Origin: an uncultured Bacteroidaceae bacterium
Lineage (GTDB): Bacteria > Bacteroidota > Bacteroidia > Bacteroidales > Bacteroidaceae
Assembly (NCBI GenBank): GCA_905234605.1
Contig: CAJOIE010000012.1
Location: 1-47,394 of the forward strand
Direction: 5' to 3'
DNA length: 47,394 nt
Shown here in pieces: positions 1 to 47,394 of this stretch (positions are counted from its first letter, which is position 1; each line of letters starts with the position of its first letter). The position numbers and the translations under genes were made by a program. Below the pieces are notes generated by a model that did not search any database, had not been told where the DNA came from, and worked only from the letters and a program-made list of their open reading frames with translations.

Positions 1-468
1 CTCACCCAAGAGCACCTACTATTGGAGCACCTACAAGTGGTGCAACGGCAGCGAAGATACCATGACCAAATACTGCACCTCCAGCTCCTACGGCACCGTC
101 GATAACCTCACGCAGTTGGAGCTCACTGACGACGCAGCCCGTGCTGTCATGGGCGGCACGTGGCGCATGCCCACCATCGCAGAACTCGATGCCCTCCGCA
201 GTACCTGCACCTGGACATGGACCAGCAAGGGCGGCCACAACGGCTGTCTTGTCACCGCCTCCAACGGCAACAAGCTGTTCCTGCCCGCTGCGGGCTATCG
301 CATGAGACGAGCCTCAACTACGAGGGCTCCTACGGCTACTATTGGTCGTCGTCGCTCTACTCGTCCGACTCCCGCAATGGCCAGTACCTCTACTTCAATA
401 GCAGCAGCCACTACACGAGCAACATATACCGCTACCGCGGCCGAAGTGTTCGCGCGGTCACAGAATAA
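1..468 (+). pseudogene. DGR target protein, C-type-lectin-like (5' end off window, frameshifted)
   Basis: The reading frame is open from base 2 and encodes a FISUMP/DUF1566-like domain with the motifs YKWCNGSEDT, GGTWRMPT, CTWTWTSKGGHNG and LFLPAAGYR, typical of DGR variable proteins in gut Bacteroidales. After GYR (base 301) the frame breaks. The sister gene at the right edge reads CGC-AAT-GAG-ACG, and this copy lacks one A. Restoring it gives NETSL, then YYWSSS and GRSVRAVTE ending at the TAA at 466-468. As written, translation runs on in the wrong frame to about 598. The protein is expected to be surface-exposed and ligand-binding, with the variable residues on the binding face. The defect could be true inactivation or an assembly error near a contig end. 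The 5' end and any signal peptide are outside the window. Confidence 0.85.
299..468 (+). repeat. DGR variable region (VR), left copy
   Basis: This segment aligns codon for codon with 47002-47172 on the other strand. In the 42 codons before the shared GGC-CGA-AGT tail, 22 codons differ and none differs only synonymously. The last part, with the A-free GC-rich core GTGTTCGCGCGGTC, is identical in both copies and is the likely initiation-of-mutagenic-homology (IMH) element. Homology between the two loci ends at the stop codon. The template repeat was not found in this window. Confidence 0.85.
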
Positions 469-524
469 AGTTACATTGCAGGATACAAAAGCCTGTCGTG
501 CTTGTTGCTCTCTAAATGCACACC

Positions 525-585
525 CGCCGCTCCGTGCTGCTGTCCCCCTTCCTAAGTCAGGAGGACCCCGCAGAACGGAGCGGCG
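525..585. terminator. 11-bp inverted repeat between convergent genes
   Basis: CGCCGCTCCGT (525-535) is perfectly complementary to ACGGAGCGGCG (575-585). A smaller inner stem, TCCT/AGGA, flanks AAGTC. The structure lies between the DGR target stop (468) and the PL11 stop (629), which converge. No U-tract follows on either strand, so a terminator role is only a guess. Confidence 0.4.
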
Positions 586-628
586 AGAATGTAAGTGACG
601 GGGAGACGGATAAGCCTCCCGCACTACG

Positions 629-3600
629 CTACCTCACGAAGAGATGTCCCTTTGCCACACACACGCCATGCTGTGAGCTGTCGGCAGGGCGGCCAGAGAG
701 GTCGTAGACGGGGAGCCGTGCAGCGGCAGGGTCGGCAACAGCTGAGTTTATGCCTACGGGCTTGTCCTTGCCCTCAATGTAGTAGACATCCTTTGGCGGA
801 TAGTTCGCCGTGCCCTTGACACGCATCCATGGTGTGCCGGCGGGCTGCACATGACCGTCTGGCACACGCACGAAAGCCATTGCGCCGTCGTCGTCAACAC
901 TGGTGAGGGTGTAGAAGTACTCATAGGTGGCAGTGTTGCAGGTAAGCACTGAGTCCACACTGCACCCCTTGAGATACGTGGCACTGACAGTCGAGGCACT
1001 CTTTATGCTTGGCACGAAGCGTGCCACGGTGCCGGCCTTGGCACGGACGAGCACACATGCCCCTGTCGGCAACGTGGCCCCCGAATTGATGCGAGTGCGG
1101 CGCAGCGTGTCGGCAGCTGTTGCGACAGAGGGAACGCTGTACACCTCGACGTCGGCAGGCACCCGCACAGGATAGGGAGCATAGAGCACGCTCCAGCTGT
1201 TGTCCGCGAAGGTCTTCTCTATGGTATATGCCGATATGAGATTGTATGAGAGATGAGGCGGCTGGTTGTAGCCCACGTTCTGCCACACTATGGCCTCGGC
1301 ATACTGGCGATCGTCCATGAGGAACGGCACGCGATAGTCGGACGTGAGGTCGGTGGAGATGAGCAACAGATGGTTGTTGCTTGCATTGTAGTATATGATC
1401 TCCTCGCGCCAGTCGCCCAGGAAGTCGGCCTGAAGGTTGGGGTTGTTCTTCGTCCCGTTGATGCTCGCGGCACCGTATGTGCTGTAGAGGGTATTCACAC
1501 GGCCGAAGCTCTTGTTGGCAGAGCTCCACTTGTCAATGTGCTGACGGTCGTGGTACTCGTCGTAGAGGTCGCCGTCCCAGTATATGCGGTAGTTCATGGT
1601 GGAGCTGCTTGTTGTGCCGCTGTTCCATTGCCCTATGGTCTCGCCCTTGATATTGAAGAGGTCGTAGGATGCCGACGTGCCAAACTCGAAGCCCTCGTTC
1701 TCATCGTCGAAGTCGGCAATGAGGCCGCGGCCAGTGTCACCGCTTGCTGTGACATGTATCAGCAGCGCGCCCGTGGCGGCATCGCGCAGGTCGTGCCCGT
1801 AGGGGCTCTCCTCATGCACCATGAAAGTCTCCTGTCCAGGCCGCGAGGGGTCGAAGTCGCCTGTGTGGAGGGCATCGCCATGGTGTTGTCCTGTGCGGTA
1901 GAGGAGAGTGCCGTCGTCGTCGAGAGCAGCCGAGCCATAGGTTATCTCATCGCGTCCGTCGCCGTCGTAGTCGCCCGTGGTGACGCTGTGTGCGCCTTCG
2001 CCCCACAGTTCCTTGCCGCTTGTCGAGCTGCGGTGCAGCCATCGCAGCTTCAGCTCTGTGCCGTCGAAGTCGTAGGCCCCCACGGATGCGCCACGATAGT
2101 AGCCACGGCAGAACACGGCACTCGGATGCGTTCCGTCTAAATAGGCCATGCAGGCGAGGTAGCGCTCGGAGCGGTTCTGGTTGCTGTCGCCCCAGAAGCC
2201 AGATGCCGAGACGTCGCCATAGCATGTGTGGTAGCGCACGGTGGACACATTGCCTCCCGTGAGCCCGTCGAACACTGTCAGGTACTCTGGTCCGTCGTCG
2301 GGCTTGCCACGGCCGTTTAGCCATGAGGCCAAGGGGTCGTCGCCGTCCATCACGACATAGTTGCCCTCGCCGTCGACGGTGCCAGGGGCTGTCTTGCAGA
2401 TGAGCTCACCATAGCCGTCGCCATCGAAGTCGTAGGCCAGGAATGGCGTGGTGTGGGCTCCTGAACGCAGGTTGGGTCCTATGTTGACACGCCACAGCAG
2501 CGTGCCGTCGAGCTTGATGCAGTCGATGTATGTGTCGCTTGTGACGCCATTTGATGCGGCATCCTTTGAGTTGCTTGGGTCCCACTTGAGGATTATCTCA
2601 TACTGCCCGTCGCCGTCCATGTCGCACACCGAGGCATCGTTTGGCGTGTAGGTAGCTCCCAGGCCGCGTGTGTCGGTGGGTGTCTGTGTCGGGATGTCGA
2701 GGCATGGCGAAGCCCATGTGGCCACGTCGGCCTGCCGCTCCACCACGTTGCCGTTGCCGTCGACCACCTCAAGCGTATACTTTGATGCAGCCGTGCCGCC
2801 GGTGTCGAGGTAGTTGGTGCGCTCGGTGATGGGGTTTGTGCCTATGCGCACCTTGCCCCGATAGAGGCGGAAGCGAGTCTTTGCGGGGTCGTCGGTGGCA
2901 CGATACCGCCAACTGACGAGCACACCGCTGCTCACCTTCACCGCCAGCAGTCCGCGGTCGAGCGGCACAGCGTCGGGCTTGGGCTGCCTGTTGCTCACCA
3001 CGAACCGCAGCTGCACGCTGAACACCACCTGGCCGTCGCGGCTGGCTCGCAGCGTGGCCACCTTGTTATTATATACCACACTGGCCGTGTAGCCCGTGGC
3101 AGCTGTGACGTAGAAGTTGGTGGGGTCGCCATATTGTGTCGCAGGCCATGTGGCTGTCTGCCCGTTGTGCAGTCCGCCTATGGCATCGAGCATATTGCCT
3201 GCCGAGCATGTAGCCACAGGGAAGTAGTAGCTGGCATCGTAGATGGGCTCGTCGGTCTCGCCCCTGATGGTGACACCACGGAAGCCTATCGACTTGGGGT
3301 TCTCATTGTCCTGCCCGTTGAAGTTGTACACATACAGTATGAGCTGGAAGCTGGTGCCGCCGCTGATGAGAATGTCCGAGAGGCTGTAGCTGTGGTGGCT
3401 GAAGCCTGTGCTGTTGCTTGCCGTAATCTTGTTGCGCAGAGGCACCACGGCAGTAGCCAGGGCATTCTCAGCCTCTGAGCCCACTTTGATGTAGACGTCG
3501 AAGTTACCGCCGTCGGTGCCGAACTTGGCAGCATCCAGCTCTATGGTGGTAGGCTTGAAGGTGTGCCCCGCAGCCATCTTGACAATGTACGCCACGTAGT

Positions 3601-3889
3601 GCCCTGCCGTCTTGGCCGTGACACGTGTGGTGGGCGTGAGCTGCACGAATGGCGGGTTGTAGCTCACTGCCGTGTAGCCGGCATCGGCATTGGTGGCGGC
3701 CACTATGCCCGTGGCATTGAGGTTGCTGCCTAAGACGAAAGCCGGTGTGAGCATACTCTCGCTGCCTGCTGTCTGCGTGTAGGCTGCGAGGTTGTCCTTG
3801 TCGGTCATCGGCCAGACCACGTCCACATGGTCGGCCATAACGGTGCTACATGTCAGGAGCGACAATAGCAGGAGAAGCGTGTGTCTCAT
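629..3889 (-). CDS. PL11-type rhamnogalacturonan lyase, secreted, multidomain
   Basis: This 1086-residue protein starts with a signal peptide ending near residue 19 (VMA-DHV). Residues about 20-300 form an all-beta N-terminal region I do not recognise. From about 305 (DRGLLAVKVSSGVLVSWRYR) to about 900 it matches the rhamnogalacturonan-I lyase family PL11 (YesW/YesX type). The propeller carries repeated calcium-binding loops such as DMDGDGQYE, DFDGDGYGE and DYDGDGRDE. The family cleaves the rhamnose-galacturonate backbone of pectin by beta-elimination. The C-terminus (YDLSGRP...GHLFVR) resembles the short tail of Prevotella extracellular enzymes, perhaps a sorting signal. The start lies only 27 nt after the folA stop, on the same strand, so it may be co-transcribed with folA, an odd partner. 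No SusC/SusD pair is present here. Confidence 0.88.
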   Translation of the reverse strand: MRHTLLLLLSLLTCSTVMADHVDVVWPMTDKDNLAAYTQTAGSESMLTPAFVLGSNLNATGIVAATNADAGYTAVSYNPPFVQLTPTTRVTAKTAGHYVAYIVKMAAGHTFKPTTIELDAAKFGTDGGNFDVYIKVGSEAENALATAVVPLRNKITASNSTGFSHHSYSLSDILISGGTSFQLILYVYNFNGQDNENPKSIGFRGVTIRGETDEPIYDASYYFPVATCSAGNMLDAIGGLHNGQTATWPATQYGDPTNFYVTAATGYTASVVYNNKVATLRASRDGQVVFSVQLRFVVSNRQPKPDAVPLDRGLLAVKVSSGVLVSWRYRATDDPAKTRFRLYRGKVRIGTNPITERTNYLDTGGTAASKYTLEVVDGNGNVVERQADVATWASPCLDIPTQTPTDTRGLGATYTPNDASVCDMDGDGQYEIILKWDPSNSKDAASNGVTSDTYIDCIKLDGTLLWRVNIGPNLRSGAHTTPFLAYDFDGDGYGELICKTAPGTVDGEGNYVVMDGDDPLASWLNGRGKPDDGPEYLTVFDGLTGGNVSTVRYHTCYGDVSASGFWGDSNQNRSERYLACMAYLDGTHPSAVFCRGYYRGASVGAYDFDGTELKLRWLHRSSTSGKELWGEGAHSVTTGDYDGDGRDEITYGSAALDDDGTLLYRTGQHHGDALHTGDFDPSRPGQETFMVHEESPYGHDLRDAATGALLIHVTASGDTGRGLIADFDDENEGFEFGTSASYDLFNIKGETIGQWNSGTTSSSTMNYRIYWDGDLYDEYHDRQHIDKWSSANKSFGRVNTLYSTYGAASINGTKNNPNLQADFLGDWREEIIYYNASNNHLLLISTDLTSDYRVPFLMDDRQYAEAIVWQNVGYNQPPHLSYNLISAYTIEKTFADNSWSVLYAPYPVRVPADVEVYSVPSVATAADTLRRTRINSGATLPTGACVLVRAKAGTVARFVPSIKSASTVSATYLKGCSVDSVLTCNTATYEYFYTLTSVDDDGAMAFVRVPDGHVQPAGTPWMRVKGTANYPPKDVYYIEGKDKPVGINSAVADPAAARLPVYDLSGRPADSSQHGVCVAKGHLFVR

Positions 3890-3916
3890 GTCAGAATATG
3901 TTGCATTTAATTGTCA

Positions 3917-4405
3917 TCATGCTGTGCGCTCATAGTCGACGAACCTGTATGGCGGAGCGTCGGCAGACGGCGGCGGCGTGGTCTCGGCCAACACGCGCCA
4001 CTGCGACGCATCCCATTCAGGGAAGAAGGCATCAGCCGCTGCCGGCACATCGTCCACCTCGGTCAGGAGCATGCGTTGTGCCAATGGCATGGCGGCGGCA
4101 TACACGCTCTCACCACCTATTATATATACCTCGGCGTCGCCGCCACATGCCTTCAGGGCATCCTCCATGCTGGCAAAAGTCTCAATGCCAGGAGCCGTGT
4201 AGGCAGCATCGCGGGTGAGCACTATGTTGCGCCTGTCGGGCAGGGCACCCTTGGGCAGCGACTCGAAGGTGCGCCGCCCCATCACCACGGTGTGGCCTGT
4301 GGTGAGCTCGCGAAACCGTCGCATGTCGGCAGGCAGGCGATAGAGCAGGTGTCCGTGCAGCCCGATGGCTCTGTTGCGGGCAATGGCAGCAATGAGGCTT
4401 ATCAT
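3917..4405 (-). CDS. folA: dihydrofolate reductase
   Basis: A 162-residue protein, normal length for bacterial DHFR. It opens with MISLIAAIARNRAIG and carries GRRTFES, VVMG and YIIGGESVY, the NADPH- and folate-binding signatures. It reduces dihydrofolate to tetrahydrofolate in the cytoplasm, regenerating the folate that thymidylate synthase oxidises. thyA lies directly upstream on the same strand, the classic thyA-folA order. I chose ATG at 4405 over an upstream TTG because the family begins with MISLI. A TACCTTTG promoter element sits 35 bases upstream (4441-4448), so folA can be transcribed separately from thyA. Confidence 0.95.
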   Translation of the reverse strand: MISLIAAIARNRAIGLHGHLLYRLPADMRRFRELTTGHTVVMGRRTFESLPKGALPDRRNIVLTRDAAYTAPGIETFASMEDALKACGGDAEVYIIGGESVYAAAMPLAQRMLLTEVDDVPAAADAFFPEWDASQWRVLAETTPPPSADAPPYRFVDYERTA

Positions 4406-4440
4406 GGTGAGCAAAGAATATTACAGTTACCTCTTGTGGG

Positions 4441-4448
4441 CAAAGGTA
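4441..4448 (-). promoter_or_regulatory. TAnnTTTG promoter element of folA
   Basis: TACCTTTG on the minus strand matches the Bacteroidetes -7 consensus TAnnTTTG. It lies in the thyA-folA gap, 35 bases before the folA ATG. Confidence 0.6.
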
Positions 4449-4501
4449 GCTCTTATTATGCACTCTGCGGCGACAGCCGCCCATTCTTCACTCTGCATTC
4501 T

Positions 4502-5296
4502 TCACACCGCCACAGGTGCCTTGATGGCAGGCCATGGGTCGTAGCCCTCGAGCACAATGTCCTCGTAGCGGAAGTCGAGCAGTTCCTTCACATCGGGGTT
4601 GAGGCTCAGGCGTGGCAGGGGGCGCGGCGTGCGGGTGAGCTGCAAGCGTGCCTGTTGCTCATGGTTGAGGTAGAGGTGCGTGTCGCCCATGGTGTGAACG
4701 AAGTCGCCAGGCACAAGCCCCGTGACTTGCGCCACCATGTGGAGCAGGAGTGCGTAGGAGGCTATGTTGAAGGGCAGTCCGAGGAAGGTGTCGGCCGAGC
4801 GCTGATAGAGTTGCAGGGAGAGGCGTCCGTCGGCCACATAGAACTGGAAGAGCGTGTGACATGGCGGCAGGGCCATGCGCGACACCTCGGCAACGTTCCA
4901 TGCCGAGACGATGAGTCGGCGCGAGTCGGGGTTATGGCGTATCTGCTCCACCACGTTGGTCAGTTGGTCGATGGTGCCGCCGTCATAGTCGGGCCACGAC
5001 CGCCACTGATGTCCGTAGACGGGTCCGAGGTTGCCGTCGGCATCGGCCCACTCGTCCCAGATGCTCACGCCGTGGTCGTGGAGGTAGCCTATGTTGGTGT
5101 CGCCGCGCATGAACCACAGCAGCTCATAGATGATGCTGCGCAGGTGCAGCTTCTTGGTGGTGACAACAGGAAAGCCGTCGGCCATGCTGAAACGCATCTG
5201 GTGGCCGAAGATGCTGCGCGTGCCGGTGCCGGTGCGGTCGCTCTTGACGGTGCCGTCGGTGAGTATGGTCTGGAGGAGGTCTAAGTATTGACGCAT
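4502..5296 (-). CDS. thyA: thymidylate synthase
   Basis: 264 residues, the same length as the E. coli enzyme. The catalytic cysteine is C146 in the motif [11 protein letters not shown], and the dUMP-binding segment [11 protein letters not shown] is present. It methylates dUMP to dTMP using methylene-tetrahydrofolate. The start ATG at 5296 gives the canonical MRQYLDLL beginning. The upstream gene on the same strand (DUF3943, stop 5330) ends 33 bases before, so thyA is probably in an operon with it. folA follows after 96 bases with its own promoter element. Confidence 0.97.
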
Positions 5297-5329
5297 GAGG
5301 ATGGATGTGTGATGTGTGGCGGCAACAGC

Positions 5330-7726
5330 CTATAGCGAGTATTTCAGGCCGAGGCGCACCTCGAAGGTGTTGCTCTCCACATTGGGGAAGTAGTGATAGT
5401 GTGTGTTGCGGCCGTAGTATATGGCGCGCGCATCGATAGCCCACGCACCGGAGAGCGGGAAGTGCCACTGCGGCGACACCACGATGAGGCTGGCCCAGCT
5501 GCGCTCACCCTGCACATTGAGGTAGTGGGGGTCTATATTGGTGTAGTCCTTCTGCTCGTAGCCCTTCCATGTGTAGAGGCTGAAATACTCCACGCGCAGG
5601 TCGAAGCGGCAGTCGTTGGCGAAGCACAGCTGTGTGAGACTCTTCAGGCTGAAGCCGCTGCCCATGTTGTAGTCGCGCTCGAAGAAGTTGTAGTAGTCGC
5701 TGTAGGCACCGCCAAGGAGCATGGCTCCGGCAAAGAGACCCTGACGGTAGTGCTTGATGTGACCCATGTCGGTGAACTGCGATATGAGACCAGGTCCCAC
5801 GCTGGCCGCCTCGGAGATGCGGTAGGGCACACGCTTGGAGCCGTCGCGCACGGCCTCCGAGTTGTAGTGGGTGAAGTACTGGAAGACACCAACGTCGATA
5901 TCGGCATTCTGCGCCGAGCGCACCTCGGTGGTCCACAGACGTCCCAGTAGCCGCAGTTCCGAGATGAGGGGCTGGTTGCTGCTCAGTCCCACGGTGGCAT
6001 TGAGGCTGAAGAAGTCGTAGGGCTTGCGTGTGGTCTCGCTGAAGGGATTGCCATAGGTGATGCCTACGCTCAGGTATGGTGCCTGCTCGCCACGGAAGAG
6101 TGCGCCCCCGTCGGCCAGATAGCGCACACCTGCCGAGGCTGCGAGCGTCACGGGCAGCTGTGTGTGGTCGTGATAAGCATAGTGGTCGGCACGATAGCGC
6201 CATGCCTGGCCCGTGACGATGCGGTTGAAGCCGCGCATGGGGCTCACCAGCGTGGCTGCGGCCTCGCGCCAGAAGCGGCGCGCGCCGCGTGTGTGGTCGT
6301 CGAGTATGAGCGACGACAGTCGGAAGGTGATTTCGCCTATGGCCGTGCCTCCTATTGTTGTGGCAAAGAGGTCGTTGATAGCCGGCGGCTCGGTCTCGCA
6401 GAAGGCTTCCCACATCAGACTGCCGCCAGCGGCGTAGGGGATGGCAGTCCAGAAGCTGAGACCGTTGGCGCGTGCGGTGTTGAAATAGAGACCACCGTGG
6501 TAGGGGTGCGCGAAGGTGTTGGTAGCGAAGAAGTCGTTGTCCCACACGAAGCCTGTGCGCAGGTTGTCGCGTATGGTGTGGAGACTGATGCGCGCATAAT
6601 CCTTCTGTAGGGGATAGCGGTCGAAGAAGTTGACAAACACGTTGAGCCCAGCTGTCTCGAAGGCTGCTCGCCACGGATGGGGACGCTGCCACTGTGGGTC
6701 GTCGGCAGCGAAGAGGGTGAGGCTGTCCTCGGCAGTGAGTTGCTGGCGCGGGAGCAGGCGTGAGCGCGGCTGCATGCGTGCCGTGGCGGCCGCGATGCCG
6801 CTGTACGACATGGCTATCCCCGCCTCCACGAGCGGGCGGCTGCGGTACAGGCGCAAACGGCTGTAGCGGCGGGCATTCTCATAGCCCACGGTGGCGAAGG
6901 CCTCGAGCGAGGGCGTCAGCTGGAGCTCTGCGCTGACACGTCCCTGCAGGGCGAAGAAGCGTTCCGGCCCTGTGCTGCTGTCGTGGGCGAAGGTCTCTAT
7001 GTGAGCGTAGCCCACGTCGGCAGTCAGGCTCCAGCGCGTGCTGAGAGGGTGCTCCACGCCTACACGGTAGCCCAGCGCACCCGAGAAGCGTCGGTCGAGC
7101 CCCATGTAGTGTGTGCCCAGTGTGACGACATTGTAGTAGCCCGGATTGCGCAGGCGCAGCGAGAGGTTGGTCTTGCTGGCTGTGCCGCCATAGAGCATGA
7201 TGTCGTAGCGAGTGGCGGGCGAAATGTTCACCAGGCCCACACGGTGCCCGTCGGGTTCGCGGCTGATGTTCACCAACCCCACCTGCGTGCCGCCGTCGTT
7301 GGCCACGGCCACGTTGAAGATGCCCACCTGCGCGCCGCGCAAAGTGTCGGCATAGTTGTATGCCGCCAGCTGCGCGCCGCCCATGATGCCAGTGCTGAGG
7401 TTGGTCAGGGGTGACAGCTGCGCGCCGCGCGCCACGCCGCCAGAGAGGTTGCTCACTCCTGCCAGCTGCAAGCCGCGCATGGCGCTGAAGTTGGCATTGA
7501 GCAATGCAGAGAGCTGCATGCCGCCCATCTGCCGCGACACATTGTCCATGACACTGAGCTGCAAACCCGACATGCGCCCTGTGGTGACGGATGACAGCAG
7601 ATTGACTTGCACGCCACCGACACTGTCGCGCACACCGACAAGCACCTGACCGCACACATGCAGCGAGGTGCACAGCAACACCCCCATGAGCGTGGCGGCA
7701 CGGAGCTTCGCAGAAACAATATTCAT
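5330..7726 (-). CDS. DUF3943 outer-membrane-type protein with GxQ repeat region
   Basis: 798 residues from the ATG at 7726, which is followed by a signal peptide (MNIVSAKLRAATLMGVLL, cleavage near VCGQ). Upstream in-frame ATGs would overlap the divergent gene and its promoter, so they were rejected. Residues about 20-190 hold repeats of the form GxQL/GxQV (GLQLSVM, GMQLSAL, GLQLAGV, GAQLSPL, GAQLAAY, GAQVGIF), giving a beta-rich array. The middle (FVNFFDRYPLQKDYARIS, NTFAHPYHGGLYFNTARANG) is the DUF3943 domain of Bacteroidetes envelope proteins. The C-terminal half has the alternating pattern of an outer-membrane barrel ending in GLKYSL. The function is unknown. It is probably co-transcribed with thyA. 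Confidence 0.8.
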   Translation of the reverse strand: MNIVSAKLRAATLMGVLLCTSLHVCGQVLVGVRDSVGGVQVNLLSSVTTGRMSGLQLSVMDNVSRQMGGMQLSALLNANFSAMRGLQLAGVSNLSGGVARGAQLSPLTNLSTGIMGGAQLAAYNYADTLRGAQVGIFNVAVANDGGTQVGLVNISREPDGHRVGLVNISPATRYDIMLYGGTASKTNLSLRLRNPGYYNVVTLGTHYMGLDRRFSGALGYRVGVEHPLSTRWSLTADVGYAHIETFAHDSSTGPERFFALQGRVSAELQLTPSLEAFATVGYENARRYSRLRLYRSRPLVEAGIAMSYSGIAAATARMQPRSRLLPRQQLTAEDSLTLFAADDPQWQRPHPWRAAFETAGLNVFVNFFDRYPLQKDYARISLHTIRDNLRTGFVWDNDFFATNTFAHPYHGGLYFNTARANGLSFWTAIPYAAGGSLMWEAFCETEPPAINDLFATTIGGTAIGEITFRLSSLILDDHTRGARRFWREAAATLVSPMRGFNRIVTGQAWRYRADHYAYHDHTQLPVTLAASAGVRYLADGGALFRGEQAPYLSVGITYGNPFSETTRKPYDFFSLNATVGLSSNQPLISELRLLGRLWTTEVRSAQNADIDVGVFQYFTHYNSEAVRDGSKRVPYRISEAASVGPGLISQFTDMGHIKHYRQGLFAGAMLLGGAYSDYYNFFERDYNMGSGFSLKSLTQLCFANDCRFDLRVEYFSLYTWKGYEQKDYTNIDPHYLNVQGERSWASLIVVSPQWHFPLSGAWAIDARAIYYGRNTHYHYFPNVESNTFEVRLGLKYSL

Positions 7727-7730
7727 GCCA

Positions 7731-7738
7731 CAAAAATA
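7731..7738 (-). promoter_or_regulatory. TAnnTTTG element of the DUF3943 gene
   Basis: TATTTTTG on the minus strand. Only four bases (TGGC) separate it from the ATG at 7726, so transcription would begin at or very near the start codon. Confidence 0.5.
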
Positions 7739-7767
7739 CATAGAATTGGCAATTACACAATTATACA

Positions 7768-7775
7768 TACCTTTG
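7768..7775 (+). promoter_or_regulatory. TAnnTTTG element of the rRNA methyltransferase gene
   Basis: TACCTTTG, four bases (CCAC) before the ATG at 7780. It mirrors the element on the opposite strand at 7731-7738 in the same 53-base divergent gap. Confidence 0.5.
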
Positions 7776-7779
7776 CCAC

Positions 7780-9279
7780 ATGCCAATTCCCCCGCATTTC
7801 CGCTCCTACATGGAGCAACGGTGGCGCGCCGAGGCCGTGCAGCGTCTCTGCCTTGGCCTTGAGGGCGAGGCACAGGTGAGCCTGCGCATCAACAGCCGCC
7901 GCTTTGCACCCGCCACCCTGCCTGAAGGCTGCTGCGGACGCGTGCCCTGGTGCCCCGACGGCTACTGCCTCAGCCTGCGCCCCACGTTCACGGCCGACCC
8001 TCTGCTGCACGCCGGTGCATACTATGTCCAGGAGGCATCGAGCCAGTTCGTGCACCATGTGGCAGCGTGGCTCATGGCCACCGGCACGGTGCAGCCACGC
8101 CTCGCGCTCGACCTCTGTGCCGCCCCCGGCGGCAAGAGCACGCTGCTGCGCGCACTCCTGCCCGACGAGTGTCTGCTGCTGTGCAACGAGCCTCTGCGCC
8201 CCCGTGCACAGGTGCTGGCGGAGAACATGGCCAAATGGGGCCATCAGGGCGTGGTGGTGACGTGCGCCTATGCTGACGCTATCGCCACTGTCATGCGCCA
8301 GGCACGCCGCGGGGATGCCCTCTTCGACCTCATCATGGCCGACGTGCCCTGCTCGGGCGAAGGCATGTTCCGCAAGGAGGCCGACGCCGTGGCCGGCTGG
8401 TCGGCAGCAGCCGTGGCAGAGTGTGCCGCACGGCAGCGTGCCATCGTTGCCGACATCTGGCCTACGCTGCGCCCCGGCGGCGTGCTGCTCTACAGCACAT
8501 GCACCTTCAACCCCGAGGAGGACGAGGACAACGTGGAATGGATCTGCCGGCACTTAGGCGCCAAGGTGATGCCCATACCCGTAGCCGACGCATGGCACAT
8601 CGACGGCGACCTGCGCGCACCCTCATGCGAGGGAGTCAGCACACTGATGCAACACACCCTGCACCCTCTCACCGCAACACCCTGCACCCTCACCGCCGGC
8701 ACCCTGCACCCCGACGGCCAGCACCCTGCACCCACCTTCCTGCCCGTGTGCCACCTGCTGCCAGGCACCGTGCAGGGCGAAGGTTTCTTCATAGCAGCCC
8801 TCGTCAAGGATGCCGACAGCGAGGCCATAGCACAACCTGCCGCCCGCCCCTCGCGACGCAGCAAGGAGCAGGCGGCCATGCCGCTGGCCTGCTATCTTGC
8901 ACAGGCACTGCCCTCGCTGCCCACCGACATGCTCGACGTGCCGCCCGTGCCTGCCGCCAAGGCGCACACGACACACCATGCCGCATCAGCACCGAGAGCA
9001 CATGGCAAGGGCCATGTCGGCACACAGCCGGAAAAGAACAGCCCCACGACCGACACGCTGCCAGTCGTGGAGCTCACTCTTGCCGATGCCTTCGCCTACC
9101 TGCAGCATCAAGCCATACAGCTGCCTGCCGGCACTCCGCGCGGCGTAGTGCAGGTGGCATTCCATGGGATGCGGCTCGGGCTGTGCAACAACCTCGGCCC
9201 GCGGGCAAACAACATGTACCCGCAAGCCTGGCGCATACGCAGCAGCCACATCACGCCCCACAGCCTGTGGGGCAATTGA
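7780..9279 (+). CDS. RsmF/NSUN-type rRNA (cytosine-C5)-methyltransferase
   Basis: 499 residues. The N-terminus MPIPPHFRSYMEQRW matches the start of the RsmB/NOL1/NOP2/Sun family. The SAM-binding motif DLCAAPGGKS is at 111-120. The two family cysteines are in PCSGEGMF (C191) and STCTF (C241), which form and release the covalent RNA adduct. The C-terminal region (about 430-499, ending near NNLGPRANNMYPQAWRIRS) is the RsmF-type PUA-like extension. It should make m5C in 16S rRNA. Residues about 290-313 are an oddity: a short-repeat insert (CACCCTGCACCC units every 22-23 bases) read in all three frames, in the linker after the catalytic domain. The gene is transcribed divergently from the DUF3943 gene and converges with kduI. 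Confidence 0.93.
   Translation: MPIPPHFRSYMEQRWRAEAVQRLCLGLEGEAQVSLRINSRRFAPATLPEGCCGRVPWCPDGYCLSLRPTFTADPLLHAGAYYVQEASSQFVHHVAAWLMATGTVQPRLALDLCAAPGGKSTLLRALLPDECLLLCNEPLRPRAQVLAENMAKWGHQGVVVTCAYADAIATVMRQARRGDALFDLIMADVPCSGEGMFRKEADAVAGWSAAAVAECAARQRAIVADIWPTLRPGGVLLYSTCTFNPEEDEDNVEWICRHLGAKVMPIPVADAWHIDGDLRAPSCEGVSTLMQHTLHPLTATPCTLTAGTLHPDGQHPAPTFLPVCHLLPGTVQGEGFFIAALVKDADSEAIAQPAARPSRRSKEQAAMPLACYLAQALPSLPTDMLDVPPVPAAKAHTTHHAASAPRAHGKGHVGTQPEKNSPTTDTLPVVELTLADAFAYLQHQAIQLPAGTPRGVVQVAFHGMRLGLCNNLGPRANNMYPQAWRIRSSHITPHSLWGN
8652..8735 (+). repeat. CACCCTGCACCC short-repeat cluster inside a CDS
   Basis: Four copies of CACCCTGCACCC spaced 22-23 bases apart lie within the methyltransferase gene. 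Because the period is not a multiple of three, the copies are read as TLHP, PCTL, TLHP and HPAP. The same unit recurs in intergenic clusters near 22793 and 31487. Confidence 0.8.
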
Positions 9280-9287
9280 GATGCGCC

Positions 9288-10265
9288 TCAGCGGAGAGCA
9301 CCCACGGGGATGACGTCCTTGTCGTTGTAGTTGAGGTTCTCGCCAGCCATGCCCCAGATGAAGGTGTAGTAGTATGTGGCCGAGGCTGCATGTATGCTCC
9401 ACTCAGGCGACATGATGGCCTGCTCGTTGTGCAGCCATACCACGCGGCTCTCCTGTGGCTCGCCCATGATGTGGCTCACGGTCTGACCCTCGGGCACATT
9501 GAAGTAGTAGTAGGCCTCGATGCGACGGCCATGTGTGTGAGGAGGCATGGTGTTCCACACGCTGCCTTCCTGCAGCTGCGTGAGTCCCATCTGGAGCTGA
9601 CAGGGACCCTCCTCGAGCGCGGTGTTGACGATGAGCTGGTAGATGGTGCGCTGGTTGCTCTCAGCCAGTGTGCCCAAGGGACCGAGCACCGTGGCCTTGA
9701 GCGACTGCACCTTGCCGTTCTTGCGGCCGTCGAGAGTTATCCACTGGGTCTTGTAGTGGTGGTGGGCAGTGGCACTGTTGAGATAGAACTTGGCAGGCTT
9801 GGAGGCATCCACCGAGCGGAACACCACACTCTGGTTGCTCTCCACCTGGTTGCCTTTCTTGTCCTTGCCCAGATTGCCGCGGCCTACATAGAGTGCCTCC
9901 TTGTTGCCGAGAGGATACTCCTGGCCGTCGACTATCACCACGCCGTCGCCGCCCGTGTTGATGATGCCGAGCTCGCGGTTGTGAAGGAAATAGTCGGCAC
10001 GCAGCTCGGGGAAGGTCTCCAGCTTGAGGTCGTGCGTGACGGGCATGGCACCGCCGAAGATGAAGCGGTCGTACATCGAGTAGGTGAGGTTGATCTCGTC
10101 GGGGGCCATGACCTTCTCCATCACGAAGCGGTCGCGGAGAGTCTGTGTGTCGTAGTGACGCACGTCGGCAGGATGGCAGGCGGTCTGGAAGGAGACGTGC
10201 TGCTGCGCGAAACTGCAAGCAGCACCGCAGCAGAGTAGTGACAGGATGGTAATGAACTTCTTCAT
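9288..10265 (-). CDS. kduI: 5-dehydro-4-deoxy-D-glucuronate isomerase, exported form
   Basis: 325 residues, about 47 longer than the E. coli enzyme. The whole length matches KduI. The zinc ligands are H243 and H245 (MPPHTHGRR), E250 and H292 (SIH), each exactly 47 positions beyond E. coli H196, H198, E203 and H245. KduI converts 5-keto-4-deoxyuronate from pectin or glycosaminoglycan breakdown to 3-deoxy-D-glycero-2,5-hexodiulosonate. The extra N-terminus begins [11 protein letters not shown] and ends CSFAQ-Q, a clear signal peptide, so this copy is predicted periplasmic. That is unusual for an enzyme known from the cytoplasm. A second insert (KDKKGNQ, around 134-140) adds further length. No kduD is adjacent. 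It converges with the methyltransferase gene, leaving only 8 bases between stops. Confidence 0.93.
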
Positions 10266-10334
10266 GGGTTTAACGAAATATGATGGTTACACTGATTTGA
10301 CTGGTTCAGACACCAACGGGTAAGAATGTCTGGT

Positions 10335-10410
10335 CACTAATACGCAAGAATGCTTGAACACTCATACGCATAATAAATAGGTGCACTAATAGGCATAGAC
10401 ACTATCTCAT
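10335..10410 (+). repeat. CACTAATACGCA repeat units, left flank of GxxExxY gene
   Basis: Three to four degenerate units begin at 10335 (CACTAATACGCAAGAAT), 10359 (CACTCATACGCAT), 10384 (CACTAATAGGCAT) and 10400 (CACTATCTCAT). The first three are spaced about 24-25 bases apart. They are inverted relative to the array at 10911-11075. The rest of the 181-base gap 10266-10446 shows no gene. Confidence 0.75.
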
Positions 10411-10446
10411 TTGGACATCAGAGGCCATATTACGAGCGGATGCAAG

Positions 10447-10881
10447 TTATGGGTCTGCGACATAGTTCATATAATTATCGTGGGTCAGTAGGACAAAGTC
10501 GTCCATTTCGGGCAGATAGAGGTAACGCTCAGCATGGAGCCTTGGCTCACCATAGTTAAGGAGCACGCCACGGTCTTGATGCGTGATGCGCATATAGTTG
10601 AAGAGCTGGGCACGATGGTCGGAAGTAATCTCGGAGACAGCCTTGAACTCAATGATGATACCCCGATAATAGAAATCCACATAGTAGGCTTTCTCCATCA
10701 CCATCCCCTTGTAGGTGAGGGTCAGTTTCTTCTCATGCTCAATCTCCATGTCCCGCAGGCGCGCCTCCATGAGGAAAGCCTCTTGATATATCTGCTCCGA
10801 CAGGCCTCTGCCCAAGGTGTTGTAGACCTCCATGGCCACACCTACAGCATCATAAATATCAAGATACTCCTGCCTCGTCAT
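10447..10881 (-). CDS. GxxExxY protein (PD-(D/E)XK-like)
   Basis: 144 residues with the family signature GLSEQIY (G26, E29, Y32) and a nuclease-like DFYYRGIIIEFKA segment (D...ExK). GxxExxY proteins (Pfam PDDEXK_3 type) are common in Bacteroidetes, often in several copies per genome, and their role is unproven. A nucleic-acid-related function is inferred from the fold. The gene stands alone, between the orphan PTS IIC gene and kduI, all on the minus strand. Short-repeat arrays in inverted orientation lie on both sides, suggesting it entered as a unit. The ATG at 10881 is followed by the family's usual N-terminus (MTRQEYLDIYDAVGVAMEV). Confidence 0.88.
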   Translation of the reverse strand: MTRQEYLDIYDAVGVAMEVYNTLGRGLSEQIYQEAFLMEARLRDMEIEHEKKLTLTYKGMVMEKAYYVDFYYRGIIIEFKAVSEITSDHRAQLFNYMRITHQDRGVLLNYGEPRLHAERYLYLPEMDDFVLLTHDNYMNYVADP

Positions 10882-10910
10882 CTCTGTCTGTGCTTATCCG
10901 TTTCTATTTA

Positions 10911-11075
10911 CATTCTTGCGCATTAGTGAAAGTATTTCTGCGCATTAGTGTATAGTATTCTTGCGCATTAGTGTATAAACATTTCTGCGCATTAGTGTAT
11001 AGTATTCTTGCGCATTAGTGTATAGTATTCTTGCGCATTAGTGTATAAACATTTCTGCGCATTAGTGTCTATGCA
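10911..11075 (+). repeat. Seven-unit 23-24-bp tandem array, core TGCGCATTAGTG
   Basis: Units start at 10911, 10934, 10957, 10981, 11004, 11027 and 11051. Each holds TGCGCATTAGTG preceded by ATTCT or ATTTC and followed by TATAGT or TATAAAC, and the two variants alternate. The array fills the gap between the GxxExxY start (10881) and the PTS IIC stop (11076). Seen from the minus strand it is upstream of the GxxExxY gene. Confidence 0.92.
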
Positions 11076-12458
11076 TTACTGCTTATTCGCGTTCTCCTCG
11101 GCCACGATGCGGCGACGGTTGATGAACATCATCACCACCGTGACACCGGCGAGCAGGCCCATGCCGATGTAGTCGAGGCTCTTGCATGCGCGGAAGATGA
11201 CCCACCCGATGAGCGAGGAGCAGAAGTCGAGTGCACCGGCCATGAAGCCCTCGGGCACGCGGGCTGCGGCATCCTGAGTGGCTGCATACACGGAGTTGGC
11301 AGCAGAGGTGAAGTCGGCACTCATGTCGGTGACAAAGTAAAGGCCGAACACTAATGCCACCAGACCTATGATGAAGGTCTTGAGCACATTGTTGTGTGTG
11401 ATGGGCAGCACGAGGGGGAAGAGGTAGAACATGCCGGCGAGCGAAGCCAATGGCAGGAACTGGTTGCCTGGCAGGATGACAGCGAGGAAGAGCACCGTGG
11501 GTATGAGCAGCAGGGATACCACCAGTGTAGTGGGATGCCCTATGACGAGTGCCGGCGACATGCCGATGTGCACTTTCTTGCCGTTGAAGCGTGTCTCCAC
11601 CACTTCCTTTGTCTTCTGGCTTATGGGCATGAGGCCGTCGATGAAGAGCTTGGTGATGCGCGGTATAAGCTCCATGACAGCACCCATGATGACTCCGAGC
11701 GAGAGGATGGTCTTGGCGGCATCGCCATTCCACTCCTTCACACTCAGTGCACCGATGATGGCACCCACGATGACACCAAGGATGAGCGGCTCGCCCAACA
11801 CGCCGAACTTCTTCTTCAAGCCCTCGGCATCGATGTCCAGACGCGAGAAGCCAGGAATGCGGTCAAGGAGCCAGTTGATGGCGAGTGCAAAGGGAACGAA
11901 GCTCTGGCAGAAGGGCTGCGGCACGCTGATGCCGGGCAGGTCGTAGTGCCGCTGGAAACGCTCGGCTGTGAGGTCGGCCATGACGAGGGTGAACATGTAG
12001 CAGATGATGGCTGCGAAATAGCCCCACGCGAGGCTCTCGCCCTTGACGAAGTAGACGACAGCACCTATGAAGGCAAAGTGCCAGTAGTTCCACAGGTCGA
12101 TATTGACGGTGCGGGTGGTCTTGGTGACCACCATGAGGAAGTTCACGCCGAGACAGATGGGTATGATGAGAGCCCCTACAGCCGTATTGTAGGCCACCGC
12201 GGCTGCGGCAGGCCACCCCATGTCGAAGATATTGAGCTGCAGGTGGTAGATCTCGGAGATGTTGGTCAATGGGCCGTTGAAGTTGGTGGTGAGCAGGGCT
12301 GTCACTATACCCAAGCCCACGAAACCGACACCCACATAGAGGCCGCTCTGTAGCGACTTGCCGAACTTGAGACCGATGCAGAGACCGATGATTGTGAACA
12401 GGATGGGCATCATGACTGATGCGCCAAGCGAGATGATGTAGGAGAATACTGCTTCCAT
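11076..12458 (-). CDS. Galactitol-type PTS IIC permease, orphan
   Basis: 460 residues with about ten to twelve hydrophobic segments. The sequence is that of the GatC-type IIC family (SLGASVMMPILFTIIGL near the start, LVIGHPTTLVVSLLLIP, PITHNNVLKTF). Such IIC proteins normally import galactitol or related sugars with phosphorylation by IIA, IIB and HPr/EI. None of those partners is encoded in this window, and PTS genes are generally sparse in Bacteroidales. It may therefore work as a plain transporter. Placement two genes upstream of kduI on the same strand suggests a uronate-related substrate, but this is inference from context. The stop codon abuts the tandem repeat array. Confidence 0.88.
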   Translation of the reverse strand: MEAVFSYIISLGASVMMPILFTIIGLCIGLKFGKSLQSGLYVGVGFVGLGIVTALLTTNFNGPLTNISEIYHLQLNIFDMGWPAAAAVAYNTAVGALIIPICLGVNFLMVVTKTTRTVNIDLWNYWHFAFIGAVVYFVKGESLAWGYFAAIICYMFTLVMADLTAERFQRHYDLPGISVPQPFCQSFVPFALAINWLLDRIPGFSRLDIDAEGLKKKFGVLGEPLILGVIVGAIIGALSVKEWNGDAAKTILSLGVIMGAVMELIPRITKLFIDGLMPISQKTKEVVETRFNGKKVHIGMSPALVIGHPTTLVVSLLLIPTVLFLAVILPGNQFLPLASLAGMFYLFPLVLPITHNNVLKTFIIGLVALVFGLYFVTDMSADFTSAANSVYAATQDAAARVPEGFMAGALDFCSSLIGWVIFRACKSLDYIGMGLLAGVTVVMMFINRRRIVAEENANKQ

Positions 12459-12571
12459 GATGGTTTGTTGATATACCTATTATAGATAGAGGGGTGAGGG
12501 TGCCTGCGGCACGGTGATGGCAGAGGGTGTCTGGGGCAAGGCGAGGGGCGAGAGTGTCTGTGGCATTATGC

Positions 12572-13453
12572 CTACTTGTCGAAAGAAATGGTGGTGCCGC
12601 CAATGGCATGGCCGTCGGCAAAGAGCTGCAGGCGGTAGGTGCCTGCCACAAGCATCTCATTGACATCCCAGTAGAGAGTGACGGGGGTCTCCTCGCCATT
12701 ATACTCTATCTCCTTGCGTATGCTGTAGTCGAGGCGGCGGTTCTCGTAGGCAAAGGTACCTCCGCCGGCAAGCACGTCGCCCGTAGGCTTCAGGAGTCGG
12801 GCATAAATAGTGCGATAGCCTGCGGCTGCCGTAACGTTGCGCGAGATGGAGAAGCTGATCTGGAACTTCTTCACATCGGCTATCTTGCGGGCCTCCTTGC
12901 CACGCTTGTTCAGAGCCGTGATGCGCACACCTGTGGCATCGAGCTGGCTGGCAATGGCCACCTTGTCGGACAGCGACTCGCGCTCTTCAGAGAGGGTGTT
13001 AATCTGTGCCTGTTGGAGTGCCTCGCGCTGGCGCAGATCCACGTTCTCGGCGGTGAGGCGCTCATTGAGGCGGTTCAGGGAATCTATCTCTGCCACAAAC
13101 GACTTCAGCACCTGACGCATACTGGCGAGCTCACGCTTGAGGCGGGTAATCTCGGCGGCGTCGGAAGCCTTGGTGCGCTGCAACTCCTCGAGGAGCTCCT
13201 GCGTGCGCTGCTGCTCCCGCTCCAACTGTGCCATGAGCGAGTCGTTGTTAATCTGTGTCATCATCTCGTTGTACTGGCGGGAGAAGTCCTCATACTCGTT
13301 TTGCATCTCGAGTTTATCCATCTCTGCCAGCTCCAGCATCTGCATGTTCTGGTCGTTGCTACGTTTGAGTGATGCCACGAGGTAGACCAGCACGGCCACG
13401 AGGATGGCGACAACGGCAGCAGCACCAATGACGAGGGTTCGCTTATTCATCAT
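12572..13453 (-). CDS. Membrane-anchored coiled-coil protein of unknown function
   Basis: 293 residues from the first ATG at 13453 (a second ATG follows at once). A GTG further upstream overlaps the promoter element and was rejected. Residues about 5-28 are one transmembrane helix (LVIGAAAVVAILVAVLVYLV). Residues about 35-185 are heptad-rich coiled coil (MQMLELAEMDKLEMQNEYE, AEITRLKRELASMRQVL). The C-terminal 100 residues are a small beta domain (FQISFSISRNVTAAAGYRTI ... GTYRLQLFADGHAIGGTTI). The protein probably extends into the periplasm as a stalk with a beta head. I do not recognise a characterised family. Confidence 0.75.
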   Translation of the reverse strand: MMNKRTLVIGAAAVVAILVAVLVYLVASLKRSNDQNMQMLELAEMDKLEMQNEYEDFSRQYNEMMTQINNDSLMAQLEREQQRTQELLEELQRTKASDAAEITRLKRELASMRQVLKSFVAEIDSLNRLNERLTAENVDLRQREALQQAQINTLSEERESLSDKVAIASQLDATGVRITALNKRGKEARKIADVKKFQISFSISRNVTAAAGYRTIYARLLKPTGDVLAGGGTFAYENRRLDYSIRKEIEYNGEETPVTLYWDVNEMLVAGTYRLQLFADGHAIGGTTISFDK

Positions 13454-13473
13454 AGTCGAGTTATAAGTTCGCA

Positions 13474-13481
13474 CAAAGATA
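13474..13481 (-). promoter_or_regulatory. TAnnTTTG element of the coiled-coil protein gene
   Basis: TATCTTTG on the minus strand, 20 bases before the ATG at 13453. Its last base overlaps the upstream GTG, which argues against that GTG as the start. Confidence 0.55.
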
Positions 13482-13631
13482 GGCTATTTTCATTACCGCT
13501 TCCCCATACCCCTCAAAAAATGGGTGCGAGCAGGCATCATGCCGCCATCATGCAGGGCGTGGCGGCAGCGGCACGATGCCTTAAGCCTAAAAATAGCACC
13601 GCCATAGTAACCACCGGACAGCAAATGCGGC

Positions 13632-13639
13632 TATCTTTG
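13632..13639 (+). promoter_or_regulatory. TAnnTTTG element of the GH31 gene
   Basis: TATCTTTG, 34 bases before the GH31 ATG at 13674. The preceding DNA back to 13482 holds no gene that I can see. Confidence 0.55.
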
Positions 13640-13673
13640 CCAAAGACGTAACATAAACCCTATCACACAAGCT

Positions 13674-16600
13674 ATGCGCCGACGCTTCATCACCCTGCTA
13701 TGCCTGCTTGCCGCCATGGTCCTCAACGCCTCTGCTGAGGGCACCACCTTGACACACCTCAACGACAGCACGTTTGAGCTCACGCTGCCCGACGGACGCG
13801 TGATGCACATAGACTTCTACGGGCCAAACATCGTCCGCCTGTTCCTCGACCCAGAGGGCGGGCTCGTGCGCGACCCCGAGGCCACGCCGCCGGCCCAGAT
13901 CCTGGCCGACTCGCCGCGGCGCGACGTGGGCGAAGTGAAGACTATTGAGGAGGAGACACTCATAGGCCTTCAGAGCTCAGCCATCGCCCTGACACTGGGT
14001 CGCCATAACGGACGCATGGAGATAACCGATGTGCGCACGGGGCGTTTCGTGACAGGCTTTTCCGTGAACGATCTCACCTTCAACGGCCGCACCACATCGC
14101 TGCGGCTCGCAGCACGGCGCGGCGACCACTTCTACGGCGGAGGCGTGCAGAACGGCAGATGGGCACATCAAGGCAAAAGCATCGCCATCGAGAACACCAA
14201 CAGCTGGGTGGATGGCGGTGTGGCCTCGCCGACGCCTTTCTTCTGGTCCACCTCAGGCTACGGTGTTCTGTGGCACACCTTCCGCCCTGGCCGCTACGAC
14301 TTCTGCGCCACCGCTCCGGACATCGTGGAGCTGACCCACGAGACAGCCTACTTAGACATCTTCGTGATGGTAGACGATGAGCCCGTCGACCTGCTGCGCG
14401 ACTACTACCAGCTCACAGGCAACCCTGTGTTGCTGCCCAAGTTCGGTTTCTACGAGGGGCACCTCAACGCCTACAACCGCGACTACTGGCTTCAGGTGGA
14501 CGGCACCACGCCATGGCACAAGGACGGCCCCATGTTTGGCGACACAGGCATCTTCTTTGAAGACGGGATGCAATACCGTGAGGACCAGAAAGACAACGGG
14601 GGCAGCCGCGAGACGCTCAATGGCGACATGCCACTCGACTACCAGTTCTCGGCACGCGCCGTGATAGACCGCTATGCCGAAGCCGACATGCCTCTGGGCT
14701 GGCTGCTGCCCAATGACGGCTATGGCGCAGGCTACGGCCAGGCATCGTCGCTCGAGGCAAACGTGGCCAACCTGCGACAGCTCGGCGAGTATGCACACAG
14801 CAAGGGTGTGGAGATTGGCCTATGGACACAGAGCGACCTGCACCCCAAGGAAGGGGTTGAGCCCCTGTTGCAGCGCGACATAGAGAGCGAAGTGCGCGAT
14901 GCCGGTGTGCGTGTGCTCAAGACCGACGTGGCCTGGGTAGGAGCCGGCTATTCCTTCGGCCTCAACGGCGTGGCCGATGTGGGTCGCATCATGCCGGAGC
15001 AGGGCAACGACGCACGGCCATTCATAATATCTATCGACGGATGGGCCGGCACACAACGCTATGCCGGCATCTGGACAGGCGACCAGACCGGCGGCGAATG
15101 GGAGTACATCCGCTTCCACCTGCCGACATACATAGGTGCCGGACTCTCCGGACAGCCCAACATCACCTCCGACGTGGACGGCATCTTCGGAGGGCGCAAC
15201 ATGCCAGTCAACGTGCGCGACTTCCAGTGGAAGACCTTCACACCCATGGAGCTCAACATGGACGGCTGGGGCTACAACCCCAAGTATCCGCAAGCACTGG
15301 GCGAGCCTGCGACGAGCATAAACCGCTGGTATCTGAAGCTGAAGAGTATGCTCATGCCATACACCTACACCATTGCACATGAGGCCACCATGGGCATGCC
15401 CATGATACGCCCCGTAGTGCCCCTGCGCTCCACCGAAGCAGCTTTCGCCACGCCAGGCGCCATCAGCAGCTACGAGTTCCTCTACGGCGATGCTTTCCTC
15501 GTGGCTCCCATCTACAAGGACACTCACATGGATGCCGACGGCAACGACATACGCGACAACATCTACCTGCCCGACGGCCAGTGGGTGGACTACTTCAGCG
15601 GCACATGCTACGATGGCGGGCGCGTGCTCAACCAGTACAAGGCTCCGCTGTGGAAGCTGCCCGTGTTTGTGCGCCGAGGTGCCATCGTGCCCATCATACA
15701 CGCCCACAACAACCCCACCCAAGTGGACCAGGGCACACGGGCTTTCAGTCTCTACCCCAAAGGCCACAGCGAGTTCACCGTCTACGACGACGACGGACAC
15801 ACACAAGCTTATCTGCGCGGCGAGAGTGCCACCACACACATCACCACCGACCTCAACGCCAAGGGACGCCTCACCATCAACGTCGACCCCACCCAAGGCT
15901 CATACCAGGGCATGAACCGAGTGCGCAGCACGGAATTCGTGGTCAACCTCGGTGCGCGCCCGAAGAAGATAGTGCTCCGCGTGAACGGCAAGAAGGTGCG
16001 CCTCGACGAGGCACAGACAGAGCGCGACTTCACCGAGAACACTAACGTCTTCTACTACGACCCATCGCCCGAGCTCAACTTGTGGGCTACACCTGGCACC
16101 ACAATGTCACGACTCAGTGTGCGCCACACACCACGGTTGTACATCTGCGTGGCCGATGCCGACATCACAGCCACGAGCATAGCCATAACCATCGACGGCT
16201 ACACCTTCAACACAGACAACCCCATCCTGCACAGCCGTGGCACAGTGAGTGCACCAGTGATAGCTGCAACGGAGCCTGCTGATGCCTACTCCATCGAACC
16301 GCAATGGCAACCCGTGGTGGGAGCCGACTTCTATGAAGTGGAACACAAGGGTCTGACCTATGTCACACAGGCCAACCGCCTGCTCTTAAGCGATCTCGAG
16401 CCCGAAACCAGCTACCCTGTCCGCGTGAGGGCTGTCAACAGCACAGGCGTCTCGGCATGGGCAGCAGCAGAGTTCGCCACCACAGCCGACCCGCTACGCC
16501 TGGCACTACATGGCATCACCGGCACTACCACATGTGCCAACCAGCCTGGGCAAGATATAGCAAACCTGTTTGACTTCGACCTCGGCACCACATGGCACAC

Positions 16601-17519
16601 GGCATGGAGCGAGACGGCCGTGCCATTCGACCTCGTAGCCGACATGCATGCCATTGCCACCCTCGACCGCATACAGTATGTGCCACGCACCGATGCCGGC
16701 AACGGCACAATCACCCGTGGCACACTGGCCATAAGCATGGACGGCCTGAGCTGGACCGATGCAGCCGACTTCGACTGGGCTCCCGACGCCTCCGTCAAGG
16801 AGATAGAGTTCACCGGACAGACACGGGCACGCTACCTGCGGCTGCGCGTCACAGCAGCCCGTGGCGGCTTTGGCAGTGGCCTGCAGCTATATGTATTCCA
16901 TAAGGAAGGCACGGAGATAGTGATACCTGGCGACATCAACCACGACAATCATGTCGACGAGGCCGACCTGACTTCATATATGAATTACACAGGTCTGCGG
17001 CGAGGCGACGGTGACTTTGAGGGCTACATCTCGGGCGGCGACCTCAACCAGAACGGCCTCATCGATGCCTACGACATCTCCAACGTTGCCATCAAGCTGG
17101 AAGGCGGCGTGAGCGCAGACGATGTGCCCAGTGTCGCAGGGCGTCTGGCTGTCAGCAGCGACATACGCTTTGCCAGCAAAGGCGACATGGTGACGCTCAC
17201 GGTGCGCGGACACGACATGCGTAGCGTCAATGCCATGAGCTTCGCCCTGCCATACGATGCCACACAATGGGAATACGTGGGTTGCAAGGCCATTGGCATG
17301 AAGGACATGCGCGACCTCACCTGCGACCGTCTGCACAGCAATGGCCGCAAGGCTCTCTACCCGACATTCGTCAACTGCGGTGAGCATCCCACGCTCGAAG
17401 GCAATGCCGACCTCATCACCATCACGTTCCGAGCACTGCGCAACGGCACTGTCAGTTTCAAGGCACAGGACATCTTCCTTGTTGACAAGAAACTGCGCAC
17501 CTCGCCGTTTACCTTTTAA
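13674..17519 (+). CDS. GH31 glycosidase/transglycosidase with FN3, F5/8C, dockerin-like and cohesin-like domains
   Basis: 1281 residues, secreted (signal peptide to about residue 21, NASA-EG). Residues about 25-740 are a GH31 enzyme. The nucleophile is predicted as D418 in LKTDVAWVGAGYSFG and the acid/base as D470 in GIWTGDQTGG. The KTDVAWVGAGYSF form resembles the isomaltosyltransferase/cycloalternan branch of GH31 more than plain alpha-glucosidases, so alpha-glucan transglycosylation or an exo-alpha-glycosidase role are both possible. Then come a beta region, an FN3 domain (about 860-940), a discoidin/F5-8C domain (about 950-1077), two EF-loop dockerin-like repeats (GDINHDNHVDEADL at about 1086 and GGDLNQNGLIDAYDI) and a cohesin-like beta domain to the end. 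The gene has its own promoter element. radA follows 76 bases after the stop. Confidence 0.88.
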   Translation: MRRRFITLLCLLAAMVLNASAEGTTLTHLNDSTFELTLPDGRVMHIDFYGPNIVRLFLDPEGGLVRDPEATPPAQILADSPRRDVGEVKTIEEETLIGLQSSAIALTLGRHNGRMEITDVRTGRFVTGFSVNDLTFNGRTTSLRLAARRGDHFYGGGVQNGRWAHQGKSIAIENTNSWVDGGVASPTPFFWSTSGYGVLWHTFRPGRYDFCATAPDIVELTHETAYLDIFVMVDDEPVDLLRDYYQLTGNPVLLPKFGFYEGHLNAYNRDYWLQVDGTTPWHKDGPMFGDTGIFFEDGMQYREDQKDNGGSRETLNGDMPLDYQFSARAVIDRYAEADMPLGWLLPNDGYGAGYGQASSLEANVANLRQLGEYAHSKGVEIGLWTQSDLHPKEGVEPLLQRDIESEVRDAGVRVLKTDVAWVGAGYSFGLNGVADVGRIMPEQGNDARPFIISIDGWAGTQRYAGIWTGDQTGGEWEYIRFHLPTYIGAGLSGQPNITSDVDGIFGGRNMPVNVRDFQWKTFTPMELNMDGWGYNPKYPQALGEPATSINRWYLKLKSMLMPYTYTIAHEATMGMPMIRPVVPLRSTEAAFATPGAISSYEFLYGDAFLVAPIYKDTHMDADGNDIRDNIYLPDGQWVDYFSGTCYDGGRVLNQYKAPLWKLPVFVRRGAIVPIIHAHNNPTQVDQGTRAFSLYPKGHSEFTVYDDDGHTQAYLRGESATTHITTDLNAKGRLTINVDPTQGSYQGMNRVRSTEFVVNLGARPKKIVLRVNGKKVRLDEAQTERDFTENTNVFYYDPSPELNLWATPGTTMSRLSVRHTPRLYICVADADITATSIAITIDGYTFNTDNPILHSRGTVSAPVIAATEPADAYSIEPQWQPVVGADFYEVEHKGLTYVTQANRLLLSDLEPETSYPVRVRAVNSTGVSAWAAAEFATTADPLRLALHGITGTTTCANQPGQDIANLFDFDLGTTWHTAWSETAVPFDLVADMHAIATLDRIQYVPRTDAGNGTITRGTLAISMDGLSWTDAADFDWAPDASVKEIEFTGQTRARYLRLRVTAARGGFGSGLQLYVFHKEGTEIVIPGDINHDNHVDEADLTSYMNYTGLRRGDGDFEGYISGGDLNQNGLIDAYDISNVAIKLEGGVSADDVPSVAGRLAVSSDIRFASKGDMVTLTVRGHDMRSVNAMSFALPYDATQWEYVGCKAIGMKDMRDLTCDRLHSNGRKALYPTFVNCGEHPTLEGNADLITITFRALRNGTVSFKAQDIFLVDKKLRTSPFTF

Positions 17520-17595
17520 TCATTCTCTATTTACCTCTTACCTTCTTTCGCTCCTCCACCTTGGCGGATGTCGGGAGGGAGATTACATTTTCACC

Positions 17596-18999
17596 ATGTA
17601 CGTCTGTGACAACTGCGGCCAGGAGAGCAGCAAGTGGATAGGCCGCTGCCCATCGTGCGGCCAATGGAACACCTTCAAGGAGTTCCGCACTAAGCAGCCG
17701 AAAGCCTCATCCAAGAGTGGCAGCCCTCTCGGCCGTGGCACATGGGCAACAGCCGAGCCCACCTCACGCCCCATAGCACTTGCCGACATACACGCCGACG
17801 ACGAGCCGCGCATAGACATGCTCGACCCTGAGCTCAACCGTGTGCTCGGCGGAGGACTCGTGCGCGGCAGCCTCACGCTGTTGGGTGGCGAGCCCGGCAT
17901 TGGCAAGTCCACACTGCTGCTACAGACGCTGCTGCGCCTGACAGCAATGCGCATACTCTACGTCAGCGGCGAAGAGAGTGCGCGACAGATAAAGCTGCGC
18001 GCCGACCGCCTGCAAGCACCAGCCACACAGCAATCCGCACAGGTGCCCTCAACGGCCAGTCATCTGCAAGTGGTGTGCGACACCTCCCTGGAGAACATAG
18101 TGGCGCATATTGAGCAGGAGCATCCTGACATTGTGGTCATCGACTCCGTACAGACCATCTCCACCGAGACAGTGGAGAGCGCGCCGGGCAGCATCACGCA
18201 GATACGCGAGTGTGCCACATCGCTGCTCAGACTTGCCAAGAGCGACGGCCCCACCATCATACTCGTGGGCCACATCACCAAGGAAGGCACCATAGCCGGA
18301 CCCAAGGTGCTGGAGCACATCGTGGACACCGTGCTACAGTTCGAGGGCGACCAGCACTACCTCTACCGCATACTGCGCGCACAGAAGAACCGCTTCGGTT
18401 CCACTTCCGAGCTGGGCATCTACGAGATGCTCTCCACAGGCCTGCGCGCTGTCAGCAACCCTTCCGAGCTGCTCCTGGGCGACCGCAGCGGCGACCTCAG
18501 CGGCGTGGCCATCGCCGTTACCATGGAAGGCGTGCGCCCTCTGCTCATCGAGACACAGGCATTGGTGAGCACAGCAGCCTACGGCACTGCACAACGCTCG
18601 GCCACCGGCTTCGACCAGCGGCGTCTGTCAATGCTTCTTGCTGTTTTAGAGAAGCGTGTAGGCTTCAAGCTCGCACAGAAAGACGTGTTCCTCAACATTG
18701 CCGGTGGCTTGCGCGTGTCCGACCCTGCCACCGACCTTGCCGTGATAGCTGCCGTGCTGTCGTCAAATGTAGACTCACCCATTGCTGCCGACGTGTGCGC
18801 AACAGGCGAGATAGGCCTCTCGGGAGAGCTTCGCCCTGTGAGCCGCATTGACCAGCGCATAGCCGAGGCACAACGCTTAGGCTTCAAGCGCATACTCATC
18901 CCCGCCGCCAATGTCAAGGCCATCAGTCCCCACTCCCTATCCATAGAGGTCACCCCATGCCGCCGTGTGGAAGACGCCTTCCGCGCACTCTTCGGGTGA
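17596..18999 (+). CDS. radA: DNA repair protein RadA (branch-migration ATPase)
   Basis: 467 residues from the ATG at 17596. The frame stays open further upstream but lacks family sequence there. It begins with the RadA zinc finger MYVCDNCGQ...RCPSCGQW. Walker A is GEPGIGKST, and the RadA-specific KNRFG motif is present (QKNRFGSTSE). The C-terminal Lon-protease-like domain runs to the end. RadA binds branched DNA and drives branch migration in RecA-dependent recombination. There is no clear functional link to the GH31 gene before it. Confidence 0.97.
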   Translation: MYVCDNCGQESSKWIGRCPSCGQWNTFKEFRTKQPKASSKSGSPLGRGTWATAEPTSRPIALADIHADDEPRIDMLDPELNRVLGGGLVRGSLTLLGGEPGIGKSTLLLQTLLRLTAMRILYVSGEESARQIKLRADRLQAPATQQSAQVPSTASHLQVVCDTSLENIVAHIEQEHPDIVVIDSVQTISTETVESAPGSITQIRECATSLLRLAKSDGPTIILVGHITKEGTIAGPKVLEHIVDTVLQFEGDQHYLYRILRAQKNRFGSTSELGIYEMLSTGLRAVSNPSELLLGDRSGDLSGVAIAVTMEGVRPLLIETQALVSTAAYGTAQRSATGFDQRRLSMLLAVLEKRVGFKLAQKDVFLNIAGGLRVSDPATDLAVIAAVLSSNVDSPIAADVCATGEIGLSGELRPVSRIDQRIAEAQRLGFKRILIPAANVKAISPHSLSIEVTPCRRVEDAFRALFG

Positions 19000-19107
19000 G
19001 GAACATCAATCCGCCACACCACACACAGCAAAAGATAACATTTGACAGCAGCTACACACTACGGTAACTGCTGTCATTCATTATTGCACCTATCTCTGCA
19101 AGTAGCG

Positions 19108-19281
19108 TCAGCTAAAAGCCATGATAAGCCCAACTATCGAGCCTGCGACTGCGCTCCACATATAATTGGTTGCAGGACCTGGTTCATTCTCCTTCTTTGC
19201 GAAGTACAAGATGTAACCAATAATGGGAAGCAGTACAGACAGAATCACCAGCCCTGCATTGGTTTCGCTTTTGTCAGCCAT
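19108..19281 (-). CDS. 57-residue small membrane protein
   Basis: A short open frame starting MADKSETNAGL with two hydrophobic segments (LVILSVLLPIIGYILYFA and MWSAVAGSIVGLIMAF) joined by a charged loop (KKENEPGPATNY). Positive charges after the first helix suggest a hairpin with both ends on the same side. The composition and clean helices make it more convincing than other short frames nearby. I do not recognise a family. It stands alone, downstream of the GH43 remnant on the same strand. Confidence 0.6.
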   Translation of the reverse strand: MADKSETNAGLVILSVLLPIIGYILYFAKKENEPGPATNYMWSAVAGSIVGLIMAFS

Positions 19282-19332
19282 TTCACGTTGCTATGTTCCG
19301 ACTCTATCCGAGATTTGCGAGATTTCAGAACG

Positions 19333-19830
19333 TCAAGGACAAAGCGTCAAGTAAACGCCTTCTATGTATACATGTGTCCCACCCTCTTCAGCTTCTGCTT
19401 CATCATTGGCAATGCCATGGTCGGCAGGCTCGCTGTTCACCATGAATATTCCACGGTCGGGATTGCCCCAATAGATGTAGAAACGGCCGTCATGATGGCG
19501 TATCGACGGAGCCCACACGCCTTGCCCGTGGGCAGGGCGGTCGAACACCTCGTGCGGTTCCAACTGTGCGAGCGCATGAACCCACAATGCTCCAGTTCAC
19601 GAGGTCGCGGCTGTGGAGTATGGGCAGCCCTGGCACGCAGTTAAAGGAGCTTGCCGTGAGATAGAAGTCGGTGCCTACGGCGCACACATCGGGGTCGCTG
19701 TAGTCGGCATAGAGCACAGGGTTGATGTATGTGCCGTCGCCGCTGTCAGCCTGCCACACAGCACCGCATCGCCCTGTGCCAAAGCCTCGGGGCATGCTCC
19801 CAATGCCAGTGCAGCAAGCACCCTTCTCAT
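19333..19830 (-). pseudogene. Decayed GH43 glycosidase gene
   Basis: The start overlaps the stop of the intact GH43 gene as ATGA (19827-19830) and opens a signal peptide (MRRVLAALALGA...ALAQG). The GH43 sequence itself (GTYINPVLYADYSDPDV, FNCVPGLPILHSRDLVNW) is in a different frame, so there is one frameshift around 19770. A second, a one-base insertion near 19590, moves the frame again at VG/HALAQLEPHEVFDRPAHG. After GRFYIYWGNPDRGIFMV the family match stops and the frame ends at 19333. Only about 150 of the usual 500 or more codons remain. The family includes beta-xylosidases and arabinofuranosidases. It was once the second gene of a GH43 pair. Confidence 0.82.
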
Positions 19831-22724
19831 CGCACCACCACTTTCCTGCCACCTATTATATATATACCTTTGCGGCTGGCGGCGGTGGCACGGCTGCCGA
19901 CACGGCGGCCGGCGAGGTCGTAGCAGTGCGCATTGGCGGCTGCGTGTGGTGCCTCAGGCTCCACGCCGGCGATATCGTTGGTGCCGGCAGGCGTGAAGTC
20001 GTTCACACGGTTGAGCAGCGTGCTGAGCGCGCGCACATCGTTGGCCGAGAGGGCACGGCGATAGATGAGCAGGTCGTCGTATGATGCCTCGGGCGAGCTT
20101 GCTCCCGCACCCACTCCAAGCTGGAAGTACTGGGCCGAGGCCACCATGTCCATCACCTTCTCATAGTCGAAGAGGCGTGCCGCAGCCACTGCTGTCGTGG
20201 CAGTGCCTGCCGTGGAGGTGAATGTGATGTGTGCCTTGCGCACGCCGTCGATGTAGAGTGTCACGCCGTCGGCGGCCGAGGCTGTCAGCGTCACGAGTGC
20301 CCACTCCGCCGCAGGTATGCGGTCGGCGGCCTGTGCTGCGGCCTCGGTGGCTGCCTCGTTGGCCACGAAGCTGTCGGTGCCGTTGGTGAAGCCTATGGCC
20401 GTGCCCACGCTGAGCCACAGGCGCTGGCTGACGGTGGCGAGCTGCCCCAGGCGGTCGGTGAAGCTCCAGATGGTGGAGGCATAGTCGCTGGCATCGTCGC
20501 GGCGCACCCAGAGGCTCACGGTGAAGCCCTGACTGAGGTCTTGGCCGAGCAGCGGGTTGGGCATGCGCACATAGCTGTTGGCCGATGCCTCGCCGGCATA
20601 CGTGTGCACCACCTGCCCGAAGCGTGCCAGGTCTTGCTCAAGCACAGGCACTGCTGTTGTGCGCAGGCGTGCCAGTGTGGCCTGCTGCGAGGTGGCATAG
20701 GCGTTGGTCAGTGGTTTGGCGTCGAAGTCGTAGTAGCCTGCGATGTCGCTCTTGGCATCGCCCGAGGGCACCACTTCCTTGGCTGCGGTTACGGTGAACT
20801 GCTGCTCATAGGCATAGTCGCCGGCACTGATGCGGCATGTCAGGTCGACACGCGTGGCCTCGGCCGGCGGGGAATACTTGCCTGTGGTGGAGATGATGTC
20901 GGGATGCGATGACAGCCACTCTATCTGCGCACCGTGGGTGGCGACTCCATAGAGGGCTATGTTGCGGTTCACGGTGGCGTTCTGCTTGATGGGCATTGTG
21001 TAGTTCTTCACGTTGTAGGCCACGGCGCTCTGCGGCTCCATGCGCCATGCCCACATGCTGAGGCCGCTGTTGGCGGCAGCCGTGATGGCTATGGCTTTCA
21101 GCGTGGTGCCGTCCACCTGCTGTTGCACCACCACTCCGTAGTAGGCCACGCCGCCCAGCGTGAGGCGCACGTATGAGGTGCCGTCGGTGAGAGCCCATGT
21201 GCCTGTGTAGTCGCCGGTGATGCGTCCTGCTTCGGTGAGGGTGATTTCCACTGGCGTCACCTCTTCCATCTGCTCATGATCCATGCGGTAGCGGTGGAAG
21301 AGCACGGCATAGGTGCCTGCCAGCTGCTCTTTGGTGTAGGAGCTGCGGCAGGCTATGCTGTCGTCGGTCTCGGTCTCGCCGTCGAACTGGAAGGGTGCGG
21401 CACAGAGCCACCCTTGCTGGTTGAGGAAGAGCTGGCGTGTGCGCACTTGATGGCCGAGGGTGCCGTCGTTGAACTTGGTGTGATAGACCACGAAGTTGCG
21501 CCCGTGTCCGTCGGCCGTGGCGCTGTTGTGCCCCTGGGCTGTCTCGCCCACGGTCTGGAAGCCCCAGCCATTGTATGCGCCGAGGAGCTTCATGCCACGG
21601 TTGGTGGTGGCTCCGGGACCCACGTTGTACTCCCATCGGGAGTAGATGGCACTGGTGCCCTGACCGTCGGTGTATGGGCCGTCGGGGTGCTCGGAGCGGA
21701 AGATGCGCATCTCATATCCGCCGTCGGGGGCGAAGCCGCCATAGGAGAGGAACAGGTAGTAGTAACGTCCTATATGCTGTATGTAGGGGCCTTCACCGCT
21801 CACGTAGTAGCCGCCGGCGACGTGGGTGCCGAAATATGGATCCGACTTTAGCGTTGAGCCTTCCCACGTGAGTGGGTACGTCTGTGTGTAGTCGCGCAGG
21901 CCCGTCTTGGCGTCCAGCTTGAGCATGAATATGCCGCCGCTCCACGAGCCGTAGGCTATCCACAGCTGGCCATCCTCGTCCCAGAAGACGCATGGGTCTA
22001 TATTGTTGGGGTAGGTGTTGCCCCACGATGACCCTATATTGTAGCGCGAGGGCAGCGTGGTCTGCGTGCCGAGCACGAGCTCGAGGTCGGTCTTCTTGTA
22101 GCTTATCTCAGGCACGGTGTTGTTGATGAAGCCCGAGAACACCACCGGCCCCTGGTACACGTAGGGCCCCGTGATGACGTCGGCAGCGAGCATCACAATC
22201 ACGGAGTGCCAGGCATCGCCGTTGAGGCTCATGTACATGCACCACTTGCCCAGCGTGGGGTTCCACATCACGTCGGGAGCCCACATGTTGCCATCGATGC
22301 TCCAGTCCGCTTGGTTGCCCTGGGCCCACGCCTTGGCATCGAAGTTGCCAAAGGCTGCCTCCGTAGGCACACCGCCAGACAGGACAGTGACACTCTTGAC
22401 GGCGTGTGTCGTGTAGGCATCGGCATAGCCGCAGCGCTGCACGCTGCCGTCGCTGGCCACACGGCCGTAATAGTTGTTGCTCACACCCTGCCACGACACC
22501 ATGTTGTCCGTGGAGCGGGCAAAGCCGTTGTGTGAGCCTACTATATAGAATACCTGCCCCGTGGTGCGCACCACCGACGGGTCGTGAACACTCACCCACG
22601 AGCGTGCCTGCTGGCGGTAGAGGGTATTAACGTCGGAGAGCGAGAGCAAGGTCTGGGCCGAAACCGTGGAGAGGACACCGCACAAGAATGCAAGTGCGGC
22701 AGCTGTGTGTAACATCGTCTTCAT
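19827..22724 (-). CDS. GH43 arabinanase-like enzyme with LamG domain
   Basis: 965 residues from the ATG at 22724 (signal peptide ending VSAQ). Residues about 35-430 are a five-bladed GH43 propeller with the expected acids: D in WVSVHDPSVVR, D in NNIDPCVFWDEDG, E in GEGPYIQHIG. The pattern is closest to endo-1,5-alpha-L-arabinanases, which cut arabinan side chains of pectin. A middle beta region (about 440-670) is followed by a LamG/concanavalin-like domain (about 680-905, SYVRMPNPLLG to YDDLLIYRRALS). The C-terminal tail YDLAGRRVGS...GIYIIGGRKVVVR is the Prevotella-type terminal signature. The stop overlaps the start of a decayed second GH43 gene. The promoter lies in a perfect palindrome. 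Confidence 0.9.
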   Translation of the reverse strand: MKTMLHTAAALAFLCGVLSTVSAQTLLSLSDVNTLYRQQARSWVSVHDPSVVRTTGQVFYIVGSHNGFARSTDNMVSWQGVSNNYYGRVASDGSVQRCGYADAYTTHAVKSVTVLSGGVPTEAAFGNFDAKAWAQGNQADWSIDGNMWAPDVMWNPTLGKWCMYMSLNGDAWHSVIVMLAADVITGPYVYQGPVVFSGFINNTVPEISYKKTDLELVLGTQTTLPSRYNIGSSWGNTYPNNIDPCVFWDEDGQLWIAYGSWSGGIFMLKLDAKTGLRDYTQTYPLTWEGSTLKSDPYFGTHVAGGYYVSGEGPYIQHIGRYYYLFLSYGGFAPDGGYEMRIFRSEHPDGPYTDGQGTSAIYSRWEYNVGPGATTNRGMKLLGAYNGWGFQTVGETAQGHNSATADGHGRNFVVYHTKFNDGTLGHQVRTRQLFLNQQGWLCAAPFQFDGETETDDSIACRSSYTKEQLAGTYAVLFHRYRMDHEQMEEVTPVEITLTEAGRITGDYTGTWALTDGTSYVRLTLGGVAYYGVVVQQQVDGTTLKAIAITAAANSGLSMWAWRMEPQSAVAYNVKNYTMPIKQNATVNRNIALYGVATHGAQIEWLSSHPDIISTTGKYSPPAEATRVDLTCRISAGDYAYEQQFTVTAAKEVVPSGDAKSDIAGYYDFDAKPLTNAYATSQQATLARLRTTAVPVLEQDLARFGQVVHTYAGEASANSYVRMPNPLLGQDLSQGFTVSLWVRRDDASDYASTIWSFTDRLGQLATVSQRLWLSVGTAIGFTNGTDSFVANEAATEAAAQAADRIPAAEWALVTLTASAADGVTLYIDGVRKAHITFTSTAGTATTAVAAARLFDYEKVMDMVASAQYFQLGVGAGASSPEASYDDLLIYRRALSANDVRALSTLLNRVNDFTPAGTNDIAGVEPEAPHAAANAHCYDLAGRRVGSRATAASRKGIYIIGGRKVVVR

Positions 22725-22726
22725 GC

Positions 22727-22753
22727 GGGCAAAGATAAGGATAATCTTTGCCC
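22727..22753. promoter_or_regulatory. 10-bp palindrome containing the GH43 promoter element
   Basis: GGGCAAAGAT (22727-22736) and ATCTTTGCCC (22744-22753) are perfect inverted repeats around AAGGATA. The minus-strand TATCTTTG (22730-22737) is a TAnnTTTG element only five bases from the GH43 ATG. A regulator bound here would cover the promoter. Confidence 0.55.
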
Positions 22754-22792
22754 GGCACACTCCGTCATACATTTATTCTGTAGCATTGTCCT

Positions 22793-22880
22793 GAACACCC
22801 TGCACCCACATGCCGCAACACCCTGCACCCACATCACAAGAACCCTGCACCCTGCCCGCAAACACCCTGCACCCACTTTG
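22793..22880 (+). repeat. AACACCCTGCACCC short-repeat cluster, intergenic
   Basis: Four units of AACACCCTGCACCC or close variants, spaced about 20-24 bases apart, between the GH43 promoter and the decayed lipoprotein gene. The motif is the same as at 8652 and 31487. Nothing else is visible in the 22754-22888 gap. Confidence 0.8.
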
Positions 22881-22888
22881 ACACCCCC

Positions 22889-23332
22889 ATGCGCACCACA
22901 CCCTCCGCAGCCACAGCCTTCACTCTTACCGCCTGCATGAGCATAGCAGCCTGTACGCCAGCCGGAACCACACATCACCCGCCAAGCATCCAAGTCGAAA
23001 TATGCCCTCACCGACACCGACTGGGAGGAGATCCACAAGGCATTTGCCACCATTGGCAGCATGCCCCTGTACTACACCCACGATGACAGCGGCATGAAGG
23101 TGCGGCTGCTCGCCTATACGCTCAACTACCCGGCCGAGGGCTACGACATCAGGGAGTGCGACATGGAGCTCGACCGCTCCATACGCACATTCGGCTCGGG
23201 CGGCGTTGGCGGCTACCTGTGGATTTCAGATACAAGGGCACGAACTGCATCTTCCTGCTGACCGACGAGCGCGAGGAAGTCATCGAACTGACCAACAAAC
23301 GTAAGGGACGGCACACGTACATCGGCCGATAG
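22889..23332 (+). pseudogene. Decayed small lipoprotein gene
   Basis: The gene opens with a lipoprotein signal (ATG at 22889, SIAAC lipobox). The body continues in a second frame (KYALTDTDWEEIHKAFATIG, PLYYTHDDSGMKVRLLAYTL, RTFGSGGVGGYLW) and finishes in a third (RYKGTNCIFLLTDEREEVIE to GRHTYIGR and TAG at 23330-23332). Two frameshifts, near 22960-22985 and 23222, are needed to read it. Joined, it would be about 147 residues. I do not recognise the family. Sequencing error is an alternative to decay. Confidence 0.6.
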
Positions 23333-23436
23333 ACAACTATTGAAGTGCGAAAAGATGTAAACTTCTTGGCCGAATAGCAGAAATGGGTTTCCTTTGCGGC
23401 AACATCTAAGATTGTGAACACCCAACACACACTACT

Positions 23437-24306
23437 ATGAAGAAACTCATCCTTATGCTCGCAGCAGGCTTGATGCTCACCTCGTGCGTCAGCAAGAAGA
23501 AGCTCACCACCCTGCAAGACGACTACAATGCACTGCAAACCAGCTACAACACCCTACAGGCAGAGCACCAGCAGGCCAACATAACCCTGGCCGAGAACCG
23601 TGCCACCATCAACAGCCTTGAGGAGCGACTGAAAGAAGCTCAGGCAGGACAGCAGCAGATGCAGGTGGCCTACACCGAACTCAAACGCTCGCTCGACACC
23701 AGCCTCCAGCAGAGCTACGAGGGCAACGTCAACATCTCGAAGCTCGTCGACGAGATTAACGCCTCCAACCGCTTCATCCACCAGCTCATAGAGGCCAAGG
23801 ACCGCAGCGACAGCCTCAACATGGTGCTGACGAACAACCTCACACGCTCGCTCACACAGCAGGAGATGCAGGAAGTGGACGTGCAAGTGCTCAAAGGCGT
23901 GGTATACATCTCACTGGCCGACAACATGCTCTACGAGAGCGGCTCCTTCAACATCCACCCGCGTGCTGCACAGACACTGAGCAAGATAGCCAAAATCATC
24001 ATGGACTATCCCGACTACGACGTGCTCATCGAGGGCAACACCGACAACGTGCCCATCTCCAAGACCGGCATACGCAACAACTGGGACCTCTCATGCCTGC
24101 GTGCCGCCAGCGTGGTAATGGAGCTCCAGACACGCTACGGCGTAGACCCCAAGCGTCTCACAGCCGGCGGACGCGGCGAGTATAACCCCATCGCCAAGAA
24201 CGACACACAGGTGGGACGCCAGCGCAACCGTCGCACTCAGATCATCATCACGCCGAAGCTCGACCAGTTCATGGACCTCATCGAGCAGGCTCCTGCAGAG
24301 AACTAA
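23437..24306 (+). CDS. OmpA-family lipoprotein with coiled-coil
   Basis: 289 residues. A lipoprotein signal ends at LTSC-VSKK. Residues about 20-120 are coiled coil (LQDDYNALQTSYNTLQAEHQ). The C-terminal OmpA/MotB domain (about 150-275) carries the peptidoglycan-binding signature EGNTDNVPI ... NWDLSCLRAASVV ... GRGEYNPIA ... RQRNRRTQI. It should anchor the outer membrane to peptidoglycan. A near-consensus promoter TTCCTTTG lies about 60 bases upstream. The last 29 bases overlap, tail to tail, with the FAD-dependent protein gene on the other strand. Confidence 0.9.
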   Translation: MKKLILMLAAGLMLTSCVSKKKLTTLQDDYNALQTSYNTLQAEHQQANITLAENRATINSLEERLKEAQAGQQQMQVAYTELKRSLDTSLQQSYEGNVNISKLVDEINASNRFIHQLIEAKDRSDSLNMVLTNNLTRSLTQQEMQEVDVQVLKGVVYISLADNMLYESGSFNIHPRAAQTLSKIAKIIMDYPDYDVLIEGNTDNVPISKTGIRNNWDLSCLRAASVVMELQTRYGVDPKRLTAGGRGEYNPIAKNDTQVGRQRNRRTQIIITPKLDQFMDLIEQAPAEN

Positions 24307-25903
24307 ACACGGCATCGGCAACGGCCATGCCGTCGATGGCAGCACTCACGATGCCCCCGGCATAGCCTGCACCTTCGCCACACGGATAGAGACCTTCCAC
24401 TCCCTCGAGCTGGAAGGTCTCTCTGTTACGCACCATGCGCACAGGTGCCGACGTGCGTGTCTCCACACCAATGACCGTGGCCTCGCTCGTGAGAAAGCCA
24501 TGCGCCTTGCGACCGAAGATGCGGAACGCTTCCTGCAAGCGTGCGCCCACGAAAGAGGGCATCCAGAAATGCAGAGGCGAGGCCACGAGGCCCGGGGCAT
24601 AGCTCGAGGCTGAGAGGTCGGCGGAGAGGCGCGAGGAGCAGAAGTCCGTCATGCGCTGCGCAGGAGCAGTCTGGCAACGTCCGCCCTGCAACCAGCAGTG
24701 ACGCTCCAGCACCTCCTGCAACGCCATCATGGCCAACGCCGGTGTCTCAGGCTCCTCGGCCTGAGACACCAAGGCAGCAAGCGACGGCTCGGCAAGGTCG
24801 TCAGTGCGCAACTCGACAACCATGCCCGAGTTGCTCCAGCGGCCGCCACGGTGGGATGGCGACATACCATTGACCACCACCTGTTGCTCACCTGTGGCAG
24901 CAGGCACGACAACGCCACCAGGACACATGCAGAACGAGTAGACACCACGGTCGCGCACCTGATGCACATAGCTGTACTCGGCAGCAGGCAGCCAGCGACC
25001 ACGTCCCTCGCGGCTGTGATACTGTATCTGGTCGATGAGGTGGGACGGATGCTCAAGGCGCACGCCGACGGCTATGCCCTTGGCCTCTATGCAGAGACCA
25101 TGGCGGGCGAGCATGCGGTAGACGTCGCGTGCAGAGTGGCCCGTGGCAAGGACGACAGATGAAGCATGAAGAGTGGAGGATGGGCGACTGGCGTCGTCAC
25201 AGTTTTCCACCTCAATGCCCACAACACGGTTGTCCTCAATGAGAAGGTCGGTCATGCGCGTGCAGAAGTGCACCTCGCCGCCACTGTCTATAATGGTGGC
25301 ACGCATGCGCTCTATGACTCCGGGCAAACGGTCGGTGCCTATGTGCGGATGTGCATCGACAAGGATTGACGGCGAGGCACCATGCTGGCAGAATATGCGT
25401 AGCACCTTGTCCACCGAGCCACGCTTCTTGCTGCGTGTGTAGAGTTTGCCGTCGGAATAGGCTCCTGCCCCGCCCTCGCCAAAGCTGTAGTTGCTGTCGG
25501 CATCCACGTGGTGCTCACGGCTGATGCGCGCCAGATCCACCTTGCGGGCATGGACATCCTTGCCGCGCTCCACCACCACAGGACACAGCCCCAGTTCTAT
25601 CAGTCGCAATGCAGCAAAGAGGCCGGCAGGACCTGCTCCCACTACGACAACCTTAGGCCTGCCGTGCACATCGGGATAACGGACGGGCTCAAAGAGGGCC
25701 TCGGCCATCTCCTCGTCCACCCACACACGCACCGTGATGTTGACCATCACCTGCCGCTGGCGGGCATCGATGCTGCGCCGCACTATGCGCTCGCCACGCA
25801 GGCGGCTGGCATCAGTGCCCAGCACGCCGGCCACGCAACGGCGCAACGCAGCGGCATCAGCGGCCTGCTCGGGCAGTAGCCGCAGCTCGAGTTCCTTAAC
25901 CAT
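24278..25903 (-). CDS. FAD-dependent oxidoreductase (COG2509-type)
   Basis: 541 residues from the ATG at 25903, which shares its A with the pyrH stop (TAATG), implying translational coupling. The N-terminal part (about 1-90) is a small alpha/beta domain (MVKELELRLLPEQAADAAAL). The Rossmann motif VVVVGAGPAGLFAALRLIE follows at about 92. The SFGEGGAGAYSDGKLYTR segment and the C-terminal YPCGEGAGYAGGIVSAAIDG are typical of the uncharacterised FAD-dehydrogenase family COG2509. The substrate is unknown. The longer open frame upstream runs through pyrH in another frame and is not real. Confidence 0.88.
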   Translation of the reverse strand: MVKELELRLLPEQAADAAALRRCVAGVLGTDASRLRGERIVRRSIDARQRQVMVNITVRVWVDEEMAEALFEPVRYPDVHGRPKVVVVGAGPAGLFAALRLIELGLCPVVVERGKDVHARKVDLARISREHHVDADSNYSFGEGGAGAYSDGKLYTRSKKRGSVDKVLRIFCQHGASPSILVDAHPHIGTDRLPGVIERMRATIIDSGGEVHFCTRMTDLLIEDNRVVGIEVENCDDASRPSSTLHASSVVLATGHSARDVYRMLARHGLCIEAKGIAVGVRLEHPSHLIDQIQYHSREGRGRWLPAAEYSYVHQVRDRGVYSFCMCPGGVVVPAATGEQQVVVNGMSPSHRGGRWSNSGMVVELRTDDLAEPSLAALVSQAEEPETPALAMMALQEVLERHCWLQGGRCQTAPAQRMTDFCSSRLSADLSASSYAPGLVASPLHFWMPSFVGARLQEAFRIFGRKAHGFLTSEATVIGVETRTSAPVRMVRNRETFQLEGVEGLYPCGEGAGYAGGIVSAAIDGMAVADAVFSSLQEPAR

Positions 25904-26613
25904 TACTGATGCACGTAGGTCCCTATGGGCTCGCCGTCGAGCACACGTGCCAGATTGCCGTAGACATCCATGTTGAACACATAGATGGGCAGGTTGTTCT
26001 CCTTGCACATGGTGGTGGCTGTGAGATCCATCACACGCAGGCCGCGGGTGTATATCTCGTCGAAGGTGATGTCGGCGAACTTGGTGGCCGACGGGTCCTT
26101 CTCTGGGTCGGCCGTGTAGATGCCGTCCACACGTGTGCCCTTGAGCATCACGTCGGCCTCTATCTCGATGCCCCGCAGTGAGGAGCCTGTGTCGGTCGTG
26201 AAATAGGGGTTGCCCGTGCCGCCGGCCATGATGACAACCTCGCCACGTTCCAGTGCCTCGATGGCACGCCACTTGGTGTAGAACTCACCGATGGGCTCCA
26301 TGCGTATGGCTGTGAGCACCCGCGAGGGCACGCCCAATGCGCCCAGCGCAGAGCTGAGAGCCAAAGAGTTGATGACCGTGGCGCACATGCCCATCTGGTC
26401 GCCCTTGACGCGGTCGAAGCCTTTGCCCGCACCGCTCAGGCCACGGAAGATGTTGCCGCCGCCGATGACTATGCCCACCTGCACGCCGCGTTTCACGGCG
26501 TCGCGCACTTGCTCGGCATACTCTGTCAGCCTTTGCGTGTCTATACCATAGCGCTGAGCGCCCATGAGGCTCTCTCCTGAGAGCTTAAGAAGAATGCGAT
26601 GGAACGATGCCAT
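25903..26613 (-). CDS. pyrH: UMP kinase
   Basis: 236 residues, the usual length. It starts MASFHRILLKLSGESLMG and has VIGGGNIFRG, the amino-acid-kinase glycine loops, and AGGTGNPYFTTDTGSSLR, the UMP-binding segment. It makes UDP from UMP in pyrimidine nucleotide synthesis. Its stop codon overlaps the start of the FAD protein gene by one base. rsmD lies upstream on the same strand, with a gap of 55 bases. Confidence 0.97.
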   Translation of the reverse strand: MASFHRILLKLSGESLMGAQRYGIDTQRLTEYAEQVRDAVKRGVQVGIVIGGGNIFRGLSGAGKGFDRVKGDQMGMCATVINSLALSSALGALGVPSRVLTAIRMEPIGEFYTKWRAIEALERGEVVIMAGGTGNPYFTTDTGSSLRGIEIEADVMLKGTRVDGIYTADPEKDPSATKFADITFDEIYTRGLRVMDLTATTMCKENNLPIYVFNMDVYGNLARVLDGEPIGTYVHQ

Positions 26614-26668
26614 ATCTATTGTTATATTTTATATTTAATGTATAATGGACAACTGAGAATGGTTGCGG

Positions 26669-27220
26669 TCAGGCAGTGAAGAGTGAGAAATGGACGGAGC
26701 CGTAGACACGGCACTCACGGAAACGGGGGTGTGCGGTGAAGTCGTGTGCCTTGCCGTGCTCGAGCACGAACACGCCGCCATCGCCCAGCAGAGGCTGTGC
26801 CTGGTTCATGAACACCAGGTCGGGCAGAGTGGCAAGTTCGGGCAGGGCGTATGGCGGGTCGGCAAAGATGAAACCGTAAGTGCCTATGGCCCTACGCAGC
26901 AGGCGCAGCACATCGGCGCGCAAGACGGTGACGTCGGCCTCGGCACCGAGTTGCTGCACAAACATACGGATGAAGGCACAGTGCTGCGCATCGAGTTCCA
27001 CGGAGGTGACATGTGCACAGCCGCGTGAGAGTAGCTCAAGTGTTATGCTGCCTGTGCCGGCAAAGAGGTCGAGGGCCCGCGGTTCATCGCTGGCAAAGTC
27101 GATGTATGAGCGCAGCACGTTGAAGAGGTTCTCCTTGGCAAAGTCGGTGGTGGGACGTGCCTTGAACGAGCGTGGCACCTCAAAATGGCGACCCCTGTAC
27201 TTTCCTGCAACGATGCGCAT
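26669..27220 (-). CDS. rsmD: 16S rRNA (guanine-966-N2)-methyltransferase
   Basis: 183 residues. RsmD hallmarks are MRIVAGKYRGR at the start, RPTTDFAKENLFNVL, the SAM motif LDLFAGTGSITLELLSRG and the catalytic FADPPY. It methylates G966 of 16S rRNA during 30S assembly. The gene follows DUF3822 after 12 bases, a conserved pairing in Bacteroidetes. Confidence 0.95.
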   Translation of the reverse strand: MRIVAGKYRGRHFEVPRSFKARPTTDFAKENLFNVLRSYIDFASDEPRALDLFAGTGSITLELLSRGCAHVTSVELDAQHCAFIRMFVQQLGAEADVTVLRADVLRLLRRAIGTYGFIFADPPYALPELATLPDLVFMNQAQPLLGDGGVFVLEHGKAHDFTAHPRFRECRVYGSVHFSLFTA

Positions 27221-27232
27221 AGGCTGTTCTCT

Positions 27233-28060
27233 CTAAAGGCGGTTCAGAAGGAGTGCCATCAGGTCGACAGGCACTTCGGGCTCTGCGGCCAGCCGCACAC
27301 GTGGGAAGAGGTCGGTGGTTGCGAGGCTGTCCACATGCAGCACGTAGCCGGCGAGCTGCTTGGCCAGCTGCTGGTCGCGCTCACGCCGGGGGGCTACCAT
27401 CACCACATGGTCTGTCTCGGCTGCAAGGCCAAGCTGTTGGAACACGTTGAGCACGAAATAGAGCGCATCAGCCTCGGCGGCTGTCTCGAAGGTGTTGGCA
27501 AAGCGGAGGCGTGAGTCGGCATAGGCGAAGATGCTGTAGCCGGCATCCTCCGGGCAGATGTAGAGGCGCACGTGGTCGCCGCCGGCATCGGCATCAGCAA
27601 GCATGAGACGCTCCATGAGCATGGCTCGGGAGCTGAAGAAGCGTGCCGTGGGGAAATACTGTAGCACCACTTCCTCCACATCGGTGTCGACGGCAAAGAG
27701 CTCCACGCACTCCAACTGCGGCAGGATAGTGTATGCCACACGGTGATGCTCCGGCGAGCGGCCGAGGGTGAAGTCGTAGATGGCGGCAGCCTCGTCGCGG
27801 CGGAACTCCTCGAGAGGCACGCATGTGGATGGCCCCGTGAGCAGCACATAGGCCTGCGAGAGGGCGCGGTGTGAGTAGTCGGGGCGCGAGAGCTCAAGCA
27901 GCAGGCGGTCGCTCAGGAGCTCTCCCTCTGCCAGACTGAAATGCTCGCCGCGCACGAGGATGTTGGTATGCTGGTCGCATACGAAAAAAGAGAATCCATC
28001 CGCTTGCAGGCGGATGGATAGACTCTGTGTGTGGTAGCCGCTACTCCCAGTTGCCGGCAT
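27233..28060 (-). CDS. DUF3822 family protein
   Basis: 275 residues. The family features are the N-terminal SIRLQADGFSFFV, the PLEEF segment, and a two-lobed actin-like layout with VELFAVDTDVEEVVLQYFP and HVRLYICPEDAGYSIFAY. DUF3822 proteins sit next to rsmD across Bacteroidetes, and their function is unknown. The start at 28060 overlaps the end of the upstream gene by 20 bases, suggesting coupling. An intrinsic-terminator-like hairpin with U-tract lies within codons 14-26. Confidence 0.9.
   Translation of the reverse strand: MPATGSSGYHTQSLSIRLQADGFSFFVCDQHTNILVRGEHFSLAEGELLSDRLLLELSRPDYSHRALSQAYVLLTGPSTCVPLEEFRRDEAAAIYDFTLGRSPEHHRVAYTILPQLECVELFAVDTDVEEVVLQYFPTARFFSSRAMLMERLMLADADAGGDHVRLYICPEDAGYSIFAYADSRLRFANTFETAAEADALYFVLNVFQQLGLAAETDHVVMVAPRRERDQQLAKQLAGYVLHVDSLATTDLFPRVRLAAEPEVPVDLMALLLNRL
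27983..28019 (-). terminator. Intrinsic-terminator-like hairpin inside the DUF3822 start
   Basis: On the minus strand ATCCATCCGC pairs perfectly with GCGGATGGAT (10 bp, 6-base loop) and is followed by TCTCTTTTTTC. It lies about 22 bases past the stop of the upstream gene (28041) but within the DUF3822 coding region. Confidence 0.65.
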
Positions 28061-28724
28061 TATTGTTCCAGTTGTTGATGTCGCCGATCTTCAGACCGGC
28101 ATAGTTGCCCATATCGTCGGCCAGCTTGCGACGGTTGACGATGAGGCGCTCGCCGTTGCGACCCATGTTCTTGAGGAAGGATGCATCGGGGGCACTGCAC
28201 TCCATGACATACTGGATGGTGCCTGAGCGTGTCATGTTGGTGAACGACATGAGGTCGAAGGTATCGCCCTCGGCATAAGGTATGTAGCGTAGGGAATCGG
28301 CCACGTAGCCAGGGCCGAAGAGAGAGTCGGTGAGGTTGACCCACGTGGTGTCGCGGCGGAAGCCCTGGAGGCCGTTGGCAGCAATGGCTGCGGCATCGCC
28401 GCTGTTGACGATGGCTGCGGCCTTGGCTTCTGTCAGGCCGCTCTCCATCTGTTCGTCGGTCAGAACGCCTTCCTTGACTATCTTGGGGATGCGGCCCGTG
28501 CGGGCGAACTCCACCAGCCGCCACAGGCTGTCGCAGTAGAGGCCGTCGTGCTGAAGCTTATATTCTTCCTCCACGGCACGAATCTCGAGGAGGCGGGCCT
28601 TCACGGCATTCTCGCGTATGGTGACTTCGGCTTGGAAGTCTATGTCGTCCTGGATACTACGCCAGCAGATGAACAGCAGGCCTACAACACACAGCGCAAG
28701 GAGCGCATTAAAAAGCTTCTTCAT
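28041..28724 (-). CDS. Membrane-anchored protein of unknown function
   Basis: 227 residues. One N-terminal helix (LFNALLALCVVGLLFICW) anchors a periplasmic domain. A short heptad-like stretch (about 40-60, VKARLLEIRAVEEEYKLQHD) is followed by a mixed domain rich in polar residues (DTTWVNLTDSLFGPGYVADS). It recalls a type of conserved Bacteroidales protein encoded before DUF3822, but I cannot name a function. A TAnnTTTG promoter element lies 38 bases upstream. Its end overlaps DUF3822 by 20 bases. Confidence 0.75.
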   Translation of the reverse strand: MKKLFNALLALCVVGLLFICWRSIQDDIDFQAEVTIRENAVKARLLEIRAVEEEYKLQHDGLYCDSLWRLVEFARTGRIPKIVKEGVLTDEQMESGLTEAKAAAIVNSGDAAAIAANGLQGFRRDTTWVNLTDSLFGPGYVADSLRYIPYAEGDTFDLMSFTNMTRSGTIQYVMECSAPDASFLKNMGRNGERLIVNRRKLADDMGNYAGLKIGDINNWNNNAGNWE

Positions 28725-28762
28725 AAGGCTTCTTCCAGTAAGTTTTTAGTTACATTTGCTCG

Positions 28763-28770
28763 CAAAAGTA
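28763..28770 (-). promoter_or_regulatory. TAnnTTTG element of the 28041-28724 gene
   Basis: TACTTTTG on the minus strand, in the 95-base divergent gap with the helicase gene. The helicase side shows TATTTTTTG (28805-28813), one base longer than consensus and six bases before the ATG. Confidence 0.5.
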
Positions 28771-28819
28771 TAAAGAAATATTGCACGCGGAACTATCTGC
28801 CTGCTATTTTTTGCCCCCT

Positions 28820-30409
28820 ATGTCGATAATTGAGCAGCTGAAGGCCCACATTCTTGACAATTGCCCCTTCGGGCCCACAGCCGACCAGGACACGGCGGCA
28901 GGGCTGATGGCCCGTTTCGTGTGTGATGCAGACAGCGAAAGCGTGTTCCTCCTGCACGGCTATGCCGGCACTGGCAAGACATCGCTTGTGGCTGCCTTGG
29001 TGCGGGCGCTGCGCCAGTTAGGGCGCAAGACGGTGCTGCTTGCTCCAACGGGCCGCGCGGCCAAGGTGTTCGGCATGCACGCCGGACAAGCGGCCTACAC
29101 TATCCACAAGCGCATATACCGGCAGAAGGCATTCAACGGCGAGGCCACCGACTTCGCGCAGGGCTACAACTCGCATCGTGGCACGCTCTTCATCGTGGAC
29201 GAGGCGTCGATGATTGCCAACACCGGCTACCAGAACTCCATGTTCGGCACGGGGTGTCTGCTCGACGACCTGATGCACTACGTGTACGGCGGTGCAGGAT
29301 GCCGCGTGATGCTCGTGGGCGACACGGCCCAGCTGCCGCCTGTGGGCGAGGACGTGAGTCCCGCGCTCGAGGCGGGCATCCTGGCCGGATATGGCATGAG
29401 GGTCTACGCCGCCACGCTGGAGCAGGTGGTGCGGCAGGCTGATGCCTCGGGCATTCTCTACAACGCCACCATGCTGCGCCGCCTCATTGCCGCCAACGCA
29501 GTGGCTGGGATGCCGCAGATGCGCCTCAAGGGCTTTGCCGACATACGGCGGCTGCCTGGCTCGGAACTCATAGAGGCTCTGGAGCAGGCCTACTACCGGA
29601 GCGGCAAGGAAGAGACCATCGTCATCACCCGCTCCAACGACCGCGCCAACCGCTACAACCAGGGCATACGCTCGCGCATCCTGGGCTGTGAGGAGGAGAT
29701 GAGCAGCGGCGACCACCTGCTCATAGTGAAGAACAACTATCACTGGCTCAAGCTGTTGCTGCCTGAGCAGCAGACCACGGCCGAGGCTCTCACGCAGTTG
29801 GCCGTCAAGGGTGACACCGAGGCTTCTGGCGCACAGCACACTGCCGCCGATGAGCCTGCCGACGGGCTCGATGCCACCGACGAGCAGCTGGCAGCCACGC
29901 TGAAGATGGATTTCCTGGCCAATGGCGACGTGGCCATCGTGCGACGCTTCCGCAACGAGCGCTCGGAACACGGTTTCCGCTTCGTCGACGCCACGCTCAC
30001 CTTTCCCGACTACGACGGGCTGGAGCTCGAGGCCACACTGTTGCTCGACACTCTCATGAGCCCCTCGCCCGCCCTGACGCGCGCACAGCAGCAACAGCTC
30101 TTCGACAGCGTGTGGGCCGACTACCCCGAGATAAGCACACGACGGGAGCGTATGAAGGCAGTGCAGGCCGACCCGCTCTACAACGCCCTGCAGGTGAAAT
30201 TCGCCTACGCCGTGACATGCCACAAGGCACAGGGCGGCCAGTGGCAGCAGGTGTTCATAGACCAGGGCTACATGACCGACGACATGCTCGACGCCGACTA
30301 CCTGCGATGGCTCTACACGGCTATCACGCGGGCCACCGAGAGGGTGTACCTCGTGAACTGGCCAAAGGAAGGGCTCGATGCCGAGAGCCGCACCATGGCC
30401 GACGACTGA
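28820..30409 (+). CDS. RecD-like SF1B ATP-dependent DNA helicase
   Basis: 529 residues from the ATG at 28820. Walker A is GYAGTGKTS at about 47, Walker B is LFIVDEASM, and the helicase C-terminal signature is YAVTCHKAQGGQWQQVFID with LYTAITRATERVYLV. These place it with the RecD/TraA-like helicases with a UvrD_C_2 domain. It likely unwinds DNA 5' to 3' in repair, but it lacks the long N-terminal region of RecD2. An earlier in-frame ATG at 28781 lacks family sequence and was rejected. It is transcribed divergently from the membrane-anchored gene. Confidence 0.9.
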   Translation: MSIIEQLKAHILDNCPFGPTADQDTAAGLMARFVCDADSESVFLLHGYAGTGKTSLVAALVRALRQLGRKTVLLAPTGRAAKVFGMHAGQAAYTIHKRIYRQKAFNGEATDFAQGYNSHRGTLFIVDEASMIANTGYQNSMFGTGCLLDDLMHYVYGGAGCRVMLVGDTAQLPPVGEDVSPALEAGILAGYGMRVYAATLEQVVRQADASGILYNATMLRRLIAANAVAGMPQMRLKGFADIRRLPGSELIEALEQAYYRSGKEETIVITRSNDRANRYNQGIRSRILGCEEEMSSGDHLLIVKNNYHWLKLLLPEQQTTAEALTQLAVKGDTEASGAQHTAADEPADGLDATDEQLAATLKMDFLANGDVAIVRRFRNERSEHGFRFVDATLTFPDYDGLELEATLLLDTLMSPSPALTRAQQQQLFDSVWADYPEISTRRERMKAVQADPLYNALQVKFAYAVTCHKAQGGQWQQVFIDQGYMTDDMLDADYLRWLYTAITRATERVYLVNWPKEGLDAESRTMADD

Positions 30410-30487
30410 GTGCCACGGCAGGGTGTCAGCAGCAGCAAGCATGAACATAAATAGTGGCAGATGTAAGCAAAAACAGCCACAAACAGC

Positions 30488-30495
30488 TACTTTTG
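30488..30495 (+). promoter_or_regulatory. TAnnTTTG element of the AraC gene
   Basis: TACTTTTG, 39 bases before the ATG at 30535. This supports the later start over the frame's earlier ATG at 30454. Confidence 0.55.
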
Positions 30496-30534
30496 CCACC
30501 ACATCCACCAAAAAACTGTCCAAGCACCGACCAC

Positions 30535-31446
30535 ATGAACAACACCAACCCTGCCACGCCAATATCCTTCGACATCGCGCAAGTGCCCACCGACTTCGGC
30601 TCCGGACGACTGAAGGACTTGCTCGTGACCTTCGACAACCTCAACCGCGAGCTGCCGCTGTCAACTGCCATAAACCACTTTCCCATAAAGTGTAACAGTT
30701 TCTTCACCGTGGCCGTGCTCAAAGGCTATATAAGGCTCATCATCAACCTGCGCGAGGTGGAGGTGCAGGCGGGCGAGATGCTCATCATGACACCCGGATG
30801 CATCTTCGAGAACCAGGAGGCGAGCAGCGACGTAAGCTTCTGCGGACTGCTGCTCGACAATGAATTCTCCGACATCATGCGCAAGAACATAGGCCTGCAC
30901 GCAGAGCTCACACGCCGCTACTATAACTTCGACGTACGCCATCTCACCGAGACAGCAATGCAGCACCATATACGCATGTACAACATGGTGTGCCAGGAGT
31001 TGCAGCAGGACGACTATTTCTACAAGACCGACGTGGTGCAGCGCCTCTGCGAGATATGGTTCCTCAAGCTGCGCTCCGAGAGCAGCACCTTCGGGCAGGA
31101 GCTGGAAGAGCTCAACCGCCCGATGAACCGCAAGGAGCAAATCTTCCACGACTTCCTCGCCCTCCTGGAGAAATACTTCCGACGCGAGCGCAGCATCTCG
31201 TTCTACGCCTCCCAGATGTGCCTCACACCAAAGTACATGTCGTCCATCATACGCGAAATCAGCGGCAAGCACGGCACCCAGTGGATCGACGACTATGTGG
31301 CACTCGAAGCAAAAGCCCTCCTGCGCAACAGCGACCTCACCATCAAGCAGATTGCCGACACCCTCAACTTCCCCTCGCAAAGCATGTTCGGCCGTTTCTT
31401 CAAGAAGATGACAGGCTACTCACCCAAGCAATACAAACTGCTGTAG
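30535..31446 (+). CDS. AraC-family transcriptional regulator
   Basis: 303 residues. The N-terminal half is a cupin-like sensing domain (YIRLIINLREVEVQAGEML, MTPGCIFENQEA). The C-terminal 100 residues are a double helix-turn-helix of the AraC type (ISFYASQMCLTPKYMSSIIR and LTIKQIADTLNFPSQSMFGR, then FKKMTGYSPKQYK). It probably responds to a small molecule and activates a nearby or distant operon. No obvious target is adjacent, since the next gene is convergent. A long hairpin follows the stop. Confidence 0.93.
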   Translation: MNNTNPATPISFDIAQVPTDFGSGRLKDLLVTFDNLNRELPLSTAINHFPIKCNSFFTVAVLKGYIRLIINLREVEVQAGEMLIMTPGCIFENQEASSDVSFCGLLLDNEFSDIMRKNIGLHAELTRRYYNFDVRHLTETAMQHHIRMYNMVCQELQQDDYFYKTDVVQRLCEIWFLKLRSESSTFGQELEELNRPMNRKEQIFHDFLALLEKYFRRERSISFYASQMCLTPKYMSSIIREISGKHGTQWIDDYVALEAKALLRNSDLTIKQIADTLNFPSQSMFGRFFKKMTGYSPKQYKLL

Positions 31447-31486
31447 GCAAGCCCCGCAACAACACCGAGCGCACACCGCTGCCGAC

Positions 31487-31622
31487 ACACTCTGCACCCT
31501 GCACGGCCATAGACAAACACCCTGCACCCACAGCGAAAGCATCCTGCACCTACAACGAAAACACCCTGCACGGTCACGGCTGTGGCCATGCAGGGTGCTT
31601 TCGTTGTAGGTGCAGGGTGCAT
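31487..31622. repeat. CACCCTGCACCC cluster with long inverted repeat
   Basis: Several CACCCTGCACCC-type units lie between the convergent AraC and solute-binding genes. Within them, 31539-31570 and 31589-31620 form a 32-bp inverted repeat with two mismatches around an 18-base loop. The resulting hairpin could stop transcription from both sides. Confidence 0.8.
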
Positions 31623-31682
31623 CTGTTGCTGATGAAGGTGCTATCACATCAGCCTGCGGAGCCACACAGACGGCATGGCAGC

Positions 31683-32540
31683 TCACTCGTAGCCATATAG
31701 CAGGCCATAGTCACGTGTGAGTTGGCGTAGCGAACCGTCGGCCTTCATCTCGGCAATGACGGCATTGACCTCAAGCAGCAGGTCGGCCTGCCCCTTGCGC
31801 ATCAGCACACCAATCTCGCCATGCGTGAAGGGAGCATCCAAGAGCGGAGCGGCAAGGCGCGGGTCATTGCGCACATACCACGGAGCCTCGGTAATCTCGG
31901 TTATCATCACGTCGGCAAGTCCGTCGGCCACGTGCCCGGGGATAGCTTCGTTGCGGTCGCAGACGATGACGGTGGCATGGTGGAGGGAGTCGCGTGCGAA
32001 CTGCTCATTGAGGCCTCCGGGGTTCACCATCACGCGCATCTCGGGGCGGTCGACGTCGGAGAGCGAGCGGAAAGAGCCAGCCTCGGAAGCCCGGCACAGA
32101 ATGGTCTTGCCATTGACCAAGTAGCCGTCGCTCATCAGCATGAGCTCACAGCGGGCAGGGGTGATGGTGATGCCCCCTACGGCAAGGTCGAAGGCCGGCG
32201 ACTCGGCCATCACGTCGGCTGTCAGCGTAGGCCACGTGGTGGGCACGAACTCGATGCCTACTCCCAGGCGGGCAGCTATGCGCTTCGCCATATCAACACA
32301 GAAGCCCCAGTAGCTGTCGCTGCCCACCGCATCGCCCAGCCCGTCAGTGGCAACACCGTCACGGTACGACAGCGGCCGGTAGTCGCCCGTGGTGCCCACG
32401 AGCAGCACACCACGCTCCCTGATGCGCTGCACAGCGGTGCGCTCCCCGCTATTATTGTCACAGGCGGCAAGCACAACCACCCCGCATGCACACAAGGCGG
32501 CAGCAAGCAGCAGAAATCTCAGTCGTCGCAAAACACGCAT
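31683..32540 (-). CDS. Family-3 solute-binding lipoprotein, PheC-like
   Basis: 285 residues. A lipoprotein signal ends at VLAAC-DNN. The mature part has the family-3 periplasmic binding fold (GVLLVGTTGDYRPLSYRD, GFCVDMAKRIAARLG, GGITITPARCELMLMSDGY). The GTTGDYRPLSY form is shared with periplasmic cyclohexadienyl dehydratase (PheC), which makes phenylpyruvate or phenylalanine, so an enzyme rather than a transporter part is possible. No ABC permease or ATPase is nearby, which also favours a stand-alone role. Two TACATGTA palindromes lie upstream of the start. Confidence 0.8.
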   Translation of the reverse strand: MRVLRRLRFLLLAAALCACGVVVLAACDNNSGERTAVQRIRERGVLLVGTTGDYRPLSYRDGVATDGLGDAVGSDSYWGFCVDMAKRIAARLGVGIEFVPTTWPTLTADVMAESPAFDLAVGGITITPARCELMLMSDGYLVNGKTILCRASEAGSFRSLSDVDRPEMRVMVNPGGLNEQFARDSLHHATVIVCDRNEAIPGHVADGLADVMITEITEAPWYVRNDPRLAAPLLDAPFTHGEIGVLMRKGQADLLLEVNAVIAEMKADGSLRQLTRDYGLLYGYE

Positions 32541-32574
32541 AGCATCAATCTGAACATTTATACGTCCGTCTTCC

Positions 32575-32604
32575 TACATGTAACGAAACACGTATCTACA
32601 TGTA
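32575..32604. promoter_or_regulatory. Paired TACATGTA palindromes upstream of the binding-protein gene
   Basis: Two identical 8-bp palindromes, TACATGTA, sit at 32575-32582 and 32597-32604. Their centres are 22 bp apart, about two helical turns, and the nearer is 35 bases from the ATG at 32540. This arrangement fits a dimeric regulator binding twice on one DNA face. Confidence 0.5.
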
Positions 32605-32616
32605 AAGATACATAAA

Positions 32617-32645
32617 CGGCGGCTTCCGACAAAGGGAAACCGCCG
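32617..32645 (-). terminator. Terminator of the ExbB/ExbD cluster
   Basis: CGGCGGTTTCCC pairs with GGAAGCCGCCG (minus strand, one mismatch) and is followed by the U-rich TTTATGTATCTTT. It lies 86 bases after the last exbD stop and before the promoter region of the binding-protein gene. Confidence 0.65.
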
Positions 32646-32699
32646 CTAAAGCTCCAGCCTTGCAGCGCACCGACGTAAGCTTAATGGCTCTGTGCCTAT

Positions 32700-32721
32700 C
32701 CGGCTCCGACGATGGAGCCGG
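32700..32721 (-). terminator. 8-bp hairpin just after the last exbD stop
   Basis: CCGGCTCC (32700-32707) and GGAGCCGG (32714-32721) pair perfectly around a 6-base loop, 10 bases past the exbD stop at 32731. It has no strong U-tract and may protect the mRNA 3' end. Confidence 0.45.
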
Positions 32722-32730
32722 AGGGGCATG

Positions 32731-33183
32731 TCAGTTGCGGCGCGTGGCTGAGTAGTTAATCTTCAGGGCCCACGACTTGCGGAGCACCTCCTTGATGTCG
32801 GTGATTATGCCCATCTGTGTGTGCTGGTCTATCTTCATCGACATCACCTGCGACGCTGGGTCGGGCATGGTGGTACGCTCCTGTGCCACGAAGTCCATCA
32901 CCTCACGAGGCTCGGCATAGCGGTCGTTGAGCTGGATACGTGTGCCGCTACCCATCTGGGCGCGCAGCTGGTCGGTGGGAGGACCTACGTAGATGAACGA
33001 TACGCACGACTTCTTCTCAAGCTTCTCCAGCTCCGTACCCGATGGCACGGTGAACTTGACCTTGAGTGTAACCTCGCGCATGGTGGTCACAATCATGAAG
33101 AAGAAGAGAATGGTGAATATCAGGTCGGGCAGAGATGAGGTGTTCATCTCCGGCATTTCACGTCCTTGTTTCTTGCGTGCCAT
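32731..33183 (-). CDS. ExbD/TolR-family protein (second copy)
   Basis: 150 residues. A short cytoplasmic N-terminus (MARKKQGREMPEMNTSSLPD) leads into one transmembrane helix (LIFTILFFFMIVTTM) that carries the conserved aspartate before it (LPD), needed for proton flow. The remainder is periplasmic. With ExbB it powers TonB-dependent import. It follows the other exbD after a single base gap, so the two are co-translated. The two differ in their periplasmic domains and may form a mixed dimer. Confidence 0.92.
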   Translation of the reverse strand: MARKKQGREMPEMNTSSLPDLIFTILFFFMIVTTMREVTLKVKFTVPSGTELEKLEKKSCVSFIYVGPPTDQLRAQMGSGTRIQLNDRYAEPREVMDFVAQERTTMPDPASQVMSMKIDQHTQMGIITDIKEVLRKSWALKINYSATRRN

Positions 33184-33184
33184 A

Positions 33185-33772
33185 TCAGTTTCCTCCGTAG
33201 TTTTTAGGTTCTGCCTCAGAAATCTTCTGGGGGTAGTAGGTGCGGATTGCTATCTGCTCGTCCTCCGAGCAGCGTGCGTAGGGATGGCCGAACTTGGCAA
33301 TGGCGAGGTCGTCGCGCAACTCATTGTAGGCAGCCACAAGCTCATTCTGTACCAGGAAGTAGACGTTATAGGGCGTGCCACGGTCGGTCTGTACAGAGAT
33401 GACATGCTTGTCGGTGACATAGCAGAGGCCGAGCAGGTCGATTTGCTTGGGATGGCGCTCCGGCAGCTTGGGCGAGTTGTTGCGGTTCTCTATGAACTCC
33501 TTGGCCCGTGCACGCAGTTGGTTGACATCGATGTAGTCGTGGTTGACCATGAGATTGCCAGCTGCATTGAGGCGCACGTTGAGCACGTTGCGCTCCTTGA
33601 CATCGATCTGTGCATCTTCCTGATTGGGCTCTGGCGGCTGCGGGAGACGGCGCGCAAGACCCATGTCCGTGTCCATTGACGTGGTCACGAGGAAGAAGAT
33701 GAGCAGGATGAATGATATGTCGGCAGTTGAGCTTGAGTTCAGTCCCGGCACTTTCTTTTTCTTTCTTGCCAT
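33185..33772 (-). CDS. ExbD/TolR-family protein (first copy)
   Basis: 195 residues. The N-terminus MARKKKKVPGLNSSSTADIS carries the conserved aspartate at the start of the single transmembrane helix (FILLIFFLVTTSM). The periplasmic part is longer than in the following copy and proline-rich near LARRLPQPPEPNQ. It lies in the cluster exbB, membrane protein, exbD, exbD on the minus strand. Confidence 0.92.
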   Translation of the reverse strand: MARKKKKVPGLNSSSTADISFILLIFFLVTTSMDTDMGLARRLPQPPEPNQEDAQIDVKERNVLNVRLNAAGNLMVNHDYIDVNQLRARAKEFIENRNNSPKLPERHPKQIDLLGLCYVTDKHVISVQTDRGTPYNVYFLVQNELVAAYNELRDDLAIAKFGHPYARCSEDEQIAIRTYYPQKISEAEPKNYGGN

Positions 33773-33887
33773 ATCTTGTCAGGATATTACTTTGCGTAGT
33801 GAGAAGTGTAGATGTGGGGGAAACGGCGAGGGGCACACCGCGGCACATGCCCGCGTGGACACATGCCGCAGTGCCTTCCCTGCAACA

Positions 33888-34385
33888 TTATTCCTTGGGT
33901 GTTGCGCTCTTGGTCAGCACTCCGCTCATGCTCACCACGACAGCCACGATGGCTATCACGGCAAGGATGTAGATGGCAATAATCCACATGTCGACCACGG
34001 TAACCATAGTGCCCGAAGTGGTGACGCCGGAGTTGGTGGTATAGGCTTCTTCGCCCATGCCGGTGAGTAGACCGATAACAAGAGCCACGATGACAGTGCC
34101 CCATGTGCAAAGGGTGACCTTACCGCTGGCTATGCCTGTGGGGTTAGGACCTGTGTTGCCCGAATTGATGGAGGCACCGCGCACGAGGCTCCAGATGGTG
34201 AGGCCTGCGGTGACGGCAAAGAGGAGGTACATCAATATAAGGACAAGGTCGGTGAGTGCAGGCGAGACATGCACACCGTCGAAGTTGAGGTTGTTGTAGT
34301 CGACCAGGAAGAACAGGCCGAAACACACAACGCTCAGTGCGATGGTGGCATACAGCGCGATGCTTGACAGCTTCTGTAGTTTCAT
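33888..34385 (-). CDS. Four-helix membrane protein in the ExbB/ExbD cluster
   Basis: 165 residues with four hydrophobic segments: ALYATIALSVVCFGLFFLV, LVLILMYLLFAVTAGLTIW, VIVALVIGLLTG and IIAIYILAVIAIVAVVVSMS. It sits between exbB and the exbD pair on the same strand, a placement suggesting a role with the proton channel. I cannot name its function. It is not an ExbB or ExbD homologue by its motifs. Confidence 0.8.
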   Translation of the reverse strand: MKLQKLSSIALYATIALSVVCFGLFFLVDYNNLNFDGVHVSPALTDLVLILMYLLFAVTAGLTIWSLVRGASINSGNTGPNPTGIASGKVTLCTWGTVIVALVIGLLTGMGEEAYTTNSGVTTSGTMVTVVDMWIIAIYILAVIAIVAVVVSMSGVLTKSATPKE

Positions 34386-34448
34386 GATAACGTTACGATG
34401 TAGGTGAAACGTTGGTTAAGTATTCTTGCTGAGCTACAAGAGCTGGGC

Positions 34449-35297
34449 TTACTTCTTGCACTTCGAGGAGCGCACACATGTGTCGAGCAGGCTCATGGCA
34501 GCCTCTTCCATGTTGGAGTTGAGAGCCTCGATGCGGGAGAGGATATAGTTGTAGAACACCTGCAGGATAAGTGCAACCACGATACCGAAGATGGTAGTGA
34601 TAAGAGCCACCTTCATACCGCCGGCCACGACGGTCGGGCTGATGTCGCCTGCACGCTCGATGTCATCGAAGGCCTGAACCATACCAATCACGGTGCCGAG
34701 GAAGCCGAGTGAAGGAGCCATTGCGATGAAGAGGGTTATCCAGGAGCAGTTCTCCTCGAGGTAAGCACCCTGCACTTCGGCCTCGATGTTGATGCTGCGC
34801 TCAATGGTGGCAATATCGTTCTGGTCGCTGCTGTTGAGGTTTTGCAGAGCCTTCTTTGAAATCTGTGCCACGGGACCGCGAGTGTTGGCGCAGAAGTCTA
34901 TGGCATCTTCAATCTTGCCAGCCTCAACCTTGCTGCGCAGAGTCTCGAGGAACTTGCGTGTGTTGACCTGTGCGAGGGTCAGGTAGATGACACGCTCAAT
35001 GCAGAAAGCAAGGCCGAGCACGAGAGCTATGGCCACGAGGCTCATGAAGCCGGCGTCGCCCTCGATGAACTTGGTCTTGAGGGTCTTGTGCAGCCCTTCC
35101 TCTTCCTCAACGGGAACAACAGCTTCCTCAACGGCAGGTGCCTCTTCAGCCACGCTGTCAACGGCAGCTTCCACGCTGTCTGCCACCTGCTCAGTGGCCT
35201 GTGCCTCGTCGGCTACTTCGTCCTGTGCCATCACAGCAGGCGTCATGCCGAAAGTGAAGGCTGTCATCATTGCAACGATTGCAAAATACTTTTTCAT
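34449..35297 (-). CDS. exbB: MotA/TolQ/ExbB proton-channel protein with exported acidic N-terminus
   Basis: 282 residues. Unlike E. coli ExbB, it begins with a signal peptide (MKKYFAIVAMMTAF to VMAQ) and about 45 residues rich in Glu and Ala (residues about 25-68). Then come three transmembrane helices: LVAIALVLGLAFCIERVIY, ITLFIAMAPSLGFLGTVIG and KVALITTIFGIVVALILQV. APSLGFLGTVIGMVQAF is the ExbB/TolQ signature. It forms the channel that, with ExbD, energises TonB. A TAnnTTTG element lies upstream. It is first in the cluster. Confidence 0.93.
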   Translation of the reverse strand: MKKYFAIVAMMTAFTFGMTPAVMAQDEVADEAQATEQVADSVEAAVDSVAEEAPAVEEAVVPVEEEEGLHKTLKTKFIEGDAGFMSLVAIALVLGLAFCIERVIYLTLAQVNTRKFLETLRSKVEAGKIEDAIDFCANTRGPVAQISKKALQNLNSSDQNDIATIERSINIEAEVQGAYLEENCSWITLFIAMAPSLGFLGTVIGMVQAFDDIERAGDISPTVVAGGMKVALITTIFGIVVALILQVFYNYILSRIEALNSNMEEAAMSLLDTCVRSSKCKK

Positions 35298-35364
35298 TGT
35301 TTGTTTAGTTAGATGATGAATGAATATTTAGTTTCGTCCTTGGCTGAGAGTGCATAAAACGCTA

Positions 35365-35372
35365 CAAAAATA
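35365..35372 (-). promoter_or_regulatory. TAnnTTTG element of exbB
   Basis: TATTTTTG on the minus strand, 67 bases before the ATG at 35297. Confidence 0.55.
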
Positions 35373-35461
35373 TTCTTTTTCTCTCACACCCTAAGCTTTT
35401 GCTATAAAAATCTTCATCAGCTTGGGCGTTTTTGGGGCGGACATTGTGCATGCGGTGTATC

Positions 35462-36292
35462 TCAACGCACCCTTGCAAAGGTTTGCAGGGCATTGGCAGT
35501 GGTCAGGGCGGCCACCTTTTCTGTGGTTGTGCCGTATATCTTGGCCAATGCTTCCACAACATGCACGGCGTAGGCACTCTCGTTGCGCCGGCCACGATGT
35601 GGCACAGGAGCGAGGTATGGCGAGTCTGTCTCGACCACGATGCGTGTCAGTGGCACCGCCTCGCGCAGCACATCGGGCAGTGCGCTGCGCCTGAAGGTTA
35701 CGATGCCGCCTATGCCCAGCATGAAGTCGTCGCAGGCAAGCAGCTCTCTGGCTTCGTCTGCCGTTCCGCCGAAGCAGTGGAACACGCCCCTCAGCCGTGG
35801 GGCACATGCATTGGCAGCTCCATCGCGTGGCTCTGCGGGACATTCCCTCAGTGCCGACTTTATGACACTGAGCATCTCGCGGTGTGCCGAGCGGGTGTGT
35901 ATCATCAGCGGAAGGTCGTAGCGCAGCCCCCATTCCACCTGTGTGGCAAATGCCTCGGCCTGTTCACGGGCAAACGTTGTGTCCCAGTAGTAGTCGAGTC
36001 CTACCTCGCCAATACCTATATATGGATGTGCTGGCTGCCGCAGCTGTTGCTCCATGGTTTGAAGCACGTCGCGCCAGTCGGCCCGCACGTCCTCGGGATG
36101 TAGTCCTATCATGGGATACAGCCGTCCTGGATAGCGTGCCGCAAGCCGAAGCATCGGGGCTATGGTGTCTGCATTGATATTGGGCAGGAATATCTTCTCC
36201 ACCCCAGCTTCGGCAGCTCTTGCCACTACATCGTCGGCATCGGTGGCAAACTCCTCGCCATAGATGTGGCTGTGCGTGTCTATTATTGTCAT
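35462..36292 (-). CDS. tatD: TatD-family metal-dependent DNase
   Basis: 276 residues. The metal-binding motifs are IIDTHSHIY near the start, GEVGLDYYW in the middle and VETDSPYLAPVPHRG toward the end. TatD enzymes are 3'-5' exonucleases implicated in DNA quality control. The start overlaps the polyprenyl synthase stop as ATGA, so the two are coupled. Confidence 0.95.
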   Translation of the reverse strand: MTIIDTHSHIYGEEFATDADDVVARAAEAGVEKIFLPNINADTIAPMLRLAARYPGRLYPMIGLHPEDVRADWRDVLQTMEQQLRQPAHPYIGIGEVGLDYYWDTTFAREQAEAFATQVEWGLRYDLPLMIHTRSAHREMLSVIKSALRECPAEPRDGAANACAPRLRGVFHCFGGTADEARELLACDDFMLGIGGIVTFRRSALPDVLREAVPLTRIVVETDSPYLAPVPHRGRRNESAYAVHVVEALAKIYGTTTEKVAALTTANALQTFARVR

Positions 36293-37263
36293 GAGCGGCG
36301 TTGCAGCAATGCGCAGGCAAGCTCCTTGAGTGGTGCCTTGCGCTCGTCGGGCAAGCTCACGGCATCCAGTGCGGCGACGGCCTTGTCGAAGTATGCGTTT
36401 ATGCGCTTCGCTGCCAGTTCCCTGATGCCGAGCATATCATATATATGTGTCACGGCGGCAATCTTCTCCTCCGCGACGTAGTCGGTGGCGGCCAGCCATT
36501 GTCCGAGCACTTGTTGCTGTGCCTTGTCGGCTCTGGCGAGGGCGTTTATCAGCATGAATGTCTTCTTGTTGCAGAGTATGTCGCCGCCTATTTTCTTGCC
36601 GAAGGTGGCATAGTCACCGTACACGTCGAGCAGGTCGTCCTGCAGCTGGAATGCCAGTCCGAGGCAGATGCCGAAGTCGTACAGTGCCTCGGTGTCGGCT
36701 GCCGTGGCGCCGGCCTGTACGGCACCTATCTTCAGTGCAGCAGCCAGCAGCACGGAGGTCTTGAGGCGTATCATCTCTATGTATTCCTCCTCGGCCACGT
36801 CCATACGTGTCTCGAAGTCCATGTCCATCTGCTGCCCTTCGTCGATTTCCACCGCGGTTGCCGAGAATATGTCCATCACCTGCCGCAGGTGTGCATCGTC
36901 GGCTTGCTGCATCATGCGGAAGGCCATCACGAGCATGTTGTCGCCCGCGAGTATGGCGGTGTTGTCGCCCCATAGCTTATGCACAGTGGGTTTGCCACGC
37001 CGCACGTCGGCACGGTCCATGACATCGTCGTGCAGGAGCGTGAAGTTGTGGAAGGTCTCTATGCCGAGTGCCGTCGGCATCACGCGCTCCGTGTCGTCGC
37101 GATACATGTTGTATGCCATGAGCAGCAGCGTTGGGCGCAGGCGCTTGCCGCCGAGGGAGAGGGCGTAGCGTATGGGTGCGTAGAGGCGGTCTGGCTGCCG
37201 GTTGAGGTCGAGCGCGGCCATGGCTGTGTTCACGTGTTCGAGTAGTTGGTTGAAGGAGAGCAT
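36289..37263 (-). CDS. Polyprenyl diphosphate synthase
   Basis: 324 residues with both aspartate-rich motifs: LLHDDVMD (FARM) and LQLQDDLLDVYGD (SARM). The GGKRLRP substrate motif is at the N-terminal third. It condenses isopentenyl diphosphate units. The short- or medium-chain product cannot be told from sequence alone by eye. Its stop overlaps the tatD start by four bases. Confidence 0.93.
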   Translation of the reverse strand: MLSFNQLLEHVNTAMAALDLNRQPDRLYAPIRYALSLGGKRLRPTLLLMAYNMYRDDTERVMPTALGIETFHNFTLLHDDVMDRADVRRGKPTVHKLWGDNTAILAGDNMLVMAFRMMQQADDAHLRQVMDIFSATAVEIDEGQQMDMDFETRMDVAEEEYIEMIRLKTSVLLAAALKIGAVQAGATAADTEALYDFGICLGLAFQLQDDLLDVYGDYATFGKKIGGDILCNKKTFMLINALARADKAQQQVLGQWLAATDYVAEEKIAAVTHIYDMLGIRELAAKRINAYFDKAVAALDAVSLPDERKAPLKELACALLQRRS

Positions 37264-37318
37264 GCCTATGCTTATTTATGAGTGGTGATTGTTGCTGTGT
37301 GAGCCGTTCCACAACACA

Positions 37319-37352
37319 CAGAGGCTGCACGTGTGGTATCATGCAGCCTCTG
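37319..37352 (-). terminator. 11-bp hairpin after tonB
   Basis: CAGAGGCTGCA (37319-37329) and TGCAGCCTCTG (37342-37352) pair perfectly around 12 bases, between the tonB stop (37400) and the polyprenyl synthase start (37263), both minus strand. The U-tract is weak. Confidence 0.55.
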
Positions 37353-37399
37353 CCGTTATCGCTTGTGGATAATGTTTCTGCCAGTGTCGGCAGCCGTTC

Positions 37400-38113
37400 T
37401 TACTTGAGGCGGAACACCACGGGCAGCATGAAGCGGCAACGCACGGGGCGGTTGTTCTGGCGTCCGGGTTTCCAGCGTGGCATGAGTTTCACCACACGCT
37501 CGGCCTCGGCAGCCAGCGATGGGTCTGGTGCGCGCATTGCCTTGACGTCGACAATGGAGCCGTCGGTGTTGACCACGAAGGCCACCGACACACGTCCCTG
37601 TATGTTGTTGTCAACGGCTATGCTGGGGTACTTCATGTTTTTGTTGATGAACTCATAGCATGCCTGCTCGCCGCCGGGGAACTCGGGGTTCACCTCCACG
37701 GACTCGAAGATGGTGTCGTCGTCGCCTTCCTCACGCACAGGGCCTGTGGGGCCTGGAGCCACTGCCGTGGGGGCACCGTCTCCCGTCACTGTCGAGATGG
37801 CTTGGTTCACCTCCTCCGATGTCTGCACCTCTTCCTCGGCCAGCTCGGTCTCATCGTCCACGATGTTGAGTATCTCGGCCACCTTTGGTGCGGCTGCAGG
37901 GGGTGGCGCCACCTGCTCTTTCTGCGTGGTGATGGGAATCATATCCTCCTCAAAAGCACTCTCATAGATGGGCTCGAACTCCTGGATCTTGATTTCACGT
38001 GTGGTGTACTCGAAGGCTACGAACATGATGGCGAGCACCAGCACATAGCCCAGCAGGAGGCTGGTGCCGCGCTGACCGCGCAACTCGTCTGTCAGTGATT
38101 TAGGCTGTTCCAT
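37400..38113 (-). CDS. tonB: TonB energy transducer
   Basis: 237 residues. One N-terminal helix (GTSLLLGYVLVLAIMFVAF) anchors it in the inner membrane. A periplasmic linker rich in Pro, Glu and Val follows (VAPPPAAAPKVAE). The C-terminal TonB domain spans about 145-237 (NPEFPGGEQACYEFINKNMK, GRVSVAFVVNTDGSIVDVK, RWKPGRQNNRPVRCRFMLPV). It couples ExbB/ExbD proton flow to outer-membrane receptors. A TAnnTTTG element lies 65 bases upstream, and porQ is divergent. Confidence 0.95.
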   Translation of the reverse strand: MEQPKSLTDELRGQRGTSLLLGYVLVLAIMFVAFEYTTREIKIQEFEPIYESAFEEDMIPITTQKEQVAPPPAAAPKVAEILNIVDDETELAEEEVQTSEEVNQAISTVTGDGAPTAVAPGPTGPVREEGDDDTIFESVEVNPEFPGGEQACYEFINKNMKYPSIAVDNNIQGRVSVAFVVNTDGSIVDVKAMRAPDPSLAAEAERVVKLMPRWKPGRQNNRPVRCRFMLPVVFRLK

Positions 38114-38178
38114 TTTATATGTATAGGTTCTTTGTTCTGGCGATGCATTTTGCTCATTCTCGCAAGGTCTGAGCGGGA

Positions 38179-38186
38179 CAAAAGTA
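38179..38186 (-). promoter_or_regulatory. TAnnTTTG element of tonB
   Basis: TACTTTTG on the minus strand, in the 167-base divergent region shared with porQ. Confidence 0.55.
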
Positions 38187-38258
38187 GGATATTTTTTTCA
38201 GCCGCCATCTGCTTTAGGTTTTTTTTTACCTGTCACAGCCCTTTTTACTGGATATGCT

Positions 38259-38266
38259 TAACTTTG
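38259..38266 (+). promoter_or_regulatory. TAnnTTTG element of porQ
   Basis: TAACTTTG, 14 bases before the ATG at 38281. An upstream ATG at 38254 would lie within the promoter, so the later start was chosen. Confidence 0.55.
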
Positions 38267-38280
38267 CACATGATATAGCT

Positions 38281-39270
38281 ATGCGCCTGCCCTGCCCCGA
38301 CATATTCTGCTTGCTCCTTGCGTGTGCCTGCGCCACTACGGTGCTGGCCCAGGAAGGCAGCACGTCGGTCTACGACTTCCTTCGCCTGCCCACGTCGGCC
38401 CATGCCTCGGCCTTGGGCGGTGCCGGCATTGCGCTGCCCGACGACGATGCGTCGCTCTTCCTTCAGAACCCGTCGCTGCTCTCCAACGTCAGCGACAGGT
38501 CGCTCGCCGTGTCCTACATGAGCTACATGCAGGGGTGCCACGCAGGCTCTGCCGCCTGGGCACAGGCTGCCGGTGCTCGCGGCACGTGGGGTGTCGGCGT
38601 GCACTACGTGGGCTATGGCAGCATGGCAGAGACGTTTGCCGACGGCAGCGTGACTGGCACGTTTTCGGCAGCCGACATGGCCGTTGCCGGCAGCTATGCC
38701 TACACGCTCTCCGAGCATGTTGCCGGCGGCGTCACGGGCAAGGTGCTCTATTCGCACTACGGTGCCTACTCCTCGGTGGCCCTCGCCGTGGACCTCGGCC
38801 TCAACTACTACGACCCTGAGCGCGAGCTCTCTGTCTCGCTCGTAGCTGCAAACATAGGCGGCCAGGTCAAGACCTTTGCCGACAGCCACGAGGCACTGCC
38901 CTTCGACCTGCGAGCAGGTTTCACCAAGCGCCTCGAGGGAGCCCCGTTCCGTTTCTCCGTGACTATGACCGACCTCACGCGTTGGCGTGCCGCCGACTTC
39001 TACTCGCCCGAGGGCAAGATGCACGCAGGGCGCCTGCTCACCAACCATATCGTGCTCGGTGCCGACGTGCTGTTCTCCGACAGCTTCCACGCCTCTGTGG
39101 GCTACAACCTGCGGCGTGCCTACGAGTTGCAGGCTGCCGGTGCGGCCCACGGCGCAGGCTTGACCATCGGTGCCGGCCTGAGCCTCAAGCGCTTCCAGGT
39201 GAGCGTGGCCTATGCCAAGTACCACGTGTCGGCATCAAGCCTGATGCTCACCGTACAGGTGTCACTCTGA
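38281..39270 (+). CDS. porQ: Type IX secretion system protein PorQ
   Basis: 329 residues from the ATG at 38281, with a signal peptide ending TVLAQ. The PorQ opening [20 protein letters not shown] follows directly. The rest is an outer-membrane beta barrel (alternating pattern, many Gly/Tyr/Ala turns) ending in LMLTVQVSL. In the T9SS, PorQ is part of the outer-membrane attachment machinery with PorU, PorV and PorZ. cmk begins 37 bases later on the same strand, so the two may be co-transcribed. Confidence 0.9.
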
Positions 39271-39307
39271 ACCCACACACCGCCACATCCACAATCCACC
39301 ATTCGCA

Positions 39308-40000
39308 ATGAAACGCATCACCATCGCCATCGACGGCCACTCGTCGTGCGGCAAGAGCACCATGGCCAAGGATCTGGCCCGCACCATAGGCTACATCTAC
39401 ATCGACAGTGGTGCCATGTACCGCTGCTGCACCCTCTACGCCCTCCGGCACGGCCTCATAGATGCCCATGGACGCATCAATGAGACGGAGCTGGAGCGAC
39501 GCATAAACACCCTGCAGGTAGGCTTTGCCTACGATGCAGGGAGAAACATTTCTCTCTGCACCCTCAACGGCGACACCGTGGAGGGTCTCATCCGCACCAT
39601 GGAAGTGTCGGCCCACGTGAGCCCCATCGCCGCCCTGCCCTTCGTGCGCCGCGCCATGACAGCACAGCAGCAGGCCATGGGCCGTGAGGGCGGCATCGTC
39701 ATGGACGGCCGCGACATCGGCACCGCCGTGTTCCCCAACGCCGAGCTCAAGGTGTTTGTCACCGCGTCCGACGAGATACGCGCCCAACGCCGCTACGACG
39801 AGCTGCGCGCCAAGGGCGAGGAGTGCGACTTCGACAGCGTGCTGGCCAACCTGCGCGAGCGCGACCGCATAGACTCCACACGTGCCGTAGCACCACTGCG
39901 CCGAGCCGACGATGCCCTCATCCTCGACAACTCGCACCTCACCATCGAGGAGCAGAAGCAGTGGCTGCTCGACCGCTATGCAGAACGGATAGCCGACTGA
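39308..40000 (+). CDS. cmk: Cytidylate kinase
   Basis: 230 residues. Walker A is [15 protein letters not shown] near the start. DSGAMYRC and [26 protein letters not shown] are the CMP-kinase signatures. It phosphorylates CMP and dCMP. ispH begins four bases after the stop, a tight operon also common in Bacteroidales. Confidence 0.96.
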
Positions 40001-40004
40001 AGCC

Positions 40005-40889
40005 ATGACCATCGAGATCGACACGGGCTCAGGCTTCTGCTTCGGCGTGACACGCGCCATCAGCAAGGCCGAAGAGGAGCTCCAGCACGGGCAGCCGCTC
40101 TACTGCCTGGGCGACATCGTGCACAACGGGCGCGAGGTGGAACGCCTCGGCAGCCTCGGCCTCGTCACCATCGGGCACGACGAGTTCGCCTCGCTCCACG
40201 GCGCGAATGTACTGCTGCGTGCCCATGGCGAGCCGCCATCCACCTACCGCCGTGCCAAGGACAACCATATCAACATCATCGATGCCACATGCCCCGTGGT
40301 GCTCCACCTCCAGGAGCGCATCAAGCGCGACTATGACGCCGACAAGCACCACACCAAGCAGATTGTAATCTTCGGCAAGCCCGGTCACGCCGAGGTGCTC
40401 GGCCTCGTGGGACAGACCGACGGCACGGCCATCGTCATCGAGCGACCGGAGGATGTGACGCGCCTCGACTTCAGCCGCGACATAAGCCTCTACAGCCAGA
40501 CCACGAAGTCGCTCGAGGGCTTCCGCCAGATTGTCAACTACATTGGCGAGCACATAGCACCCACCGCGTCGTTCACCTACGCCGACACCATCTGCCGGCA
40601 GGTGGCCAACCGCATGCCTCACATTCGCTCCTTTGCCTCACGCCACGACGTGGTGCTCTTCGTGTGCGGACACAAGAGTTCCAACGGGCGCGTGCTCTTC
40701 AACGAGTGCCGCGCGGCCAACGGGCATTCCTACATGATCGACAGCCCCGACGAGATACAGCCATCGTTCCTGCTCGGCCACCGTGCCACCGACGACTTCT
40801 CCATAGGCATCTGCGGAGCCACCTCCACGCCCAAATGGCTCATGGAGCAGTGCAAGGTGCGCCTCGAGCAGCTCCTGCCGCAGCAGTAG
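40005..40889 (+). CDS. ispH: 4-hydroxy-3-methylbut-2-enyl diphosphate reductase
   Basis: 294 residues. The three iron-sulfur ligands are C12 (SGFCFGV), C96 (IDATCPVV) and C197 (ADTICRQ), the same positions as in E. coli IspH. It makes IPP and DMAPP in the last step of the non-mevalonate isoprenoid pathway. The products feed the polyprenyl synthase encoded a few kilobases upstream. A 12-bp terminator hairpin follows the stop. Confidence 0.97.
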   Translation: MTIEIDTGSGFCFGVTRAISKAEEELQHGQPLYCLGDIVHNGREVERLGSLGLVTIGHDEFASLHGANVLLRAHGEPPSTYRRAKDNHINIIDATCPVVLHLQERIKRDYDADKHHTKQIVIFGKPGHAEVLGLVGQTDGTAIVIERPEDVTRLDFSRDISLYSQTTKSLEGFRQIVNYIGEHIAPTASFTYADTICRQVANRMPHIRSFASRHDVVLFVCGHKSSNGRVLFNECRAANGHSYMIDSPDEIQPSFLLGHRATDDFSIGICGATSTPKWLMEQCKVRLEQLLPQQ

Positions 40890-40957
40890 CAGCGAGGCAT
40901 GGTGACCTGTGCCCGCACGCACGGGGCAAAAATAGTGCATTCTGCGAGGCAAACAGG

Positions 40958-41000
40958 TGCGAGGATGTGCCGCCACCGCACGGTGTGACACATCCTCGCA
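40958..41000. terminator. 12-bp bidirectional hairpin between ispH and DUF349
   Basis: TGCGAGGATGTG (40958-40969) and CACATCCTCGCA (40989-41000) pair perfectly around 19 bases. TTTGCATTC follows on the plus strand. It lies between convergent genes. Confidence 0.65.
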
Positions 41001-41056
41001 TTTGCATTCAATCAGCCAGCCGGAAACACCGTATGCTTCCGCTGCCTGCAAGGCAC

Positions 41057-42925
41057 CTACTCCTGCTCTGCCTCGTCGGCCTTGGGTGCACGCATCTCAG
41101 CGTCTATAGCCTTGATCTTGTTCTGCAAGAGGTCGAGCTCCTCACGCAGTTTCTCCACCTTGCGCTGCACGTCGGCCACCAGAGTGTTGCCGCTCTTGCT
41201 CTTGGCATTCAGGAAGTTGAGGTTATTCTCGTAGGTCTGTATCTCAGCCTTGCGCGCCTCGAACACACGCTGCATGCGTTCCCTCTCGCGGGAGAGAGTG
41301 CTCTCGCCCTTGGCCACAGCCTCGCGCACACTCTTCTGGAAGCCTTCCAGCCGGCGGCGGGCCTGCGATGCGCCGAAGTGCTTGTAGAGCTCGTCGGCCA
41401 CCTCACGGTATTCCTTGTATAGACGGTCCTTGTCGCGGAAGGGCACGTGCCCCACTTCGTTCCAGCGTGCCTGCAACTCGCGCACCTGCTCTATGGTGGC
41501 CGATGCAGCATCCTCGGCCAGCGCGCGCAGCTGTGCAATGATGTCGCGCTTCTGCTCAAGGTTGGCCTGCTCAGAGCTCTTCTGGTCGGCATTGGCTGCA
41601 TTCCTGGCCTCGAAGAAATGGTCGCAGGCAGCCGTGAAACGCTTCCAGAGGGCATCGCTGTACTTGCGCGGCACGGCACCGATGGCGCGCCACTGCTTCT
41701 GCAACTGTATCAGCTTGTCGGCAGTCTGCCTCCACTGGGTGCTGTCTTGCAGGGCCTCGGCCTCTTCCACAAGCTGGCGCTTCTGCTCGAGGTTGACATT
41801 GAGCTCCTCTTTCACAGTCTTGAAATACTCCGACTTGGCTGTGAAGAAGTGGTCGCATGCCTGGCGGAAACGTTCAAACACGACAGCATTCTGACGGTGG
41901 CTGGCGTAGCCGATGGTCTTCCACTGAGCCTGCACTTCCAGCACCTGCTTTGTCTGCGCCTCCCATTGCGCGAAGGTGGTCAGTGCAGCATAGTCTATTG
42001 CCTCCACTTGCTCGCAGAGGGCTTCCTTCTGCTTCAGGTTGTCCTCTTCCTGCGCCTTGATGGCCTCGAAGTGCTCCTGATGACGCTTGTTGACCACCGT
42101 GCTGGCAGCCTTGAAGCGGTTCCATATCTCGTCGCGGAGTTCCTTGGCCACGGGACCTATCTCCTTGTATTCGGCGTGCAGTGCCTGCAGCTTGTTGAAG
42201 GCTGCCACGACGTCGGCCTCAGCAGCCAGGGCCTCGGCCTGCTCTATGAGGCGTTCCTTGGCGGTGAGGTTCTTCTTGAAATCATATTCGCGAGCCTCGC
42301 TGTTGAGCTTCAGCAGGTCGTAGTACTGCTCCACATATAGCTGATAGTTCTTCCACACCTCCGTGGCCTTCTCGGCAGGCACGGCGCCTATTTCACGCCA
42401 CTGTGCCTGGAGCTGCTTGAACTCATCGAAATGCGCGTTGGCTTCTTCGGGTGTCGTGACAAGCTGCTTGATGCGGTCGATGATGGCAGTCTTAGCCTGA
42501 AGGTTATCGGCTTTCTGCTTCTCGGCAGCCTCGGCAATCTCGGCACGCTTCTGGCGGATAGATGCCATGATGGTCTTGAACTGTTCCTCCACTTCCTCTA
42601 TCTCCGGACGCCACTCCTCGACGGCTCCGCCGGCTGCGACGAAAGCGTCGCGGGCAGCCGTCTTGGCCGCTGTCTGCAACTTGTAGAAGACCATCTTCAG
42701 CTGGTCAAGCTCGCCTTTGTCGCCACCGGCGTTCTCCTCGTCGATGGCCCTGAGGCGCTCCACCACTTGCTGTCGGTCCTCATAGGTTTGTGTCTCGGCC
42801 TGCTCTGCGGGCTCCGTGGTCTCCTCGGCCTGCGTCGCGGCTTGCGGCGTAGGCTGTTCCTGCACTTCTGCTGCGTTGGTTGCCAGCTCCTCGGGAGCGG
42901 GTTGCAGCTCGTTGGTCTCAGTCAT
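41057..42925 (-). CDS. DUF349 protein, coiled-coil repeats
   Basis: 622 residues, almost all helical. After an acidic, Gln-rich N-terminus (about 1-60), several DUF349 units follow, each with a pattern like LQAQWREIGAVPAEKATEVWKN (about 170), IGYASHRQNAVVFERFRQAC, QWRAIGAVPRKYSDALWKR and RWNEVGHVPFRDKDRLYKEY. The C-terminal 80 residues are coiled coil. The domain is found across Bacteroidetes and Actinobacteria, and its role is unknown. Confidence 0.93.
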   Translation of the reverse strand: MTETNELQPAPEELATNAAEVQEQPTPQAATQAEETTEPAEQAETQTYEDRQQVVERLRAIDEENAGGDKGELDQLKMVFYKLQTAAKTAARDAFVAAGGAVEEWRPEIEEVEEQFKTIMASIRQKRAEIAEAAEKQKADNLQAKTAIIDRIKQLVTTPEEANAHFDEFKQLQAQWREIGAVPAEKATEVWKNYQLYVEQYYDLLKLNSEAREYDFKKNLTAKERLIEQAEALAAEADVVAAFNKLQALHAEYKEIGPVAKELRDEIWNRFKAASTVVNKRHQEHFEAIKAQEEDNLKQKEALCEQVEAIDYAALTTFAQWEAQTKQVLEVQAQWKTIGYASHRQNAVVFERFRQACDHFFTAKSEYFKTVKEELNVNLEQKRQLVEEAEALQDSTQWRQTADKLIQLQKQWRAIGAVPRKYSDALWKRFTAACDHFFEARNAANADQKSSEQANLEQKRDIIAQLRALAEDAASATIEQVRELQARWNEVGHVPFRDKDRLYKEYREVADELYKHFGASQARRRLEGFQKSVREAVAKGESTLSRERERMQRVFEARKAEIQTYENNLNFLNAKSKSGNTLVADVQRKVEKLREELDLLQNKIKAIDAEMRAPKADEAEQE

Positions 42926-43098
42926 TGTGCTTACGTTTTGTGTAGCTAATTAAAGGTTATAGTGTTGCCCCGGGCATGGCGGCACATGGCGGCTTACGCC
43001 CTAACAGCGAGGCAAATAAAGGTAAAATAATGCTATGGATGTGCGCTTTGCGGCTGTTTTTTGCTTTCCGGCGTGCAACATTGTGCCTACAGGCCGGC

Positions 43099-44025
43099 TC
43101 AGAGCCATGCCTTGAGGCGCGCGTACCACCAGAACGACGCCGTGAAGAGCACAGAGAGCACCACGACTACGGGGAAGCCTATGGGATTGTCCTCCATGCC
43201 GTTGATGAGGTTCATGCCGAAGAAGCTTGCCACGAGGGTAGGCACCATGAGGAACATGGACACTATGGTGAGCGTCTTCATCACGGTTGACATGTTGTTG
43301 TTGATGATATTGGCATAGGTGTCCATGGTGGACTCCAGGATGTTGGAATATATGCCCGTCGTCTCGCGTGCCTGGTTCATCTCGATGTTCACGTCCTCGA
43401 TGAGGTCGGCATCGAGCTCATCCACCGGCAGCTTGAATTTCAGCTTGGAGAGCAGGGTCTCGTTGCCACGTATGGAAGTGGCGAAATATGTCAGGCTGTC
43501 TTGCAGGCGGCTCAGGCTTATGAGGTCGGCATTGTCCACCTTGCGGTCTAAATGCTGCTTGGCGTCTTCTATGCGTGAGTTAATCTGCTTGAGGCGCTTA
43601 AGGAACCACACGGCAGTGGAGAGGAACAGGCGGAACACGAGGTCGACACTGTCGGTGAAGCCCACGCCACGCTTCTGCTGGTAGGTGACGAAGTCTATCA
43701 TCATGTTGGTCTCGTAGTTGCACACGGTGATGCACACGTCGCCTTTGAGTATGATGCCGAGGGGAATGGTGGTGAACGGGGTGCGCGACTTCACCTCCTT
43801 GACATAGGGTATGCGCAGGATGATGAGTATCCAGCCGTCGTCGTAGTCGTAGCGGGCTCGCTCCTCGGTGTCGGCAATGTCGTCGAGGAAATAGTCGGGG
43901 ATATGGAGTGTGTTCTGGAGGAAGTCGGCGTCCTCTTGCGTTGGGCACGTCACCTGCACCCAGCTGTTGGGTGCCCACTGGTCTATCGTACGCAGGCCTT
44001 TCGCAGTGTTCCAATAGGTTCGCAT
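43099..44025 (-). CDS. corA: CorA-family magnesium transporter
   Basis: 308 residues from the ATG at 44025. The longer frame upstream (to 44091) has no family sequence. A soluble funnel domain (to about 240) is followed by two C-terminal helices. The selectivity motif GMN is in VASFFGMNLINGMED, between TLTIVSMFLMVPTLVASF and FPVVVVLSVLFTASFWWYARL. It conducts Mg2+ (or Co2+/Ni2+) into the cell. A long, structured 5' leader precedes it. Confidence 0.93.
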   Translation of the reverse strand: MRTYWNTAKGLRTIDQWAPNSWVQVTCPTQEDADFLQNTLHIPDYFLDDIADTEERARYDYDDGWILIILRIPYVKEVKSRTPFTTIPLGIILKGDVCITVCNYETNMMIDFVTYQQKRGVGFTDSVDLVFRLFLSTAVWFLKRLKQINSRIEDAKQHLDRKVDNADLISLSRLQDSLTYFATSIRGNETLLSKLKFKLPVDELDADLIEDVNIEMNQARETTGIYSNILESTMDTYANIINNNMSTVMKTLTIVSMFLMVPTLVASFFGMNLINGMEDNPIGFPVVVVLSVLFTASFWWYARLKAWL

Positions 44026-44260
44026 CGTGGAAGAAGGAATAAGGTGTGTTTGTAGGTTGAGATGATGACAGACCACACACGAGCCTGCCATGCGATGCGA
44101 ACTCGGTGGTCTCTACGGGAGGGTGTTACGTTGATGATAGTCGTCCATAATGTATATAATTAAGGTATAGCGTGTGTGCCGCACGATGCTGCGGACAGCA
44201 GCATCAGTATGCGCGCCACACAGGCTCACATCCTCTGTGGCTGTGAGCGTGGCAAAGGTA
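44026..44260 (-). promoter_or_regulatory. Promoter and long structured leader of corA
   Basis: TACCTTTG (44253-44260, minus strand) is a TAnnTTTG element 227 bases before the corA ATG. The leader has three stems when read on the minus strand: GCTCACA/TGTGAGC, GATGCTGC/GCAGCATC (perfect, 5-base loop) and GACCAC...GTGGTC with an inner GAG/CTC. An 11-codon frame (MDDYHQRNTLP) lies between the second and third stems. A regulatory RNA is possible, but I recognise no known class. Confidence 0.45.
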
Positions 44261-44314
44261 GCACAAAAAGGCTGGCGTGCAGCTCTCTGCCCGTGAGTTT
44301 TTTGCCTCTTGCTG

Positions 44315-46588
44315 CTAATTTTGCTGAGTGTCGGCCTCGCCGATGGCTGGTGCAGCAGGCTCGTCGCTTGCCTGCTGCCGCTCGGCGGGCGGGTCGAAGA
44401 GGCCATAGGTGGTGCGCAGCACACGGAACTCGGTGCGGCGGTTGAGAGCGTTGCACACCTCCTGCTCGTCGGTGCCCAGGCGGGTGATGAAAGCCTCGGT
44501 GAGGGTGTCGCCTTCGCTGAGAAAGGGATGCTGCTGCGCTATGCGCCGCCTCACCACCTTGGGGCGGCTCTCGCCGTAGCCGCGTGGCGTGAGGCGTGCG
44601 GCCTCGACGCCGTGGTCTATGAGGTAGCGCACCACGCTCTCGGCGCGCCGCTGGCTCAGACGCTCGTTGTACTGGTCGTTGCCACGGTAGTCGCAGTGCG
44701 CACTGAGTTCGATGGTCACGTTGGGGTTCTCGCCGAGCAGCGTCACGAGGCTGTCGAGTGCAGAGGTGCTCTCCGGTGTCAGTGCTGCCGAGTCGAACTC
44801 ATAGTACACGCCGCGCACAAGCACCGGTGCCGACACCGATGCCAGGGGGAACTGCAATGTGAACTCCTGACTGACGCTGCTGGTGTCCACATGCAACTGT
44901 TCCACATGGTTGAGGTAGCCCTGGCAAGTGCCGAGAAAGATGTAGTCCACCAGCGGGTTGACCACTGCCGTGAACGAGCCGTCGCCATGCAGGCTCAGCT
45001 TCTGGTTGGTGCCGTCGTTGCCTATCATGTACACGAGGCCCGAAGGCAGCTCGTAGCCGTCGCGCTCATAGACCCAGCCGCGCACCGTGTGCAGCACCTC
45101 GGGGCACTCAAAGCTCATGATATGGTCCCAGCCGCGTGGGTCGCCACGGTTAGTGGCAAAGAAGCCACGGTTGTGAACGCCCTCGAAGGTCATGCCGAAG
45201 TCGTCGCCGGCTGAGTTCATCGGGTAGCCGAGGTGCTCCACCGTCCACACGCCTGTCACCGTGTCGGCCTTGGCCACGAAGAGATCCAGCCCTCCCATGC
45301 CAGGATGGCCGTCGGAGGAGAAATAGAGGTCACCGTTGGGACGGAACGTCGGGAACATCTCGTCGCCAGGGGTGTTGACGGGTGCGCCGAGGTTCTCCAC
45401 CCCGCCGAGCGTGCGACCCTCGATGCTGATACGCCAGATGTCCTTGCCGCCATGACCGCCAGGCATGTCGCTGACGAAGTAGAGCCAGCGACCGTCGGGC
45501 GAGACGGCAGGATGGGCGTAGCACGACAGCGTGTCGCGCGAGAGGCGCAGCTCCTGCGGCTTGCCCCACGAGGCATCGCTGCGCTGCGAGGTGTATATCT
45601 GGGCATAGCGCGGATAGTCGGGGTCGGATGTGCAGCGCGTGAGATACATGGTCTTGCCGTCGGGGGTGAGGCAACAGGCCCCCTCCTCGAGGTCGCTGTT
45701 GAGTTCACCCTCCACGGCCTCAGGTGTCTGCCATTTGCCCTTCTCGTCCTTGCGCACGACGAAGATGTCGGCATACTTCGTACCCGTGATGCCACTCAGC
45801 TCATCGCCCTGGGCCTGCGGACGTGTGGAAGTGAAATAGAGCATCTCCCACTCGTCGCCTGCCAGCACTGGCGAGTAGTCGGCACGGCGCGAAGCCATGA
45901 CGGGCTCCTTGCGAATGGTGTAGAGCGAGCCACGCTGCTTCATGGCGGCAGCACGGCGTGCGCCAATCAGCCCGTTCATGGCCAGCGTGTCGGCCTGCGG
46001 CGTGCACACGTGCGGATAGAGCGGATAGAGCAGCCGGCTCATGTCTATATACGCCTCATACGAGCGGACGGCACCCTTGTAGTCGCCGTTCTTATGCTGC
46101 ATGCGCGCCAGATGGAGATAGGCAGGCAGCAGGAGCACATCGGCCAGCGAGTCAGCAGGCGAGATGGTGGCAGCTGCCTCTGTCGCAGCCTCAGTGCCCT
46201 TCCTGCCCCGCTTGCTGGCAGCCTTGGCGGCCTTGGGCTGCGCCGTGCGGGCCTGCTGCGCCACAAGCCGCTGGCGGTCGGCACGTGCCTTCTCTATGTA
46301 GCGTATGCCGTTCTGGTAGGCACCGATGGCCTTGGCCGTATAGTTCATGCGGCGGTAGCAGTCGGCCATCTTCAGGGCACGCTGCCCGCGCAGGTCGCGC
46401 TCACGCGTCGGTGTCTTGGCGTATGCCGTGCGGTACTCTGCCGCCGCGTCGAAGTATTCTCCGCGGGCAAAGTACTGGTCGCCCTTCTTCAGGCTCTTCT
46501 CAGCGTTGCAGCCACCGAGAAGCAGCACAAGGGCGCACACCATGAGATATGCCGTGTGCCTGACGATATATGCCGTGTGCCTGTCCAT
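44315..46588 (-). CDS. PorE-like OmpA lipoprotein (TPR, beta-propeller, CRD, OmpA)
   Basis: 757 residues. A lipoprotein signal ends at LLLGGC-NAEKS. Domain order: TPR-like helices (about 30-210, EYFDAAAEYRTAYAKTPTRE), a PD40/WD40 propeller (about 225-490, with SPDGRWLYFVSD and FRPNGDLYFSSDGHPGMGG), a carboxypeptidase-regulatory-like beta domain (about 500-580) and an OmpA C-terminal domain (about 600-730, YYEFDSAALTPES to NRRTEFRV). That architecture is that of PorE, the lipoprotein which links the T9SS to peptidoglycan. The 5' end carries a duplicated stretch (RHTAYIVRHTAYLM), and the true start may be an internal one such as the ATG at 46543. Its presence with PorQ supports a T9SS in this organism. 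Confidence 0.85.
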   Translation of the reverse strand: MDRHTAYIVRHTAYLMVCALVLLLGGCNAEKSLKKGDQYFARGEYFDAAAEYRTAYAKTPTRERDLRGQRALKMADCYRRMNYTAKAIGAYQNGIRYIEKARADRQRLVAQQARTAQPKAAKAASKRGRKGTEAATEAAATISPADSLADVLLLPAYLHLARMQHKNGDYKGAVRSYEAYIDMSRLLYPLYPHVCTPQADTLAMNGLIGARRAAAMKQRGSLYTIRKEPVMASRRADYSPVLAGDEWEMLYFTSTRPQAQGDELSGITGTKYADIFVVRKDEKGKWQTPEAVEGELNSDLEEGACCLTPDGKTMYLTRCTSDPDYPRYAQIYTSQRSDASWGKPQELRLSRDTLSCYAHPAVSPDGRWLYFVSDMPGGHGGKDIWRISIEGRTLGGVENLGAPVNTPGDEMFPTFRPNGDLYFSSDGHPGMGGLDLFVAKADTVTGVWTVEHLGYPMNSAGDDFGMTFEGVHNRGFFATNRGDPRGWDHIMSFECPEVLHTVRGWVYERDGYELPSGLVYMIGNDGTNQKLSLHGDGSFTAVVNPLVDYIFLGTCQGYLNHVEQLHVDTSSVSQEFTLQFPLASVSAPVLVRGVYYEFDSAALTPESTSALDSLVTLLGENPNVTIELSAHCDYRGNDQYNERLSQRRAESVVRYLIDHGVEAARLTPRGYGESRPKVVRRRIAQQHPFLSEGDTLTEAFITRLGTDEQEVCNALNRRTEFRVLRTTYGLFDPPAERQQASDEPAAPAIGEADTQQN

Positions 46589-46813
46589 CCATAAAACAAC
46601 GCCACACCGCCCGCATTATTGTGACAGCCGCCCATATTCCCGCCTGACAGGCTGCCGTATCCTGTTTGGCTGTTTGGCGCACAGAGAATGCTGCACGTGA
46701 CGAAGAACATGGCACGACCTGAGCTGTCCTTATCAATCATTGGAGTTCCTCCTGTAGACTCATCCTGTGTGATGGCTGGCAATATTCATCTGTCTGTACA
46801 CCACGCCGCGAGC

Positions 46814-46832
46814 GACCGGCCACAGGCCGGTC
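46814..46832. terminator. 8-bp GC-rich hairpin
   Basis: GACCGGCC and GGCCGGTC pair perfectly around ACA. TTCTT follows on the plus strand. It lies in the 413-base gap between the DGR target and the PorE-like gene, where I see no convincing gene. Confidence 0.4.
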
Positions 46833-46866
46833 TTCTTGCCTCCGGCTTGACGCGAGGCAGACCGTG

Positions 46867-46914
46867 GGGCGGGCTGCGAGGCGGGCTGTGGGGCGGGCTA
46901 CGGGGCGGGCTACG
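46867..46914 (+). repeat. Four 12-bp GC-rich tandem repeats
   Basis: Units GGGCGGGCTGCG, AGGCGGGCTGTG, GGGCGGGCTACG and GGGCGGGCTACG follow one another without gaps, downstream of the right DGR target. Confidence 0.8.
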
Positions 46915-46941
46915 GGGATGTCACAGAACGGTGATGCACGA

Positions 46942-46956
46942 CCCCGCTGCGCGGGG
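46942..46956 (-). other. 6-bp hairpin downstream of the right VR
   Basis: CCCCGC and GCGGGG pair around a 3-base loop, 45 bases beyond the DGR target stop. Some DGRs need a DNA hairpin just after the variable region. This one is farther away than in the Bordetella phage system, and it may equally be a terminator without a U-tract. An AT-rich TTGAAT-type repeat fills the space between. Confidence 0.35.
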
Positions 46957-47001
46957 AATAAATTGAATTGGTTGAATGAATTGAATATATTGAATGAAGG
47001 G

Positions 47002-47172
47002 TTATTCTGTGACCGCGCGAACACTTCGGCCGTCGCAGCGGTAGAAGTCGTCCGTGTCGCGGCCGCCGCCATTGAAGTAGAGGCCCTGGCCGCCGCCGGA
47101 GCCGGACGCGTCGAGCGTCGACGACCAATAGCCGCCGCCGGAGCCCCCGCGGTAGAGGCTCGTCTCATTGCG
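47002..47172 (-). repeat. DGR variable region (VR), right copy
   Basis: Intact in frame. Its variable codons are mostly GGC and GAC where the left copy has TAC, AGC or AAC. Codon pairs such as TAC/GGC, CAC/CGC and AGC/GAC point to an AAC-rich template. The last codons, from GGC-CGA-AGT to TAA, are identical to the left copy. Confidence 0.88.
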
Positions 47173-47394
47173 ATAGCCCGCAGCGGGCAGGAACAGCTTG
47201 TTGCCGTTGGAGGCGGTGACAAGATAGCCGTTGTGGCCACCCTTGCTGGTCCATGTCCAGGTGCAGTTGCTGCTGAGGGCAGAGAGCTCTGCGAAGGTGG
47301 GCATGCGCCACGTGCCGCCCATGACGGCACGGGCTGCGTCGTCGCTTAGCTCCAACTGCGTGAGGTTGTCGACAGTGCCGTAGGAGCTGGAGGT
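47002..47394 (-). CDS. DGR target protein, C-type-lectin-like (5' end off window)
   Basis: 130 codons remain, starting TSSSYGTVDNLTQLELS and including GGTWRMPT, CTWTWTSKGGHNGY and LFLPAAGYRNETSL, followed by YWSSTL and the conserved end GRSVRAVTE. The fold is the FISUMP/DUF1566-like C-type lectin type used by DGR variable proteins. Over the stretch before the variable region it is about 94 percent identical at DNA level to the left-end gene. Its N-terminus, signal peptide and promoter are beyond the window. The reverse transcriptase, accessory protein and template repeat that would diversify it are also not present here. Confidence 0.88.
   Translation of the reverse strand, partial: TSSSYGTVDNLTQLELSDDAARAVMGGTWRMPTFAELSALSSNCTWTWTSKGGHNGYLVTASNGNKLFLPAAGYRNETSLYRGGSGGGYWSSTLDASGSGGGQGLYFNGGGRDTDDFYRCDGRSVRAVTE

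Follow-up and report, generated by a model that had tools for sequence, protein, structure and literature searches.

Variable lectin-like gene ends at both edges of a Bacteroidaceae contig: probable remote targets of a diversity-generating retroelement missing from the assembly

The two genes that run off the ends of a Bacteroidaceae contig very probably had their variable tip ends rewritten by a diversity-generating retroelement (DGR), whose own locus is absent from the assembly and which would reach them in trans. The most likely role of six genes in this genome, these two included, is that of remote targets for a DGR that serves several genes. This reading, drawn from sequence comparison, combines three elements: variation placed at adenine sites, templates and targets of the same type in relatives, and the absence of the cognate writer from the genome's own assembly.

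Results

Six variable 3' ends and their protein bodies

The window, i.e. the whole stretch of 47,394 nucleotides that was analysed, is the entire contig C12 of a 2.36-Mb genome assembly that is 87% complete and broken into 26 contigs. The earlier note had described a pair of targets at its two ends; BLAST enlarges this pair to six such 3' ends, found at separate places of the assembly (Table 1). The variable repeat (VR) is located at the 3' end of the gene, within a C-type-lectin-like tip, as is typical of DGR targets.

The bodies that precede this tip differ. In the C19 target, 601 residues long, a protein kinase domain (E 4.7e-37) is accompanied by the tip and by a predicted helix, which corresponds to residues 355-376 in the model of P0121, a near-identical relative of this kinase. 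The C1 target is of the PEGA type (E 2.9e-25), and a loss of about 14 bases shifts the frame of its end; the C22 target contains four BACON stretches in a protein that is open at its start. These three proteins match Pfam Lcl_C at the tip, in all three cases below the curated cut-off. Concerning the left gene of the window, bases 2-99 are 100% identical to C16:1-98, and a BACON domain is found upstream on C16; judging by this overlap, C16 provides the upstream part of the left gene together with its BACON domain. All six genes are predicted to share one C-type-lectin-like (Lcl_C) tip, and two of the six copies (C12L and C1) are out of frame as assembled.

With the full kinase model, Foldseek returned kinases alone among the 50 matches listed, and plain Foldseek gave no match at E 0.001 for the tip modelled alone. 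Homologues of the kinase target were collected in 79 named loci, almost all of them from Bacteroidales assemblies of mostly ruminant or other animal origin, with one from Spirochaetia.

Table 1. Coordinates of the window features, of the six copies and of the C24 DGR
Feature	Location	Strand	Remark
Left target gene, invariant body of tip domain	2..300	+	Frame 2; gene truncated by contig start
Left variable repeat	297..438	+	First to last column varying at a template-adenine site
Constant tail 3' of left variable repeat, GGCCGAAGTGTTCGCGCGGTCACAGA	439..464	+	Candidate homing-initiation site (putative role)
Right target gene, invariant body of tip domain	47191..47394	-	Gene truncated by contig end
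Right variable repeat	47033..47174	-	
Constant tail 3' of right variable repeat	47006..47031	-	Putative role
GC hairpin, 6 bp stem and 3-base loop	46942..46962	-	40 bases past right stop codon
C12L	Left end of window contig C12	+	BLAST copy with variable end
C12R	Right end of window contig C12	-	BLAST copy with variable end
C19i	C19:15310-15773		BLAST copy with variable end, inside contig
C19e	C19:25181-25316		BLAST copy with variable end, truncated by contig end; 138-base fragment
C1 copy	C1:108638-109075		BLAST copy with variable end, inside contig
C22 copy	C22:1103-1567		BLAST copy with variable end, diverged
C24 template	L011 (G000:C24:1-8251) ~4850-4984		
C24 RT	L011 4993-5994	-	
C24 HRDC ORF	L011 5951-6463	-	
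C24 target	L011 6596-8251	-	

Comparison of the two contig ends

The left copy (281-468, + strand) was aligned with the right copy (47190-47002, - strand). Recomputation of the variable end returned the figures previously given for this pair: 31 substitutions across 22 codons, all substituted codons being nonsynonymous (22/22), with 29 substitutions at codon positions 1 or 2 (18/11/2 for first, second and third positions) and an A in one copy at 21 of the 31. The claim that all changes but one could go back to a template adenine holds as well: at nine of the ten substitutions lacking A, another copy of this genome or the template of a relative (L186, see below) has an A, and the exception is a T/C change at a third position. 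Upstream, the figure of about 15 differing sites stands (third positions, 8/15), over 198 aligned bases here and 235 in the earlier count. A correction concerns the left copy, which is one base short relative to the other copies just after TATCGC, at about position 300, a gap that the earlier note had overlooked. Due to this missing base, the body (frame 2) and the variable end (frame 1) of the left gene are out of frame as assembled.

This short copy, the position of both window copies at contig ends and the 98 bases common to C12 and C16 would all be compatible with an assembly artefact, in which related copies or strains were joined at contig ends. The same can be said of P0121 (25.6-kb contig), which, compared with L012:8666-10468, links a kinase identical to that of this genome to the C16/C12L body (98 of 99 residues as in C12L) and to the tip of C19e. 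This mosaic results either from recombination or from an assembly chimera, and body-tip pairings at contig ends are consequently not to be trusted. In protein searches for a second allele of the same species, considering the best 120 matches each, P0121 was the only near-identical protein besides the genome's own C1 protein (P0193) and, being mosaic, it is unusable as a clean second allele. However, while stitching may shuffle tip-body pairs, it does not produce adenine-limited variation, and the pattern is also displayed by C19i and C1, which lie inside contigs. We thus consider an artefact highly unlikely as the source of the variable ends.

Adenine bias among the copies

The main counts use five copies, C22 being left out as diverged and C1 being masked after its deletion. 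Of the 189 VR columns, 47 are variable, 40 of them with an A, versus 13 of 35 variable columns (out of 198) in the upstream region, which is covered by four of these copies (Fisher test, 1.5e-5). If the VR is likewise limited to these four copies, A occurs in 39/46 variable columns of the VR versus 13/35 upstream, and at least three states are found in 11 VR columns versus a single upstream column. The variable columns also differ in their distribution over the three codon positions (23/21/3 in the VR versus 9/7/19 upstream). When C22 is added, A is present in 50 of the 65 columns that vary among all six copies.

The variable sites were expected to coincide with template adenines, and they do so with the templates of two relatives used as stand-ins. 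The L186 template, which aligns gaplessly to the VRs of this genome, has an adenine at 38 of 45 variable columns (without C22, 186 columns; Fisher test, 4e-17), and the G061 template at 35 of 44 (Fisher test, 7e-17). Over 189 columns, the count for L186 is 38/47 without C22 and 42/65 with it. When the L186 template was shifted, in six versions, the overlap was 17-24/45; since these controls are not flat (p 0.0008 for the -6 shift), part of the adenine overlap comes from codon phase.

Could these ends be ordinary paralogues that diverged through diversifying selection and gene conversion, with no mutagenic template? Lcl_C domains are abundant and diverse, and the upstream regions of the present copies diverge too. 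Besides, paralogous domains of the relative G505 that do not match its template vary without adenine bias (28/80 and 31/76 mismatches at adenines). Yet, the adenine bias, its coincidence with the templates of relatives and the codon-position contrast between VR and upstream region all oppose this origin, which appears exceedingly improbable.

Templates and reverse transcriptases

A scan of 205 loci for asparagine-codon-rich stretches revealed templates coding ..NYWS..LNFNS.. in four genomes of the same genus (G049, G018, G061 and G089) and in a further relative, Bacteroidaceae bacterium RGIG4092, on its 3.4-kb contig L186 (source genome G505). G093, G103 and G108 have related templates as well, and templates of other families occur elsewhere among the genomes. 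On L186, a target end is followed by a MutS_I-like ORF (just under cut-off), Avd (phrog_3206, E 7.9e-22; Pfam bAvd below cut-off), the template and the RT. HRDC and MutS-like (PF01624) proteins are both among the known DGR accessories (PMC10053308). In the RT tree, the sequences of G049, G061, L186, G089, G111 and G018 form a supported group, in which G018 spans just 19% of the columns and G111 showed no template at its examined locus. Separately, the Lcl_C-type template of G049 runs directly into a mid-RT frame at positions 6828-7040 of L102 (G049:C4:178000-186917), where the end of the template and the start of the RT appear to have been lost in assembly.

The DGR-type RT and the homologous A-rich template that had been anticipated for this system occur both within the genus and in a named relative, but were not found in the genome's own 87%-complete assembly, whose sole RT has another template. 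BLAST with the left VR up to E 10 retrieved no template in this assembly, the matches beyond the six copies being short. Among the 205 scanned loci, those of this genome yielded just an FGE-type template on C24, and searches of the assembly for an Lcl_C-type RT and for a MutS-like accessory retrieved the C24 RT alone, the MutS-like protein not being found. In view of these searches, the Lcl_C-type cassette lies in the unassembled part, where contigs break at repeats of this kind, has been lost or resides elsewhere. As for a phage-borne writer, the exact 19-base tail pattern had 0 matches in viral contigs and the L186 RT had no relative among them (pattern and tblastn); phage records gave 96 matches, all below 60% identity, i.e. 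no close phage writer in these collections.

The single DGR-type RT of the genome is encoded on C24, next to an HRDC ORF, and the locus also contains a template and a neighbouring target of the FGE-sulfatase type. Template and target differ at 19 of 145 aligned bases, of which 12 are at adenines; the two edges account for the seven non-adenine differences, and the core mismatches are all at adenines (11/11). No further target of this type was found in the genome besides a 24-base match on C1. As the sole RT found and part of what looks like an intact DGR, this enzyme might also write the Lcl_C tips, via a second and unassembled template. Nevertheless, its FGE-type template is unrelated to the Lcl_C tips, and its partner in the RT tree is the RT of G104, a genome likewise with an FGE-type template, outside the group of RTs located beside Lcl_C-type templates. 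A role of the C24 RT in writing these tips is accordingly improbable.

Constant tail and 3' flanks

Four copies (C12L, C12R, C19i and C19e) have the same constant tail next to the VR; two sites of it are changed in C22, and C1 has its deletion there. This tail bears on whether the six ends are fossil targets, diversified by a DGR in the past and no longer rewritten since the loss of the cassette. Such a history would agree with the lack of a cognate template and RT in the assembly, with the two copies that are out of frame and with the distribution of the L186 RT, for which 12 target-bearing genomes gave 2 matches, one being G505 itself and the other weak. On the other hand, an absent cassette is to be expected from an incomplete assembly that is broken at these very repeats, and the identity of the tail in four copies, despite their diverged upstream body, fits recent homing. 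Fossil targets are thus rather unlikely, and rewriting by a DGR that would act from a locus outside the assembly remains our preferred reading.

A GC hairpin is found downstream of C12R, C19e and, with one change, C1. It may act as a terminator or in homing, although a homing role for all copies is unsupported, the hairpin following 3 of 6 only. The first bases of the 3' flank, hairpin included, are common to C12R, C1 and C19e (window 46942-47001, - strand) and missing from C12L, C19i and C22; these shared flanks suggest that some copies may have spread as larger duplications.

Remote targets in relatives that hold their own template

That a target may be served away from its RT, as was proposed from the window, is supported by two relatives in which the template and several targets can be compared within one genome. 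In G505, all mismatches between the template and the local target are at adenines (24/24), and targets on other contigs, namely two PEGA proteins (17/17 and 28/29) and a BACON protein (23/23), give all or all but one of theirs at adenines. In G061, the cassette-adjacent target is a kinase-Lcl_C protein of 647 residues (20/20), and a target on another contig is equally clean (17/17); a second kinase reaches 20/24 with a 3-column gap and another target 17/31. These comparisons took in 6/8 G505 and 4/10 G061 matches; the seventh G505 match is the template itself, and the remaining ones lacked a locus or fell outside the script motif. Three remote targets in G505 and one clean one in G061 hence match the template of their own genome apart from adenines, and the kinase, PEGA and BACON architectures of the present genome are all found again among the template-matched targets of these two relatives.

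Other genomes are less clean, with 19/26 mismatches at adenines in G049, where the template is shortened in assembly, and 30/56 in G018. RGIG6243 (L127, L149, L151, L154, L178 and L187) has at least eight Lcl_C tips that are template-derived in appearance. Among six of its target copies (L187 and the second copy in L151 being left out), 46 of 68 variable columns fall on L186 template adenines. This genome is weaker support because its upstream variation is equally high (79/150 columns) and A-rich (A in 57/79 versus 54/68 in the VR). An RT of the L186 type was not found in RGIG6243, which yielded one untyped RT only.

Discussion

In the mechanism that we favour, an RNA copy of the template would be reverse-transcribed with errors at adenines, and the resulting cDNA would replace the VR beside the constant tail. 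A single template would serve all six genes, and bodies as unlike as a membrane Ser/Thr kinase, a PEGA protein and BACON proteins would in this manner receive newly varied putative binding tips. Against this explanation stand the lack of such a template and RT in the genome's own assembly, the different template of its own RT and the position of this RT in another RT group, the less clean counts of G061, G049 and G018, the uneven shifted controls, the two out-of-frame copies and protein searches that yielded no unambiguous second allele of the same species.

More tentatively, and with a probability that we place on the low side, these systems may form a shared-tip repertoire in Bacteroidales. 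One template would re-randomise the lectin tip on kinase, PEGA and BACON proteins across the chromosome, and many carriers would have the targets but no writer, the latter possibly being gained and lost with an element that is missed by binning or is active for short times only. If so, sensing and surface binding would be re-randomised from one source. More practically, metagenome contig ends can be DGR targets whose writer stays unbinned, and a large metagenome survey states that its own approach does not detect remote targets (PMC8144416). The two relatives that combine a template with several remote targets make the full target set of one template definable and testable.

Several features of this system have counterparts in known DGRs. 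DUF1566, now Pfam Lcl_C, is reported to be the Pfam domain found most often in the DGR targets of human microbiome data, where several VRs per template are also on record (PMC4159848, PMC6642488). The present copies have the same tip domain as those targets; they differ in that their template and RT lie outside the assembly and are known from relatives only, and in that a Ser/Thr kinase and a PEGA protein are among their bodies. The remote variable proteins of cyanobacterial DGRs are encoded by scattered genes, and the lectin tip that the DGR varies, at the 3' end of the gene, is often attached to a Ser/Thr kinase (PMC7517822). The likeness resides in the dispersed genes, the 3' lectin tip and the kinases among the bodies, whereas the cyanobacterial proteins belong to another phylum and are tied to a template of the same genome, which the present copies cannot be. 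In Thiohalocapsa PB-PSB1, incomplete DGRs and candidate remote targets are described, a protein kinase is among the target domains, and trans diversification was explored with metagenome data (PMC10907252); unlike here, complete loci are present in the same circular genome. Closer at hand, the very same genome has the C24 DGR, which also comprises an RT of DGR type and a target varied at adenines but differs in template, target fold family (Pfam), HRDC accessory and RT group.

A literature search, to which subscription papers and preprints were mostly outside scope, retrieved no title or abstract opening on such kinase targets in Bacteroidota. To conclude, DUF1566 DGR tips, several VRs per template, remote targets and, in other phyla, kinase-lectin targets are already in print in the sources cited above. 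What is added here is a set of kinase-, PEGA- and BACON-linked Lcl_C tips as targets in a Bacteroidales genus.
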